DNA from: Chitinophagales bacterium
GTDB lineage: Bacteria > Bacteroidota > Bacteroidia > Chitinophagales > CAIOSU01
Direction: 5' to 3'
Length of the DNA: 64,000 bases
Assembly (NCBI GenBank): GCA_026003335.1
Contig: BPHB01000001.1
Coordinates: 1,386,591-1,450,590 of the forward strand
A model generated the notes under the pieces. It was not told the DNA's origin. It saw only the letters and a list, made by a program, of their open reading frames with translations, and ran no database searches. A program made the translations under genes and the position numbers. Of this stretch, positions 1 through 64,000 are shown one piece after another. Each line of letters starts with the position of its first letter. Positions within the stretch are counted from its first letter, which is position 1.

Positions 1-7
1 TCCATTT

Positions 8-925
8 CTACACTGCCCCAGCCAGTAATGCAATAAGTACTACCGGAAGATAGAGCACCGACCCTATCATCATCGCCTTTGCCTGCTTACTGCTGCAGTG
101 CAAATACAGCTCCACACTCTGCCACAGGAAAACTATGCCTGCCGCCAGAATAACGGCTGCAGCTACATAATTTATCATACCGGTTAACAGTGGCAGCGAT
201 GAAATTCCGATTAAAGCCAGAATATATAAGATGCTTAGAAGGGCCGTGTTCCTGTCGCGCCCGGCACGGGAGGGCAACAGCTTGAAACCCGCACGCTGAT
301 AGTCCTCGTAAGCAAGCCAGGCTATTGCCCAAAAGTGCGGAAACTGCCATAAAAACTGTATGCTGAACAGCAGCATTGCTTCAAAAGTAATTGTACCCGT
401 TGCACATACCCATCCGATAAGAGGCGGCAAGGCTCCGGGAATACCACCCACCAACACCGCTATGGGAGACAGCCGCTTGAGAGGTGTGTAAACAAATGCA
501 TAGAGAAATAGTGAAAGAGCACCCAGTATGGCGGCCAGCATGTTAAAAGTAAACCATAAAATCAGTACACCTGCCACAGCACTGATGCCCGCGGTGAGCA
601 GCGCTTCAGGCATACCCATGCGCCCGGCTGCAAGTGGGCGGTTACGGGTGCGATGCATCAGACGGTCATATTCCTTTTCCAGAATCTGGTTAAAGGCATT
701 GGCCGCAGCTGTTATAAGAAATCCTCCGATAATTACCCAAAAAACATCCGTCAGCAACACATTCCCACGTGTGGCAAGACAATACCCGACTACAGACGAA
801 AATACTACAGTAAGCGAAAGACGAAACTTAAATAAACGGGCGTAATCGGTCAATTTAAAATACAGAGAGACATATGCTCCCGCCCGAGAAAGCGCTGCTT
901 CAGAAGAGGTTTTTGCAGTATTCAT
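8..925 (-). CDS. ctaB: Protoheme IX farnesyltransferase (haem O synthase)
   Basis: This integral membrane UbiA-family prenyltransferase attaches a farnesyl group to haem B, giving the haem O needed by haem-copper oxidases. The protein is 305 residues, a normal family length, and mostly hydrophobic. The first aspartate-rich region is visible as NQILEKEYD followed by MHRTRNRPL. A second conserved loop, DYQRAGFKLLP, lies near residue 210. It is the last gene in view of the respiratory operon, 32 bases after the oxidase subunit I gene. That position fits its role in supplying cofactor to the oxidase. The stop codon lies only 7 bases from the window edge, so further oxidase genes may follow outside. 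Confidence 0.95.
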   Translation of the reverse strand: MNTAKTSSEAALSRAGAYVSLYFKLTDYARLFKFRLSLTVVFSSVVGYCLATRGNVLLTDVFWVIIGGFLITAAANAFNQILEKEYDRLMHRTRNRPLAAGRMGMPEALLTAGISAVAGVLILWFTFNMLAAILGALSLFLYAFVYTPLKRLSPIAVLVGGIPGALPPLIGWVCATGTITFEAMLLFSIQFLWQFPHFWAIAWLAYEDYQRAGFKLLPSRAGRDRNTALLSILYILALIGISSLPLLTGMINYVAAAVILAAGIVFLWQSVELYLHCSSKQAKAMMIGSVLYLPVVLIALLAGAV

Positions 926-957
926 CTGTTCACTTAAATGCGTTGTGCATAGATTAT

Positions 958-2787
958 TTAATGGCCTTCATCCCTTTCACCTTCCCGCAACGGAACGGTC
1001 TGCGGAATGTATTCTCGTCCGTCTTTATTGTAGTCATACGGCCACCGATATACCTGCGGTATCGCTCCGGGCCAGTTGCCATGCCCCGGTCTTATAGGGG
1101 TGGTCCATTCCAATGTATTAGCCTGCCAGGGATTCTGTTCGGTTACTAACCGACCTTTAAAAATGCTGTAAAAGAAATTGAATATGAATAGAAGTTGCGC
1201 TAAAAACGTCAAAATAGCGAACACCGTAATAAACACATTCATATCGGTATAAGTATTGAAAGTTTCAAAGGTGGAAAAGGCAAAATACCTTCTCGGTACC
1301 CCGGTCATGCCCATGTAGTGCATGGGCCAGAAAATCATATAGCTACCGATTAGCGTTGTAATAAAATGAATATAGCCTAAGGTATTATTCATGTATCTGC
1401 CAAACATTTTTGGGAACCAGTGATAAATACCGGCAAACATACCGAAGAACGCAGCCACACCCATTACAATATGAAAGTGGGCTACTACGAAGTAAGTATC
1501 ATGCAACTGAATGTCAATGGCTGAGTTGCCCAGAAAAATGCCGGTGAGACCTCCGGATATAAACAGGGAAATAAACCCGATAGCAAAACACATCGCCACC
1601 GTCAACCTCAGATTGCCACGCCAGAGCGTGGTAATCCAGTTGAACACCTTGACGGCTGAAGGCACCGCAATCAGCAGGGTGAATAGCACAAAGATGGAGG
1701 CTACAAACGGGTTCATACCGGAAACAAACATATGATGCGCCCACACAATGAACGAAAGCACAACGATGGCCATAATGGAATAGACCATGGCACGGTAACC
1801 GAAAATGGGCTTGCGCGCATTTACGGAGAGCACTTCGGAAACAAGCCCCATAGCCGGCAGAATGATAATGTACACTTCCGGATGTCCGAGAAACCAAAAA
1901 AGGTGCTGATACAAAATCGGGCTTCCTCCTGAATAACTCAGTGCTTCTCCTCCGATAAAAATGTCAGAAAGGTAAAAGCTCGTCCCCAGAGAACGGTCAA
2001 AAATCAGCAGGATGGCTGCAGCCAGCAACACCGGAAACGAAAGCAAGCCGATAATGGCCGTAAAAAAGAGTGCCCACACCGTCAGGGGCATCCTGAAAAA
2101 AGTCATGCCCTTAGTGCGCATGTTTACTACGGTGGCTACATAATTCAAACCGCCCAGAGCAACCGAAATAATAAACAACGCAATACTGACCAGCCACAGG
2201 GTCATCCCTACTCCCGAACCCGGACTTGCCTGCGGCAGTGCACTTAGAGGAGGATAGGCAGTCCAACCACCTGAAAACGGCCCTGTTTGCACGAAAAGAG
2301 AAGCCATCATCACCACGCTGGACAAAGCAAAAAACCAGAATGATAGCATATTCATAAAAGGAGATGCCATGTCGCGCGCCCCGATTTGCAGGGGAATGAG
2401 AAAGTTGGCAAAGGTGCCGCTGAGGCCTGCGGTCAGCACAAAAAACACCAAAATGGTGCCATGCATGGTTACGAGGGCATAATAATAGTTGGGCAACAGC
2501 TTACCGTCCTGAGTCCAATTGCCCAGGATTTTACCCATCACGGGAAACGACTCCTCGGGAAAGGCCAACTGCAGGCGAAAGAATACAGAAAACAATGCCC
2601 CAATCACGGCCCAGAAAATTCCCAGAATCAGAAATTGCTTGGCGATGGTTTTATGATCCTGGCTGAAGATGTACTTGGTAATGAAATTTTCATGATGTTC
2701 ATGATGATCATGCTCCTCATGCACCTTGTGAGCGGTTTCATGGAGAGGAGCTGCCTCTGCTGCTTTGGGATTGTGATGCTGTGCCAT
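958..2787 (-). CDS. ctaD: Cytochrome c oxidase subunit I
   Basis: This is the catalytic subunit of a haem-copper oxidase. It reduces oxygen to water at a haem-CuB centre and pumps protons across the inner membrane. The 609-residue protein has the multi-helix pattern of the family. The CuB-binding motif HPEVYIIILP carries the histidine-tyrosine pair, and HDTYFVVAHFHIVMG carries the haem ligands. The N-terminus is rich in histidine and acidic residues (about residues 1-35) ahead of the first helix, a cytoplasmic tail often seen in this phylum. It lies 24 bases downstream of subunit II and shares the operon with alternative complex III, its likely electron supplier. Confidence 0.97.
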   Translation of the reverse strand: MAQHHNPKAAEAAPLHETAHKVHEEHDHHEHHENFITKYIFSQDHKTIAKQFLILGIFWAVIGALFSVFFRLQLAFPEESFPVMGKILGNWTQDGKLLPNYYYALVTMHGTILVFFVLTAGLSGTFANFLIPLQIGARDMASPFMNMLSFWFFALSSVVMMASLFVQTGPFSGGWTAYPPLSALPQASPGSGVGMTLWLVSIALFIISVALGGLNYVATVVNMRTKGMTFFRMPLTVWALFFTAIIGLLSFPVLLAAAILLIFDRSLGTSFYLSDIFIGGEALSYSGGSPILYQHLFWFLGHPEVYIIILPAMGLVSEVLSVNARKPIFGYRAMVYSIMAIVVLSFIVWAHHMFVSGMNPFVASIFVLFTLLIAVPSAVKVFNWITTLWRGNLRLTVAMCFAIGFISLFISGGLTGIFLGNSAIDIQLHDTYFVVAHFHIVMGVAAFFGMFAGIYHWFPKMFGRYMNNTLGYIHFITTLIGSYMIFWPMHYMGMTGVPRRYFAFSTFETFNTYTDMNVFITVFAILTFLAQLLFIFNFFYSIFKGRLVTEQNPWQANTLEWTTPIRPGHGNWPGAIPQVYRWPYDYNKDGREYIPQTVPLREGERDEGH

Positions 2788-2811
2788 ATGCGTACGTATT
2801 TACCGGATGAT

Positions 2812-3858
2812 TTATCCTCCGTTGGCTTCTGAATTTATTTCTGAATTTGCTTCCGTCTCTGTTGCCCCTCCCGCCTTTTCCAGTGCAGCTTTCATCGTAT
2901 TATATAACGGCTGCTGCTGATTAAACCAGCTTTGAAATCCTTCGGGCGTTTCCACAATGACATTCCTGCGCATATTCCAGTGTGCCGATCCGCAAAGCTC
3001 TGCACAGGCCAGAATATAAGTGAACTGAGGGTCATTGAGTTCATTTTGCTTTTCCACAGAAGTTTGAGTAGGGGTAAACCAGAAGCGGGTAGGAATACCG
3101 GGCACGCAGTCCATTTTTACGCGGAAATGGGGAAGATAAAAACTATGCAGCACATCTTTGGAGGCAAGCCTGAACAACACCGGTTTGTTCACGGGCAAAT
3201 GGATTTCGGTAGTGATAAAATCATCCTTACTGTGGGGATCATCCCAGTCTATTCCCAGCGGGTTATCGCTGGATATCAGTTCAAAGCTTCGTTTGCCCAA
3301 TTTACCATCAGCACCGGCATAGCGTATAGTCCATTGAAACTGCTCCGCTATAGCTTCCACTTCCATAGCATCCTGAGGTGCCGGGCCGGTGGTTTTAAAC
3401 CATGCCCGGATACCGAAGATAACCAGCACGGTCATGACGATTGCCGGAACGGAAGTCCACACTACTTCCAGCTTGTTATTATGCGGATAGTAGTAAGATT
3501 TTTTCCCCTTTTCTCCCCGGTAACGAAAGGCAAACCAGAAGGTAAGAATCTGTGTGATCACGAACACGATACCGGTAAAAAACAAGGTGATGTTAAACAT
3601 TTTATCCAGCTCTACACCATGCACACTGGCCGCTGACGGCAGGAAGTGGCTCTTGTAGTGATGCGCTGACCAATATACCCCAACCATTCCCAATACCAGA
3701 AAAGTCAGCAGGAAGAAAGCCATCAGGCGACTGGTATCCGAAGTAACTTCTCCCTCTTTCTGACCCTTCAGAATAGAGAGCATTTCGCTTACCCGGGCAA
3801 TCTGAAAAATTATTACGCCAACAAGTAAAACGGCAACGGTAAATAAGAGGGTAATCAT
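2812..3858 (-). CDS. coxB: Cytochrome c oxidase subunit II (CuA-containing)
   Basis: Subunit II accepts electrons from cytochrome c or directly from alternative complex III through a binuclear CuA centre. The 348-residue protein has hydrophobic segments in the N-terminal third, including a helix at the extreme N-terminus. A periplasmic cupredoxin domain follows. The CuA ligands are seen as CAELCGSAHWNM (C-x3-C-x3-H-x2-M). The C-terminal 25 residues are a low-complexity tail rich in Glu, Asn and Ala. The gene starts 6 bases from actF and is followed by ctaD, the usual order in Bacteroidota act-cox operons. Confidence 0.96.
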   Translation of the reverse strand: MITLLFTVAVLLVGVIIFQIARVSEMLSILKGQKEGEVTSDTSRLMAFFLLTFLVLGMVGVYWSAHHYKSHFLPSAASVHGVELDKMFNITLFFTGIVFVITQILTFWFAFRYRGEKGKKSYYYPHNNKLEVVWTSVPAIVMTVLVIFGIRAWFKTTGPAPQDAMEVEAIAEQFQWTIRYAGADGKLGKRSFELISSDNPLGIDWDDPHSKDDFITTEIHLPVNKPVLFRLASKDVLHSFYLPHFRVKMDCVPGIPTRFWFTPTQTSVEKQNELNDPQFTYILACAELCGSAHWNMRRNVIVETPEGFQSWFNQQQPLYNTMKAALEKAGGATETEANSEINSEANGG

Positions 3859-3864
3859 TCCGAA

Positions 3865-5070
3865 TTATTTTAAGGTATGATGAATGACACTTTCCTTCAG
3901 ATAGGGATCATTCACCGGCACCAGCGATGCCTTTGTCAGAGTTTTCAGCACTACAAAGATAAATCCGCCTGCAAAACCCAATGTTATAAAAAGTTCAGTC
4001 AGTCCCAGTGCCGCATGCTCACCGGCAGAACCCGGCATTACCATGAGGTAAAAGTCAATCCAGTGACCTACGAGTATTACTATGGAAGCCACGGCCAGTT
4101 TCAATGGATTGCGCTTGGCTGCCCTTGTCATTAAAAACAGAAACGGGAAAAAGAAACACAACAGCAGGTTGACATAAAACAGTACTTTGAAAAGTGTTCT
4201 TCCTTTTAGCCGCTGATAAAAGTAAAGGGTTTCCTCAGGCAGGTTGGCATACCATTGCAGCATATACTGAGAAAACCACAGATAGGCCCAGAATACACTG
4301 AACCCAAACATAAACAAACCCAGATTATGGTAGTGCTCCTCATTTACATACTTCAGGTAGCCCTGAGATTTCAGATAGAGCACAAGCAGGGTAATCATAG
4401 CAACACCTGACACTGTCAGGCTGGCAAAGTTGTACCATCCAAAGAGGGTGCTATACCAATGCGGGTCAATAGACATAATGAAATCCCAGGAGCTTGTGGA
4501 GCTTGTTATAGCAAACACCACCAGAAACAGCGCTGCATATGTTTTGTAGCGACTATGATAGGCAATATCTCCCGCCTCATCTTGCTTGACTGAAACCTTC
4601 CAGATCAAATACCCAAACAGCGCCCACAAAATGACATAGGCAATGGCCCGGAAAGAAAAAAATGAAAAATTCAGATAGCTCTGTTTGCCGGCCAGTATTT
4701 TATCATAGTGTGGACTGGAAGGATTGTATATTTCAGGATCCATCCAGTGATACAGGTGGTGCCAGTGCATCTTGGCACCCACTAAAAGCAGTACTACGGC
4801 TATGCCCAGATACGGAATGTATGAGCCTGTAGCTTCAAATACCCGCTTTATCAGCACATGCCATCCACCATAACCAATCTGATGGGCTGCCGCCAGAAAT
4901 ACACCAGTTACGGATATGCCCAGGAAGAGATATGTGTTTAACAACACATTTGCCCATACCCTGTTTGCGTCAGTAAAACTAAATCCGATAACCAGCCCGA
5001 GCACACCAATAATAATCAGCGAGAGGGCTAGTTTTTGGGTTTTTCCGGAAAACACGAAAGTCTCAGTCAT
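3865..5070 (-). CDS. actF: Alternative complex III membrane subunit ActF
   Basis: ActF is one of the two large NrfD-like membrane subunits of the quinol:cytochrome c oxidoreductase called alternative complex III. The 401-residue protein is almost entirely hydrophobic helices, matching the family size. It is related to ActC but lacks the frame break seen there. Aromatic-rich segments such as HWHHLYHWMDPE and WAYLWFSQYMLQW are typical of the family. Only 3 bases separate it from actE, and it leads directly into coxB. This supports co-expression of the reductase and the oxidase, which form a supercomplex in some members of the phylum (known for the family, not shown here). Confidence 0.93.
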   Translation of the reverse strand: MTETFVFSGKTQKLALSLIIIGVLGLVIGFSFTDANRVWANVLLNTYLFLGISVTGVFLAAAHQIGYGGWHVLIKRVFEATGSYIPYLGIAVVLLLVGAKMHWHHLYHWMDPEIYNPSSPHYDKILAGKQSYLNFSFFSFRAIAYVILWALFGYLIWKVSVKQDEAGDIAYHSRYKTYAALFLVVFAITSSTSSWDFIMSIDPHWYSTLFGWYNFASLTVSGVAMITLLVLYLKSQGYLKYVNEEHYHNLGLFMFGFSVFWAYLWFSQYMLQWYANLPEETLYFYQRLKGRTLFKVLFYVNLLLCFFFPFLFLMTRAAKRNPLKLAVASIVILVGHWIDFYLMVMPGSAGEHAALGLTELFITLGFAGGFIFVVLKTLTKASLVPVNDPYLKESVIHHTLK

Positions 5071-5073
5071 AAC

Positions 5074-5718
5074 TCAATTTGTTTGGCTTGTGGCAGCTGC
5101 CGGACTGGCTGCAAATCTTCCCATGCCGGATAATTTCTGAATGTAATAGATAACCTTCCATCTCTCATCTGGTGTAAGCTGTGATGCATAGCTACCCATC
5201 AGGTTACGTCCATACGTTATGGAATAAAACATTTTGCCTTCCGGTTTATCCTTAAGCAAAGTGGAATATGGATTTACCGGAGGATAGGCTCCGCTTGTTA
5301 CGATAGAACCCTGACCATCACCCTTTTCACCATGACATACCTGGCAATATGTTGTATAAATGCGCTTGCCTTCAGCCAACACTTCATCCGTAAGGGGAAG
5401 GGGATTGCTGAGTTCAACACCCGCCCGCTCATAATCATCCGGATGCGGGGAATAGTATTTTTTAAAAAGATACGATTTGTGAGCTCCTTCGGGCAGAACT
5501 TCCGGGGGTAGCGCCCCTCTCGGTATGGTGCCTTCTACCGGCATGCGCGCTGTTTGGCCGTCTTTGAAATTGGGATTGGGAGCATACGTCTCGTAGGCCT
5601 GCGAATAAGTCATATCCGGCATATAAATTCTGCCGGGCTTACGGGGATCTTTTCCGCAGGATGACCAAATGCCGGCAAGCAGAACAATTCCGATAATATG
5701 TAACCTGTTTCTTTTCAT
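5074..5718 (-). CDS. actE: Alternative complex III monohaem cytochrome c subunit ActE
   Basis: ActE carries one c-type haem and lies on the periplasmic face of alternative complex III. The single haem site is CQVCH, in a C-terminal cytochrome c domain whose distal methionine is probably the one in NLMGSYASQL. I place the start at an ATG at 5718. It gives a short basic N-terminus, a hydrophobic stretch and IWSSC, which looks like a lipoprotein cleavage site. An upstream TTG at 5733 would overlap the actD stop codon and add five residues; it cannot be excluded. The protein is about 214 residues, usual for the family. Confidence 0.92.
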   Translation of the reverse strand: MKRNRLHIIGIVLLAGIWSSCGKDPRKPGRIYMPDMTYSQAYETYAPNPNFKDGQTARMPVEGTIPRGALPPEVLPEGAHKSYLFKKYYSPHPDDYERAGVELSNPLPLTDEVLAEGKRIYTTYCQVCHGEKGDGQGSIVTSGAYPPVNPYSTLLKDKPEGKMFYSITYGRNLMGSYASQLTPDERWKVIYYIQKLSGMGRFAASPAAATSQTN

Positions 5719-5729
5719 TTCAGCTTGAT

Positions 5730-6239
5730 TCAAAAATGCTTTTCATTGACTTCTTCAGCACCCAGTTGCTTGAGAAGCATCTTTACCCGCTCTGCATCAT
5801 TTTCTTCGGCTGCAAACACCATGGCAAACTTGTCATCTGTGGTGCGGGGGTCAAAAATGCGGGGCTCTTTTACCAGTGAAAGACCGCACCGCACAAAGAA
5901 AGCAATCACCATGGTCACGGCTGCAGATAAAACCGTTACCTCAAACGTGATCGGGATATAGGACGGCAACGACAAATACGGCTTACCGCCAAAATTGATC
6001 GGATAATTCACAGTATTTGTCCAGATGATAAATGATAATGCAAATATCGCCCCGCAGGCACCTGCAATAAACCCTACCGTATGCAGGCGGCTCTCTTTCA
6101 GACCTATTGCAGCATCCAGTCCGTGTACAGGAAACGGGGTAAACACATCCATGATTTTCACTCCCGCCTTTCTGATTTCCCGGGCAGCATGTAAGAGCTT
6201 TTCGTCATCATCAAAAAGTCCGATTATGTATTTACTCAT
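5730..6239 (-). CDS. actD: Alternative complex III subunit ActD (DUF3341)
   Basis: ActD is a small membrane-anchored subunit of alternative complex III with no cofactor; its role is thought to be structural. The 169-residue protein begins with the typical DUF3341 opening (YIIGLFDDDEKLLHAAREI), has two hydrophobic helices around residues 65-125 separated by a proline-rich loop, and ends in a soluble acidic tail. The sequence FTPFPVHGLDAAIGL near residue 38 is a recognisable family signature. The gene sits 9 bases after the actC reading frame and ends against actE, so it is translated as part of the same message. Confidence 0.93.
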   Translation of the reverse strand: MSKYIIGLFDDDEKLLHAAREIRKAGVKIMDVFTPFPVHGLDAAIGLKESRLHTVGFIAGACGAIFALSFIIWTNTVNYPINFGGKPYLSLPSYIPITFEVTVLSAAVTMVIAFFVRCGLSLVKEPRIFDPRTTDDKFAMVFAAEENDAERVKMLLKQLGAEEVNEKHF

Positions 6240-6248
6240 GACCGCGGT

Positions 6249-7686
6249 TTATTCCTTGTTTCTTAATGCTCCAGCCAATACTCTTCCGGTGGCCGGCCCT
6301 ATTTCAGGTTCATGCTGATGCTGTTTCTGTGTCTCTCCGGATATTTTCAGAATACTCTTCACCTCGGCAATCGCCACCACAGGAAACGTGCGCGCGAAAA
6401 TCAGAAACAGCGTAAAAAATATTCCCAGTGTGCCCGTGTAAATAGCTATCTCCACGATAGTAGGATTGTAGTATGACCAACTGGAAGGCAGAAAATCACG
6501 ATGCAGGGAAGTAACAATAATCACAAAACGCTCAAACCACATCCCTATGTTGATGATGATTGACATCAGAAAAGTAAAGGCCACGTTTCTGCGCAAACTT
6601 TTAAACCAGAACAATTGCGGTGAAATCACGTTGCACGACATCATAATCCAGTATGCCCACCAGTAAGGTCCCAACGCCCGGTTGTAAAAGGCATACTGTT
6701 CATACATATATCCGGAATACCAGGCCATAAACAGCTCAGTGAGATAAGCAATACCCACTATAGACCCGGTAAGAATGATAATTTTATTCATGGATTCAAT
6801 GTGCCCGATGGTGATATAATCTTCCAGGCGGAGGGCTTTGCGGGCAATAATCATCAGCGTAAGCACCATGGCAAATCCGGAGAAAATCGCCCCTGCAACG
6901 AAGTAGGGCGGAAAAATAGTGGTGTGCCATCCGGGGACCACTGAAGTGGCAAAGTCAAAAGATACAATGGTATGCACTGAAAGCACCAGCGGAGTGGATA
7001 ACCCAGCCAGCACCAGGGAAAGTGACTCAAAGCGCTGCCAGTGCTTGGCTGATCCCGTCCAGCCCCAGCTGAGTTTATTGTAAATAAATCGTCTGATTTT
7101 TGATTTTGCCTGATCACGAATGGTGGCAAAATCAGGCAACAATCCTGAATACCAGAACAACAAAGATACGGTGAAGTAGGTGGAGATGGCGAAAACGTCC
7201 CACAAGAGGGGTGAGTTGAAATTAGGCCACAATGGCCCGCGCGTGTTCGGGTAGGGGAAGATAAAGAATGCATCCCATATGCGTCCCATGTGAATACCCG
7301 GGGAAAAGCGCGGCACACATCACAGCAAAAATGGTCATGGCTTCAGCCGAGCGGTTAATTCCGGTGCGCCAGCGCTGGCGAAAGATGAGCAGAATGGCTG
7401 AAATAAGTGTGCCGGCATGACCGATACCGATCCACCACACAAAGTTGGTAATATCCCATGCCCATCCTACTGTGCGGTTCAGGCCCCATGCCCCGATCCC
7501 CATCCATATGGTGTACACGATGGCGATAAGCCCAATGGTCATGAATGTGGCCGTCAGGCCTGTGATAGCAAACCAGCTCAGCGGAGGTATGCCTTCCGTT
7601 GAGCGGACAATATCTCTGGTTATCTGGTGATAATTTTTTTCACCCTTAATCAGAGGCTCTCGTATGGATGATTCGTAGGCAGACAT
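6249..7686 (-). pseudogene. actC: Alternative complex III quinol-binding membrane subunit ActC, interrupted by a one-base frameshift
   Basis: ActC is the NrfD/PsrC-like membrane subunit thought to bind quinol in alternative complex III. The gene is read in two frames. From the ATG at 7686 the protein matches the family through [10 protein letters not shown], then runs out of frame. The next frame continues with [20 protein letters not shown] and on to a stop at 6249. Joined, the two parts make about 478 residues, the normal length, with nothing missing. One extra base in the run CCCGGGG on the plus strand at 7297-7303 explains the break. All other act genes are intact, so a base-call or assembly error is at least as likely as a true mutation. 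Confidence 0.9.
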
Positions 7687-7700
7687 TTTTTAAATCTCTT

Positions 7701-10700
7701 TTATACCTCCGCACCGGGTTTGTTTCTCACTTTGGTGAGGTAGGTGATGGAAGGAAGCACATGCAGCTCTTCCAAAACCTTAAACCCACGTTCATCAGCG
7801 GCAATTTTTGAAACCACACTATTTTCATTGTTCAAATCGCCAAAATGGATAGCGTTGGTCGGACAGGCATCCTGGCAGGCTGTAACCACATCTTCTTCTT
7901 GCAGGGGACGTCCGGCTTTTTTGGCCTTTAACTTTCCCTCCTGAATGCGCTGCACACAGAAAGAGCATTTTTCCATCACCCCGCGCGAACGTATGGTTAC
8001 ATCCGGATTAAGCACCATGCGGGTCAGATCTTCGGTCATCTGAAACTCATCTTTGTCATTGTTGAATATGGTGCCTGCAAAAAAGCTGTCAGCCCCCATG
8101 TAGTCAAACCAATTAAATCTTCTGACTTTGTAAGGGCAGTTATTGGCACAGTAGCGCGTACCAAAACAACGGTTATAAGCCATCTGATTCAACCCTTCAC
8201 TACTGTGGTTGGTTGCCGACACCGGACACACATTTTCACAAGGTGCGTTATCACAGTGCTGACACAGCATCGGCTGGAAGATCACCGAAGGATTTTCATC
8301 ACTGCCGGCATAGTAGCGGTCAATCCGTAGCCAGTGCATCTCTCTGGAGCGGGAAACTTCCAGCTTGCCGACAACCGGAACATTGTTTTCTGCGTTGCAG
8401 GAAATGACGCATGCCCCGCAACCAATACAGGCATTCAGGTCAATGGTCATCTCCCAATGATGGCCATTCTTCAGATTCGGATGAGGCGGATAGAGGGATT
8501 TTAAGTGTTTCTGTATTTCCTTTCTGTCTTCATTGCCGGCATAGGGATTGGCTTTATATTCCCGCAAGGTGGTTTCTTTTACGATTCTGCGCTCAATGTT
8601 TACACCGAGCTTCTCCATCGGGGTTTGTATGGAATGGTGCATTTGCGTTTGCGCTATGCGGTAAGCCGTTGACGAGGCCAGCTCTATGCTTGCTCCGGAG
8701 GTATATTTTACGAATGTGCCGTTGGTAAAGCGTATAAAAGGAAACACATTTTTACCCACCACTTCCTGATCTTTGTGCCTGTCCATCACCCTGCCATAAC
8801 CCAGGGCGATAGCTATTGTGTTTTCCGGGGTACCCGGCTGCACAATCACAGGAAGAATCACTTCATATCCGTTGGCGCTTACCTTTACAAGGTCGGTTTC
8901 TGTACCTACACTTTCATTCATTTTGGTAAGTGCCCTGCGAAAACCATACTGCTCAGCCGTCTTCTTGGATACGGCAGCATAATTATCCCAGGCTATTTTT
9001 GAAACCGGATCGGGCAGCTCCTGAAGCCAGGGATTGTCGGCAAATTTGCCATCGCGGATAGCTACTTTTTCATACACCACCAGGTCCAGACCGTCCGTTT
9101 TCACGTTTCCGGAGAGGGCTGCACCCGCAGCAGTTACATCAAAGGGTATAAAGGAGGGGTTGTCGGCAGCAACATCTATTTCAAAGACTCCGTCATGGAC
9201 GGCATGATCCCACATGACGTCAAATGAGACAAAGCGGGTCTGTTTGGGGAAGATATTTTGCTTCCAGTAATTGCGAATATAATCGTAGTAGGTTGTTTCT
9301 GCGCCCATCCATTTCAGCAAGCTTTCTGCTGCATGCCTGGTTTTAAACAACGGAGCAATGGTGGGCTGGGTAATGCCATAGAAGCCTGCTTTGGGCTCTG
9401 CATCGTTCCAGGATTCAAGGTAGTGATGGGTTGGGCAGGCATACTTGCAGAGAGCTGTCGTTTCATCGTTTTTCGGATTGAGCGAAACGGTAAGCCTGAT
9501 TTTTTCCAAGCCCTTCCTGAACCGTTCAGCCTCCGGATAGGCATAAACAGGATTGGCATCCAGGATAATAAGAGCATCTATACGCTCCAGTTCATTAACC
9601 AGCTCCTGCATGGCGGCATCATCGCCCTGCTTCTGGTAAGAAGCATGGGTAAAACGGATAGTGTTGCCATAATTACCCAGCATATTGTTTATCGCATTGG
9701 TTATAAGCTGGGCTTGGACATCATTCAATCCACACAGCAGTACTGAACGGCCTTTAGCAGCCACCAGTTCTTCACCAATGCGGGCTAGAGCATTTTTGAC
9801 CTGTGTATTGAACTCAGGAAGGGGAAGGCTCTGCGCCCCGGTGCGGGATGCCACTACATTATATAGGTGCAGCAAGGCTGCTCCTTCTTCCGAAGGTCTA
9901 ACGGGCACCCTTGTGTCTGCATTGCTGCCTGTAAGCGAAAGGTAGGATTCCACCTGGATGTGACGGCTCATCTCCGGGTTTTCTTTTGACACCTTTCTGC
10001 GGCTGGCATATTGCGCAGCAAATTCAACGGGCGATAGCCAGGTGCCCAGAAAATCAGCCCCCACACTTACAATCAGATCGGCATTGTCCAGGCGATAGTC
10101 AGGAATCACCATTTTGCCGAAAGTCATTTCATTGGCCTTGAGGATAGCGCTGTACGAAACAGCATCCCATGAAATATGCCGGGCGGTAGGATATTTGGAC
10201 ACAAAGTCTTTAATCACCTGCCGCATGGACGGACTGAGTATGGTAGATGACAGAATACGTATTTGACCACCAGCGGCAGCTATGGCTGCCAGTTCGGCAG
10301 TTATACTTTCATCCACTTTTTTCCATGAAGTACCTTTCCCGTCTGCCACTGGACGTTGCAGACGATAGTTATCATATAGTCCAAGCACCGAAGCCTGTAC
10401 CACAGCACTGGTGCCTCCACGGGTAATTTTTGATAATTTGTTGCCTTCAATTTTTATGGGTCTGCCTTCACGGGTTTTCACCAATATGCTGCAGTAATCT
10501 CCACCTTCTGCGTAGGTAGAAGCATAGTAGTTGGCTACCCCCGGGGTTATTTCATCCGGCTTAACCAGGTAGGGGATGGATTTTCGTACAGGCATCTCAC
10601 AGCTTGCAGCTACGGTGGCTGCAGTGACACTGAAGCCCATCATTTTCAAAAAGTCTCTTCTGCTGGATTTTGCCCTGGCTATGTGTTCCAGCTCACTGAG

Positions 10701-10796
10701 TGCCGGCAGTGCCTCCGGGAACTCATCTGCAGGCCTTGAAGCAGGAGCATTTTCTTTTTCTCCCAGCCCTTTCCAGTATTTCATTTCATCTGACAT
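7701..10796 (-). CDS. actB: Alternative complex III iron-sulfur subunit ActB (molybdopterin-oxidoreductase-like fusion)
   Basis: ActB is the large periplasmic iron-sulfur subunit of alternative complex III. The 1031 residues begin with a Tat export signal (SRRDFLKMMG, residues 45-54). VAASC at 62-66 resembles a lipid-attachment site. A domain related to molybdopterin oxidoreductases follows (about 70-740), which in this family carries no molybdenum cofactor. A HybA-like ferredoxin domain then shows four cysteine clusters: CIGCGACVISC, CQHCDNAPCENVCP, CANNCP, and CSFCVQR paired with CQDACP. Length and domain order match the family. It lies between actA and actC with gaps of about 15 bases on each side. 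Confidence 0.95.
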   Translation of the reverse strand: MSDEMKYWKGLGEKENAPASRPADEFPEALPALSELEHIARAKSSRRDFLKMMGFSVTAATVAASCEMPVRKSIPYLVKPDEITPGVANYYASTYAEGGDYCSILVKTREGRPIKIEGNKLSKITRGGTSAVVQASVLGLYDNYRLQRPVADGKGTSWKKVDESITAELAAIAAAGGQIRILSSTILSPSMRQVIKDFVSKYPTARHISWDAVSYSAILKANEMTFGKMVIPDYRLDNADLIVSVGADFLGTWLSPVEFAAQYASRRKVSKENPEMSRHIQVESYLSLTGSNADTRVPVRPSEEGAALLHLYNVVASRTGAQSLPLPEFNTQVKNALARIGEELVAAKGRSVLLCGLNDVQAQLITNAINNMLGNYGNTIRFTHASYQKQGDDAAMQELVNELERIDALIILDANPVYAYPEAERFRKGLEKIRLTVSLNPKNDETTALCKYACPTHHYLESWNDAEPKAGFYGITQPTIAPLFKTRHAAESLLKWMGAETTYYDYIRNYWKQNIFPKQTRFVSFDVMWDHAVHDGVFEIDVAADNPSFIPFDVTAAGAALSGNVKTDGLDLVVYEKVAIRDGKFADNPWLQELPDPVSKIAWDNYAAVSKKTAEQYGFRRALTKMNESVGTETDLVKVSANGYEVILPVIVQPGTPENTIAIALGYGRVMDRHKDQEVVGKNVFPFIRFTNGTFVKYTSGASIELASSTAYRIAQTQMHHSIQTPMEKLGVNIERRIVKETTLREYKANPYAGNEDRKEIQKHLKSLYPPHPNLKNGHHWEMTIDLNACIGCGACVISCNAENNVPVVGKLEVSRSREMHWLRIDRYYAGSDENPSVIFQPMLCQHCDNAPCENVCPVSATNHSSEGLNQMAYNRCFGTRYCANNCPYKVRRFNWFDYMGADSFFAGTIFNNDKDEFQMTEDLTRMVLNPDVTIRSRGVMEKCSFCVQRIQEGKLKAKKAGRPLQEEDVVTACQDACPTNAIHFGDLNNENSVVSKIAADERGFKVLEELHVLPSITYLTKVRNKPGAEV

Positions 10797-10811
10797 TCGC
10801 TGCCTTGGTTT

Positions 10812-12161
10812 TTAGTAATGGCATTTTTGGCATTCGGTTCCTCCGATAGTTTCAACAGTAATCCGGTCAATTTTTCCGGCTTTTAATTGCTCATGCAGGC
10901 GATGATAGTCACTATAGTAGTTATTCTGTGCAAAGTTCACTTCATTATTGCGATGGCAATTCAGACACCAGCCCATAGAAAGAGGGGCAAACTGATAGAG
11001 TTCCTCCATCGTTTCAACCGGACCATGACAGGTCTGGCATTCAAGCCCCGCTACGGCAACATGCTGTGCATGGTTGAAATAAACATGGTCAGGCAGATTA
11101 TGTATCCTCACCCACTCTACCGGCTTATTGACAAAAGCCAGCACTTCTTCTATATCGGCCTGCGTGTATTTACGATTGGGGTCTCCTTTGAGCCATTCTG
11201 TATAAAGCTGCCGGGCTGCTGAATCTCCAAGACTGTGATAGCTAAGGGTATTGGGGTCAAAACCTGCTGCTGCATATATTTTGGTTATTTCCTTGCGACC
11301 ATACTTACCATTTATAGCACCTTCCTGTATGCCCTTGTGACAATTCATACATACGTTGATGGAGGGAATGGCTGAAGCTTTCCCCTTGGCAGCACTGGAG
11401 TGGCAATACTGACAATCAATTTTGTCTATGCCGGCATGGAGCTTATGAGAAAACTTAATAGGTTGCTCAGGCATATATCCTTGCTGCCGGCCCAGATTAA
11501 TAGCACCATTCACGGCAGCATAACCAATATAAATAACCAGCACAAGCACAATTGTTACAGCGAACTTTTTATTCCGATAGAAAGGAACCGGTTCAGGTAC
11601 AGGCAGCCCCTGTTTTTCCATCACCATGCGGTTGAGGTTGCTGAGCAGCCTCCATAAGAAGGCAATAATGATTAGTAATACTGCTATAAAGCCATAAAGA
11701 AACAGTTCGGTGCTTCTGTCACCGGAGGTGGCAGGAGTTTGCTCGGATGTTGCCGCAGTGGTGGAAGCAGGGGGAACGTATTCAATATAAGCAAGAATGT
11801 GATCAATATCTTCATCGGTAAGTTGAGGGAAAGCCGTCATCACCTGAGCATCATATTTGCCCATCTCAACGGCATAGGGATAACCGGATTTAATGGCCTC
11901 CGAAGAATTACGTATCCATATATTCAGCCATTCACGCCCTGTTTTGCCTTCAAAATCACCGGCATCCACCCAGCGCTGCTCAACCCCTTTGAGAGCCGGA
12001 CCGATCAGCTTCTTGTCAATCTTATGACAACTGGCACAGTTGGCTTTGAATAATTTCTCTCCGGAAACGACCTGCTCACTGGGTTGAGCTAACGATATAT
12101 GAAAAACGAAAACTACGGATACAAAAATCAGGTTGAGACGGCACAGGTTCCTTAGGTTCAT
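10812..12161 (-). CDS. actA: Alternative complex III multihaem cytochrome c subunit ActA with extra N-terminal cytochrome c domain
   Basis: ActA passes electrons from the iron-sulfur subunit to the monohaem subunit or to the oxidase. A signal peptide ending near residue 26 (FVFHISLAQ) is followed by a separate cytochrome c domain with CASCH at 42-46. There is a hydrophobic helix near 155-172 and another near 200-218. The pentahaem domain then shows CQYCH, CMNCH, CQTCH, CLNCH and CQKCH. That makes six haem sites in 449 residues, against five in the core ActA domain. The N-terminal fusion is a variant I associate with Bacteroidota. It is the first gene of the operon, with a clear promoter upstream. 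Confidence 0.94.
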   Translation of the reverse strand: MNLRNLCRLNLIFVSVVFVFHISLAQPSEQVVSGEKLFKANCASCHKIDKKLIGPALKGVEQRWVDAGDFEGKTGREWLNIWIRNSSEAIKSGYPYAVEMGKYDAQVMTAFPQLTDEDIDHILAYIEYVPPASTTAATSEQTPATSGDRSTELFLYGFIAVLLIIIAFLWRLLSNLNRMVMEKQGLPVPEPVPFYRNKKFAVTIVLVLVIYIGYAAVNGAINLGRQQGYMPEQPIKFSHKLHAGIDKIDCQYCHSSAAKGKASAIPSINVCMNCHKGIQEGAINGKYGRKEITKIYAAAGFDPNTLSYHSLGDSAARQLYTEWLKGDPNRKYTQADIEEVLAFVNKPVEWVRIHNLPDHVYFNHAQHVAVAGLECQTCHGPVETMEELYQFAPLSMGWCLNCHRNNEVNFAQNNYYSDYHRLHEQLKAGKIDRITVETIGGTECQKCHY

Positions 12162-12218
12162 CGGGGTGGTACGGTTGTTTGACAGAGCTTAGTCACAGAT
12201 ATGTCAAAATTGGCGGTG

Positions 12219-12246
12219 CAAACATAAGCCACCCATCCAATACAAA
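12219..12246 (-). promoter_or_regulatory. Promoter of the act-cox respiratory operon
   Basis: Read on the minus strand, TATGTTTG (12226 to 12219) is an exact match to the Bacteroidota -7 element TAnnTTTG. A TTTG at 12246 to 12243 sits 20 bases upstream (start to start) in the place of the -33 element. Transcription would begin near 12213, leaving a leader of about 50 bases before the actA ATG at 12161. Confidence 0.75.
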
Positions 12247-12442
12247 CAAAAAAACCCACAAAAATTTATCCGGGAAAATCCAAAGAACAGTATTACACCA
12301 ATCAGACTCTGATGACGGACACATGTTTTTAAAATTTCTATACCCTCATTTCTTACTTATTTGGCTGAAAAGTGCGCAGGAAAAGATTTGTGCAGGCAGT
12401 AAAACATGTGCAGTTTTTACCAATGGGGGCGAATTTAAATTC

Positions 12443-12450
12443 TACCTTTG
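12443..12450 (+). promoter_or_regulatory. Promoter -7 element of the DUF3127 gene
   Basis: TACCTTTG matches TAnnTTTG exactly and lies 24 bases before the ATG at 12474. No clear TTTG is seen at -33; the T-run at 12414-12418 is the nearest candidate. The position argues against starting the protein upstream of this site. Confidence 0.6.
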
Positions 12451-12473
12451 CATTTTCAGATTTGAAAAACCCT

Positions 12474-12824
12474 ATGATGGAATTATCAGGCAAAGTAATT
12501 GCGGTGCTTCCCCTTCAAAGCGGCAATGGCCGTAATGGTGCATGGCGCAAGCAGGATTTTATTCTTGAAACAAATGGAAAGTATCCCAAAAAGGTGTGTA
12601 TTTCTATGTGGGGCGATCGCATTGATCAATTCAATATACAAGAGGGACAAATACTTACTGTATCCGTTGAAGTGGAAAGCCGGGAATACAACGGCCGGTG
12701 GTACACCGATGTGAAAGCATGGAAGATATCCGCTGACCGCAGTGAAGATTCACCTCACGAAACAGGCACTGCCCCTGCGCCCGTCAATGAAAACCCTGAC
12801 ACTTCGGATGATTTACCTTTCTGA
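12474..12824 (+). CDS. DUF3127 OB-fold protein (SSB-like)
   Basis: This is a small protein of a family common in Bacteroidota and often described as a single-stranded-DNA-binding-like OB-fold protein. Its cellular role is not firmly established. The core MELSGKVIAVLPLQSG, then GRNGAWRKQDFILET and PKKVCISMWGD, is the family signature. The C-terminus is acidic and proline-rich and ends DDLPF, similar to the acidic DxxPF tip by which bacterial SSB proteins recruit partners. I start at the ATG pair 12474/12477, because the promoter lies just upstream and the family begins there. It converges with atpC. Confidence 0.85.
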   Translation: MMELSGKVIAVLPLQSGNGRNGAWRKQDFILETNGKYPKKVCISMWGDRIDQFNIQEGQILTVSVEVESREYNGRWYTDVKAWKISADRSEDSPHETGTAPAPVNENPDTSDDLPF

Positions 12825-12932
12825 AATTATTCCGAACCCAAACAGCTGAAAGGGCGAGCACCTCGGATTACAGTTCAGATTATTTTCTGCCTAAACGGGA
12901 TACGAGAGCTTGTTTTTCCCTGACCGGACGGT

Positions 12933-13178
12933 TTACTTCTCCACGCCTTCCACAAGCACGGTAACCCGATTGTTGAGGCATTCCACAAAACCGGAGTTGA
13001 TTTTGAACACCTGTGCTCCCTGAGAGGTTTTCACCCGGATTTCTCCTTTTTCAAGGGCTGATATCATCGGAGCATGATTGTTCAGTATCTCAAAAGATCC
13101 CATAACTCCGGGTAGTTTTACTCCGCTGACTTCTCCGTCAAAGAGTTTTTTTTCGGGTGTAAGAATTTCCAGATGCAT
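12933..13178 (-). CDS. atpC: F1F0 ATP synthase epsilon subunit, short form
   Basis: The epsilon subunit links the rotor to the catalytic head of ATP synthase. The 81 residues contain only the N-terminal beta-sandwich domain (MHLEILTPEKKLFDGEV to the end). The C-terminal helical domain that inhibits ATP hydrolysis in longer homologues is absent. This short form is common in Bacteroidota and is not a truncation. It follows atpD after 90 bases. The rest of the ATP synthase genes are not in the window. Confidence 0.94.
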   Translation of the reverse strand: MHLEILTPEKKLFDGEVSGVKLPGVMGSFEILNNHAPMISALEKGEIRVKTSQGAQVFKINSGFVECLNNRVTVLVEGVEK

Positions 13179-13268
13179 GTTGGGCTTTAACGGTTAAAAA
13201 GAGCATTCATCCTTTCTGAATACAGCAAGTAAAAAACTATCCGGAAGGAAAGAAGAAGATCCATAATA

Positions 13269-14891
<1,623 letters not shown>

Positions 14892-15833
14892 TTAATGCAC
14901 GATAAGGCCGCCATTATCTTTCAGCAGTTCAGCGGGTACAGCTTTTAATATTTCTTCTTTCAGGGCCTGCAGCAGGTGGGTCTTGATAAAGGTAGGCAGA
15001 TAAACAAACCCTACTTCTCTTTTGGGCACAGGAGGATTAAATTCTCTAATCTGATTAAGCTTTCTTTTGTCTTTAAGATACTGCAGCGCCAGATAAGGCA
15101 CCAGCGTCATCCCGAAGTTCTGATCTACCAGCTTTATAAGTGTTTCAAGATTTCCGCTTTCAAAAACAATCCGGCAGCTTTTTTCCTTCGACTCGTGCCC
15201 ATTGCTTTTGCATACCAAAAGCGTCTGCTCCCGCAGGCAATGACCCTCTTTCAGCAGCAGGAAGTCGCTCACGTCCAGATCTTTCTGATTTAGTCTTTCT
15301 TTTGCCAGCAGCTTATGCCCCGGAGGAAGAAAGGCGACAAAAGGTTCATAGTATAAGGTTTCGGATAACAAGGTATCGTGGGTGGAGCGCAGCGCAATGA
15401 TCCCCAAATCAAAAATCCCTTTTTCCAGGCCATTGATGACTTCGTCAGTGGTCACTTCATCTATTATCAGCTCCACATCAGGGTACCTGCGAACAAAGTT
15501 GCTGAGAATGAGCGGCAGCAGATAGGAAGAAATAGTGGGAATCACCGCCACCCGCAGGGATCCGATATATTCCCCTCTTTCCATTTGAAGCAGAATATGC
15601 AGCCTTTCTTTCTCCTTCAGAATTTGTTTAGCCTGCTGCAGTATCTTTTTTCCGATTTCAGTGGGTTCTACCGGCTGTTTCCCTCGCTTGAAAATCACCA
15701 CACCCAGCTCGTCTTCCAGCTTTTTTATCTGCATGCTTAATGTCGGCTGCGTAACAAAACAGTTTTTGGCAGCCTCTGAAAAGTTGCCCAATCGTTCTAC
15801 GGCTATCAGATATTCAAGCTGGGTAAGGGTCAT
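14892..15833 (-). CDS. oxyR: Hydrogen-peroxide-sensing LysR-type regulator OxyR
   Basis: OxyR switches on peroxide-defence genes when two cysteines form a disulfide. The 313-residue protein has the N-terminal winged helix-turn-helix of LysR regulators (NFSEAAKNCFVTQPTLSMQI, residues 17-36) and a C-terminal sensor domain. Cysteines 199 and 208 in GHCLREQTLLVC match, in context and in number, the redox pair of Escherichia coli OxyR. It is transcribed away from katG, so the 180-base gap between them should hold the control sites. An ATAG-N7-CTAT palindrome begins 8 bases from its start codon, which suggests autoregulation. Confidence 0.93.
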   Translation of the reverse strand: MTLTQLEYLIAVERLGNFSEAAKNCFVTQPTLSMQIKKLEDELGVVIFKRGKQPVEPTEIGKKILQQAKQILKEKERLHILLQMERGEYIGSLRVAVIPTISSYLLPLILSNFVRRYPDVELIIDEVTTDEVINGLEKGIFDLGIIALRSTHDTLLSETLYYEPFVAFLPPGHKLLAKERLNQKDLDVSDFLLLKEGHCLREQTLLVCKSNGHESKEKSCRIVFESGNLETLIKLVDQNFGMTLVPYLALQYLKDKRKLNQIREFNPPVPKREVGFVYLPTFIKTHLLQALKEEILKAVPAELLKDNGGLIVH

Positions 15834-15840
15834 AAGCCTT

Positions 15841-15855
15841 ATAGGTTTTTTCTAT
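15841..15855. promoter_or_regulatory. OxyR-type operator next to the oxyR start
   Basis: The sequence ATAG-GTTTTTT-CTAT is a perfect ATAG-N7-CTAT dyad, the form described for OxyR half-operators. It lies just upstream of the oxyR ATG. The second half-operator expected seven bases further on is degenerate. Binding is inferred, not shown. Confidence 0.55.
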
Positions 15856-15944
15856 GCTAATATAAAAATTATCAATTTGGATTATAGCGCGAATTACCCG
15901 ATTTTTGGGACTACGCTTTCTAAGGATGTTCTTTCAAACCAAAA

Positions 15945-15960
15945 TATAGCAAGAGCTATA
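15945..15960. promoter_or_regulatory. Inverted repeat upstream of katG
   Basis: TATAGC and GCTATA form a perfect 6-base inverted repeat with a 4-base centre (AAGA), ending 53 bases before the katG start. It also reads as ATAG-N6-CTAT, one base shorter than the OxyR spacing. It could be a second regulator site or a hairpin in the katG leader. Confidence 0.4.
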
Positions 15961-16001
15961 GGGACAAAGCCCGAAAGGCATATCCATTTTCAAACCATTA
16001 A

Positions 16002-18203
<2,202 letters not shown>

Positions 18204-18240
18204 GCAGCTCAGCCGGGGCGATCTAATGCTTGAACAAACC

Positions 18241-18269
18241 AAGCGCGCGAAAGGGGGAACCTTGCGCTT
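18241..18269. terminator. Hairpin between the convergent katG and beta-propeller genes
   Basis: AAGCGC and GCGCTT pair, and inside them AAGG and CCTT pair, giving a 10-base-pair stem with a 4-base bulge and a 5-base loop. No U-tract follows on the plus strand; a T-rich GGTTTGTTC follows on the minus strand. Its place between convergent gene ends suggests a transcription barrier, but it is not a textbook terminator. Confidence 0.35.
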
Positions 18270-18325
18270 CAAAATGAGAAGGGCTTTGTCTGCATCCCGG
18301 TTTTTTGAACCACGTTGCGAAGTAA

Positions 18326-20041
18326 TCACTGCAACTTAATCACTTTTGTGATAAAGAACTTGTCAGGGCTCTCCATGGAAATAAAATACACGCCTGCCCT
18401 TAATCCTTCTAAGGAAATTTTTCCGTTGTCTCCAGCCCGGGGGTAGCGTACCGCTTTGCCGGTCATATCATAAATCGCTATGCGGGAGTCAAGATTCTGA
18501 ACCCCCTTGACTATCACAAAATCACCTGCAGGAACAAGAGATACGCTTAAATGCTCTTCCTGCGGTCTAACTCCCGTTGCAACAGGATAACGATATCCGG
18601 CCACGAACACATCCCAGGAGCCGGCATTACTGATTGTATCAGCCGGAGAGACGGGATCCGGCCCGATGGCTCCCGACCTATAGTAGCCGGTTAACCAAAC
18701 TTTGCCATTATCTGAAACGGCAAGGGCCCTACCACTACCCACACCTGTCAGCGTAAAAGCATCCACAAAACTGCCATCGGTACTATACTGTGCCAGAAAA
18801 GCCACCGAATTAGTCAGTACCATACTGTCACCGCTCAGATAATGTGTGCCTGTCCCGGGATCAAAATCCACATTGGCATCCCCGGTGATACCGGTAACAA
18901 AAAGATTACCTTTCCCGTCTGTTTTTATATCCTGACCGGAATCCGTTGCCCTTTTCCCTGTGCGGAAGCCCCATTGATATTCACCGTTGGAATTATATTT
19001 CACTACGATTAAATCCTGCACATAAAGTATTCCGCTCTCTCCGGTCAGCCAGGCAGTACCTGATTGCGGATCCACATCTATGGAGTCGCTGTTTGAATAA
19101 CCGGTGATATAAATACTGCCGTCTGTATCAACATCAATGCCGCCCCCCAGTTCACCTGTACTTCCTCCAATGCTGAAGCCATCCTGAAAAGTACCCGCAG
19201 CGTTGTACCACACCACGAAAATGTCACTGCTGCCATTACTGGTGAGCAGGTGCGCTCCCGTTCCGGGGTCAATATCCACATTGCTGCCACTGAAGTTGCC
19301 AATCACGTAAACGGTTCCCGCCTGATTCATAGCAACATCCATGGCGCGGTCAAACACAAAACCGCTACCACCAAACGCATAGGCCCATTGCACGTCACCA
19401 TTGCCATTCAGCAGAGCCACAAAAGCGTTGGAATAGCCGCTGCTGGCGTTTGAAATAAGCAGGCTGCTGCCCAGGGTCATACTTTCCTGGAATGAACCGC
19501 ATATCGCTATGGCCGTACCGGATCCGTTCACCCGGATTGAATTACCATTATCATCCCCCGCCCCACCGAAACGTTTTGACCAGATGTGTTGCCCATTTTC
19601 ATCCATCTTGGCCACATAAAAATCGCGGCTACCCGCCTGACCCGTTAAAATGCCTCCACCAAAATCAATAGTTCCTGAAAAATATCCGATCAGGTATATA
19701 TTGCCGGAGTCGTCCATATCCATGCCGCTGATTTCATCATCTCCGGATGAACCAAAAGTTTTACCCCACACCAACTGGCCGGATGCCGTGTATTTGGCAA
19801 GAAAAATGTCTGTGGCGCCCGTACTGGTAACCACAGATGTCCCCGGACCCGGGTCAAGGTCAATCCAGAATTGATAGGTGCCGGCAGCGTAAACATTTCC
19901 AGACTGGTCAACGACAATGGCGTTGCCATCGTCCTGACCGGTATTTCCCAGGCCAAAACCCGTATGATAAGTTAGTTGTGCCCTTAACAGGAAGGGAACC
20001 ATTAAGAACAGAAGCAGAGCATTTCCTTTCATACATGACAC
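18326..20041 (-). CDS. Secreted beta-propeller (SBBP-repeat) protein with type IX sorting domain
   Basis: This 571-residue exported protein has no predicted enzymatic activity. A signal peptide (residues 1-22, ending LLRAQ) is followed by about eight repeats of a propeller blade. Typical blade text is GNVYAAGTYQ, GNIYLIGYFSGT, GTVYVIGNFSG, GSIYITGYSNS and GNLFVTGITGD. Several blades carry a DIDPGTG- or DFDPGTG-type loop. The last 80 residues form a type A type IX sorting domain (AIYDMTGKAVRYP, then LRAGVYFISME and KVIKLQ). It is therefore probably released or surface-bound through the machinery encoded at 31325-37173. It stands alone, converging with katG. Ligand unknown. Confidence 0.85.
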   Translation of the reverse strand: MSCMKGNALLLFLMVPFLLRAQLTYHTGFGLGNTGQDDGNAIVVDQSGNVYAAGTYQFWIDLDPGPGTSVVTSTGATDIFLAKYTASGQLVWGKTFGSSGDDEISGMDMDDSGNIYLIGYFSGTIDFGGGILTGQAGSRDFYVAKMDENGQHIWSKRFGGAGDDNGNSIRVNGSGTAIAICGSFQESMTLGSSLLISNASSGYSNAFVALLNGNGDVQWAYAFGGSGFVFDRAMDVAMNQAGTVYVIGNFSGSNVDIDPGTGAHLLTSNGSSDIFVVWYNAAGTFQDGFSIGGSTGELGGGIDVDTDGSIYITGYSNSDSIDVDPQSGTAWLTGESGILYVQDLIVVKYNSNGEYQWGFRTGKRATDSGQDIKTDGKGNLFVTGITGDANVDFDPGTGTHYLSGDSMVLTNSVAFLAQYSTDGSFVDAFTLTGVGSGRALAVSDNGKVWLTGYYRSGAIGPDPVSPADTISNAGSWDVFVAGYRYPVATGVRPQEEHLSVSLVPAGDFVIVKGVQNLDSRIAIYDMTGKAVRYPRAGDNGKISLEGLRAGVYFISMESPDKFFITKVIKLQ

Positions 20042-20078
20042 TTTATAACATATTTACGAAAAAACAACCAGACTTGCA

Positions 20079-20092
20079 CAAGCGGACGCTTG
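20079..20092. repeat. Short perfect palindrome CAAGCG-GA-CGCTTG
   Basis: A 6-base perfect inverted repeat with a 2-base centre lies 38 bases before the start of the beta-propeller gene and about 87 bases from the left end of the insertion element. It may be an operator or chance; nothing else supports a function. Confidence 0.3.
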
Positions 20093-20178
20093 CGCCAGGA
20101 TGTACTTTATTTCATCAACACCAAATCTGTTTTGTTCTTCTGCTGAAAAATATTTTACGAGGTAGCCGATTTTTTTCC

Positions 20179-20210
20179 TGCAATAGTTGCGACTTGATCT
20201 GACAGGATGG
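20179..20210 (+). repeat. Left terminal inverted repeat of the IS481 element
   Basis: The repeat begins TGCAATAGTTGCGACTTG and continues ATCTGACAG. It pairs with the complement of the right end with only a few mismatches, mainly in the first ten bases. One extra G follows the conserved ATCTGACAG block. Confidence 0.7.
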
Positions 20211-20281
20211 AGTTTTTAAAAGAACATTGCAAGCAAGTGCAAGATTAAAATTTTTGCTCCATTTGGTGTGATGCAAAATTT

Positions 20282-21333
20282 TTATTGCCCGGATGCAAGT
20301 GGATCCGGCACCTTTTTATGGGCTAAATGTTTTGAATCCGAAAATGTCTGCATCGGTGTTTTGCCAAAGCAGTACTTACCTGAGTGTGTCCGTTTATTGT
20401 TGTAATAGTTAATCCATTCATCCAGGTCTTGTTGCAGCTGATCAATAGAGGTATATAGTTTTTTCCGAAAAGCCACTGCATAAAACTCATCCTGCATGGT
20501 GCGATGAAAGCGTTCGCGGATGCCGTTGCTCTGCGGGGAACGCGCCTTGGTTTTGGAATGCTCAATGCCCTCTACGGTGAGGTACAACTGGTACTCATGG
20601 TATTCGGGTCTGCCGCAGTATTCAGTTCCGCGATCGGTGAGCACGCGCAGCAAGGGAATTCCCTGCTCTTCAAAGAAAGGCAGCGCCCGGTCATTGAGCA
20701 AGTCAGCAGCGGTGAGCGCATTCTTGCGGTCATAGAGCTTTGCAAACGCCACTTTGCTGTACGTGTCAATGAAGGTTTGCTGATAGATGCGGCCTACGCC
20801 TTTGATGTTTCTCAACGTAGTAGGTGTCCTGCGCCCCCAGGTACCGGGGATGTTCGGTGTCTATTTCACCGGCAGCTTCCTGCTTCTCTTTCTTGCGTTC
20901 CAGGGCCAGCATCTGTGCTTCGGTGAGAATAAGACCTTCCTGCGCCACCCTGGCTTCCAGCGCTTTCAGACGCTTGGGAAAGGTTCCCGGATCATGTCTT
21001 TGCCATACGCACCGCACACCACAGGGTGAAATGAATATGCCACGCTTTCGGAGTTCGTTGGATACCCGCTGTTGTCCCAGCGCGGGATTGCCAACGGCCA
21101 TCAACACAACGGATTCTGCCACTTCAGGCTCAACGCGGTTTTTGGGGAATGGGTTTTCTGCAGCTGATCTCCACCAAGTCCTGCTGGCCTCCGGTGTTGT
21201 ACAACTCTTTGATCCGGTAGAAACTGTCGCGGGCATACCCCTTCACCCGGCAGGCCTGGGATACGTTACCTAATTGCTCTGCTAACTGCAGCAGTCCTAA
21301 CCGGGTTTTGATTAACCTGGTTTCTGTTTTCAT
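20282..21333 (-). pseudogene. IS481-family transposase, two frameshifts
   Basis: The reading begins at the ATG at 21333 ([20 protein letters not shown]), with an N-terminal helix-turn-helix region. It breaks near 21143-21146, where one extra base in a C4 run (sense strand) shifts the frame after RRKPIP-like text. The second part reads [11 protein letters not shown] to GAQDTYYV and breaks near 20810-20812 at one extra A. The third part carries the integrase core: DTYSKVAFAKLYDRK, LTDRGTEYCG and NGIRERFHRTMQDEF. D and E residues of the DDE triad are present in these motifs. Removing the two bases restores a protein of about 350 residues, so the loss is small and recent or artefactual. Confidence 0.8.
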
Positions 21334-21386
21334 GTCTGACAGTTTTAAGGGGTTAATTAATTGGTTTTTTTCCTTTAAGTTTAACC

Positions 21387-21417
21387 CCATCTGTCAGATT
21401 AAGTCGTAACTACTTCA
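21387..21417 (-). repeat. Right terminal inverted repeat of the IS481 element
   Basis: On the minus strand the end reads TGAAGTAGTTACGACTTA and continues ATCTGACAGATGG. It matches the left end at most positions from AGTT onward and ends the element with CA on the plus strand at 21416-21417. Confidence 0.7.
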
Positions 21418-21604
21418 CATTATAACTATATCCTCACGGTGACATGTATCAGAACAGATTATTTAAAGTTTAATAAAAAGCAATTACAGTAACATGCGGC
21501 CGAATAAAAGTATATTACAAGCCCTTCATGGCTATTTGCTTATCTGTAAATACTTGTTTGTAACCCACTAACACCTTATCTTACCGACTGCAGTTATTTC
21601 GTCC

Positions 21605-24169
21605 ATGGCCCAAATCATGAGGGCATGCTTAGCATTGCTGGCAAGCAGCCTCCTACAACAAGCCGCAAGCCAAACGTCCTTCATCTCCAGCGGTGCCCTC
21701 TGGAAATATCATTCGGGCAGTGATCCCGGTGTATTATGGAACCAGTTTGGGTATAACGATTCTGCCTGGTTACAGGGACCTTCCCCTTTGGGATTTGGTG
21801 ATGGAGATGAGGCAACCGTTATTCCGGGAGGACCTGCCGGAAATCGGTATCCCACACACTATTTCAGACATCAGGTTATGATTGCCCACCCGGAACTGTT
21901 TCCTGCCTTTATCCTCCGGGTGAAACGGGATGACGGCATTGTAGTGTACATAAATGGTGCTGAAGTGTTCCGGGATAATATATCGGGCATACCCTCATAC
22001 AATTCCTGGGCTTCCGGACCTATTACGGATGATGGAAATGCCTGGCTCACCGCAATCCTTCCATCCTCCTTATTGATGCATGGCGTAAATCTGATAGCAG
22101 CGGAGGTGCACCAGATAAATGCTTCCAGCTCTGACCTTTCCTTTGACCTTGAACTATCCGGAGGACTGGCTCCACCAATAACTATTACGCGAGGCCCCTA
22201 TCTGCAACTCAGTACACCTAACAGCATATATCTCAGATGGACGACCAGTATAGCAACCGTTACGAGGGTGGACTTTGGAATTACTCCCGACAGCCTGAAT
22301 CAGAGCATAGCAAATACTGTGGCCTCTTCCCATCACAGTATACAACTGACCGGACTTTCCCCCGCTACCAGATACTTCTATGCCATCCGTGCAGGCAACC
22401 AAACCCTGCTGGGCGACTCCACCTGTTTTTTCTTTACTCCCCCACTCCCGGGCTCCGGGAAAACCGTAAGAGTATGGGTGACCGGTGATTGTGGCACCGG
22501 ACAATCTGTACAAACAAATGTGATGCACGCTTACCAAAATTTCATCGGTAACCAATATACTGACCTATGGCTTTTATTAGGTGATAATGCATACAACAAC
22601 GGCACTGAACAGGAATATCACACCAATTTCTTCCAGCCTTACATGAATGGAAAGGTTATGCGTCAGACTGTAATATTCCCGACTCCGGGCAATCATGATT
22701 ATGCCAATAATGTGGATTCGCTGGAAAGCCGGTTCAGACCTTACTTTCAATTGTTTGATTTACCCACAGCAGGCGAGACAGGTGGCATTCCCTCCGGAAC
22801 CGAAATGTATTACAGCTTTGACTATGCCAACGTCCATTTCATCAGCCTGGACTCCTACGGCACAGAAAACGGCAGTAAGCTATTTGATACCACAAGTGCT
22901 CAAATAAGCTGGCTTAAACAAGATCTTGCACACAACACTCAGAAGTGGACCATTGTCTACTGGCATCATCCTCCCTACACCAAGGGAAGCCACAATTCCG
23001 ACACAGAATATGAGCTTATTCAGATCAGAGATAAAGTCATACGTCTGCTTGATCAATACAAGGTTGATCTGGTTTTATGCGGCCATAGCCATAACTATGA
23101 ACGCTCCAAAATCATGAAGGGACATTATGGAACGGAAAGCACCTTTAATCCTCTAATGCATAATTTCAGCTCATCCAGCGCTCTCTATAACGGATCAGCC
23201 AATTCATGCCCCTACATTAAATCATCATCTAGCCCTCAAAATGAGGGCATTGTATATATAGTTGCCGGATCTGCAGGAAAGCTTGAAGGCACATCATCCG
23301 GTTACCCACATAATGCAATGTATTATTCCAACTCGCAGCAGGGCGGCTCTTTATACCTGGAAATTACCGGAAACAGGCTGGATGGTAAATGGATAGCCGA
23401 AGACGGCTCGGTACCTGATCAATTTACCATCATGAAAGATGTAAATATTCATACCACCTTGAATGCATCCGCGGGAGACAGCATACAACTTACTGCTTCT
23501 TGGGAAGGTCTCTATGACTGGTCACCACCGGCACCATCCGCTAAAAGCATTACGGTGTCCCCCTTGGTTTCTTCCCTGTATGTTGTTGATGACTCTTTTT
23601 ACAATTGCCTGCAGGATAGTTTTTACATTCAAGTATTAGTCACTATTTCAGGATATGTGCACACCAGAAACGGCAATCCCGTAAAGGGAGTGGCGATGAT
23701 TTTATCCGGAGACCGAAACGACACGACTATTACGGATGAGGCCGGTTTCTACACCTTCTCAGCAGAGGCAGGAGGAAATTACCTGATTACCGCTCTGGCT
23801 ACAGACAGTACAGCAAGCAACTCAGAAATCTCTACTGTTGATATTCTGCACATACGCAGGCACATTTTACATACAGACACACTTTCCCCACATCAAATCA
23901 TAGCTGCTGATGTCAATGAATCAAAAGATGTCAGCTCAGCAGATATCGCATGGATCCGTTCCGTTATTTTGGACAACCTACCAGGCTTTCCCTCCGGAAA
24001 GCAGTGGGAATTTATCCAAAGCGATGAAGTTTTTGGTGACCCTTTACATCCGTTCCCTTTTAGCAGCACACGCACCTATTCCCTGCTAAATAGTCATCAC
24101 ATGGATCAAAACTTTATCGGAATCCGATTAGGCGATGTATACAATCCGGGTGAGCCATCCGGACACTGA
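21605..24169 (+). CDS. Secreted purple acid phosphatase-like metallophosphoesterase with dockerin-like tail
   Basis: This 854-residue exported phosphoesterase probably releases phosphate from organic esters. A signal peptide (ALLASSLLQQAAS) is followed by a beta-sandwich domain (about 25-190) with RDDGIVVYINGAEV. A fibronectin-like domain opens with ITRGPYLQLS. The calcineurin-like core carries all metal motifs: GDCG, GDNAYNNG, GNHDY, HHPP and GHSHNYE. Near residue 690 there is a carboxypeptidase-regulatory-like domain (ISGYVHTRNGNPVKGV). A dockerin-like calcium-loop pair follows (ADVNESKDVSSADIAWI, then IRLGDVYNP at the end). No type IX tail is visible. An ATG at 21617 is an alternative start with a tidier signal peptide. 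The gene at 63294 is a paralogue. Confidence 0.88.
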   Translation: MAQIMRACLALLASSLLQQAASQTSFISSGALWKYHSGSDPGVLWNQFGYNDSAWLQGPSPLGFGDGDEATVIPGGPAGNRYPTHYFRHQVMIAHPELFPAFILRVKRDDGIVVYINGAEVFRDNISGIPSYNSWASGPITDDGNAWLTAILPSSLLMHGVNLIAAEVHQINASSSDLSFDLELSGGLAPPITITRGPYLQLSTPNSIYLRWTTSIATVTRVDFGITPDSLNQSIANTVASSHHSIQLTGLSPATRYFYAIRAGNQTLLGDSTCFFFTPPLPGSGKTVRVWVTGDCGTGQSVQTNVMHAYQNFIGNQYTDLWLLLGDNAYNNGTEQEYHTNFFQPYMNGKVMRQTVIFPTPGNHDYANNVDSLESRFRPYFQLFDLPTAGETGGIPSGTEMYYSFDYANVHFISLDSYGTENGSKLFDTTSAQISWLKQDLAHNTQKWTIVYWHHPPYTKGSHNSDTEYELIQIRDKVIRLLDQYKVDLVLCGHSHNYERSKIMKGHYGTESTFNPLMHNFSSSSALYNGSANSCPYIKSSSSPQNEGIVYIVAGSAGKLEGTSSGYPHNAMYYSNSQQGGSLYLEITGNRLDGKWIAEDGSVPDQFTIMKDVNIHTTLNASAGDSIQLTASWEGLYDWSPPAPSAKSITVSPLVSSLYVVDDSFYNCLQDSFYIQVLVTISGYVHTRNGNPVKGVAMILSGDRNDTTITDEAGFYTFSAEAGGNYLITALATDSTASNSEISTVDILHIRRHILHTDTLSPHQIIAADVNESKDVSSADIAWIRSVILDNLPGFPSGKQWEFIQSDEVFGDPLHPFPFSSTRTYSLLNSHHMDQNFIGIRLGDVYNPGEPSGH

Positions 24170-24258
24170 GGCGGACTTTTTCTTTTCGCCAGACCCTGCG
24201 CCAGTTAGAACAGCATGCCAAGTATGGAATAAAAATTCTTTCCGGGCACATAAAAATC

Positions 24259-24266
24259 TAACTTTG
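24259..24266 (+). promoter_or_regulatory. Promoter -7 element of mtaB, implying a near-leaderless mRNA
   Basis: TAACTTTG matches TAnnTTTG exactly and ends 8 bases before the mtaB ATG at 24275. A near-match to TTTG (TTTC, 24239-24242) sits 20 bases upstream. The start of transcription should fall within a few bases of the start codon. Confidence 0.6.
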
Positions 24267-24274
24267 CTCCCATC

Positions 24275-25615
24275 ATGACACCACCGAAGACCGTTGCTTT
24301 TTATACTCTGGGCTGCAAGCTCAACTTTTCCGAAACATCTGCTATTGCACGGCAGTTTACAGAAGCCGGATATGTAAAAGCACCTTTTGAGCAAGGCGCT
24401 GATGTCTATGTCATTAACACCTGCTCCGTTACGGAAAATGCCGACCGCGAATGCAGGCAAATCATCCGGAGGGCTTTGCGCCAAACTCCGGAATCGCAGG
24501 TGATTGTGATTGGTTGCTATGCCCAACTGCATCCCGAGGACATAGCCTCAATTCCGGGGGTAAGTCTTGTGCTGGGCACTGCCGAAAAATTCGATATCAT
24601 TGAGCATCTGCATAAAACCGGTGTACAACCTCATGTAGAGGTATCACCGATTCAGGAAGTGAATTTTTATGTACACGCGCATGCTGTCGGGGATCGCACC
24701 CGCGCCTTTCTGAAAGTACAGGACGGATGCGATTACAACTGTACTTTCTGCACCATTCCCCTGGCAAGAGGCCGAAGCCGCAGTCCACAGATCAGCACCC
24801 TCGTTGACCAAGCGCGCACTCTTGCTGCTACGGGTGTAAAGGAGATTGTTTTAACGGGAGTGAATATCGGTGACTTCGGTAAAGGCCCCTACGGTGGCAA
24901 TAAAAGAAAGGAAAATCTTCTTGCCCTACTCAAAGCTCTGGATAAAATTGAAGGCATTGCCCGTTTCCGTATTTCATCCATTGAGCCCAATCTTCTGCAT
25001 GAAGACATTATTGGCTTTGTGGCCGAATCCAAACGATTTGCTCCTCACTTCCACATTCCTCTGCAATCGGGCTCCAATGACATACTTAAAGCCATGCGCA
25101 GAAGATATTTACGTGAACTCTATGCCGAACGCGTGCACCTTATAAAACAGATTATGCCCCACTGTTGCATCGGAGTGGACGTAATAACCGGCTTTCCGGG
25201 AGAAACCCCTTCCCACTATATGGAAACATTTACCTTCCTCAATGAATTGGACATCGCTTACCTGCATGTTTTTACCTATTCCGAGCGACCGGATACGATA
25301 GCGGCAACCATGCATAATCCTGTACCCATATCCGAGCGCAAAAAAAGAACCGCCCAGCTGCGGAACCTATCGGCAAAAAAGAAGATGCATTTCTATCAGT
25401 TGCACCTGGGGCAAACACGACCTGTTTTATTTGAGTCCGAAAATCAGGATGGATTTATGTACGGCTTTACAGACAATTACATCCGGGTGCGGCATACTTT
25501 TGATATCGGCATGACTAATAAAATTATTCCCTGGAAACTAAAAAGCATACATAGCCGGGGCGAAATGCTCGGGCAACCAGCTGACAGCACATTGGCAGTG
25601 AGTACGGTAAATTGA
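24275..25615 (+). CDS. mtaB: tRNA (N6-L-threonylcarbamoyladenosine-37) methylthiotransferase MtaB
   Basis: MtaB is a radical-SAM enzyme that adds a methylthio group to t6A at tRNA position 37. Its 446 residues show the N-terminal cluster-binding domain with three cysteines (TLGCKLN, NTCSVTENAD, VIGCYAQ). The radical-SAM motif is CDYNCTFC, followed by IPLARGRSRS. A C-terminal TRAM-like segment includes GYTDNYIRVRHTFD-type text. Length and cysteine spacing fit MtaB better than MiaB. It is the first of three plus-strand genes (mtaB, sucD, fabG) with short gaps of 28 and 4 bases. Confidence 0.92.
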   Translation: MTPPKTVAFYTLGCKLNFSETSAIARQFTEAGYVKAPFEQGADVYVINTCSVTENADRECRQIIRRALRQTPESQVIVIGCYAQLHPEDIASIPGVSLVLGTAEKFDIIEHLHKTGVQPHVEVSPIQEVNFYVHAHAVGDRTRAFLKVQDGCDYNCTFCTIPLARGRSRSPQISTLVDQARTLAATGVKEIVLTGVNIGDFGKGPYGGNKRKENLLALLKALDKIEGIARFRISSIEPNLLHEDIIGFVAESKRFAPHFHIPLQSGSNDILKAMRRRYLRELYAERVHLIKQIMPHCCIGVDVITGFPGETPSHYMETFTFLNELDIAYLHVFTYSERPDTIAATMHNPVPISERKKRTAQLRNLSAKKKMHFYQLHLGQTRPVLFESENQDGFMYGFTDNYIRVRHTFDIGMTNKIIPWKLKSIHSRGEMLGQPADSTLAVSTVN

Positions 25616-25643
25616 TGTATTTTAGTCCACAAAGAGCAACAAC

Positions 25644-26531
25644 ATGAGTGTATTGGTTAACAGAAATTCAAGGGTTTTAGTACAGGGCTTTACCGGAAAA
25701 GAAGGTACCTTCCACGCCACCCAAATGATTGAATACGGCACCTGTGTGGTGGGAGGGGTTACCCCCGGCAAGGGAGGAACACAGCATCTTGACCGGCCGG
25801 TTTTTAATACCGTAGAACAAGCCGTAAAGGAAACTGAGTGCAATGTGTCGGTGATATTTGTTCCTCCGGCCTATGCTGCGGATGCTATTCTGGAAGCTGC
25901 CGATGCCGGAATAGAGGTAATTGTCTGTATTACCGAAGGCATTCCGGTAAAGGATATGATGCAGGTAAAAAGCTATTTAAGCCGAAAAAATTGTACGCTC
26001 ATTGGGCCCAACTGCCCGGGAGTTATCACCCCGGGAGAAGCCAAGGTAGGCATTATGCCGGGCTTTATACACAAACCCGGCACGGTGGGTATTGTATCCC
26101 GTTCAGGAACGCTTACTTATGAAGCCGTAGATCAGGTAACCAAAGCCGGTTTAGGACAGTCCACCTGCATAGGCATTGGAGGCGACCCCATAGTGGGCAC
26201 TACCACACTGGAAGCGGTGAAGCTGCTGATGGATGACCCGGAAACCGAGGGTATTATCCTTATTGGTGAAATAGGCGGCAGCATGGAAACAGAAGCCGCC
26301 CGATGGATAGCCCAACACGGTACTAAGCCGGTGGTAGGATTCATTGCCGGACGTACCGCCCCTCCAGGTAGACGAATGGGCCATGCCGGGGCTATCATCG
26401 GTGGGAAGGATGACACAGCAGCAGCCAAGATGCAGGTAATGGCTGAATGCGGTATTTATGTAGTGGAGTCACCAGCAGACATAGGCACTACTATGGCAGA
26501 TGCCCTGACAAAGGTTTCCACACAAAGCTAA
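25644..26531 (+). CDS. sucD: Succinate-CoA ligase (ADP-forming) alpha subunit
   Basis: The alpha subunit of succinyl-CoA synthetase binds CoA and carries the phosphohistidine intermediate of this TCA-cycle step. The 295-residue protein has the CoA-binding Rossmann domain ([20 protein letters not shown]), [20 protein letters not shown], and the active-site histidine in [13 protein letters not shown]. The length is typical. The beta subunit gene is not in the window, which is common in this phylum, where sucC and sucD are often apart. It is separated from fabG by 4 bases. Confidence 0.96.
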
Positions 26532-26535
26532 GCCC

Positions 26536-27282
26536 ATGCAATTGCTTGCCGGAAAAATTGCCCTCATCACCGGAGGTTCCCGCGGTATCGGTGAGGCTAT
26601 TACCCAAAAATTTGCCATGCACGGAGCGCAGGTGGCTTTTACCTACAAGCATTCAGCCGATCGGGCCCAAGCCCTTGAAGCCAAACTGTCCCAAGCAGGT
26701 ATCCGCTGCAAGAGCTACTGCTCTGATGCCTCTGATTTCTCCGCCTCTGAACGTCTGGTGGAATCCGTATTGCACGACTTCGGTAGAATTGATATTCTGG
26801 TGAACAATGCAGGAATCACCCGCGATGCACTCCTGCTGCGGATGACCGAAGTACAGTGGGATGAAGTTATCCATAACAACCTGAAATCCGTATTCAACTT
26901 AACCCGCTTTGTTTCCTGGCACATGCTCAAGCAAAAGTCGGGTGCTATTATAAATATCACCTCTATCATCGGGTTGATTGGCAACCCCGGCCAGGCCAAT
27001 TATGCTTCAGCCAAAGCTGGCATCATTGCTTTCACCAAAACCATTTCACAGGAGCTGGGTTCCAGAAAAATACGCTGCAATGCAATAGCTCCCGGCTTTA
27101 TTGATACTGAAATGACACGTGCGCTGGACGAAAAAACCGCCCATGCCATGTTGCAGAAGATACCCATGGGGCGACTGGGCACCGCAGAAGAAGTAGCCAA
27201 CACCGCACTTTTTCTGGCTTCCGACCTTTCCAGCTATATCAACGGACAGGTTATCAGCGTTTGCGGAGGCATGTACAGATAA
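26536..27282 (+). CDS. fabG: 3-oxoacyl-[acyl-carrier-protein] reductase
   Basis: FabG reduces 3-oxoacyl-ACP with NADPH in fatty acid synthesis. The 248-residue short-chain dehydrogenase has the cofactor loop TGGSRGIGEA (12-21), NNAGIT (90-95) and the catalytic set S143, Y156 and K160 in ITSIIGLIGNPG and YASAKAG. The C-terminal region (APGFIDTEMTRAL, then GQVISVCGGMYR) is typical of FabG. It lies directly after sucD and is probably co-transcribed with it. Other short-chain dehydrogenases share this fold, but overall identity to FabG motifs is high. Confidence 0.93.
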   Translation: MQLLAGKIALITGGSRGIGEAITQKFAMHGAQVAFTYKHSADRAQALEAKLSQAGIRCKSYCSDASDFSASERLVESVLHDFGRIDILVNNAGITRDALLLRMTEVQWDEVIHNNLKSVFNLTRFVSWHMLKQKSGAIINITSIIGLIGNPGQANYASAKAGIIAFTKTISQELGSRKIRCNAIAPGFIDTEMTRALDEKTAHAMLQKIPMGRLGTAEEVANTALFLASDLSSYINGQVISVCGGMYR

Positions 27283-27301
27283 TTGCCCTTATTGAATGTG
27301 G

Positions 27302-27328
27302 TTTGCCGCCTGCGGTTTGTTTAATTTG
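27302..27328 (+). promoter_or_regulatory. Probable promoter of the VWA-like membrane protein gene
   Basis: TTTG at 27302-27305 and TTAATTTG at 27321-27328 are spaced 19 bases start to start. The -7 element differs from TAnnTTTG at one base. Transcription would start near 27335, about 65 bases before the TTG start codon. Confidence 0.4.
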
Positions 27329-27399
27329 CACAGCGAGAAGATACGCAATAACGTATCACAGCAACAGCTAATCATTACCGCGGTAAAAGAAGTTCGGAT

Positions 27400-29505
27400 T
27401 TGATTTCATTTCAACAACCCTCCAGTTATATCCTGCTTTGCCTTCTGCCTGGCATACTTTACGCAGGTTTGCTGTACTACCGGCATTACTTTATTAAAGA
27501 CCCTACTCCTTTCCAGAAACACCTGATGAAATTTCTGGGCTTCTTGCGCTTTTTGTCTGCCAGTGTTCTTGCCATACTGCTGCTTTCTCCGTTTTTAAAA
27601 TTCAAAATAACCGAAATCCGCAAGCCCGCTATTCTCATCCTGCAGGATAATTCAGAATCTATAAAGAACAGTCTCTCTTCAGTAGATTCCCTCACATACA
27701 GAAATGCGTTGCTGAGAATGGTTGAAAGGCTCAAAAACACCTTTGACGTCAGGGAATATTCCTTTAGCGAGTCTTTAACACCGGGAATAGATTTCTCTTT
27801 CAGCGGAAAGATTACCAATCTGTCTGAAAGCCTGAATGAACTTATATCTTTATACAGCAGTGAAAACACGGGGGCTCTCGTTGTGGCAACTGATGGTATC
27901 TACAACAAAGGGGGCAATCCGTTGTATGCAGGACGCTCTCTCAAATTCCCCATATACACTATTGCCCTCGGGGACACTTCCCCAAAAAAGGACCTTAAGA
28001 TAAACCGTGTTCTGTACAATGAGATTGTATATCTGAATGATAAATTCCGCATTCGCGTGGAAGCAGAAGCCATTAACTTTCCTGGGGCCCGCACTGTGAT
28101 ACAGGTGAGCGCACTCAGTGATGCCGGTTCGGGTCTTGACACACAAAGCAAAGAGGTAGATTTTTCACCTTCAGGTTTTGCTGATGCCGAATTTATACTG
28201 GAAGCCTCAAAGCCGGGTTTGCTGAAATACAGGGTTCGTCTGATTCCAGTGGCGGGAGAATTTACAGCTGTCAATAATTCTATGGATATTTTCATTGACG
28301 TTCTGGACAGCCGGCAGAAAATACTTCTGCTTGCTCATGCTCCTCATCCGGATTTAGCGGCTCTCAAACGCAGCATAGAAAACAATAAGAATTATGAGGT
28401 GGTTTTGAAAATTGGTAATGATATAACCTCGGCAGCTGTGGAAGATTTTCAGGTAGTTATTCTGCATCAATTACCTTCCCGCAATTTTCCGATACCCGCA
28501 ATCCAGGAACAAATAAAAAAGCGGAGAATACCGGTGTTTTACATCGTAGGTGCACGCACGGATATGCGCTTATTCAACTCTGCCCAGTCTGTTATGGAAA
28601 TCCGCACGCAAGGAGCAGGGATGAACGAAGTGCTTCCCGCCTTCCAAGCCGACTTTTCACTGTTCACTATTTCGGAGGAATTGAGCCGACAGCTCGGTGA
28701 ATGGCCTCCGGTGTTCAGCCCATTCGGGGAATTCAGTGCGTCTCCTGCTGCACGGAAGCTGCTGCTGCAGAAAATCGGTTCCGTGCAGACAAACTACCCT
28801 CTGATGCTTTTTGACGAAACCTCAGGACAGAAAATTGCCATTCTTAGCGGGGAAGGCTTGTGGCGCTGGTCTGCCTATAACTACCGCGAGACAGGGAATC
28901 AAAATGCATTCCATGAGCTGATAGGTAAAACCATACAGTATCTATCAGTCAAAGAAGATAAAAGACAGTTTAAAGTGAGGATGCCCAAAAATGTATTTTA
29001 TGAAAATGAGCCAATAACCATGCAGGCGGAGTTGTATAATGACAGTTATGAACTTATAAATACTCCCGATGTAGCCATTACGATTGTAGATGAAGAGGGG
29101 AAAGAGTTTCCTTATTTATTTGACAAGACTTCCAACGGCTATGCCTTGGATGCAGGTAATTTTCCGGTAGGCGATTATACCTTTCGTGCCGTAGCAAAGC
29201 TGGGAGGACGCGAATTAAGCTATACTGGCAAGTTTTCAGTTATCCCGCTGCAACTTGAAGCGTACAATACGGTAGCAAACCACCAGTTATTATATCAGCT
29301 CAGCCAGAAATCGGGAGGTAAAATGTTTCGGCCAGATCAAATAGACGCTCTGACCGATTCCCTGCTGAATAATAACCAAATAAAAGCGGTCATGTACAGT
29401 ACCTACCGGACCAGTTCGGTCATTGATCTTTGGTGGCTGCTTTTGGTAGTCAGCGGAATGCTTGCCCTGGAGTGGTTTATCCGCAAATACGAAGGCGGCT
29501 ATTAA
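27400..29505 (+). CDS. Membrane-anchored VWA-like protein
   Basis: This 701-residue protein of unknown function resembles BatA/BatB-like and other VWA-containing membrane proteins. Two hydrophobic helices lie at the N-terminus (about 8-26 and 45-65). A VWA-like domain follows, opening ILILQDNSESI and containing LVVATDGIYNKGG. The middle is a large beta-rich periplasmic region. One transmembrane helix (LWWLLLVVSGMLALEWFI) sits just before the C-terminal RKYEGGY. The start codon is TTG, as no in-frame ATG precedes the first helix. The VWA metal site looks partial (D-N-S-E-S instead of D-x-S-x-S), so metal binding is uncertain. It is followed by uvrC, which has its own promoter. Confidence 0.75.
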   Translation: MISFQQPSSYILLCLLPGILYAGLLYYRHYFIKDPTPFQKHLMKFLGFLRFLSASVLAILLLSPFLKFKITEIRKPAILILQDNSESIKNSLSSVDSLTYRNALLRMVERLKNTFDVREYSFSESLTPGIDFSFSGKITNLSESLNELISLYSSENTGALVVATDGIYNKGGNPLYAGRSLKFPIYTIALGDTSPKKDLKINRVLYNEIVYLNDKFRIRVEAEAINFPGARTVIQVSALSDAGSGLDTQSKEVDFSPSGFADAEFILEASKPGLLKYRVRLIPVAGEFTAVNNSMDIFIDVLDSRQKILLLAHAPHPDLAALKRSIENNKNYEVVLKIGNDITSAAVEDFQVVILHQLPSRNFPIPAIQEQIKKRRIPVFYIVGARTDMRLFNSAQSVMEIRTQGAGMNEVLPAFQADFSLFTISEELSRQLGEWPPVFSPFGEFSASPAARKLLLQKIGSVQTNYPLMLFDETSGQKIAILSGEGLWRWSAYNYRETGNQNAFHELIGKTIQYLSVKEDKRQFKVRMPKNVFYENEPITMQAELYNDSYELINTPDVAITIVDEEGKEFPYLFDKTSNGYALDAGNFPVGDYTFRAVAKLGGRELSYTGKFSVIPLQLEAYNTVANHQLLYQLSQKSGGKMFRPDQIDALTDSLLNNNQIKAVMYSTYRTSSVIDLWWLLLVVSGMLALEWFIRKYEGGY

Positions 29506-29526
29506 TTACCTTGCCCTGCTGACGGT

Positions 29527-29534
29527 TAATTTTG
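29527..29534 (+). promoter_or_regulatory. Promoter -7 element of uvrC, implying a near-leaderless mRNA
   Basis: TAATTTTG matches TAnnTTTG and ends 7 bases before the uvrC ATG. A TTG at 29511-29513 is close to the -33 position. The predicted transcription start lies at or within a few bases of the start codon. Confidence 0.6.
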
Positions 29535-29541
29535 TTTCAGC

Positions 29542-31356
29542 ATGACACCGGAAGCGTTTAAAAAAATTCAGGACACCTTACCGCAGGAACCGGGGGTTTA
29601 TAAGTTTTCTGATAAGTACGGACGTTTGATTTATGTGGGAAAGGCCCGCAATCTGCGCAACCGCATTTCATCCTACTTTAAATCCGGACATGACAATTAC
29701 AAAACCCATGTGCTTAGCCGGAAGACAGAGCGCATTGATTTCGTAGTGGTGCAAACCGAGCAGGATGCTTTGCTGCTGGAAAATCTGCTGATTAAGGAAA
29801 ATCAACCCCGCTACAATATTCAGCTCAGAGATGACAAGACCTATCCTTACATCTGTATTAAAAACGAGAGATTTCCTCGTATCTTTCTCACCCGCAGACC
29901 CCTGGCTGACGGATCGGAATATCTGGGACCCTACACTTCAGTCAAAAAAGTACGTAGCCTTTTACAGTTGCTGCAGGAGATTTTTCCGCTTCGTACGTGC
30001 AATCTTAATCTGTCTTCTAAAAATGTTGAAGCCGGAAAATTTAAAGTGTGTCTGGAATATCATATCGGCAATTGTCTGGGGCCGTGCGAAAACCTTCAGT
30101 CTGAAGAGGCCTACAATGAAACTATCGCGCATGTGAGAAATGTGTTGAAAGGACGAATCAGTCCTGTACTTGCAGAGCTGAAAAAACAGATGCTGCATTT
30201 TGCCGAAAAATATGAGTTTGAAAAAGCCGCTCAAATAAAGAAAAAAATAGAGCTGCTGGAGAACTATCAAAGCCGGTCAACCGTAGTCAACCCTTCTATT
30301 GACAACGTAGATGTTTTTTCCATTATTGACGGAGAAAAACAAGCTTATGTTAACTATCTGAAAGTAGTGCAGGGAGGTATCACACAAACAAAAACCATTG
30401 AACTTCATAAAAAGCTGGATGAAAGCCAGGAAGAGATTTTACTATTTGCCATCACATTACTCCGAGAAGAATTTAAAAGTGAATCACGGGAAGTGATAGT
30501 ACCCTTCCCTTTACAATTACCAGACAGCAACCTTTTGGTGACCGTACCTCAGCGGGGTGATAAGAAAAGATTACTGGAATTATCCCTCAGCAACGCTGCC
30601 TATTATCAGAGCAGCCGACCATTTGCACCCCAAGCCAGGCGACCTGAGGTACTGGAAATAATGCAGAGGGATTTTCGCCTGCCATCCGTACCGCTTCACA
30701 TTGAATGCTTTGACAATTCGGGTTTTCAGGGCAGCCATCAGGTTGCCGCAGTGGTCGTCTTCAAAGACGGAAAGCCCTCTAAAAAGGATTACCGGCACTA
30801 TAACATCAAAACGGTGACTGGTCAAAATGACTTTGCTTCAATGGAGGAAGCTGTTTACCGCAGATATAAGGCTTTACAACAAGAGGGTGCCTCCTTTCCT
30901 CAGCTTATTATTATTGATGGCGGAAAAGGACAGCTTAATGCAGCTATAAAAGCTCTGAGCACACTTGGGCTGGAAAAGAAAATTCCGATTATCAGCATAG
31001 CTAAAAAGCTTGAGGAAATATATGTTCCGGATGATCCGCTGCCGTTACATCTGGATAAACGGTCCCCTTCACTCCAGCTTATTCAGCGTATACGGAACGA
31101 AGCGCATAGGTTTGCGATTACGTTTTATCAGAACAAACGCGATAGCAGTACGCTGAAAACACACCTTACCGCCATTCCGGGTATTGGCGAAAAAACCAGC
31201 AGCATGCTTTTAAAGAAATTCAGATCAGAGAAAAAAATAAGGCAAGCTTCTTTTGAAGAGCTTGCCTCATTGGTCGGTTCAGCGCGGGCTCAGGCTATAA
31301 TGAACTACTATGCCCGCTCAGAGGTTAATACGACCACAAATCATGTTCAAAGGTGA
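29542..31356 (+). CDS. uvrC: Excinuclease ABC subunit C
   Basis: UvrC makes both incisions around DNA lesions in nucleotide excision repair. Its 604 residues show the GIY-YIG nuclease (PGVYKFSDKYGRLIYVGKAR, residues 18-37). A UVR motif that contacts UvrB follows (FEKAAQIKKKIELL, near 227-240). Next come the RNase H-like second nuclease (ECFDNSGFQGS, IIIDGGKGQL) and C-terminal helix-hairpin-helix repeats (LTAIPGIGEKTSSMLLKKF). The length is normal. The last 32 bases overlap the end of gldN on the opposite strand. Confidence 0.96.
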   Translation: MTPEAFKKIQDTLPQEPGVYKFSDKYGRLIYVGKARNLRNRISSYFKSGHDNYKTHVLSRKTERIDFVVVQTEQDALLLENLLIKENQPRYNIQLRDDKTYPYICIKNERFPRIFLTRRPLADGSEYLGPYTSVKKVRSLLQLLQEIFPLRTCNLNLSSKNVEAGKFKVCLEYHIGNCLGPCENLQSEEAYNETIAHVRNVLKGRISPVLAELKKQMLHFAEKYEFEKAAQIKKKIELLENYQSRSTVVNPSIDNVDVFSIIDGEKQAYVNYLKVVQGGITQTKTIELHKKLDESQEEILLFAITLLREEFKSESREVIVPFPLQLPDSNLLVTVPQRGDKKRLLELSLSNAAYYQSSRPFAPQARRPEVLEIMQRDFRLPSVPLHIECFDNSGFQGSHQVAAVVVFKDGKPSKKDYRHYNIKTVTGQNDFASMEEAVYRRYKALQQEGASFPQLIIIDGGKGQLNAAIKALSTLGLEKKIPIISIAKKLEEIYVPDDPLPLHLDKRSPSLQLIQRIRNEAHRFAITFYQNKRDSSTLKTHLTAIPGIGEKTSSMLLKKFRSEKKIRQASFEELASLVGSARAQAIMNYYARSEVNTTTNHVQR

Positions 31357-32152
31357 ATATCTTGTTTTTGATATTTTCTGATTCCAGCAGAGCATCAATG
31401 CCGGTGGCATAATCCTGAATTCTGCGATCGTGCACATTAGACTCTTTATAGATATAGCTGGAGAAGTATCGCATTTCAAATAGATCTTCCCAGCTAATAG
31501 TGACCGCATCATTCTGGGTATTAAATACCTGATATTTAGCCAGCACCGGTCTCAGTTCGGGGTAATAAGCCCAGAACAACACTTTATCCCCGCGATAGCT
31601 GCCATCCACATTATATTCTTCCTGGATAGGAGCAATGCCCAGAATTCTCACCACCAGTGTGGAGGTTTCTTCGTCAAAAATCCAATCTTCCTTCAAGCGA
31701 TATTTGGTGACTTTTTGCGGATCAAATTCCGGCTTGGTGATTTCTACTTTTTCTTCCAGAGTGACTGGATCCAGTACGCGAATGGTTTCGGGCTCACCCA
31801 CTCCGATTTTGGCTACTTCTTCGGGTGTCAGCGGCTTGCTGAATTCGTCATCAATAGGGTCATATACCGTAATGGATCCTTCAATGGCATGATCTTTCAG
31901 AATATTAATCAGATATTGCTTGGGATATTTAAAAGGAAGGTTCATCTTTTCCCTGGTGTCAATAACCCTCCAGATACGTTTTGACCAAAAGACATCTGCT
32001 TCGCGGATATGGTCATAAGGCACGATCTGGCGTTCTTCAATAGTTATTTTATCATACGCCGCATCCCTTGGACGTTCGGCAGGCACCGTTTGCCCATTCA
32101 GATATAGTGCCCCCAAAGCAAATACTGCAATCATTACCATTACCTTTCTCAT
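31325..32152 (-). CDS. gldN: Gliding motility / type IX secretion protein GldN (PorN)
   Basis: GldN is a periplasmic protein that forms a ring with the lipoprotein GldK under the outer membrane and is needed for type IX secretion. The 275-residue protein has a signal peptide (IAVFALGALYLNGQ). Typical family text follows: VPYDHIREADVFWSKRIWRV, IKEDWIFDEETSTL-like text and LFEMRYFSSYIYKESN. The end of the gene overlaps uvrC by 32 bases, tail to tail. It is the last of four gld genes and starts 11 bases after gldM. Confidence 0.93.
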   Translation of the reverse strand: MRKVMVMIAVFALGALYLNGQTVPAERPRDAAYDKITIEERQIVPYDHIREADVFWSKRIWRVIDTREKMNLPFKYPKQYLINILKDHAIEGSITVYDPIDDEFSKPLTPEEVAKIGVGEPETIRVLDPVTLEEKVEITKPEFDPQKVTKYRLKEDWIFDEETSTLVVRILGIAPIQEEYNVDGSYRGDKVLFWAYYPELRPVLAKYQVFNTQNDAVTISWEDLFEMRYFSSYIYKESNVHDRRIQDYATGIDALLESENIKNKIFTFEHDLWSY

Positions 32153-32163
32153 GGCTGTAATGT

Positions 32164-33813
32164 TTAAATAAGTTTAAAGACTATTCCGGCCAGGTTTCTG
32201 ACTGTTCCGTCTGGTCCTTTAGCCCTGATTTTATCAAAATAAAATACATCCCCCGGTTTAGCGCGGTTCATATAGTCCAACATTTTCTGAGAGAACATAG
32301 GACCATCGGTAGATGTAGTTAAAAGATCCTGACGGGCAGCTGCATAGGTCATTTCAAACCCTATAATCTGGAAACGGATGTCAAAATCAAAGTTTTCCAG
32401 TTCAGCTATAATCCCCCGTTGTACTTTAAAGGTCGCTGCCTTCATGCTCCCGCCTTTTTCGCCTCCGATTTTGGCGACAGGATCGGGTACTCTTTTAACG
32501 CGGAAGGGTTTTGAACCCATCAGCTTTTTGGTGCCATCCTGCATTTCCGCGAATACCTGCACTTCGGTTTCGCCTTTCAGGTCAACGGTTGTAACATTAG
32601 CTATGAAGTGACCGGGTTTTTCCATTTTCAATGTGCCGTTTTTGTTCAGAGATGCGGTAACTTTTTCAGCCGGGAAGCCGGGCACCGATATGGATACCGG
32701 ATTGTCTACCCCAATATAGAAAACGTTCATCTTGTCGGGGGAAACCACCACACCGGCTTCTGCAATCTGATATTCCAATGCAAATGGATAGTATTCATAG
32801 CCTGTTCCCTGCGGTTTTTTCACCTTAATTACTCCGGTTCTTTCCTGGAATCCGATTTTTGAAGACTTGTCCACATACTTGCCGAATCCATTAACTACCG
32901 GCAGGCTGTCATACGGGGGAAGCAAGGGGAATTCTTCCACCTTCACCGGAAGTTGTTTGGTTTTCGGATCATACTTGATAATCTTGGGATCAAATCTTCC
33001 AATGTAAACTTTTGGATCCTGAGTTGAACTGGTAGCCGACACGAAGATATCGGCTTTATATTCCTGCCCTGCCAATACATAGCTGCTGGGAGCGATTACC
33101 TTTGCTGAAAGTGCGTCAAACTTGTAGGAAGATGCGCCTATCTTCTTGAAAAGAGTTTCAATGACCAACCCGGCTGAGCTTTTGGCGTCTCCCTGAAATT
33201 TGGTTAGGATTGTGACTACGGCAATAACCGGCACATGGTCAAACAGATATGCTTCCCAGCTTTTCTTTCCTAACCGTTTTGCTGCCTCTTTATTGTATTC
33301 AGTATTGAGGGTGAACTGACGGGAGAGAGCCTCTTTATCTGCCTCATCCAGGGTGGGGAGAGAGAGGAGCGCCTCCCGCAAGTTTTCAATTTCTGCCTTA
33401 AGCTTTCTGCCGTTATCTTGTTCGACCATGAGAAAGGTGGTAATATCAAAATTGCGCTTCCCTTTCAGGTCTTTTCTTACAGTATCCCCATCAACGTATC
33501 CGCCACTTTGTTCAATTATCATGTCTTTTATTGCCTGCACTCTTTCGACAAATTCTTCAGCAAGAGTCATGGCTTTCTGAGCATCCTGGCGATACTTTTC
33601 GGTGCGTACAGGGTCATTGAGATATTGGGCTTCAAAATCTTCCATCACCGCAAAATTCTTCTTGTCAATAGCCGAATTACTCACCTCCATACCGTCACTG
33701 ACCAGCTTGAAAGCATTTAGCACTTCCGCAGAGATGTTCAGCGCCAGCAATGCAGTAAGCACCAAATACATCAGATTGATCATCTGCTGCCGTGGTTCCT
33801 TAGGAATTCCCAT
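32164..33813 (-). CDS. gldM: Gliding motility / type IX secretion motor protein GldM (PorM)
   Basis: GldM is the inner-membrane-anchored shaft of the proton-driven motor that powers type IX secretion and gliding. The 549 residues begin PRQQMINLMYLVLTALLALNISAEVL, split here as an N-terminal cytoplasmic tip (MGIPKEPRQQM) and one transmembrane helix. A long helical and then beta-rich periplasmic region follows, made of several stacked domains. The end, KGPDGTVRNLAGIVFKLI, is family-typical. It follows gldL after 50 bases; the two form the motor. Confidence 0.95.
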   Translation of the reverse strand: MGIPKEPRQQMINLMYLVLTALLALNISAEVLNAFKLVSDGMEVSNSAIDKKNFAVMEDFEAQYLNDPVRTEKYRQDAQKAMTLAEEFVERVQAIKDMIIEQSGGYVDGDTVRKDLKGKRNFDITTFLMVEQDNGRKLKAEIENLREALLSLPTLDEADKEALSRQFTLNTEYNKEAAKRLGKKSWEAYLFDHVPVIAVVTILTKFQGDAKSSAGLVIETLFKKIGASSYKFDALSAKVIAPSSYVLAGQEYKADIFVSATSSTQDPKVYIGRFDPKIIKYDPKTKQLPVKVEEFPLLPPYDSLPVVNGFGKYVDKSSKIGFQERTGVIKVKKPQGTGYEYYPFALEYQIAEAGVVVSPDKMNVFYIGVDNPVSISVPGFPAEKVTASLNKNGTLKMEKPGHFIANVTTVDLKGETEVQVFAEMQDGTKKLMGSKPFRVKRVPDPVAKIGGEKGGSMKAATFKVQRGIIAELENFDFDIRFQIIGFEMTYAAARQDLLTTSTDGPMFSQKMLDYMNRAKPGDVFYFDKIRAKGPDGTVRNLAGIVFKLI

Positions 33814-33863
33814 TACCTGTTAGTTTTTTCGTCCGGATTAAAATTTTAAAATCAAAAACGGGT

Positions 33864-34673
33864 TTACTGATTCCTTATTGCCATGGCTGAGAGCATATTG
33901 CCATAGACGGTATTCAGCGCAGCCAGATTTCTGGCCAATGCGCCAATTTGCTCTTTATAGGCTTTGGCATCAGACACCGACTCTTTGAGGTTTTCAGTGG
34001 TATCAGCCAAAGTGCTATAGAATTTGTTTATGGCCGCAATATGTGTGGAGGCGTCTTGCAATTCTACCTCGTAAATGGAGTTGAGAGAAGCAAGGTTTTT
34101 GGTTACCAACTGCATCTGGGTATGGAAATTTTGGGCATCTTCGGAGGCGCTGGAGAGCGCTTTGATTGCTTCGGTTGCACCCACGTAGGCTTCTTTCATC
34201 TGACTTAAAGCCATGGTTGCTTCTCTGGCTTTTGCCGCATATTCATTGGTTGAGAGCGTAACTTCTCCTACCTCAGAAAGGCGCTCCACAGTTTCACTCA
34301 ATTTGCCAAGATTTCTGCCAAGATTCTCAATAAGCCGTGACTCCACATTAGCTTCCTCTAGCATTTTATCCAATTGTTCGGTGATAGTGCCTTTGTAGCT
34401 ATGCCCCTCTTCTTCTCCCTCTACCTCTGGTGAAATATCCAAACCGGGATAGATTTTTTCCCAGTAATAGTCCTTATGAGGCGGCAGGATGCCCTGGAGG
34501 GCAAAAATAAAGGCCTCCACGCTTAGCCCTATAATAAGCATGATGCTGGCACCAGGCCAGGATTCCAGTTTGAACAGGGCACCCATCATCACCACAGCTG
34601 CTCCAAGGCCGATGATCATGTTTTTGACCCTCTTTCCCTTATCGGATTCAAAGAAAATTGCAAGCTTTCTCAT
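33864..34673 (-). CDS. gldL: Gliding motility / type IX secretion motor protein GldL (PorL)
   Basis: GldL is the ring-forming inner-membrane stator that uses the proton gradient to turn GldM. The 269-residue protein has two N-terminal helices (about 18-34 and 42-60). The second carries a buried glutamate, E53 in IIGLSVEAFIFALQG, which corresponds to the proton-path glutamate known in the family. The rest is a cytoplasmic coiled-coil region rich in Ala, Glu and Leu. It lies between gldK and gldM in the conserved order. Confidence 0.94.
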   Translation of the reverse strand: MRKLAIFFESDKGKRVKNMIIGLGAAVVMMGALFKLESWPGASIMLIIGLSVEAFIFALQGILPPHKDYYWEKIYPGLDISPEVEGEEEGHSYKGTITEQLDKMLEEANVESRLIENLGRNLGKLSETVERLSEVGEVTLSTNEYAAKAREATMALSQMKEAYVGATEAIKALSSASEDAQNFHTQMQLVTKNLASLNSIYEVELQDASTHIAAINKFYSTLADTTENLKESVSDAKAYKEQIGALARNLAALNTVYGNMLSAMAIRNQ

Positions 34674-34796
34674 AATTTGTACGGAGTTTTAAATTTTATC
34701 TTTAAGTTTAAACAATACACACTCGTTGCTTTTGAGCTGAGCATTCAGGCCTGAGGCTTTCAAATTGCTTGGTCTAGGCAATGGTTGTTACTCTTC

Positions 34797-36068
34797 TTAG
34801 TCATTAAAAGATCTCCCCAGGAAAGTAAGCACATTTCTGAAGCCTATATATGACTTGGCTGAATCCTGGTATTCCCAATGCCGCGCACCGGTTTGCAAAT
34901 AATACCCAATATCTTTCCATGAGCCGCCTCTGATAACCTTTCTTTTCATGGTGATAGGATCATCTTCCTTCGCGTCATAGCGAATGTCAGGATTAAGATC
35001 GTGTATAAAGGAATAGGCGTTTTCGTAAAAGGCCGTGGATGTCCACTCCGCAACGTTGCCGGACATGCAGTAGAGACCATAGTCATTAGGCCAGTATGCA
35101 TCAGCCCGCACAGTGTAGAAACCTCCATCTTCCGGGTAATTGCCTCTGCCTGGCTTAAAGTTAGCCAGCAGACAGCCCTTGGTATTTCTCAGATAGGGAC
35201 CACCCCAAGGATAAGGTGCAAGTTTTTTACCCCCTCGGGCCGCGTATTCCCATTCCTGTTCAGTTGGCAGTCGGAAAGGATCATTAATTACCTCACCCCG
35301 CTGGGTTCTGTAATCTTCCCAGAAACGCGTTCTCCATGCGCTGAAGGCATTTGCCTGCCCCCAGGTAACACCTACTACAGGGTAGTCATCAAATGCCGGG
35401 TGCCAGAAGTAGTTTCTGGTCATGGGCTCATTGTAGGAGTAGGAAAAGTCTCTTACCCATACCAAGGTATCAGGATAGACATTGGTTACTTCCTTCCGGA
35501 TAAATTCAGACCTGGGCTTATTCCGATTAGCTACTTTGGCTGCCTCCTTAATATCTATCCAGTAATACTCATAATTCAATTTTCGCACATCAAATTCTTT
35601 CTTATGCCAGAATCTTTCATTTTCCGGATAGTACATATCATTAAGGGTTTCTGCATATTCCTCATCTTCATAGTTGAAGTTTTGCATGCGGTCCCAGTCA
35701 ATACGTCCTTCGCCTTCGGGATTGTTATCATCGGTAATGAGCATATCAGCCCCAATGGTTTTGGCAGCTATGGAATCTCTTACCCAATGCACAAACTGGC
35801 GGTATTCGTTGTTTGTGATTTCGGTATCATCCATGTAGAAGCCTTGAATAGATATAGCCTTGCTACGTTGTATCATGGAATTGTTGACATCTTGGTCACT
35901 CGGGCCTATGTGGAGCGTACCGGAGGGTATATAAACCATGCCATAGGGAATGACATTATTCCACTTGGGGCGATCCTGAACCCCAATAAGCTGCCCGTTG
36001 TAGCCACTCCCGCATCCTGCAAGGATGATAACTGAAATGCCTGAAGCAAAAAGCAGATTCTTTTTCAT
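34797..36068 (-). CDS. gldK: Gliding motility / type IX secretion lipoprotein GldK (PorK)
   Basis: GldK is an outer-membrane lipoprotein with a formylglycine-generating-enzyme (SUMF1) fold. It forms a large periplasmic ring with GldN. The 423-residue protein has a lipoprotein signal (SVIILAGCGSGYNG, acylated Cys near 19). SUMF1-like motifs include MDDTEITNNEYRQFVHW, FRLPTEQEWEYAARGG, MSGNVAEWTSTAF and KVIRGGSWKD. It is structural and probably not catalytic. It is the first gene of the gldKLMN run. No perfect TAnnTTTG promoter is found upstream; TATATTTA (36123 to 36116, minus strand) is the closest match. Confidence 0.93.
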   Translation of the reverse strand: MKKNLLFASGISVIILAGCGSGYNGQLIGVQDRPKWNNVIPYGMVYIPSGTLHIGPSDQDVNNSMIQRSKAISIQGFYMDDTEITNNEYRQFVHWVRDSIAAKTIGADMLITDDNNPEGEGRIDWDRMQNFNYEDEEYAETLNDMYYPENERFWHKKEFDVRKLNYEYYWIDIKEAAKVANRNKPRSEFIRKEVTNVYPDTLVWVRDFSYSYNEPMTRNYFWHPAFDDYPVVGVTWGQANAFSAWRTRFWEDYRTQRGEVINDPFRLPTEQEWEYAARGGKKLAPYPWGGPYLRNTKGCLLANFKPGRGNYPEDGGFYTVRADAYWPNDYGLYCMSGNVAEWTSTAFYENAYSFIHDLNPDIRYDAKEDDPITMKRKVIRGGSWKDIGYYLQTGARHWEYQDSAKSYIGFRNVLTFLGRSFND

Positions 36069-36198
36069 TTTAACTTTTTTTAGAGCCTTCTGAGTGCATT
36101 TCTCAAAGAGGCGTGTAAATATACATGTTTTGCAAAAAAAGAAAAATATCGTTTTTTAGTATTTCCTTCTTTCAGGTTAAAGTTAGGGGTTTTATCAG

Positions 36199-37173
36199 TC
36201 ACAAAAACCGGGGACTATAAATAATTTTACCTTTTTTCAACAACTCCTTGACGTTGACCCGGTAACCCACGAAAAGCTCATGTGAACCGGTATTGACCGC
36301 ATTAAGGGCAGACAGGGAAAAGTCATAGCTGTATCCTATCATAATTCTCTTCAGCAACTTAAAACCTGCCATAACCACCAGCGCATCATTCTGGCTTTTA
36401 GTAAAGCCTCTTAACGAAAGTCCTCCGTAAATATTGTCTTTATATTGTAAAATCACGTTGACCTCCGCCTGCGTGTTGTTGAAATCGCTTAACATTATTA
36501 CGTTGGGAGCGAGTGTTAGTTTCCCTTTAAATCTGAACTGATAACCCGCCATCGCAGTGATGTACCGCGTGTTTTTTATTTCAGTCCGGTATGCATTCCA
36601 TTCAAACCGGGCCTTTGTCTCCAGCAGATTATTGGCTGAAAAGCCGGCATATAGGTTTTTTGTCTGAATCAAAATACCTGAGCTGATATCCCCGGTAAGA
36701 GCAGAACTCAGCAGCTCGGGAATATAGACATCATTGTGTACAATTCCCTGATCATATCTCCCTTCCGGTGCTTTCAACCGCGCCCCATCAATAGCCCTTT
36801 GCATAATGCCTCCGCTGATTCCTGCTCTCAGAATCCAGCTGCGAAAGTCCTGTTCATAGGCATACGAAATAAAAGCCGATGTAATGCGCTCTTCACCCTG
36901 AAACTCATTAACAGCAAGCACTCCGACACTGGAATTAGCAACCGTAAGGGGAGAACTTAAAGAAAGTGCCTGAACTGAAGGGCTACCCTGTATGCCTACC
37001 CATTGTGTACGATATACTGCAAATACCTCCAGGGCACCGTCAGCCCCGCTCGCTGCCGGGTTATGTAATGTTTTAAGGTGCATGAAGTTGGAAAATACCG
37101 GGGCATTCTGAGCCATGGCATAATGCACAGCCAGGGAAAACACAAGCACTATATGCTGGCCCAGTGATCGCAT
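36199..37173 (-). CDS. PorP/SprF-family type IX secretion outer-membrane protein
   Basis: Proteins of this family are outer-membrane beta-barrels linked to type IX secretion and to anchoring of particular exported proteins. The 324-residue protein has a signal peptide (LVFSLAVHYAMAQ). The family opening is NAPVFSNFMHLKTLHNPAASG, split as a short strand and the NPA signature, with IMIGYSYDFSLSALN near the C-terminus. It lies just upstream of gldK in the same direction and may share its regulation. Several paralogues usually occur in one genome, so I give no specific symbol. Confidence 0.9.
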   Translation of the reverse strand: MRSLGQHIVLVFSLAVHYAMAQNAPVFSNFMHLKTLHNPAASGADGALEVFAVYRTQWVGIQGSPSVQALSLSSPLTVANSSVGVLAVNEFQGEERITSAFISYAYEQDFRSWILRAGISGGIMQRAIDGARLKAPEGRYDQGIVHNDVYIPELLSSALTGDISSGILIQTKNLYAGFSANNLLETKARFEWNAYRTEIKNTRYITAMAGYQFRFKGKLTLAPNVIMLSDFNNTQAEVNVILQYKDNIYGGLSLRGFTKSQNDALVVMAGFKLLKRIMIGYSYDFSLSALNAVNTGSHELFVGYRVNVKELLKKGKIIYSPRFL

Positions 37174-37256
37174 CGTATTTACTTAAGGATGGGAAAAATT
37201 CACCTAAAAATAAGCGGCTTTAATTAAAGTAGCAGGATGACTCCAGGTTAAATTGC

Positions 37257-38099
37257 TCAGGCCTTTTTGTTGGTAACTGACAAATAGTAGTCCAGCGCGC
37301 TAACCATGGAAGGATATTCCGGAGTAGGAGCTTCAAGATCAAGGCGCAAGCCCATATCCATCACTGCCTTGGCTGTGGATTTACCGAAAGCCGCAATGCG
37401 GGTTGTGCCCTGTTTGAACTTGGGGAAATTGTCAAATAAAGATTTCACTCCCAACGGGCTGAAAAATACTATCAGGTCGTAATGAAAGTTTTTCTTCAAC
37501 TCCGACAGGTCATTGCTAACCGTACGATAAATAATTGCTTTATCAAATTCAAAGCCTGCATCTTTCATCATTTCATACAATCCCTCCTTATGAACATCGG
37601 AGCAGGGAAGTAAAAAGCGCTCGGAGTCCTGAAACTTACGCATGATCTCAATCAGCTCACTCTCCTTCCCGTTTGCAAAAAATACTTTACGCTTCCGGTA
37701 GAGGATGTATTTCTGCAGATACAAGGCCACTGCTTCCGATATACAGAAATACTTTGTGTCCTGAGACATGCGCATGCGCATCTCCTCGCAAATCCGGAAA
37801 AAATGATCCACAGCATTTTTACTGTTGAAAACAACGGCTGTATATTCTGTTGGGTTTATTCTGAACTTGCGAAATTCTTTTGCCGAAATGCCTTCCACTA
37901 CAATGAAGGGATGGAAGTCAATCTGTACCTCATACTTCTTCATCAGATCGCTGTATGGATTTCTTTCGCTCTCCGGTTTGGGCTGAGAGATGAGAATTGT
38001 TTTGATTTTGCCGGTTGGCTTTTTGGTAGTTTTTTTCCTGGTTACTGCAGGCCGGGATATTTTTTTGCTTGCCCCCGCCTTGGTTTTCAATTTACCCAT
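37257..38099 (-). CDS. hemD: Uroporphyrinogen-III synthase
   Basis: HemD closes and inverts ring D of hydroxymethylbilane to make uroporphyrinogen III, on the path to haem. The 280-residue protein has a basic Lys/Thr-rich N-terminal extension (about 35 residues) before the enzyme domain (KTILISQPKPESERNPY). YTAVVFNSKNAVDHFF, LPCSDVHKEGLYEMM, DLIVFFSPLGVKSLF and RIAAFGKSTAKAVMDMG are family motifs. It overlaps the upstream DUF4271 gene by 13 bases, so the two are probably translationally coupled. Confidence 0.9.
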   Translation of the reverse strand: MGKLKTKAGASKKISRPAVTRKKTTKKPTGKIKTILISQPKPESERNPYSDLMKKYEVQIDFHPFIVVEGISAKEFRKFRINPTEYTAVVFNSKNAVDHFFRICEEMRMRMSQDTKYFCISEAVALYLQKYILYRKRKVFFANGKESELIEIMRKFQDSERFLLPCSDVHKEGLYEMMKDAGFEFDKAIIYRTVSNDLSELKKNFHYDLIVFFSPLGVKSLFDNFPKFKQGTTRIAAFGKSTAKAVMDMGLRLDLEAPTPEYPSMVSALDYYLSVTNKKA

Positions 38100-38917
38100 T
38101 CAAATACAGCCTTGAGAAGTATACTAACTGGTGCGACTTCAAGGGTGCAAAGATAGATAATAAAATGAAACTTGTTTCTGCGGATAATATCAGAGGCGAT
38201 GTTCCAGCCTCTACCATATGCGAGTAAAACAGCCACGATAAGTATCAGGCCCGAAAGCATACTTACAGGAAAAACTTTATAAGGGAAATACACAATTATC
38301 AGATTGAGCGGAACCAAAAAAACACCTGCAGCTTTGAGGTGCAAATAGAAATTAAAATTATACTGATCCAGCTCCTTACCAAAAGGGAAAACCCACGATA
38401 TAAATTTCAGAAAGGCATACCGTGCCGAATAAAGGACAATAACCAGCCAGATGGAAAACAATAGATTCAACAGATAGGATTCCTGCATGAAGACTTCTTC
38501 CCTTACAACCTCATGTAGATATATTCCGCCGGATAGGACAAAGTTGATGTTAAGCAGAATTGCCGGAACCGACATGTTTTTGCCCTCTTGACGATATAGT
38601 TGATGAGAAACATTCGCATTGGCCAGCGACCTGAACAATTCTTCAAAATCACGTGTATAAAACACCCTTAACACCGCTATCAGCGCCAGTTGGACAAGAA
38701 AAAGCACAAACAGCCATGGGGAAGGACTTGTTAGCTGGCGGGGATAAATCAGCTCTTCTTCTGAATGTATTGTATTATCATTTCCGGTAATTTCCCATTG
38801 CGCATGACTTTGTAGGCTATCTCTGCATACCTCGTCCATCACGGCTTCAGCAGATAGACAAACCAGCATGGTGAAAAAGCAGAGAAATAAAGAAACCGGG
38901 CTAAAAATAATTGACAT
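38087..38917 (-). CDS. DUF4271 membrane protein
   Basis: This 276-residue protein of unknown function belongs to a Bacteroidota-specific membrane family. A signal-like hydrophobic N-terminus (FSPVSLFLCFFTMLVCLSAE) precedes a soluble acidic segment to about residue 60. About six hydrophobic helices follow to the end. The text LIYPRQLTSPSPWLFVLFLV marks the beginning of the membrane part. It overlaps the Omp85 gene upstream by 17 bases and hemD downstream by 13 bases. The three genes therefore form one tightly packed unit; a link to haem or envelope biogenesis is inference only. Confidence 0.75.
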   Translation of the reverse strand: MSIIFSPVSLFLCFFTMLVCLSAEAVMDEVCRDSLQSHAQWEITGNDNTIHSEEELIYPRQLTSPSPWLFVLFLVQLALIAVLRVFYTRDFEELFRSLANANVSHQLYRQEGKNMSVPAILLNINFVLSGGIYLHEVVREEVFMQESYLLNLLFSIWLVIVLYSARYAFLKFISWVFPFGKELDQYNFNFYLHLKAAGVFLVPLNLIIVYFPYKVFPVSMLSGLILIVAVLLAYGRGWNIASDIIRRNKFHFIIYLCTLEVAPVSILLKAVFEWVN

Positions 38918-40679
38918 AGCCTATATGAATCTTTGACGCTTTGAAATCAATGGGATTACCTTGTTGCCTTCCAAGCGCATAACTTACACCAAAAACACCA
39001 GCCCGGGTATCAAAGGTCATTCCCGCTCCGAAACCAAAAGGGAAATCATTAAAATAATCTCCGCTCCTGTTCTCCACATATGCACCATCAAAGAATATGT
39101 GCACATGCGCATTTCTGGATAACAAAAAACGGTATTCCACCGTGACTACATTATACAGAGAAGCATATATGGATTCCTCATCAAATCCTCTTAAGAGACG
39201 ACTTCCTCCCAATCTCAGCAGCTCATTTTCAAACAATCGCGGACTCACCACAGCAGCGCCTTTTACGGCTGTTTTTACGGTGGAACGCCTGCCGATTTGC
39301 CAATAGCGGGCAAAATGGTAATGAAAGCTCAGGTGAATAGTTTTTAAATCTGTACTATCATACAGGACAGCAAAGGTTTTATCTGTGTTAAGTGGATCTT
39401 TCAAATTTTCTATCTGCGCAATGCGCTTGATATTTCTGGTACCGGCCCCGGCCTGCAGCATAAGAGATATTCCGCGTTTGGGATTTAACCGATAATCCAG
39501 ATTTTCAAAAAAATATTCAACCCCAAACAATACCCTGCTTACATCATTTACGGGGGGAAGCCTGCGATTCAGTATAACATAACCAGTGTCTACCGTGATA
39601 AGATTGGTGAACTTGTTTTGTACAAAAGCTTTCAGATAACTTCCTCCGGCAAATAAATACTGGAATCCCAAAGACCAATCCAGGTCAAGATAGAGAGTAT
39701 CCCGCTTGAACAGGTGAAAGGAGGCGTCAATGCCCAAAGGGGTAGAGAACAGATAAGGATAGCGGAAGCTGGCATCAAGTGTTTGGGTTGCGGTCTGCAG
39801 TCTTTTCCAGTTTATCCAGAGCTGTTCGCCACGTCCAAACGGGCTGGTTAAATCCATCATTACTTCTCCGGTAATCAACACCCGTCCGGTGCGTTCGTTG
39901 TTGGGTAAAATACCCAGCAAAAAATCAAACCTGCTTGCTTTTTTTTTCTTCAGATAAAAATAGAGCCTGGCTTTATCTTCCTGAAATTGCACACGCATCG
40001 GCTTTTCGCTTTGCACAAAGGGCAGCTCTCCAACCCTCTTGTCGGCTTTGCGTATTGCACTTTCATTATACAGGCCATTTTTTCTTATACCCAGGTAGCT
40101 GCTCAGAAAGCCCCTGGCAATGCGGGCATCTCCCACCACAGTCAGGGTGTCATATCGTATAAGAGGGCCTTTATCTACAAACAGAGAAGCCGAAATATGG
40201 TTATCTTTTATCGTCACACTATCCAGACTTACCAGCGCAAATGGATAACCATGATTTTCCAGATACGTCAACAGACGTTTCATTAAACCTTCCGCCTGCC
40301 GATAGCTGAAATTTTTTCTCCACAAGCGTGGTGAATAGCCGGCTTGCTGCAACAGTGCCGGCTCGGCATTGCCCGGCCGTAGCTGTTTCCATTGATATTG
40401 AGGCCCCATGTGCAGATAGACATCCATAGTGCCTTCGGAAATCTGCTGACTATCTATTGAAGCCTCAATAAAACCCGCGCTCTGTAAACGCACCACAAGA
40501 AGACTGAGTGCCCGCTGTATTTCCTCCGCGTTGCTGTAAAACTCCTTGAGACGGTACTTACCTTTCAGAACATGTTGCCCGGCATCATGGATATGCAAAT
40601 GGATCCGCACAGACTTCTGAGCCGAAGCCCATCCGGCCTCCCCGATTACAATCCCTATCGCCAGAATAAGCCAGCGCAT
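38901..40679 (-). CDS. BamA/TamA-like Omp85 outer-membrane protein
   Basis: This is an Omp85-superfamily outer-membrane barrel with N-terminal POTRA-like domains. Members insert or move proteins or lipids across the outer membrane. I start at the ATG at 40679 because it gives a clean signal peptide (MRWLILAIGIVIGEAGWASA); an in-frame ATG at 40724 adds 15 residues that are not signal-like. POTRA-like segments span about 20-245 (KGPLIRYDTLTVVGDARI). The barrel includes RGEQLWINWKRLQT, SRLLRGFDEESIY, the conserved RGF loop, and a final strand ending in an aromatic residue. At about 590 residues it is shorter than BamA, nearer to TamA. Confidence 0.82.
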   Translation of the reverse strand: MRWLILAIGIVIGEAGWASAQKSVRIHLHIHDAGQHVLKGKYRLKEFYSNAEEIQRALSLLVVRLQSAGFIEASIDSQQISEGTMDVYLHMGPQYQWKQLRPGNAEPALLQQAGYSPRLWRKNFSYRQAEGLMKRLLTYLENHGYPFALVSLDSVTIKDNHISASLFVDKGPLIRYDTLTVVGDARIARGFLSSYLGIRKNGLYNESAIRKADKRVGELPFVQSEKPMRVQFQEDKARLYFYLKKKKASRFDFLLGILPNNERTGRVLITGEVMMDLTSPFGRGEQLWINWKRLQTATQTLDASFRYPYLFSTPLGIDASFHLFKRDTLYLDLDWSLGFQYLFAGGSYLKAFVQNKFTNLITVDTGYVILNRRLPPVNDVSRVLFGVEYFFENLDYRLNPKRGISLMLQAGAGTRNIKRIAQIENLKDPLNTDKTFAVLYDSTDLKTIHLSFHYHFARYWQIGRRSTVKTAVKGAAVVSPRLFENELLRLGGSRLLRGFDEESIYASLYNVVTVEYRFLLSRNAHVHIFFDGAYVENRSGDYFNDFPFGFGAGMTFDTRAGVFGVSYALGRQQGNPIDFKASKIHIGYVNYF

Positions 40680-40809
40680 GAATGCCTTATGAATTTGTGA
40701 AATTAGTTTTCTGCTACCTATCAAAACTTGCCCCTTTACAGATTTTTACATATACCCGCAATTCGGGAAACCCGCAAAGCGCATTAAATTCGCCCGAAAT
40801 GAAAAGAAG

Positions 40810-41682
40810 ATGCTCAAGTCAATGACCGGATATGGCAAATCTTTGGTGCGTATCAGAGAAATTCAATACAGCATTGAGCTTAAATCATTAAATGGCAAGT
40901 TTCTGGATTTAAGCATCAAATTGCCCAATAACCTGAGGTATCAGGAAATGGAAATCAGAAACCTACTTGCAGAAATACTGATACGCGGAAAAGCTGATTT
41001 AATCATTGAGCCCACCACTGGCGGTCAACCACTGTATTGCATTAATAAAACGGCTTTCCGTAAGTATTATCAGGAGCTGGAAGACCTTACCAGCGAGATG
41101 AACATTCCTTACGGAAACATCACAGAAATTATCATGCAACTGCCAGATGTGCTCTCAACGGCCGCTGATGATTTAAACGATACTGACATCCATTTGCTTC
41201 TGAAAGGACTAAAAGAAGCCTGTCATGCCCTGGATACATTTCGTATTCAGGAAGGTTTAAAAATGGAACAGGATATTATACCCCGCATCACCGGCATTCA
41301 GAATACTGCCCGTGAAATACGCAATGCGGAAGCTGCCCGCACACAAGCAATCCGCAGCAGACTGATGGACAAACTATGTGAACTTACTTCAACACCCGAA
41401 GTGAACCAGACACGCCTTGAACAGGAAATTCTGTATTATACAGAACGGCTGGATATTACCGAAGAGCTGGTACGCCTGGACAGCCACTGCGATTATTTCC
41501 TGGAAGTCGTCCGACAGCCGGAAACGGCAAAAGGTAAAAAGCTCACATTCATCACTCAGGAAATGGGTCGTGAAATTAATACGCTGGGGGCTAAAGCCAA
41601 CGATGCGGCTATTCAGAAAAAAGTTGTTCTAATGAAAGATGAACTGGAAAAAGTGAAAGAATTACTCAATAATGTGCTTTAG
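40810..41682 (+). CDS. YicC-family endoribonuclease
   Basis: YicC-type proteins are endoribonucleases implicated in RNA turnover. The 290-residue protein starts with the hallmark MLKSMTGYGKS, followed by ELKSLNGKFLDLSIKLP. It ends with GKKLTFITQEMGREINTLGAKAND, quoted here as family text in two parts: FITQEMGREINT and LGAKAND. The purine-rich GAAAAGAAG directly before the ATG may serve as ribosome contact. TAAATTCG at 40785-40792 is a one-mismatch -7 element. It diverges from the Omp85 gene and converges with the Nudix gene. Confidence 0.9.
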   Translation: MLKSMTGYGKSLVRIREIQYSIELKSLNGKFLDLSIKLPNNLRYQEMEIRNLLAEILIRGKADLIIEPTTGGQPLYCINKTAFRKYYQELEDLTSEMNIPYGNITEIIMQLPDVLSTAADDLNDTDIHLLLKGLKEACHALDTFRIQEGLKMEQDIIPRITGIQNTAREIRNAEAARTQAIRSRLMDKLCELTSTPEVNQTRLEQEILYYTERLDITEELVRLDSHCDYFLEVVRQPETAKGKKLTFITQEMGREINTLGAKANDAAIQKKVVLMKDELEKVKELLNNVL

Positions 41683-41708
41683 CGCTTACGTCACCGAACC
41701 AGTTGTTT

Positions 41709-42344
41709 TTATCGCGGCAACACCCTTTTCAGTATTTCATTCAGCTCTGCAATAATCATGGCAGTAGCACCCCACACCGTTCGGTTGCAGATGGTATAGC
41801 AAGGCGCCTGTATGCTGAACTCCTGCATCACCCGAATTGGTTTTATCCCGGCTGCCTTCTCATCCAATAGTTCCTCTACGCTGGGTTCAATCAATGCGGC
41901 CACTTCATTTTTATCGGGTTTAAACATAGGATGGTTTGCGCTGTATGCAACAACCGGAGTGATCAGAAAGTTACTGGGTGGAATATACAGACGCGTAAGC
42001 GAACCCAACACATGAATGGAAGAAAGGTCCACACCTACTTCCTCATGCGCCTCGCGAAGGGCAGTGTCAATGAGGTCCCTGTCGCTGCGCTCCATTTGTC
42101 CACCCGGGAAAGCTACCTGTCCGCTGTGCACTCCGACATATTCAGGCCGCTGAATCATCACCGTACGGATGGTCTCCTGGTCGGGATAAAACAAAATGAG
42201 CACTCCGCCCAAACGTGCCCTTTCGTAATATTTTTCCCACTCCTTGCTGGGCAGCCTGTGCGGTGGAGCCATCCGCTCCTGCACCGTATGACCGGGCAGA
42301 TGTTTTAGACTATCCCCCAGCTTTTCTGCAAATTGCCTGATCAT
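41709..42344 (-). CDS. Nudix hydrolase, CoA pyrophosphatase-like
   Basis: This 211-residue Nudix enzyme probably cleaves CoA or related dinucleotides. The Nudix box is GGQMERSDRDLIDTALREA followed by HEEVGVD, with the catalytic REx2EE pattern intact. The preceding VGVHSGQVAFPGG is typical of the CoA-pyrophosphatase (NudL/YeaB) subgroup. The substrate is inferred from that subgroup pattern. It lies tail to tail with yicC (26-base gap) and downstream of the polysaccharide arm, from which it is separated by 103 bases; co-transcription is possible. Confidence 0.88.
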   Translation of the reverse strand: MIRQFAEKLGDSLKHLPGHTVQERMAPPHRLPSKEWEKYYERARLGGVLILFYPDQETIRTVMIQRPEYVGVHSGQVAFPGGQMERSDRDLIDTALREAHEEVGVDLSSIHVLGSLTRLYIPPSNFLITPVVAYSANHPMFKPDKNEVAALIEPSVEELLDEKAAGIKPIRVMQEFSIQAPCYTICNRTVWGATAMIIAELNEILKRVLPR

Positions 42345-42447
42345 GCCGTGCCGAAATTAGGCACAGTTTGTCCATTACCCACAATGGGAAGCATTTATTA
42401 AACGGTATTTGCCAATCATTTACATATCCGACAGACACTTTCCAATT

Positions 42448-43635
42448 TCAGGTATATAGCAATTCACTGAGTGCCTTTGCCATCCATCCGTTGCACCAAC
42501 GCACAAGGGAATAGTTCCACGTATAAAATCTGCTTTTGCGGTAAATGAAGTCATGCCGTGCAGGACGGTACATATACTTTAAAGTCCAGTCGGCAATTTT
42601 GTATGCATCATCCAGAAGTTGCGGATGATATTTTGATGCCTTTTTAAATGTCAGAATACCCTGTGCGCAGCAGTGAATGTCATAAGGGTATTGTTTTTTA
42701 TCTGTCCACTTTGGGGCGCCATCGGGCATAAACATGTTTTTTTTATAATAATTCAAACCCTTTTCATAAACTGGCATAAAGCGGAAGTCGCGGCTTGCTT
42801 CCATGTAATCCAGCATATTATCCAGCAGCCCTCCGGTGTGAAAGTTGTCATGATAATCAATATAAATGGGATGGCTTCCCGGCAGTGGCAAAGCATAGGG
42901 CCATGCTCCTTCCGGTGTAATGTTGTTTTGCACAAACTGCATTTGTTTTCGGGCAGCCTCCAACCATCTTTCTTCCGGAATAATAGCATATATCTTCGCC
43001 AGCAGTCCAGCGGACATAGCCTGCACGTTAATCGTGATACTGTCCACTGGAGTAAGGATGTAAGCTATAGCCCGCTGGTGCTCGTCTTCAATGAGCACCG
43101 GCAGGTCTTCGGTAATGAATCGGGCAATAGATTCTAAAGCCGATTTGTATTTGGGATTTCCGGTAAGCTGCCATGCTTTCACAAACGCCTCTCCGGCAAA
43201 GGAGGTTACTACAATGTTCGGTTCATTGCGGTCCTGACAAAAAGGGGGCACACTTTGCCAGAGAAAACTGTAGCCCCAGCAAAGATTTCGTCTTCCGGGT
43301 GACGGATTATCCAGCAACCAGTTTAACAGCCTCTCAGCTTCCTCCAGGTAATCCTTACGTCCGGTGTGTTGGTAAATTAAAAGATATGCCTTTGCAAACA
43401 AGGCAATGCCTTTCTGATTTCTGACCTTCTTCACTCCAAGCAGCGGCCTGACATGTAAAGGACACTCTTTAACGGCCTGAATAATGATAAACCGCAACCA
43501 TGGATTGCCCAGCGACAGCGCTTCAAGAAAAGGACTGTTCAGTGCATCAAATTTCTCATAACCGGCATAATCATCTTTTTTCATCTGACTCAGCAAATCA
43601 AAAAGAACCTGCTCATAGTATGGATTCCGTTGCAT
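42448..43635 (-). CDS. VpsJ-like (alpha/alpha)-barrel polysaccharide-locus protein
   Basis: This 395-residue protein is predicted to be a soluble six-hairpin helical toroid. The sequence is a series of paired amphipathic helices, with ERLLNWLLDNPSPGRRNLCW, DYHDNFHTGGLLDNMLDYME, KKYPYDIH-like text and WNYSLVRWCNGWMAKAL. This pattern resembles proteins annotated VpsJ in exopolysaccharide clusters, which are sometimes misnamed delta-aminolevulinate dehydratase. The fold is shared by glycoside hydrolases, lyases and epimerases. The activity is unknown, but a role in processing the polymer made here is plausible. It is the last gene of the left arm, 18 bases after a glycosyltransferase. Confidence 0.65.
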   Translation of the reverse strand: MQRNPYYEQVLFDLLSQMKKDDYAGYEKFDALNSPFLEALSLGNPWLRFIIIQAVKECPLHVRPLLGVKKVRNQKGIALFAKAYLLIYQHTGRKDYLEEAERLLNWLLDNPSPGRRNLCWGYSFLWQSVPPFCQDRNEPNIVVTSFAGEAFVKAWQLTGNPKYKSALESIARFITEDLPVLIEDEHQRAIAYILTPVDSITINVQAMSAGLLAKIYAIIPEERWLEAARKQMQFVQNNITPEGAWPYALPLPGSHPIYIDYHDNFHTGGLLDNMLDYMEASRDFRFMPVYEKGLNYYKKNMFMPDGAPKWTDKKQYPYDIHCCAQGILTFKKASKYHPQLLDDAYKIADWTLKYMYRPARHDFIYRKSRFYTWNYSLVRWCNGWMAKALSELLYT

Positions 43636-43653
43636 GGCTGGAAAAGATAGGGA

Positions 43654-44781
43654 TTAGTTTTGCCTGTAAATATCCAATAATTTGTCGGTGTACTGGCCGA
43701 TGTCAAACTGCATGGCAAACCGGTTGGCATAGGCTGACATGTTTTTATAAAGCGCCTGATTTAACACGAGCCTCTCTATTTGAGCCGCAAACATTTCAGC
43801 ATCAGGCATCTTTATCATAAAACAGTTTTTCCCCTCAACCGCCAGGTCGCCATTTCCTCCTCCGTCCAGCATTACGCAGGGCAATCCACCGGCCATGGCC
43901 TCCACAATAGCCAGCCCGAAAGGTTCATACAATGCCGCGTGTACATAAATATGTGCTTGTCTTAAAAGGTCTTCCACATGTGCTACATTCCCATGTAAAA
44001 GAATACGGTCACTGAGGTTTAACGACCTTATGCGCTCTTCAATCTTTAGCCGGTTAGGGCCATCACCAAGGATGTCCAGATATACGTTATAGCCTTTCAT
44101 GCTCAGCCTGTGTACCACATCAATAAGAAAAATCTGATTTTTTTTATCTACCAGGCTGCCCGTGGTTATCAGACGAACATAATCCTTCGCAGGCACCGAA
44201 TCCGGACTGCCTTTGAACCGCTGATAATCTATGGCATTATGCAGCACAACAATTTTTCCGGCCAGGTCGGCCGGCAAACATCGGGCAAAATAATCTGCTG
44301 TGTGCCGCGATATGGCAATAAACCGGTTGTCACACTGACGGTATTGCCGGATAAGCAATCTTTTTTCATATAAAGCCGTAAGCCTTTTTTTGCTGAAAAT
44401 ATCCGGTAAGGCTAATCTGGAAAACTGCCACATATTATCATGCAGATGACTGAAATAGCGAACTCCCGGCTGTATGATCTGCCGCGAGGTCATCTCTGCT
44501 TCAAACAGGTGAGAATGTATAATGTCGGGTTTAAATGTTTCCAGAAAATGCTTATAGGCATCCAGCTGCTTTGTTGGCCGGCCCGACAGCGAAGGGATAA
44601 ACCGGGCCGGGATGACTTTAACGGTGACATTTCTGGAAAGAAACGGATATGCATTGGCATCCTGGAACGTGATGACTGCGACATCCACACCGGGCTTTTT
44701 GGACAACGCATTGCAGATGTCCAGCGTAAGGCGCTCGGCTCCTCCTTTTTTCAGGTTAGGTATGACATGCAGTATGCGCAT
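43654..44781 (-). CDS. Glycosyltransferase family 4
   Basis: This 375-residue GT-B enzyme probably adds a sugar to a lipid-linked glycan on the cytoplasmic side. The N-terminus MRILHVIPNLKKGGAERL is classic for the family. The C-terminal nucleotide-sugar domain has LLRQAHIYVHAALYEPFGLAI, read as the short motif EPFGLAIVEAMAGGLP with the E-x7-E pair. The gene begins one base after the stop of the upstream GT2 gene. Donor and acceptor cannot be read from the sequence. Confidence 0.9.
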   Translation of the reverse strand: MRILHVIPNLKKGGAERLTLDICNALSKKPGVDVAVITFQDANAYPFLSRNVTVKVIPARFIPSLSGRPTKQLDAYKHFLETFKPDIIHSHLFEAEMTSRQIIQPGVRYFSHLHDNMWQFSRLALPDIFSKKRLTALYEKRLLIRQYRQCDNRFIAISRHTADYFARCLPADLAGKIVVLHNAIDYQRFKGSPDSVPAKDYVRLITTGSLVDKKNQIFLIDVVHRLSMKGYNVYLDILGDGPNRLKIEERIRSLNLSDRILLHGNVAHVEDLLRQAHIYVHAALYEPFGLAIVEAMAGGLPCVMLDGGGNGDLAVEGKNCFMIKMPDAEMFAAQIERLVLNQALYKNMSAYANRFAMQFDIGQYTDKLLDIYRQN

Positions 44782-44782
44782 A

Positions 44783-45724
44783 TTACGTGCGTGCTTGCGG
44801 GCTTTTTACCATTCTCATCAGGCGAAGCCCTGAGCGGGTCAACCAAAACTGATTGAAAATCAAAAACCACTTTTCACGGGCACGATAAGACGGGGCAAGC
44901 CACCATGCAGTAAGTAAGGCCCTTATGGCCTTCAGCCGCCTGCCGGTATATACATAATGCTGACCCAGCCTAAACCAAGCATTGCTGACTACTCTTTTTC
45001 TTACCGCAGGGGATATCATCTGTGGTACATCTTCGGCTATGATTTTTTTCATCACCTGCAGATGCAGCCAGAAACTTTCTTCATTGGCTACGGCAACCGT
45101 TCTGCCACTGTGAGAAACAAACACTACCGTACGTGCCTGAATATAAATGACAGGATACTCCCTGAAAACTCTTGCCCACAACTCCACATCTTCGCCCACC
45201 TTTATAGATGGATTAAACCGATACCTTTCAAAAATATTTCTATGCACACAGGCACGAGGTATCCCGATCACGGCCTGTACAACCCACTCTACATTATTGG
45301 CTGCTTTTATTTCCGGAGTAATGAAAGGTATCAGCTCCCCATCACGGTCTTCATAGGTATCGCAATAAAACACTGCAACGGGGAAACCACAGCTTTCAAT
45401 TTTATTGTAGAAAGCTTCAAGGTGCCCGGGCAGATAGTAATCATCACTATCCAAAAAACAGATATACTGTCCGCGTGCCTGCCGAATACCGTAATTGCGG
45501 GCTGCACTGCGTTCCTGGTTGGTTTGGTAGAAATAGCGTATTCGGGAATCGTTAAACGACTCCACCACCTGACGCGTATTGTCGGTAGAGCCATCGTCTA
45601 CAATTATGAGCTCCCATGAGTGATAGGTTTGCTTCAGCACACTTTTCAGCGGCACCGGCAGCAGGGAGGCCCGATTATAGCTAGGAATGATAACCGAAAA
45701 AAAGGGTGTATGCCGACTCTTCAT
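44783..45724 (-). CDS. Glycosyltransferase family 2
   Basis: This 313-residue GT-A enzyme has the opening FSVIIPSYNRASLLPVPLKS, the nucleotide-binding IIVDDGSTDNT and the metal-binding CFLDSDDYYLPGH (DSD). The C-terminal 90 residues are basic and helical, probably a membrane contact. It sits 165 bases after the next upstream gene, the largest gap in the left arm, where an internal promoter could lie. CAAAGATT (plus strand, near 45771) is only a near-match in reverse orientation. Confidence 0.9.
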   Translation of the reverse strand: MKSRHTPFFSVIIPSYNRASLLPVPLKSVLKQTYHSWELIIVDDGSTDNTRQVVESFNDSRIRYFYQTNQERSAARNYGIRQARGQYICFLDSDDYYLPGHLEAFYNKIESCGFPVAVFYCDTYEDRDGELIPFITPEIKAANNVEWVVQAVIGIPRACVHRNIFERYRFNPSIKVGEDVELWARVFREYPVIYIQARTVVFVSHSGRTVAVANEESFWLHLQVMKKIIAEDVPQMISPAVRKRVVSNAWFRLGQHYVYTGRRLKAIRALLTAWWLAPSYRAREKWFLIFNQFWLTRSGLRLMRMVKSPQART

Positions 45725-45889
45725 TTCATTTTACTGACTGAAAATAGTCGCAATATCCGGGTAATGCCTGCAAAGATTTTTTTGACACGTTGCAAGGCGA
45801 TCTGCTTTTCCACATTTGTTTGCAGGTGTGTTGTTAAGCTGTTGCCCGCAGTGCATTAAAGCTTTGGAATCATGAGCCATAGTGTTTCT

Positions 45890-47182
45890 TCACTTTAACG
45901 TGTCGAGAATTTCGGCCAGCTTTTGCACCTGCACTTTTCTGGAAAATTGCTGGATTGCCTGCTCATTGCCCTGTGGTTTGCTTTCCGGATTTTGTAAAAA
46001 CCGGTGAATTTCTTTTGAAACGGACTGCACGATTTCATCCACGGAATCACAAATAATTCCAAGGCCGGTTTGTGTCAGTGCATTTTCTATGATATCATGG
46101 TCATTGCAGCAAAACAGGATTTTCTTTCTCATACCGATATATTCAAACATTTTGCTTGGGGCAATGCCCTTCAAACCCGTATGACCGATGAGCACCAGCA
46201 AATTGGATTTTTGCTGTAAATCCATAACCTCCTCCCTGGGGATTCTGGGAGTTATTTTCACAGCATGGCTATAGTTTTTAAGATACTGCTCTATCCGCTT
46301 TGCCACCTCCCGGTTAAAAGCTAATCCGGGAAACTGCAGTATAACTTCAATCTGATTGCGGAACTGATCATGAAGAATTTTAAAAGCATCCAACAATAAT
46401 TCAACCGGCTGCGTTTTATACAATGTTCCGGTGTAGGTTATGATAAATCTTTTTCTATCCATTATGGGCTCGCTCAGTTGTATATGGTTGTCAAACCCGT
46501 TGAGTACCACGTAGCCTTTTTTACCTACAAATTGTTCTATTCTCTTCTTTCCCATTTCTGCCGTAGCCAGAAAGGCTGCTGAGGAGGAAAGCCATTTTTT
46601 TTCACTTCTCCGGTTCAGCAGGTAAATGAATGACCATGGAAAATGTCTGTTTTCTGCCAGTTCGGTGGTGGTCCAGTCGTCCCGATAATCTGCAAGCCAC
46701 TGTATGCGAGGAAATTCCTTCTTCAGCAAGTAACCGAAATGAAATTGCGCATAGGGGCTTGCAGAGATAATTATTTTACGGATAGAAGCATCCTGAGCCA
46801 GAATTTCTCTGGCCTTGTAATAAAGATTGGCATAGGAAAGATGCGAAACCATGAAATTTTCAAGAATCAACTCAAGAAAAGTCAATCCTCTGCGCAGGAA
46901 GTTGAATCGTTTGTCTCCATACTTAGCCAGTATTCTGTCGCGGAGGTTGCCGCGATGTTGCGTATACCAAACCTTGGCCTGGCCGATGGTTTTCAATTCG
47001 TCTTGCGTGCCCGAATCTCTGGCCATATCGGCCAAGACCGAAACCGGCACATCCCAGTTGCGGGTTACAACGATAGGTTCGTATCCGAAATCGGGCAGGT
47101 ATCTGGCCCAGCCAGCCACGCGGGAAGACGCAGTCAGATTACAGGGCGGGAAAAAATAACTCATGATAAGCACCTTCTCCAT
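45890..47182 (-). CDS. Glycosyltransferase, GT4-like
   Basis: This 430-residue GT-B protein opens MEKVLIMSYFFPPCNLTASS, a form seen in capsule and exopolysaccharide glycosyltransferases that begin with a donor-side loop rich in aromatic residues. The C-terminal half has FIITYTGTLYKTQPVELLLD and LVLIGHTGLKGIAPSKMFEY, the latter taking the place of the usual E-x7-E loop. A single acidic residue is kept there, so the catalytic pair may be shifted. It follows the 2-epimerase gene by 48 bases. Confidence 0.82.
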   Translation of the reverse strand: MEKVLIMSYFFPPCNLTASSRVAGWARYLPDFGYEPIVVTRNWDVPVSVLADMARDSGTQDELKTIGQAKVWYTQHRGNLRDRILAKYGDKRFNFLRRGLTFLELILENFMVSHLSYANLYYKAREILAQDASIRKIIISASPYAQFHFGYLLKKEFPRIQWLADYRDDWTTTELAENRHFPWSFIYLLNRRSEKKWLSSSAAFLATAEMGKKRIEQFVGKKGYVVLNGFDNHIQLSEPIMDRKRFIITYTGTLYKTQPVELLLDAFKILHDQFRNQIEVILQFPGLAFNREVAKRIEQYLKNYSHAVKITPRIPREEVMDLQQKSNLLVLIGHTGLKGIAPSKMFEYIGMRKKILFCCNDHDIIENALTQTGLGIICDSVDEIVQSVSKEIHRFLQNPESKPQGNEQAIQQFSRKVQVQKLAEILDTLK

Positions 47183-47230
47183 TTCAGTCTATGATTTTCT
47201 AAAAATGTGGACAACCTTTTATTTGCAACT

Positions 47231-48319
47231 TCAGGCAAAAAAACGTCTTACTTCTTCGGCTATGCGTTCGGAGGCCTTTCCATCCCACAGAGGAGGCACC
47301 CGGCCTGTTTTATAGCGACCCTGTGCGATGTCATCCAGCAGGGACAAAATTCTTTTTCTATCAAAGGGCACCAGCGTGTTTGTCCCAACAGTAATGGTAA
47401 CGGGGCGTTCCGTATTAGGGCGTATGGTAAGGCAGGGAATTCCCAGGTAAGTGGATTCTTCCTGTATGCCTCCCGAATCGGTAAGCACGGCAGCGGCATA
47501 TTTCAGTAAATGAATAAAATCCAGATACCCGACAGGATCAGTCAGAATGATGTTCGGCTTATCAAGCAAGGATGCAACCTTATGTTCTGCCAGGCGTTTT
47601 CTGGTTCGCGGATGCACCGGGAAAACTACCTGTTTTGTACGGGAAACTTCTTCCAGCAAGCGGATTATTTCCTCCAGAGCGTTTTCCGTATCCACATTGG
47701 AGGGACGGTGGAATGTTACCAGATAATAATCAGAAAGATTATACCTGGTGCGAATGTCTGATTGCTCAATAAATGGTAAAAACCTCACCAGGGCATCAAT
47801 CATGGTATTGCCTACAAATTTTATCTTTTCCGCAGATTTACCTTCCCTGTGCAGATTTTGCACACCGCTTTCTTCGGTAACAAAAAGCAAATCACTGAGG
47901 TCATCCACCAGGATGCGGTTTATCTCTTCAGGCATGGAACGATCAAAGCTCCTGAGGCCACTTTCTATATGCGCCACCGGAACCCGACATGCAGAAGCTG
48001 CAAATGCGCAGGCAAACGTGGAATTCACATCACCGGGCACCATAATCAAATCCGGTCTGTAGCTTTCAATAACAGGCTCCATAGCCAAAATAATTTTACC
48101 TACTACTTCATTATTGGAGCTCCCTTTTACATTGAGGTGAAAATCCGGCTCGCCAAGGTTAAGTTCTTTAAAAAAAATTCCGCTCATATTATGATCAAAA
48201 TGCTGACCTGTATGCAACAGCTTATATTCAAAACCACGCTGCTCCAGTAATTCCCTGAGATTGACGGTTTTGATAAAATTCGGGCGTGTGCCCACACAGG
48301 TTAATATCTTTTTTGCCAT
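47231..48319 (-). CDS. UDP-N-acetylglucosamine 2-epimerase family enzyme (WecB/WbpI-like)
   Basis: This non-hydrolysing epimerase inverts C2 of UDP-GlcNAc or of a UDP-diacetamido-uronic acid. The 362 residues show VGTRPNFIKTVNL, GDVNSTFACAFAA, HIESGLRSFDRSMPEEINR and LTDSGGIQEESTYLG, all family hallmarks. Sequence alone does not separate WecB (UDP-ManNAc synthesis) from WbpI (acting on the di-N-acetylated uronate). WbpB-, WbpD- and WbpG-like genes on the opposite arm favour a WbpI-type role. It starts 17 bases after the upstream glycosyltransferase. Confidence 0.92.
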   Translation of the reverse strand: MAKKILTCVGTRPNFIKTVNLRELLEQRGFEYKLLHTGQHFDHNMSGIFFKELNLGEPDFHLNVKGSSNNEVVGKIILAMEPVIESYRPDLIMVPGDVNSTFACAFAASACRVPVAHIESGLRSFDRSMPEEINRILVDDLSDLLFVTEESGVQNLHREGKSAEKIKFVGNTMIDALVRFLPFIEQSDIRTRYNLSDYYLVTFHRPSNVDTENALEEIIRLLEEVSRTKQVVFPVHPRTRKRLAEHKVASLLDKPNIILTDPVGYLDFIHLLKYAAAVLTDSGGIQEESTYLGIPCLTIRPNTERPVTITVGTNTLVPFDRKRILSLLDDIAQGRYKTGRVPPLWDGKASERIAEEVRRFFA

Positions 48320-48336
48320 CGGATATCAGATAGTTA

Positions 48337-49596
48337 TTACCGGATAAATTCTTTCATCAGCTGCTTATAGTTTTTTTCCGGATTAAAGCGCTCTTCCCAG
48401 GTTTGGAACGCCTGTATACGCAAAGAATTCTTTTCAGCAGGTGTCAGGCGGTAAAACTTTTCCATGACCGCAGCCAGCTCTGCGGCATCCGGTCTTTCAG
48501 ACATAAGAAAGCCATTTCTTCCGTGCTCTATTATCTCGTTCATTGCGCCAATATCGGGAGCAATAGCCGGAATCCCATGCGCCATGGCTTCCATGATAGA
48601 AACCGGCAGTCCTTCAAAAAAGGAAGTATTTACAATGACATCAATGATTTCACTTCCTAAAAAATTATAAACTGCAGACTTATCCATCTCTCCTAAAAAT
48701 CGGTAAGTAATATGTGCATGGTTGCCAAGTTTTTCTTCAGCAAGCGCTTTTATCCTGAGGGCATAGACGTCCTTACTGTCTCCGATGTAAAACCATATTA
48801 CCCGTATGTTCAACAAGGCTAATGCTTCTATGATTAATTCAACCCTTTTAATGGGTGACAAAAAAGAGAGGCTGAGGATATGAATGCCCTCATGAGGAGG
48901 CAATGCATCTCTGAAGCGGCCTCGCGCTACCGCCAGACGGTGGGTTACAACCTTATTTGCATACTCTTTGCCTGCCTTTGCCAGCAAATACTGCCTGCCG
49001 TTTTCTGAAATAGTTATCACCCGGTCGATAACTGACACGATATAATCCCGCAAGGGCAAATAAGGAGGGTTGTGTCTTTCAAAATACACATCCCATGCAT
49101 GTGCGCGGCTGATAACCTGTATGTGTTTATTTTTTTCCTTAAGCCTGGCAGCAGAGTAGGTATAGCCGGTAAGCCAATAGGTATAGATGGTGAGTGCTCC
49201 GGTTTGTATGCCCCTTGAAGTTATAAATTGCTCCAGCTTTTTGCGGAAAACGCAGTCCAGCGCTTCATAAGACAGCAGAATGCTGAGAATCTTCCTGCTC
49301 AGAGGAAGCCGGTAGTGCTCCCTCACCCTTTTCAAATGTTGCCGCATGGGGGGCGATAGTAAACTAAAAACGGCCCTTATCTTTTCTTTCCAACCATAGC
49401 GAACGCTGAACAATACTGATTCTGCATTGGGGGGCAATGCAAAAAGGATAGAATTGGTGGCACCCTGACGCACTTCTGTGGCAACTATGTATATTTTATC
49501 AAACTGTGCAGAAAGTGCCTCAAGCTCCTCTTTGAGGTATGATTCCTTTAATCCATAAGGATAAACCGATACGAGAAGGATTAATGTCTTGCCCAA
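48337..49596 (-). CDS. Glycosyltransferase family 4
   Basis: This is the first gene of the left arm. The 419-residue GT-B protein has GLPVSIMEAMAHGIPAIAPD with the E-x7-E-like pair, and IHILSLSFLSPIKRVELIIE at the start of the donor domain. The start codon is TTG (sense MGKTLILLVSVYPYG); no ATG lies in frame upstream. On the minus strand TAATTTTA, a one-mismatch -7 element, lies about 25 bases upstream, in the shared intergenic region with the right arm. Confidence 0.88.
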   Translation of the reverse strand: MGKTLILLVSVYPYGLKESYLKEELEALSAQFDKIYIVATEVRQGATNSILFALPPNAESVLFSVRYGWKEKIRAVFSLLSPPMRQHLKRVREHYRLPLSRKILSILLSYEALDCVFRKKLEQFITSRGIQTGALTIYTYWLTGYTYSAARLKEKNKHIQVISRAHAWDVYFERHNPPYLPLRDYIVSVIDRVITISENGRQYLLAKAGKEYANKVVTHRLAVARGRFRDALPPHEGIHILSLSFLSPIKRVELIIEALALLNIRVIWFYIGDSKDVYALRIKALAEEKLGNHAHITYRFLGEMDKSAVYNFLGSEIIDVIVNTSFFEGLPVSIMEAMAHGIPAIAPDIGAMNEIIEHGRNGFLMSERPDAAELAAVMEKFYRLTPAEKNSLRIQAFQTWEERFNPEKNYKQLMKEFIR

Positions 49597-49731
49597 AAAG
49601 TGATTTTCTGTCGCTAAAATTAATTCAACCGCAACTAAACCCTTACCGGTAAATAGAGTAATAAAATAATTTTTCAGTTAGAGTGCCCTATATTTACGTG
49701 GTTATTCTGAAATAAAATCAGGCAACCCTTC
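49597..49731. promoter_or_regulatory. Divergent promoter region of the surface-polysaccharide locus
   Basis: This 135-base AT-rich gap separates the two arms of the locus. On the plus strand TATATTTA (49689-49696), one base from TAnnTTTG, lies 35 bases before the dehydrogenase ATG. On the minus strand TAATTTTA near 49615-49622 serves the left arm. Neither has a convincing -33 element. The arrangement would allow shared control of both arms. Confidence 0.45.
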
Positions 49732-50802
49732 ATGAAAAGTCCGGTAAAGTTTGCCGTTGTGGGTTTCGGGCTCATAGGACAACGCCATGCCACTATCATC
49801 AGCAAACATCCACAATCTGAACTTAGTGCTATCGTAGAAATTGATCCGCAAAAACGTACAGAAGCCCGGAAGCAGTTTCGTGTACCGGTGTTTGAAACCC
49901 TGGAGGCTATGAGAAATGCTGTGCTGCCAGTGGATGTAGTAAGTATATGCACACCCAACCACTTGCACGCCCCTTTAGCCTTGCGGGCTCTGGATTACCG
50001 GTATCATGTTATCATTGAAAAACCTATGGCCCTGAACCGGGCTGATTGTGAAAAAATAATTTTCAAATCGCTGCAGGTTTCACGAAATGTCTTTGTAGTA
50101 AAGCAAAACCGCTACAGCCCTCCCTCTAAATGGCTAAAAGAAATACACGACACCGGAATACTGGGCAATATTTATATGGTGCAGGTAAACTGCTACTGGA
50201 ACCGGGACGAGCGCTACTATAAAAAAGGAGGCTGGAAAGGCCAACTACACCAGGATGGCGGCATCCTCTTCACGCAGTTTAGCCACTTCATTGACATTAT
50301 GTATTGGGTATTCGGGGATATTAAAAATATCCATGCCCGGTTTGAGAATTTCAATCACCGGCCGTCAACGGAATTTGAAGACAGCGGCATGGCAACCTTC
50401 GACTTTGTGAATGGGGGCATGGGTTGCATAAACTTTACCACCGCCTGCTATGATAAAAACATGGAGAGCAGTATTACGGTGGTAGCCGAAAACGGATGCC
50501 TGAAAATTGGCGGCCAGTACATGAACGAAGTAGAATACTGCCATATAAAAAACTATACGCTTCCGGTGCTGGAGCCTACCAATCCACCCAATGACTATGG
50601 CCCCTACAAAGGCAGCGCAGCCAACCATCATCACGTAATACAGAATGTGATTGACACCATCCATGGAACCGCCTCCATTGATACCAACGCCCTGGAAGGC
50701 ATGAAAGTAGTGGATATCATTGAGCGTATCTACGCTCAGCGCGATGTGAATCGCCTCACGGATATTTCCCCGACAAAAGCACATCAGCCCCTATCGCTAT
50801 GA
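49732..50802 (+). CDS. Gfo/Idh/MocA-family oxidoreductase (WbpB-like UDP-sugar 3-dehydrogenase)
   Basis: This 356-residue NAD-dependent dehydrogenase has the Rossmann motif [10 protein letters not shown] (10-19) and the catalytic EKPMAL lysine region, followed by [18 protein letters not shown] with the active-site histidine. The overall pattern is that of WbpB/WlbA, which oxidise the 3-hydroxyl of UDP-GlcNAc uronate before transamination. The assignment rests partly on the WbpD-like gene that directly follows, overlapping by ATGA. The partner aminotransferase (WbpE) and the 6-dehydrogenase (WbpA) are not in the window. Confidence 0.85.
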
Positions 50803-51377
50803 ATCAGCATGTTTTTATACATCCTTCCTCCTATGCAGATGAAGGATGCCAGATTGGCGAAGGCACAAAGGTGTGGCATTTCTGCCATATTATGCCCAAA
50901 GCCCGCATCGGTAAGAACTGCAGTATCGGCCAGAACGTATTTGTCGCCAACAATGTAGTGATCGGCAATAATGTGAAAATTCAGAACAATGTTTCTCTCT
51001 ATGAAGGGGTAATCTGCGAAGATGATGTATTTCTTGGCCCGTCAATGGTCTTTACCAATGTCATCAATCCGCGCAGTGGGGTAGAACGCAAAACCGAATA
51101 CCGGAAAACTCTGATCAAACGGGGGGCATCCATTGGCGCCAATGCCACAATCATATGTGGTGTAACCCTGGGAGAGTATTGCTTTATCGGTGCCGGAGCA
51201 GTGGTTACCCGGAACGTACCGGCCTTTGCGCTCATGACCGGAGTGCCGGCAAAAATCACCGGCTGGATGAGCCGACATGGTCACCGGCTTGTGTTTGACC
51301 ACAACAATACGGCCGTGTGCCCTGCCACACAGGAAAAATACGTATTGGAAAACAACCAGGTTCGTCTGCTGGGTTGA
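50799..51377 (+). CDS. WbpD-like UDP-2-acetamido-3-amino-uronate N-acetyltransferase (left-handed beta-helix)
   Basis: This 192-residue acyltransferase has hexapeptide repeats of a left-handed beta-helix: [36 protein letters not shown] and [32 protein letters not shown] and [11 protein letters not shown] complete the pattern of WbpD/WlbB enzymes, which acetylate the 3-amino group of the UDP-uronic acid. It starts inside the stop codon of the WbpB-like gene (ATGA) and ends in a TGATG overlap with the next gene, so translation is coupled. The acceptor is inferred. Confidence 0.88.
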
Positions 51378-52714
51378 TGTTCAACATCGCGGCCATGCCT
51401 CATCGCTTTCTGTGGTCTCTTCTTATCTTCACTATTGCCTTCTGGCTCTGGCGGCTGCCCTTTTTCCTCTGGATACCGCTGCCGGAATTTGCCCCTGATA
51501 CCTTTGACTATTTCGCTCTGGCAAGGCTCTGGCATGAGGGCAATATTGCCCATAACTACCCTCTGGATGCACCTCTGGGCTTTCCGCTTTTTATTCTGCT
51601 TACCACACTTATAGGCTGCAACATACTGACAATCATCGCCATACAATGCTGCATAAAGTTTCTTGCCGGAGCCACACTGCTTTATACCCTATACAAGTAC
51701 TATCCACGCTGGACCCCGGCTTTTATGCTGGCGCTGCTTTTTTATATCACCGATAGTTTTTCGCTGCGTTACGACACCTGCCTGCAAACAGAATCTCTGT
51801 ACAACTCAGCAATTCTTTTTACAACCGCTTTTCTCGTGGACAGCATCCGAACAAACAAAAACCTCCCCTTGTTTCTGCTTTCCCTGAGTATGTTTACCAT
51901 GGCATTTATCCGCTCCAATGGCTTATTTATTTACTTTTTATTTCCGGTACTCGTTGTATGGCTTATCTTCAACCAACGCAGCTGGAGGGCCTTTGCCAGT
52001 CTGCTGCTCCCCGCCCTCGCGCTGCAAACCGTTATCCCTGTGCTGAAACACACCACTGACTACCTGCCGGAGTCTTCCAGTCGGGTTGAAGATGTCTTTG
52101 CAAGAGAAAAAACTGCAGTGCAGCATGTTTCCTTCCACACTTATCTGCAGAAGAAAATCAGTATGGCTGCCGCCTATCTGAGTATGCCCGACTTTCCGAG
52201 TTTTTATTTCAGCCTGCTGCCATCCCGTTATGAAGAGCTCTATACTAAAAACATGATGCATGATCCAGATTACAAAATGCTGGATTGGACCACCCCCATT
52301 CCGGACGAGCTCAGGAAGTTTACCTTCCGGGAATACTATGAAGAACCGGAACGTTTGCGGAAAAATGCCGACCTCATGCAGGTCAGCAGCGCCAGGAGCA
52401 ACCCTTTGATGCTGCTCATCCATATCGTGTATAAAATTCAAAATATTATTTTCAGAAATTTGCTGTGGTATGTTATCAGCTTTTTCCTCATGGCAGTTGG
52501 TATAATTACGCTGCTAAAAAGCAAATACACCAATAAGGAAGCGATGATAATTCTGCTTATCGGCCTGATTCACCTGCTGGCAGTATTGGTTGTGATTATC
52601 GGAAATTCCAGGGTTCAGCTGCGTTATACACACGTATCGGAGTTTCTGCTTTATCTGGCTCCTCTTATGGGTATGCTTCTTGTATTTCCTCACGGAAAAT
52701 CAACTATCCGCTGA
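51377..52714 (+). CDS. Multi-pass membrane protein, GT-C glycosyltransferase-like
   Basis: This protein of about 445 residues has around ten hydrophobic helices. An early acidic motif (FAPDTFDYFALARLWHEG) on the first outer loop resembles lipid-linked-sugar-dependent GT-C enzymes such as the ArnT/PMT group. I start at the ATG at 51377, which overlaps the upstream stop (TGATG); a GTG at 51317 would extend into the acetyltransferase gene. It could instead be a polymerase or another membrane glycosyltransferase. The next gene starts one base after its stop. Confidence 0.7.
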   Translation: MFNIAAMPHRFLWSLLIFTIAFWLWRLPFFLWIPLPEFAPDTFDYFALARLWHEGNIAHNYPLDAPLGFPLFILLTTLIGCNILTIIAIQCCIKFLAGATLLYTLYKYYPRWTPAFMLALLFYITDSFSLRYDTCLQTESLYNSAILFTTAFLVDSIRTNKNLPLFLLSLSMFTMAFIRSNGLFIYFLFPVLVVWLIFNQRSWRAFASLLLPALALQTVIPVLKHTTDYLPESSSRVEDVFAREKTAVQHVSFHTYLQKKISMAAAYLSMPDFPSFYFSLLPSRYEELYTKNMMHDPDYKMLDWTTPIPDELRKFTFREYYEEPERLRKNADLMQVSSARSNPLMLLIHIVYKIQNIIFRNLLWYVISFFLMAVGIITLLKSKYTNKEAMIILLIGLIHLLAVLVVIIGNSRVQLRYTHVSEFLLYLAPLMGMLLVFPHGKSTIR

Positions 52715-52715
52715 G

Positions 52716-53816
52716 ATGCTGCACAATAAAACCGTTGCGGTAGTGGTGCCCGCCTATAATGAAGAAAGCCAGATCGGCATGGTGCTGGAATCTATGCCTG
52801 ATTTTGTTGACCGCATCGTTGTGGTAAATGACTGCAGCACGGATAACACCGCAAAAATTGTAGAGCAATATATCCGGAATGACACTTCTGATAAAAAGCA
52901 CATTCCGAATAAACTCCAAAGCCAGTTCAAAGCAAACAAATACAATAAAGCCGATGAAATACTGCATCAGCAGGGACGTGAGGAACTCCGTTTTTTCAAT
53001 CCGGCTGAGATTGCCAACATCAACCCCGACACTGATCGCATCATCCTGATTAACCATAAGGTAAATGGTGGCGTGGGGGGAGCCATCGCTACCGGATACA
53101 AATGGTGCAAAGACCATAATATTGATTGTACTGCAGTAATGGCCGGTGACGGGCAAATGGATCCTGCCGAGCTGGAAAGCATTTGCCTGCCTATTGTAAA
53201 AGATGAAGTAGATTATGTCAAAGGCAACCGTCTGATTCATCGCAGTGCGTGGCTGGTTATTCCCAAGCTGCGTTATTTCGGAAACTCCATTCTCTCCATT
53301 CTTACCAAAATTGCCTCAGGCTACTGGCGGGTGAGTGATACGCAAACCGGCTACACAGCCATCTCCAGAGCGGCTCTGAATTCCATTCGTCTGCATGAAA
53401 TATACCGCAGCTACGGGATGCCTAACGACATGCTGGTAAAGCTCAATATCGCCATGTGTACACTGAAGGAGGTACCCATAAAACCTGTGTATAATGTAGG
53501 CGAAAAGTCCAAGATGAAGCTTGCCAAAGTGATACCGAAAATATCCTGGCTGCTGGTGAAGTCGTTTTTCAAGCGGCTCTGGATTAAATATCTCTTTCGC
53601 GACTTTCATCCGTTATTTCTGCTCTATAATTTTTCATTTATTCTCCTCCTTGCTTGGATACCCTATTTGATCAAGGTATCGCTGGCGCTTCTGCAAGGAC
53701 TAACGCTTTCCTTTGAAACGCTCTTTGCTTTCACCTTTCTGGGCATCAGTGCATTTCAATCACTATTGTTCGCCATGTGGATGGACATTCAGGATAATGA
53801 ACGCCTCTACAAGTAG
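52716..53816 (+). CDS. Glycosyltransferase family 2 with C-terminal membrane helices
   Basis: This 366-residue GT2 enzyme resembles polyprenyl-phosphate sugar synthases. It has VAVVVPAYNEESQIGMVLES, the nucleotide motif IVVVNDCSTDNTA and the metal site AVMAGDGQMDPAEL. An insertion of about 40 charged residues (60-105) interrupts the GT-A domain. Two helices near the C-terminus (FSFILLLAWIPYLI and FAFTFLGISAFQSLLFAMW) anchor it. The ATG at 52716 follows the upstream stop by one base; an in-frame TTG at 52680 is less likely. It may make a lipid-linked donor for the GT-C-like neighbour. Confidence 0.85.
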   Translation: MLHNKTVAVVVPAYNEESQIGMVLESMPDFVDRIVVVNDCSTDNTAKIVEQYIRNDTSDKKHIPNKLQSQFKANKYNKADEILHQQGREELRFFNPAEIANINPDTDRIILINHKVNGGVGGAIATGYKWCKDHNIDCTAVMAGDGQMDPAELESICLPIVKDEVDYVKGNRLIHRSAWLVIPKLRYFGNSILSILTKIASGYWRVSDTQTGYTAISRAALNSIRLHEIYRSYGMPNDMLVKLNIAMCTLKEVPIKPVYNVGEKSKMKLAKVIPKISWLLVKSFFKRLWIKYLFRDFHPLFLLYNFSFILLLAWIPYLIKVSLALLQGLTLSFETLFAFTFLGISAFQSLLFAMWMDIQDNERLYK

Positions 53817-53868
53817 TATGTATTTCCAATTGCGGTTTGCTCGTTAATTTTAAGACTCTCCAACAGGT

Positions 53869-55860
53869 ATGTGTGGCATATTTGGCATCATTAAAAGTGA
53901 ACATGCTTCACTGAAGGGCCGCGATTTTGAAGAAGCCTTCACTCGTCTGATCATACTATCCTCTTCCCGGGGAAAAGAAGCCTCGGGTTTGGCGCTGTTA
54001 TCAGGTGATACCATTGAAGTATATAAAACCCCACTCCACCCCGACCATTTTATCCAATCATCCTATTACAAAAACCTTTGCCGCAACGGACGGCTTGCAG
54101 GCGCTCAGGTTGTCATCGGCCATTCCCGCATGGTAACCAACGGCACGGAATATTCCAATCAAAACAACCAGCCCTTTATCCGGCAGGGTATCACCGGCAT
54201 CCATAACGGCATTATTGTGAATGCGCGGGAAATATGGGAGCGGCATGCGGAGCAAAAACCGCTTACAGAACTGGATAGCGAAGTGCTGCCCATGCTGGTC
54301 CGAAACGCCCAGGATCAAGGCTTGCCCCTTGGAGCAGCCGTGGCGGAAGCATATCGGGAAATTTACGGAATGGCTTCCATAGCACTGCTGTTCCATGATT
54401 TTCATAATGTCATTTTGGCTACCAATAATGGCTCGCTCTATGTTGCCGTTTCCGAAGCCGGCACAGAAGTGCTGTTTGGCTCAGAATACTATATCCTGCA
54501 GCAACTGATTAAAAATAAGCTGAGCCGTTACTTCCGGGAAAAGTCCATTACCGGACTTGAGCCAGGACAGCTTTGCTCGGTGCATCTGCAATCTTTATCT
54601 GTGGAAACCACCCCTCTGGAAAATGCGGCACAACTGAATAATATCCAGCAATTCAATCCTCCGCGCATCATCCGGGATGTGTCTGATCCGGTTACTCCCA
54701 CACGGGGCCGCCTGATTGAAAAAAATATTCCTACTGAATTTGAACAGGCCTATCAAAAACGGGCAGAAATGATAAGCCGGCTAAAACGGTGTGTGAAATG
54801 CCTGCTGCCGGAGACCTTTCCTTCCATACATTTTGACACACACGGACTTTGTAATTTCTGTGCCAGCTATGTACCCATCAAAGTAAAAGGACCTGAGGCC
54901 CTTGCTGCAGCTGCCCGAAAGATGAAAAACACTGGCTCACGACATGACTGCCTCGTATCGCTCAGTGGAGGGCGTGACAGTTGTTACTCATTACATTACA
55001 TTAAAAAAGAATTAGGTTTGTCGCCTCTTGCTTTCTCCTATGACTGGGGCATGATAACCGATCTGGCAAGACGCAATCAGTCACGCATGTGTGCCAGGCT
55101 GGGCGTGGAACACATTCTGGTATCAGCCGACATTCGCAAAAAACGCAGAAACATCCGCCTGAATGTGCTGGCTTGGCTCAGGAAGCCGCACCTTGGCACC
55201 ATTCCCCTCTTTATGGCAGGCGACAAGCAGTATTTCTATTATGCCCATCGCATAAAAAAACAGAACAACATTTCTACCACTATCATGGGCGAAAATCATC
55301 TGGAGAAAACCGGCTTTAAATCCCTCTTCAGTGGAGCCAATCTGGAAGAGTCGGGTTTCATGTCTTATCACATCTCCACGGCCAACAAATTGCGCATGGT
55401 AGCATTCTACGCCAGAGAATACCTTACCAATCCGGCTTACCTGAACATCTCCCTGCTGGACACCATTGGCGCCTTCTTCTCCTATTACGGAATGGAGCAC
55501 AACTACCTGAATATTTTTGATTACCTGCGATGGGATGAACAACAGATTGCACAAACTCTCATAAATGAATACGACTGGGAAACTGATCCGAGCACCACAA
55601 CTACCTGGCGCATAGGAGACGGCACTGCTGCTTTTTATAATTACATTTACTACATGGTTGCAGGTTTTACGGAGAATGATACCTTCCGCAGCAATCAGAT
55701 ACGCGAGGGTATGATTACCCGGCAGGAAGCATTGCGCAGGTCAATCCAGGAAAATATGCCGCGCTGGGACTCCATTCAATGGTACTGCAACACCATTGAT
55801 ATTGACTGGAAGGAAACCATTCGCAGAATCAATCAAATCCCAACCCTGTACGCCCAATGA
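53869..55860 (+). CDS. Fusion of class II glutamine amidotransferase and WbpG-type N-acetyl-sugar amidotransferase
   Basis: Two enzymes are joined in 663 residues. Residues 1-240 are an Ntn-type glutaminase: the catalytic Cys2 in MCGIFGII, the glutamine-binding GHSRMVTNG (84-92) and HNGIIVN (112-118). Residues 305-660 match the WbpG/PseA-like sugar amidotransferases: a CVKC...CNFC pair (308-331), PP-loop SLSGGRDS (364-371), and GDKQYFYYAHRIKK. WbpG enzymes turn an acetamido group of a UDP- or lipid-linked sugar into an acetamidino group, normally with ammonia from a HisH/HisF pair. Here the fused glutaminase would supply it. The layout (GATase-II then PP-loop ATPase) copies AsnB. The ATG is followed closely by the typical Cys. 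TAATTTTA (53845-53852) is a weak -7 site. Confidence 0.87.
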   Translation: MCGIFGIIKSEHASLKGRDFEEAFTRLIILSSSRGKEASGLALLSGDTIEVYKTPLHPDHFIQSSYYKNLCRNGRLAGAQVVIGHSRMVTNGTEYSNQNNQPFIRQGITGIHNGIIVNAREIWERHAEQKPLTELDSEVLPMLVRNAQDQGLPLGAAVAEAYREIYGMASIALLFHDFHNVILATNNGSLYVAVSEAGTEVLFGSEYYILQQLIKNKLSRYFREKSITGLEPGQLCSVHLQSLSVETTPLENAAQLNNIQQFNPPRIIRDVSDPVTPTRGRLIEKNIPTEFEQAYQKRAEMISRLKRCVKCLLPETFPSIHFDTHGLCNFCASYVPIKVKGPEALAAAARKMKNTGSRHDCLVSLSGGRDSCYSLHYIKKELGLSPLAFSYDWGMITDLARRNQSRMCARLGVEHILVSADIRKKRRNIRLNVLAWLRKPHLGTIPLFMAGDKQYFYYAHRIKKQNNISTTIMGENHLEKTGFKSLFSGANLEESGFMSYHISTANKLRMVAFYAREYLTNPAYLNISLLDTIGAFFSYYGMEHNYLNIFDYLRWDEQQIAQTLINEYDWETDPSTTTTWRIGDGTAAFYNYIYYMVAGFTENDTFRSNQIREGMITRQEALRRSIQENMPRWDSIQWYCNTIDIDWKETIRRINQIPTLYAQ

Positions 55861-56900
55861 ACTTTGTGCTTTCTGTTGAACATCCTGCCTGGGCGCACCA
55901 ATTCCGTTACATCATTCAACTGCTTGAACAACGCGGGCATCGGGTACTGGTGCTCGCCATAAAAAAAGATGTAGACCTGGAACTGCTGAAGCAATTCGGC
56001 ATCCCTTATGTGCTGGTAGGCACTACGACCGGAAGCGGTATCCTGCAGAAAGCCTGGCTACTGTTTAGCATTACCCTTAAGATGATTTGGGCCTGCCGCC
56101 ACTACAAGCCGGATTGCTTCATTGGCCGTGCCTCCCCGATGATGGCAATGACAGCTGCCTGTTACAGGCGCCCCCACGTCATATTTGAAGACACCGAGCA
56201 TTCCCATATCAGTCTTTTCTTCTGCCGACACCTGAGCACCCGCATCATCACCCCTGTTAGCTTCAGAACAAACCTCGGTAAAGCTCAGAAGCGATTGCCG
56301 GTTTATAAAGAATCCTTTTATCTGCACCCCGCCCATTTTAAACCGGACCCCGCTTATCTGCATGCAATCGGCATACAGGAAGGAGAGCCTTTTGTGCTTA
56401 TGCGCTTTGTTGCATGGACTGCTGACCATGACCTCGGACAGAAGGGCTTGAGCCTGCAAACAAAAATTAAAGCCGTGAAAGCATTTGAACAATTCGGACG
56501 TGTACTTATTTCTTCCGAAGAGCAACTGCCTGCTGCACTGGAACCCTACCGTATTCGTATTGCTCCTGAAAAAATACACCATATCATGTACTACGCATCC
56601 CTTCTTTACGGTGAAAGCGCCACTATGGCATCAGAATGCGCTGTTCTCGGCACTCACGCTATCTACTGTGACTTCACCGGACGCGGCTACACCGATGAGC
56701 AGGAAAAAAAGTATGGACTGGTTTATAATTTCAGACTGGACCCCGCCTCCCAGGAGGCCTCTGTTCAGAAAGGGATGCAACTGCTGCAAAATCCCAATCT
56801 GTGGAAAGAAGGTAAAAACAAAAGGGAAAAACTGCTTCAGGAAGTACGTGACGGCTCTTCCTTATTTCTGGAGGAACTCGCTGAAGTAGAAAATCTATAA
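55857..56900 (+). CDS. DUF354 glycosyltransferase-like protein
   Basis: This 347-residue protein of the DUF354 family has a fold resembling GT-B glycosyltransferases. It opens MNFVLSVEHPAWAHQFRYII with a His/Asp-rich early loop. VIFEDTEHSH and YGESATMASECAVLGTHAIY are family signatures. The function is unproven; members are common in polysaccharide loci. It starts in an ATGA overlap with the amidotransferase fusion, so the two products are made together, perhaps as consecutive steps on the same sugar. Confidence 0.82.
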   Translation: MNFVLSVEHPAWAHQFRYIIQLLEQRGHRVLVLAIKKDVDLELLKQFGIPYVLVGTTTGSGILQKAWLLFSITLKMIWACRHYKPDCFIGRASPMMAMTAACYRRPHVIFEDTEHSHISLFFCRHLSTRIITPVSFRTNLGKAQKRLPVYKESFYLHPAHFKPDPAYLHAIGIQEGEPFVLMRFVAWTADHDLGQKGLSLQTKIKAVKAFEQFGRVLISSEEQLPAALEPYRIRIAPEKIHHIMYYASLLYGESATMASECAVLGTHAIYCDFTGRGYTDEQEKKYGLVYNFRLDPASQEASVQKGMQLLQNPNLWKEGKNKREKLLQEVRDGSSLFLEELAEVENL

Positions 56901-56958
56901 ATTCAAATCTTGAGTTATTTTCAAAAAGCAATCTTTAAAATTTATCCTAACAGTTACT

Positions 56959-58791
56959 ATGTGTGGCATTGCAGGAGTTTTTTCTTCTAATCCGCTGACG
57001 GCCTACCATCGCAGTGTGATAGAGCGTATGAACAACATTCAGCAACATCGCGGCCCCGATGATGAAGGCATACAGGTAAATGAAAAATGTATTCTCGGAC
57101 ACCGCAGGTTGTCTATCATTGACCTTTCGCGAGACGGGCACCAGCCTTTTATTTCAGCAGACGGACGCTATCAAATGGTTTACAACGGAGAGATATATAA
57201 TTACATAGAGCTCCGCGAGGAACTGAAAAAACTTGACCGTGTTTTTCTTACCCAAACCGACACTGAGGTACTGCTCACTTGTTATATCCAATACGGCAGC
57301 GCATGCCTGGACAAACTTAACGGCATGTTTGCCTTCGCCATTTATGATACACAGCAGCACACCCTGTTTTTAGCACGCGACCGATTTGGAAAAAAGCCAC
57401 TCTACTACACCGAAGTTGAAGGCTGCTTCTATTTCGCTTCTGAAATAAAGGCCCTTCGCATTGTTCAACACTCCCGCTCAGTAAACCTTCAAAGTCTGTT
57501 TGACTTTCTTTGCTTCAACCGCACGGATGTGTTTGACGAAACCTTTCTGAATGAAATCCGGAAAATACCCAAAGGCCATTATGGATTTCTCACTGCCGGA
57601 CGCAAATTGGAAGTCAGGCAATGGTGGAATCCTGAGAAATTTATTCAGCACACCACTTCCGACACCCCGGCAGACATCTACCGCAAAATTGAAGAGCTCA
57701 TCTGCTCAGCCGTAGCGCTGCGTATGCGCAGTGATGTGCCTGTTGGCTCCTGCCTGAGTGGCGGACTGGACTCCTCGGTTATTGCCGGCATTCTCTACCA
57801 GAAACATCTTGCCAATGAAAACTATAAAACCTTCACCGTTTCATTTCCGGGCCATGCCATAGACGAAACACATTTCATTGACCTGCTGCAGCAGCGTTAC
57901 GGATTCAAAAATTTCAGAACCTGCCCCACTGCTGATAGCGCCTTTGATGAGTTTGAGCGCTTCACATTCATGATGGACGAACCCTGCACCAGTCCTACTT
58001 TTTACTCACAATATAAAGTTATGGAACTGGCGCGGCAGAATGGTGTAACCGTTTTGCTGGATGGTCAGGGCGGAGATGAAAGCTTTGCCGGCTATCAGTA
58101 TTTTCATGCTTTTTTCCAAACCTATCTGTTGCGTAAGGGTAAAGTGTTTTCTTTTCTCAATGAAGTCCTGCACGCTGCTTTGCGCAGGCAGGAAAAAGAG
58201 TCGTTTCAAACACTACTTTTCCAGAATATTCCTGACTTTTTACGGAAGATGCTGTTATACGCCACTTTGAAAAACCATGTGCAAAAGGATTTCTTCTATA
58301 CCTACATTGACAGCAGTCGCATATTCCGTTATTTTTTCAATGCTACTGATCTGAATACCAGTCTCGTACGGCATTTTCAGTATAAACTGGAACACCTCCT
58401 CCGCACAGAAGATCGCAACTCAATGGCCTTTTCCATTGAAGCACGATTGCCCTATCTGGATTATCGTTTCGTAGAGTACGCTCTTAGCGTACCTCAGGAA
58501 CTTAAGATCACAAAAGGTGAGAACAAAATTTTGCAGAAGCGTTCTCTGGGGAAATATACCATTCCGGAGATTCTGAACAGAAAGGATAAAATCGGTTTCG
58601 GCACCCCGGGAGAGCTGTGGATGCAGACAGAAAAATGGCAAAAGCGCACTGCAGAAAATTATGATTACCTACTTGAAAAATTTCCCGGAGTATTCAGGCG
58701 GGGGGCTGTGTTGAAGAATAACCTCTTTGAACGCTGGAAAGTCAACCAGCTGGCTGTCTGGCACCGTCAGGTTTGGATGAATCCTTCATGA
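56959..58791 (+). CDS. asnB: Asparagine synthase (glutamine-hydrolysing), AsnB-type
   Basis: This 610-residue enzyme has an N-terminal class II glutaminase (MCGIAGVF, Cys2; RGPDDEG; NGEIYNY) and a C-terminal PP-loop synthetase (CLSGGLDSSVIAGIL near residue 265, then DGQGGDESFAGY and RTEDRNSMAFSIEARLPYLD). Copies within polysaccharide loci often act on sugar carboxylates rather than aspartate, for example amidating uronic acids. Such a role is possible here, since the locus is predicted to make a uronic acid. True asparagine synthesis cannot be excluded. Confidence 0.9.
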   Translation: MCGIAGVFSSNPLTAYHRSVIERMNNIQQHRGPDDEGIQVNEKCILGHRRLSIIDLSRDGHQPFISADGRYQMVYNGEIYNYIELREELKKLDRVFLTQTDTEVLLTCYIQYGSACLDKLNGMFAFAIYDTQQHTLFLARDRFGKKPLYYTEVEGCFYFASEIKALRIVQHSRSVNLQSLFDFLCFNRTDVFDETFLNEIRKIPKGHYGFLTAGRKLEVRQWWNPEKFIQHTTSDTPADIYRKIEELICSAVALRMRSDVPVGSCLSGGLDSSVIAGILYQKHLANENYKTFTVSFPGHAIDETHFIDLLQQRYGFKNFRTCPTADSAFDEFERFTFMMDEPCTSPTFYSQYKVMELARQNGVTVLLDGQGGDESFAGYQYFHAFFQTYLLRKGKVFSFLNEVLHAALRRQEKESFQTLLFQNIPDFLRKMLLYATLKNHVQKDFFYTYIDSSRIFRYFFNATDLNTSLVRHFQYKLEHLLRTEDRNSMAFSIEARLPYLDYRFVEYALSVPQELKITKGENKILQKRSLGKYTIPEILNRKDKIGFGTPGELWMQTEKWQKRTAENYDYLLEKFPGVFRRGAVLKNNLFERWKVNQLAVWHRQVWMNPS

Positions 58792-59156
58792 GCCACACAT
58801 CTGCAAGGGCAAGCTTCTATCAACGTGTGTATCAGGTAGTACGCCAAATACCCCGTGGACGGGTATCTACCTACGGAGCCATAGCGCGTTTTCTGGGCAC
58901 GGGTAAATCTGCACGCCTGGTTGGCTGGGCCATGAATAGCTCCGGCAGCGTTTTTCCTCCCGTACCGGCTCATCGTGTTGTCAACCGTAACGGCTTGCTT
59001 ACCGGACAGCACCATTTCGCCTATCCGGGACAAATGCAAGAGCTGCTGGAGAACGAAGGCATAACAGTAGTAAACAACCACGTTAAAGACTTTGAAAAAA
59101 TATTCTGGGATCCGGCAAAAGAGCTCAGATGGGAGCAATCTGATGAATGTGTATGA
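58788..59156 (+). CDS. Alkyltransferase-like protein (ATL, MGMT family without the active cysteine)
   Basis: ATL proteins bind O6-alkylguanine and flag it for nucleotide excision repair, without removing the alkyl group. The 122-residue protein has the MGMT DNA-binding helix (YQVVRQIPRGRVSTYGAIAR) and the active-site region VPAHRVVNRNG. There the reactive cysteine of PCHR is replaced by alanine. GHH-type text (LTGQHHFAYPG) follows, as in other Bacteroidota ATLs. The ATG at 58788 overlaps the asnB stop; an upstream ATG at 58773 adds five residues. The last 32 bases overlap the lipoprotein gene on the opposite strand. The polysaccharide context is probably incidental. Confidence 0.87.
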   Translation: MSHTSARASFYQRVYQVVRQIPRGRVSTYGAIARFLGTGKSARLVGWAMNSSGSVFPPVPAHRVVNRNGLLTGQHHFAYPGQMQELLENEGITVVNNHVKDFEKIFWDPAKELRWEQSDECV

Positions 59157-59430
59157 TGCCGGCATATTTTCCTGCATTCGGACAGGATACGTCACGGCTC
59201 CAAATACGATAAGTCAGCATGACCTGCATACTATCAGTCTGAAACTGCACAGGCAGGTTGCGGGGCTCATAGGCTTCATTATGGATAACTATAATCCACT
59301 CGCAGCCTCCGGAGGCAAAGCTACCTGTATAGACTACTAAGCCCTGAGCTTCTGGCAGCGCATCATCGCTACAGCCGGCAAGCAGCACAAACAGAAGCAC
59401 GCTTTTACAGAACACAAGCCACTTTATCAT
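59125..59430 (-). CDS. Small lipoprotein of unknown function
   Basis: This 101-residue protein has a lipoprotein signal (VLLFVLLAGCSDD, acylated Cys near 20). A short beta-rich domain follows, with GCEWIIVIHNEAYEPRNLP and MLTYRIWSRDVSCPNAG. Two further cysteines in the mature part could pair. I do not recognise a family beyond general similarity to small Bacteroidota lipoproteins. The 3' end overlaps the ATL gene by 32 bases tail to tail. Signal quality and overall composition support a real gene. Confidence 0.6.
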   Translation of the reverse strand: MIKWLVFCKSVLLFVLLAGCSDDALPEAQGLVVYTGSFASGGCEWIIVIHNEAYEPRNLPVQFQTDSMQVMLTYRIWSRDVSCPNAGKYAGIIHIHQIAPI

Positions 59431-59517
59431 CTATTTATGGATATCTGTTTATTTGGCCAAAAAGTGGGTGAAAATAACCAAAGCTACGGGTGTAAGCAAA
59501 GCCTGTTGCATCAACGT

Positions 59518-61587
59518 TTAGCGAAAGATGAAAATTTTCCGGACCACTGTTGCCTGCGTGTCCTTCAATTTCAGAAAATACAAACCGGCCGGCAAGCTGC
59601 TTACCTCTAAAGTCAGCGAAGCATGTTCGGCCACATACATGTTCCTGAACACACGTCCTGAAACATCGGTAACCAGCAGCTGCGCGCGTCCTATGGCGCC
59701 ATTTATCTTCACTGCCAATACATCCGAAGCGGGATTGGGGAAAGCGATAATCCCAACAGCAGGTACATGAGGACCGGCAGTGGGCAGCGAATCCGTTATC
59801 TCAAATTTATCTAGCGCTGCCTCTACCAGATGCCCCGCACCACGGTCTTCGGCAGTTATGATAAACTGCATGGTGGAAGTAGGAATGATGAAGTCTTTAA
59901 TACGCACTTTTACCCCATTCCATTGATTGCTAAAAGGCGTAGAGGCATCAATGGTTTCTATGACGGCTGTCGTTATACCATTGGACAGCGAGATGATAAG
60001 CTGGTCATCCGGATTGCCCTGCCCTCCCCCATTGAAAAACCACCGATAGTAGCTTAAATAAGGGTCATGATAGCTGGAAAGATTGAATATCGGAGATCTG
60101 AGCACGGCATCCCCGTCATCCACATCGTCATTTCCTGCTGATCCCCCGGCATTGCCGGTGACGTAACACGATTCACCAAAATCATCGGGTACATCCTCCC
60201 CGGGATTGGATGTTTCTCCGTTATAGCTGGTTTGAATGGGTACTCCCCGCTCCCACAAGCCAGTTGACGCTGAGCCGGATGAGGTCCAGCCGTAACCCAT
60301 TATAAAATCATCATAATAGTAGCCGGGGTCAATGGGAATAGTAAGGGCAGGAGAGCCGGCCGTAATGCGTAAGGAAGCAGAGAACAGCCTGGTCTGGTAG
60401 CCCCACTTGCCCGCATAGATGGCATAAGTGTCTTCGCGAAACGCGGGATGATTGAAATATCCTGCACCATCTGCTGTGATTTCGTAGGTGAGCCCTCCTT
60501 TAAACAGTATTTTGGCAAAAGGAACCCCTGAGCCCGTAACCGCATCAATCACCCGGCCCGTATAGGCGAACAGACTCTGATTGTTACAAGCCGGACTAAG
60601 CAGAATACCCGACCGGGAGGAATTAAGAACCGCCCGCATCCAGTTGGCCTGATCTTGGGTAAACATATACAAACAGGCGTCATCCATGTAGTCCATATAA
60701 TTCATCCACATATCCGGATTATCCACCGGACTTTCGGTGCAGGTATTGCGGGTGGTGGAGAAAGCGCAACCATAATTGGCATTAGCAGTGGGAGGAGTAT
60801 CGCACATGCGATCACCCGCGCTGCTGCATGTTGACGGAGTGCCGCCCGAACATCCATTTTCAAAAGTATGATCCAGGTCAAGCCAGTGACCTATTTCATG
60901 GGTTGCGGTGCGTCCAAGATTAAACTTGCTGTTATAACTGTTGTAGGGGGCCTTACCGAAGTAGCGATAGTCAATGACCACTCCATCCTGGGATAGATTT
61001 GAGCCCGGGAAGGTCGTGTAGCCGAGTACACCGCCACTGATTTCGGTTACCCAGATGTTTAAATATCGGGTGGCGTCCCATATCGTGCCAGGTTTCAGAT
61101 TATCACTCCAGGAAGCACTCCCGATGTTCACGCGGTTGATGCCGGTAGTAGGTTGTCCTTGCGGATCCAGCTGGGCAAGACAGAATTCAATGTTGGGAAT
61201 TCCGATGACGTTCGAAAAATGAGCCGGCACTTTCGTTAGATCTGCATTTAACCCCTGATAATCTTCGTTCAACACTTCAATTTGTGAAAGGATCTGGGCA
61301 TCCGAAATGTTGGTGCCTGTTCCGACAGGCTCACCATGATGCATTACGTGAACTACTACGGGGATGGTAATCACTGCGCTGCGGTCTGTTTTCTGAGAAG
61401 ATGATTGACTTAAGAAATGCCGCGTCTGTTCGCGCGCCTGCTGTATGCGGCTTTCCAGGCCGGGATCTGATTGTTTTAGCTGTTGCATATACTCATCGGT
61501 ATGGCAACGCTGCACCTGGGCCTCAGATGGCAAGGTCCATACTAAAAAAAGGACCATCATCCAACGGGCTGCGATGGTGAATTGCAT
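59518..61587 (-). CDS. Secreted M43-family (pappalysin-like) zinc metallopeptidase with type IX sorting domain
   Basis: This 689-residue exported protease has a signal peptide (residues 1-23). The catalytic domain shows the zinc site HEIGHWLDLDH (230-240) and a Met-turn region (MWMNYMDYMDDACLYMFT). A carboxypeptidase-regulatory-like segment follows (FAYTGRVIDAVTGSGVPFAK), then a beta-sandwich with acidic loops. The last 75 residues are a type IX sorting domain (AFPNPASDVLAVKI, LPAGLYFLKLKD). It lies 62 bases downstream of an M28 peptidase gene, so the two may be co-expressed. On the minus strand TAACTTTA (61620 to 61613) is a one-mismatch -7 site. Confidence 0.93.
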   Translation of the reverse strand: MQFTIAARWMMVLFLVWTLPSEAQVQRCHTDEYMQQLKQSDPGLESRIQQAREQTRHFLSQSSSQKTDRSAVITIPVVVHVMHHGEPVGTGTNISDAQILSQIEVLNEDYQGLNADLTKVPAHFSNVIGIPNIEFCLAQLDPQGQPTTGINRVNIGSASWSDNLKPGTIWDATRYLNIWVTEISGGVLGYTTFPGSNLSQDGVVIDYRYFGKAPYNSYNSKFNLGRTATHEIGHWLDLDHTFENGCSGGTPSTCSSAGDRMCDTPPTANANYGCAFSTTRNTCTESPVDNPDMWMNYMDYMDDACLYMFTQDQANWMRAVLNSSRSGILLSPACNNQSLFAYTGRVIDAVTGSGVPFAKILFKGGLTYEITADGAGYFNHPAFREDTYAIYAGKWGYQTRLFSASLRITAGSPALTIPIDPGYYYDDFIMGYGWTSSGSASTGLWERGVPIQTSYNGETSNPGEDVPDDFGESCYVTGNAGGSAGNDDVDDGDAVLRSPIFNLSSYHDPYLSYYRWFFNGGGQGNPDDQLIISLSNGITTAVIETIDASTPFSNQWNGVKVRIKDFIIPTSTMQFIITAEDRGAGHLVEAALDKFEITDSLPTAGPHVPAVGIIAFPNPASDVLAVKINGAIGRAQLLVTDVSGRVFRNMYVAEHASLTLEVSSLPAGLYFLKLKDTQATVVRKIFIFR

Positions 61588-61649
61588 AAGGAAGTACAGA
61601 TTTTAAGCTTATTAAAGTTAGTTTCTTTCACGAGAAGACAAACGGTTCA

Positions 61650-63230
61650 TTAACGGTAGAGTGCCAGCTTTTGCATCACAAGACCTTTGTAAACGATAAA
61701 ATAGAGACCCGGGGCTATAGGCTTATCAAGCCGAATAGTGTTTAAACCCTGATGAAGTTGGAAAGCAGCTACCCGTTTCCCCTGAACGTCCAGAATTTCT
61801 GTAAACCCTGTATAACCACATTGGTCAGCAGAAACAGTGAATGCAGTAGATGAACTTCTAACAATTCTTAAAGAGCATGCCGGCTCGTGCAGCACCGATG
61901 ACCACACCATCTCGTTGGTGATTTTTTTAATCTGGTAGGTGCTGTTTTGAATGCCGGCCAGCTCAGCCACTGCCGCTATGGTAGCCTGCACCACGCGACT
62001 CATAAAGGTAAAGTTGATTGTTCCCAATGTGTCTTGCGGAGTATGATAATTATGATTCCTGAAGTTGGCTCCATCGGTTAACATGATAGCTTTAATATTG
62101 GCATCCCAGAAGCTGGCATGGTCGCTGCGCCTGAAATCGGGAGTAAAAATGCCATTATAAGGAAGGATAACGGAAATAACTCTCAGAGCAGGCACATAAG
62201 CAGAAGCTGCATTACTGAAAGCCGCCCAGATGTTAGCAGAGGAGTCGTTGGCAGCATTCACTATAAAGTTTCCGCGAAAGCTGTCATTGCGCACCAATGC
62301 ATATTCAGCCGGAAAAGCCACATCAAATCCCGCAGGGATCTGCTGGCTGTTAGGCACTTCAGAATAATAGCCGATCATCTCAAAATTAAATACCCCTTCC
62401 AGCCGCTCATAGTTTTTAATACCCTGGCTAACATATCTTCGGCTGCCCTCCAGCCCTATAGTGGGGGAGCTTTCTTCAAAATCAAATCCGATAAATTTCA
62501 GGGAGTACTTAAACTGATATTGCGAGAGTATCCGCATAGCTTCCAGCATACCTACTATCCCTGATCCGTTGTCGTCAGCTCCGGGGCTGTTACTTACCGT
62601 ATCAAAATGCCCGTCAATGATATAGGTCTTTCTTTCATCCTTCAATCCGGGCAAACGCCCGATGATATTATGGGCATTATAACCATTATGGAGAAAGGGC
62701 TGCCGGTAAGCCTGCAGTCTTTGATTGACAAACTGATTCTCTATATAATCCTTAACCATCTCCAGATGAGATGGATTAGCCTGATAATGGCGGATGCCCT
62801 CAATGACGGAGAGCTCCTGCTTCAGGCGGTTGCTATCCACCAGAGCTATGAGAGAGGAAATATCCACCGGATTGCGGTCAGCAACTACCAACCTGATCTG
62901 GTAATTGCTCATGCCGGCTGAATCCGGAGTGTAGTAAAAGGAAATCACTTTACCCGGACCCGGGGCCACCGGGTATCCGGTATCACCGGCAAGGCTATAT
63001 ACAGGAGCAAGAAAAGTCTCTCCCCCGTTGTCCGACAGACCCACGCTGACTTCCACGTCATCCTGTTCATCATCAGTAATGTCAAATTGCAGTTCAATAC
63101 GATGGGCTGCCGAATCGTGTATCACTTCAAAATTGCTGATTCGGGGAGGATGATTTTGCCCGTATACCAATGAGCACATCCAGGCAACAAGCCCCGCTAT
63201 CATTCCCGCTTGAATAACGTTGTTTTGCAT
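61650..63230 (-). CDS. Secreted M28-family aminopeptidase with type IX sorting domain
   Basis: This 526-residue exported peptidase probably removes N-terminal residues from peptides. A signal peptide (to about residue 25) and an N-terminal beta-sandwich domain (to about 120) come first. The M28 catalytic domain follows. Metal ligands are suggested by H208 and D210 in DGHFDT, D219 in GADDNGSG, the E252-E253 pair in DFEESSP, and the later RSDHASFW and NYHTPQDT. The last 70 residues form a type IX sorting tail (EILDVQGKRVAAFQ, IAPGLYFIVYKG, LALYR). Confidence 0.92.
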   Translation of the reverse strand: MQNNVIQAGMIAGLVAWMCSLVYGQNHPPRISNFEVIHDSAAHRIELQFDITDDEQDDVEVSVGLSDNGGETFLAPVYSLAGDTGYPVAPGPGKVISFYYTPDSAGMSNYQIRLVVADRNPVDISSLIALVDSNRLKQELSVIEGIRHYQANPSHLEMVKDYIENQFVNQRLQAYRQPFLHNGYNAHNIIGRLPGLKDERKTYIIDGHFDTVSNSPGADDNGSGIVGMLEAMRILSQYQFKYSLKFIGFDFEESSPTIGLEGSRRYVSQGIKNYERLEGVFNFEMIGYYSEVPNSQQIPAGFDVAFPAEYALVRNDSFRGNFIVNAANDSSANIWAAFSNAASAYVPALRVISVILPYNGIFTPDFRRSDHASFWDANIKAIMLTDGANFRNHNYHTPQDTLGTINFTFMSRVVQATIAAVAELAGIQNSTYQIKKITNEMVWSSVLHEPACSLRIVRSSSTAFTVSADQCGYTGFTEILDVQGKRVAAFQLHQGLNTIRLDKPIAPGLYFIVYKGLVMQKLALYR

Positions 63231-63254
63231 GGAAAATAATTATAGCAGAGTTCC

Positions 63255-63262
63255 TAAATTTG
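63255..63262 (+). promoter_or_regulatory. Promoter -7 element of the second phosphatase gene
   Basis: TAAATTTG matches TAnnTTTG exactly and lies 31 bases before the ATG at 63294. No TTTG is found at the expected -33 spacing; TTTTG at 63223-63227 is too far. Confidence 0.55.
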
Positions 63263-63293
63263 TCTGTAATCTTAACAAAAAAATCTTTCTGAG

Positions 63294-64000
63294 ATGACAC
63301 GGACCCACAGGTGTATTGCAGCAGTTGCTTTTTCACTCCTTGTTGCAACTACAGTTCCGTTATCTGCACAAACCGTCACGCGTGGTCCCTATCTGCAGGT
63401 GCCCACCCACAACAGTATTATTATTCGCTGGAGAACTGACCAACCTACCGACAGCAAGGTAAGCTACGGGACGGATCTAAATAATCTTTCCTTCACCGCC
63501 ACTGATACCACATTAACCACGGAACATTACGTGCAGCTTACAGGCCTCAGCCCCTACACAAAATATTATTATTCTGTCGGCAGCTCGTCACAAGTATTGA
63601 GCGGCCCTGCCAATGATCATTATTTTGTCACTTCACCTCTTCCGGGAACCGTAAAACCTATTCGTGTTTGGGCGATTGGTGATTTCGGCAAAGCCAACAC
63701 CCGACAGAATGCCGTTCGTGATGCCTATCTGAACTATACCGGAAGCACACATACAGATGTGTGGCTGTGGCTGGGCGATAATGTATATGACAACGGTACT
63801 GATCAGGAATATCAGGATAAGGTTTTTGATAATGCTTACTACGGTCAGGTGTTTCGGTATATGCCGTTCTGGCCTTGCCCGGGCAATCATGATTATGTGT
63901 CTGTATCTCCACCAACAGCGACAAAGGATCCTGCAAGCCCCAGTCATACGGGTCCCTATTATGAAATTTTTGAAATGCCTACTGCCGGAGAAATGGGAGG
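63294..64000 (+). CDS. Secreted purple acid phosphatase-like protein, 5' part only
   Basis: This gene runs off the end of the window; 235 codons are visible. A signal peptide (CIAAVAFSLLVATTVPLSAQ) is followed at once by the fibronectin-like domain VTRGPYLQVPTHNSIIIRW. The metallophosphoesterase core then shows AIGDFGKAN, LGDNVYDNGTD and CPGNHDYVS. It is a paralogue of the protein at 21605 but lacks that protein's N-terminal beta-sandwich domain. The C-terminus, including any sorting tail, is not visible. It diverges from the M28 peptidase gene with a 63-base gap holding its promoter. Confidence 0.88.
   Translation, partial: MTRTHRCIAAVAFSLLVATTVPLSAQTVTRGPYLQVPTHNSIIIRWRTDQPTDSKVSYGTDLNNLSFTATDTTLTTEHYVQLTGLSPYTKYYYSVGSSSQVLSGPANDHYFVTSPLPGTVKPIRVWAIGDFGKANTRQNAVRDAYLNYTGSTHTDVWLWLGDNVYDNGTDQEYQDKVFDNAYYGQVFRYMPFWPCPGNHDYVSVSPPTATKDPASPSHTGPYYEIFEMPTAGEMG

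Follow-up and report, generated by a model that had tools for sequence, protein, structure and literature searches.

A widespread fusion of a class II glutaminase and a WbuX-like PP-loop domain, most likely a one-chain sugar amidotransferase

Introduction

The closest described systems are the sugar amidotransferases of the WbpG/WbuX type, which are normally accompanied by HisH2 and AglZ/HisF2 (NF038364). As set out in PMC10607449, WbpG makes the C-3 acetamidine of ManNAc3NAmA by a proposed ATP-to-AMP chemistry, the hallmarks of the WbuX/NASAT proteins are a tetracysteine motif (CxxC...CxxC) and a PP-loop of the form SGGxDS, and both structure and function of the NASAT family are poorly understood. 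A different amidation of the same class of sugars is represented by the AsnB-like WbpS, which, according to PMC7468200, is required for the uronamide of a diacetamido-uronate sugar in a T9SS organism.

Here, we analyze a gene from a 64,000-nucleotide stretch of the genome of a Chitinophagales bacterium (C1:1386591-1450590; hereafter, the window) that encodes a glutaminase and a WbuX-like domain in one chain, and compare its sequence, predicted structure, phylogeny, and surroundings with those of classical WbuX genes.

Results

The gene is read in a single frame that begins with MCGIFG, and its stop codon lies in a 4-base overlap with the start of the next gene; the features of the locus are collected in Table 1. 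In Pfam, GATase_7 (43.5 bits, cut-off 25) and GATase_6 (39.9 bits, cut-off 27) both match the N-terminal half, beyond which no family matches the protein at E <= 0.001, and no model for the whole architecture of glutaminase plus WbuX-like domain was found in Pfam or NCBIfam. An AF2 model built with 30 sequences as input has a mean pLDDT of 91.7 and a pTM of 0.90, and the best 50 of 843 Foldseek matches cover one half at a time (query-normalised TM <= 0.37), so that none of these 50 shares the two-domain arrangement. The motifs that a sequence-only reading had picked out, namely Cys2, GHSRMVTNG (84-92), HNGIIVN (112-118), the CxxC pairs 308/311 and 328/331, and SLSGGRDS (364-371), are present as described, and the architecture that it proposed, a class II glutaminase followed by a PP-loop domain of the WbpG/WbuX type, is borne out by the ORF, the domains, and the motifs. 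Each of the two catalytic modules has its key residues, and the two are conserved together across the fusions.

Table 1. Features of the fusion gene and of its neighbours, in window coordinates
Feature	Position	Strand	Basis
WbpI-type 2-epimerase	47231..48319	-	4neq E 4.4e-86, 8sxv E 3.1e-82; TIGR00236 319.8 bits
WbpB/WlbA-type 3-dehydrogenase (Gfo/Idh/MocA)	49732..50802	+	3q2i E 6.9e-51, 3q2k E 1.7e-46; next family E 8.1e-18
WbpD/WlbB-type N-acetyltransferase (hexapeptide)	50799..51377	+	3mqg E 6.5e-73
Polytopic membrane protein, possibly a GT-C transferase (weak assignment)	51317..52714	+	seven hydrophobic segments
GT2 glycosyltransferase, polyprenyl-phosphate type by weak matches	52713..53816	+	PF00535; two C-terminal hydrophobic segments
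Fusion gene, predicted glutamine-dependent sugar amidotransferase	53869..55860	+	single uninterrupted ORF, 663 aa
N-terminal Ntn (class II) glutaminase domain, residues 1-260	53869..54648	+	Pfam GATase_7/GATase_6, structure match
C-terminal zinc/PP-loop WbuX-like domain, residues 306-663	54784..55857	+	TIGR03573 below cut-off, LpNASAT fold
Tetracysteine (zinc) motif C308, C311, C328, C331	54790..54861	+	conservation in 34 fusions
PP-loop SGGRDS, residues 366-371	54964..54981	+	conservation in 34 fusions
DUF354-like (glycosyltransferase-like), translationally coupled	55857..56900	+	PF04007 E 0.00097, below cut-off
AsnB-family amidotransferase, possibly WbpS-like	56959..58791	+	TIGR01536 450.2 bits (cut-off 267.1); TIGR03108 385, below cut-off 816.9

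The N-terminal half has the features that mark a class II (Ntn) glutamine amidotransferase: the cysteine after the initiator methionine, the arginine, the Asn-Gly pair, the aspartate, and the fold. In the window protein the site is made up of Cys2, R87, H112-N113-G114, and D136; in an alignment of 34 fusions (the window, 29 loci from genome contigs, and four from closer relatives), Cys2 is kept in 33 rows and R87, H112, N113, G114, and D136 in all 34. We take the roles of these residues to be those of their counterparts in GlmS, and the roles of the PP-loop residues to be those in other PP-loop enzymes. The best NCBIfam scores of this half are to PRK00331 (GlmS-type; 57.8 bits) and PurF (41.1 bits), followed by AsnB (19.9 bits), and the same order is seen when the model is compared by VIA-align with E. 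coli GlmS (2j6h; Z 27.2, rmsd 2.7, 239 residues aligned), the GlmS glutaminase domain (1xff; Z 26.9, rmsd 2.6, 226 aligned), PurF (6ott; Z 25.9, rmsd 2.4, 239 aligned), and human ASNS (Z 21.0, rmsd 2.5, 198 aligned). It had been suggested that the layout repeats that of AsnB, the product of the second gene downstream, a placement that the ORF list and Pfam uphold. The module order is indeed the same, an Ntn glutaminase followed by a PP-loop ATPase, but the resemblance goes no further: the glutaminase is closer to GlmS and PurF, and the fusion has no match to Asn_synthase (PF00733) at E <= 0.001 in a search that gives 214.6 bits for the AsnB gene at 56959. An origin of the fusion from AsnB is rejected on these grounds.

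The C-terminal half combines the CxxC pairs with SGGxDS, the motif pair of WbuX/NASAT proteins. S366, G367, G368, D370, and S371 are found in all 34 aligned fusions; among the zinc cysteines, C308 is invariant and the other three are kept in at least 90% of the rows. The zinc site as a whole is kept in 33 of 34 rows, three of its four cysteines being lost at locus L060. The WbuX model of NCBIfam (TIGR03573) matches residues 306-649 with 135.4 bits (E 3e-39), short of its curated cut-off of 203.2, as do the fusions of E. coli (145.4 bits), L042 (151.8), and L038 (132.8), whereas the two classical WbuX copies in the window's own genome score 270.7 (contig C9) and 210.6 bits (contig C2). The only solved relative of this half found by sequence, LpNASAT (PDB 8wex), has the same fold (VIA-align of residues 303-663: Z 23.6, rmsd 4.5, 318 aligned). 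When 41 rows of the fusion clade are set against 20 classical WbuX rows, the zinc site, the PP-loop, N403, D421, D452, W570, Y592, S608, and R618 are common to both, and the same core chemistry is therefore likely; in contrast, at the positions of P314, E479, K484, and W555 of the fusion clade the classical rows have different residues, likewise fixed. Judged from these alignments, the fusion probably has a pocket that differs from that of classical WbuX around the same core.

The fusion recurs widely. A search of genome contigs returned 35 relatives, 29 of which are full-length, single-ORF fusions, a recurrence beyond chance. In the other six, the gene is split (L065 and L067), the glutaminase is absent (L069, L070, and L071), or the frame is cut by the end of the contig (L072). 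Fusion records come from at least 14 phyla. The tree includes fusions from Bacteroidota, Ignavibacteriota, Fidelibacterota, Atribacterota, Chloroflexota, Planctomycetota, Myxococcota, Campylobacterota, and Pseudomonadota and from five candidate phyla. Many of the records are metagenome bins, but those of Bradyrhizobium pachyrhizi, Bosea, Agrobacterium, Solidesulfovibrio, and E. coli are not so labelled, and the fusion is carried by three plasmids, one of them from Solidesulfovibrio (Thermodesulfobacteriota). A full-length fusion frame is present in 6 of 395 sampled genomes of the window's phylum (three first-look candidates being scored per genome) and in 5 of 60 closer relatives, the window's own genome included. 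Among 5,426 E. coli genomes, a DNA search that misses divergent copies found the fusion in 2.

In an IQ-TREE phylogeny of the PP domain (70 rows), all 38 fusions and four nested glutaminase-less rows form one group (support 96/90), just outside which L049 and the long-branched L147 place their stand-alone copies; a second group (100/100) is made up of the 20 classical WbuX rows, including both copies from the window's genome, and a third of six other stand-alone rows. Left out of the tree were L139 (a copy of L054) and, as too short, L067, L072, L148, and the second L060 copy. The nested rows are the broken L065 together with L069, L070, and L071, and these last three sit at different places, which fits about three losses of the glutaminase; with the tree rooted at its midpoint, the topology as a whole fits a single fusion event followed by these losses. 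A further case is L047, in which Cys2 and the RGKEASG and GHSR motifs are gone. Compared with L045, the changes in the stretch aligned at the DNA level are substitutions without frameshifts, third codon positions are the most often changed, and identity is 80% in the PP half and 65% in the glutaminase half. To judge from its sequence the L047 glutaminase is dead, and because of this and of the three loci without the domain, the glutaminase is dispensable in some lineages.

Stand-alone class II glutaminases of 275-329 aa that match the N-terminal half were considered as split partners and rejected as belonging to another system: no WbuX-like frame occurs in the stretches around them (L129-L137), and at L129, the one stretch annotated with Pfam, the neighbours are a Mu Gam-like protein and a phage-type COOH-NH2 ligase. 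Phage matches to the fusion (20 of 24 listed) are confined to query residues 1-306, the glutaminase half and linker.

Homologues of WbpB, WbpD, and WbpI, recognised by sequence matches to PDB entries, lie near the fusion and fit the UDP-diacetamido-uronate substrate that had been suggested for it. We take 3q2i and 3q2k to be WlbA and 3mqg to be WlbB; for the epimerase, a UDP-GlcNAc 2-epimerase (4neq) is a slightly better match than the UDP-2,3-diacetamido-glucuronate 2-epimerase 8sxv. Contig C2 of the same genome encodes a WbpE-like aminotransferase (best match WbpE, E 1.7e-103) and, at most 5 kb away, a WbpA/TviB-like dehydrogenase that the TviB model scores at 493.7 bits (cut-off 592), and with WbpB, WbpD, and WbpI near the fusion and WbpA and WbpE on C2, UDP-2,3-diacetamido-uronates can probably be made. 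The polytopic protein has no match in Pfam, the GT2 has NCBIfam matches below cut-off to AglJ, PpgS, and dolichyl-phosphate transferases, and the L038 homologue of the DUF354-like protein reaches 40.2 bits to PF04007, above the cut-off of 22. The window also encodes gldK.

The pathway is seen most fully in E. coli Z1323CEC0003 (NZ_CP148493), in which the fusion WP_059274954.1 (609 aa, 38.6% identical to the window protein) lies in the O-antigen cluster between galF and gnd with WbpB-, WbpA- (TviB, above cut-off), WbpD-, and WbpE-type genes, wzx, wzy, a GT4 gene, a WecB/WbpI-type epimerase gene and, after the fusion, another GT4 gene. The annotation of this cluster shows no HisH2, HisF2, AsnB, or second WbuX, the hisH and hisF further along being those of the his operon; the fusion is thus the sole annotated sugar-amidotransferase candidate, beside all five pathway types. 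A second strain, Z1323CEC0011, has identical DNA over 4.1 kb. The glutaminase-less L070 and L071 likewise have WbpB, WbpD, and WbpE homologues in their clusters. Family-wide, at least three of the five pathway genes were found at 2 of 42 fusion loci and at 0 of 20 classical loci, and a WlbA-like homologue at 2/39 and 2/20, respectively. A role for diacetamido-uronate genes as fixed partners of the family is accordingly unsupported, since they are not enriched near fusions even when wider queries are included; either the substrate varies or the genes sit elsewhere, as in the window's genome.

Of the neighbours tested, none is as specific to the fusion as the GT2 of polyprenyl-phosphate type. 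Homology to the GT2 of the window is seen at 21 of 39 fusion loci, directly upstream of the fusion at 12, compared with 0 of 20 classical WbuX loci (p 2.2e-5), and in Bacteroidota alone at 7/17 versus 0/20. It should be noted that the query is the window's own gene and that the controls are 20 hand-picked loci, mostly one per genome, all from the window's phylum and some shorter than 20 kb, which differ in taxonomy from the fusion loci. DUF354-like homologues are found at 11/39 fusion versus 1/20 classical loci, and AsnB homologues do not differ (8/39 versus 7/20). PMT_2 matches were obtained for 20 of 69 polytopic ORFs near fusions and for 1 of 17 near classical WbuX genes, a comparison that counts ORFs rather than loci and again spans different taxonomy. 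The GT2 and PMT_2 neighbours suggest that the amidated sugar may often pass over polyprenyl phosphate.

HisH2 and HisF2 were said to be missing from the window, and it indeed has no match to PF00117 or PF00977. The further expectation, that genomes with the fusion lack the pair, fails as a rule. On contig C9 of the window's own genome, a classical WbuX adjoins HisH (216.6 bits) and AglZ/HisF2 (315, cut-off 310), a pair that lies with another WbuX and not with the window's fusion, and HisF2 is above cut-off in 13 of 38 fusion genomes (42 examined, minus three with glutaminase-less members alone and one duplicate, G106/G464, with identical matches; the genomes of L065, L067, and L072 are left out of the count). 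The other 25 show no HisF2 above cut-off, although many of these are bins and possibly incomplete. Within the phylum sample, 2 of the 6 genomes with the fusion and 30 of the remaining 389 have HisF2 above cut-off (p 0.08), and the fusion as a genome-level stand-in for HisH2/HisF2 is rejected as a rule; pooling gives 13/38 versus 30/389 (p 1.6e-5), a figure that mixes phyla and search routes and is not relied on.

At the level of loci, a complete WbuX-HisH2-HisF2 set lies near the fusion at 4 of 39 (L038, L138, L145, and L146, in stretches of 20-22 kb), HisH2 and HisF2 are within the surrounding stretch at L044 and L060, and HisF2 is near 6 of 39 fusions compared with 11 of 20 classical WbuX genes. 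The fusion is mostly without an accompanying pair, yet it does not exclude one. Two separate amidation steps are the simplest reading of a fusion and a complete trio in one cluster. The proposal that the fusion replaces HisH2/HisF2 holds for the window itself but not for its genome or for the 13 fusion genomes with HisF2, and the fusion probably acts in parallel to the HisH2/HisF2-fed WbuX instead of simply taking its place.

In sequence records the fusion is named 7-cyano-7-deazaguanine synthase, hypothetical protein, or glucosamine 6-phosphate synthetase. Identity with GlmS or QueC, as these names imply, is rejected, each name covering at most one half. We found no description of the fusion among open-licence PMC papers in the portions available, those of PMC10607449, PMC11340318, PMC7468200, PMC6120980, and PMC7725333 included. 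The family is widespread, misnamed, and overlooked, and with at least 14 phyla under three names, predictions of glycans from genomes will tend to miss it.

Discussion

The data indicate that the fusion is most likely a one-chain, glutamine-dependent sugar amidotransferase that transfers ammonia from glutamine to a sugar destined for the cell surface. On balance, we lean towards an enzyme that makes an acetamidine on an N-acetyl group of a UDP-2,3-diacetamido-uronate and that forms a separate lineage with a pocket of its own. In the mechanism that we envisage, Cys2 of the Ntn domain would hydrolyse glutamine and the ammonia would pass to the PP-loop domain, where ATP would adenylate the oxygen of the N-acetyl group on the nucleotide sugar with release of AMP and PPi, after which ammonia would displace AMP to leave the acetamidine. 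In the window's genome, the substrate would be UDP-2,3-diacetamido-2,3-dideoxy-uronate, supplied by the nearby WbpB, WbpD, and WbpI together with WbpA and WbpE from another contig, and the lineage would be able to coexist with a HisH2/HisF2-fed WbuX. Speaking against this reading are the WbuX score below cut-off, the four positions fixed differently in the two clades, the lack of family-wide enrichment of the pathway genes, and the dead or missing glutaminase of L047, L069, L070, and L071.

The product could differ from this. A uronamide synthase, acting as WbpS does on an N-acetylated uronic acid and amidating its C6 carboxylate, would follow the logic of AsnB, with an Ntn glutaminase feeding a carboxylate adenylation; WbpS sets a precedent on the same class of sugar (PMC7468200), the pocket residues are unlike those of classical WbuX, the four loci with a complete trio make a second kind of amidation plausible, and in E. 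coli the sole annotated candidate stands in a pathway whose product is a uronate. We nevertheless consider it rather unlikely, given that the PP-loop domain groups with WbuX and not with Asn_synthase and keeps the zinc site almost throughout, and that the AsnB-family gene two genes away could do the job, AsnB homologues being present at about a fifth of the fusion loci; if that gene is the uronamide maker, the fusion would make the amidine. Distinctly unlikely is the amidation of some other or lipid-linked sugar, tied to the polyprenyl-phosphate-type GT2, with the window's diacetamido-uronate pathway incidental or serving other steps. The GT2 association, which persists in Bacteroidota alone, the excess of PMT_2-type polytopic ORFs, and the lack of enrichment of diacetamido-uronate genes point that way, but the E. 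coli, window, L070, and L071 clusters do have such genes, and the type of the GT2 rests on matches below cut-off, in a comparison that uses the window's own query and hand-picked controls of other taxonomy.

That the glutaminase half is regulatory or idle, with ammonia taken up free or from the genome's HisH2/HisF2, is highly improbable. The decay of L047, with its better-kept PP half, the three loci without the domain, and the pair in the window's own genome speak for such an arrangement, yet the catalytic residues are near-invariant across the fusions, the C9 pair adjoins its own classical WbuX, and 25 of the 38 fusion genomes, many possibly incomplete bins, are without HisF2 above cut-off. 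One may also think of a separate, unnamed family whose product is not simply the WbpG amidine, whose sugar takes a polyprenyl-phosphate-type GT2 (often GT-C) route, and which in some bacteria works beside a HisH2/HisF2-fed enzyme within a single glycan cluster; we regard this as unlikely, but if true, one surface polymer would carry two differently made amidations.

For the acetamidine-forming reading that we prefer, as for the others, the E. coli O-antigen cluster, with its five pathway types and sole annotated candidate, makes the question of the product directly testable, and assays should be simpler with a glutamine-driven enzyme in one chain than with the WbpG-HisH-HisF trio. The outcome bears on the cell surface, as amidation alters the charge of its sugars.

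Compared with known systems, the fusion has the Ntn glutaminase fold and motifs in common with GlmS and PurF, but no SIS or phosphoribosyltransferase domain follows its glutaminase. With AsnB and WbpS it shares the order of the modules, its C-terminal half being without Asn_synthase. With WbpG/WbuX (TIGR03573; LpNASAT) it shares the PP-loop, the tetracysteine zinc site, the fold of the C-terminal half, and the kind of glycan cluster; it differs in its TIGR03573 score below cut-off, its separate clade, its differently fixed pocket residues, and in having a class II glutaminase of its own in place of the class I HisH pair.

Loss and Interruption among Fusion Family Members

In an alignment of the fusions, Cys2 and the adjacent active-site motifs of the glutaminase are gone, through substitution, from the L047 member, despite an intact reading frame and PP-loop half; a profile search of the genome that carries it (G457) found no HisF2 above the cut-off. 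The same alignment shows that three of the four zinc-binding cysteines, all of which the family otherwise keeps, are missing from one L060 fusion. A second copy in L060 is broken. In L148, a transposase-type N-terminus continues in frame into part of a fusion gene; an insertion element has apparently interrupted this copy.

Features of the window and of stretches from other genomes
Feature	Location	Strand	Size or basis
Fusion, altered glutaminase	L047:9983-11983		alignment of fusions
Fusion, reduced zinc motif	L060:10001-11980		alignment of fusions
Second fusion copy, broken	L060:20471-21967
Transposase-type/fusion chimaeric frame	L148:9017-9898		DUF4372 N-terminus + fusion residues 434-665
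Stand-alone class II glutaminases	L129:6753-10127; similar stretches in L130-L137		275-329 aa
Distant WbuX-like stand-alone protein, then directly carbamoyltransferase	L147:9195-12130
Carbamoyltransferase adjoining a fusion	L143:11910-13640
gldK and PorP/SprF family member (T9SS)	window 34797-37173	-

Neighboring Genes and Related Systems

A COOH-NH2 ligase of phage type lies next to the stand-alone glutaminases of L129, as does a Mu Gam-like protein, so this stretch is probably a prophage peptide-ligase system. The carbamoyltransferases of L147 and L143 possibly serve further N-modification of the same sugars as the WbuX-like and fusion enzymes. The T9SS genes of the window, including gldK (601.7 bits, profile match), lie ∼17 kb from the fusion; by analogy with PMC7468200, which describes Wbp-type sugars as T9SS linking sugars, such sugars might play this role here too.
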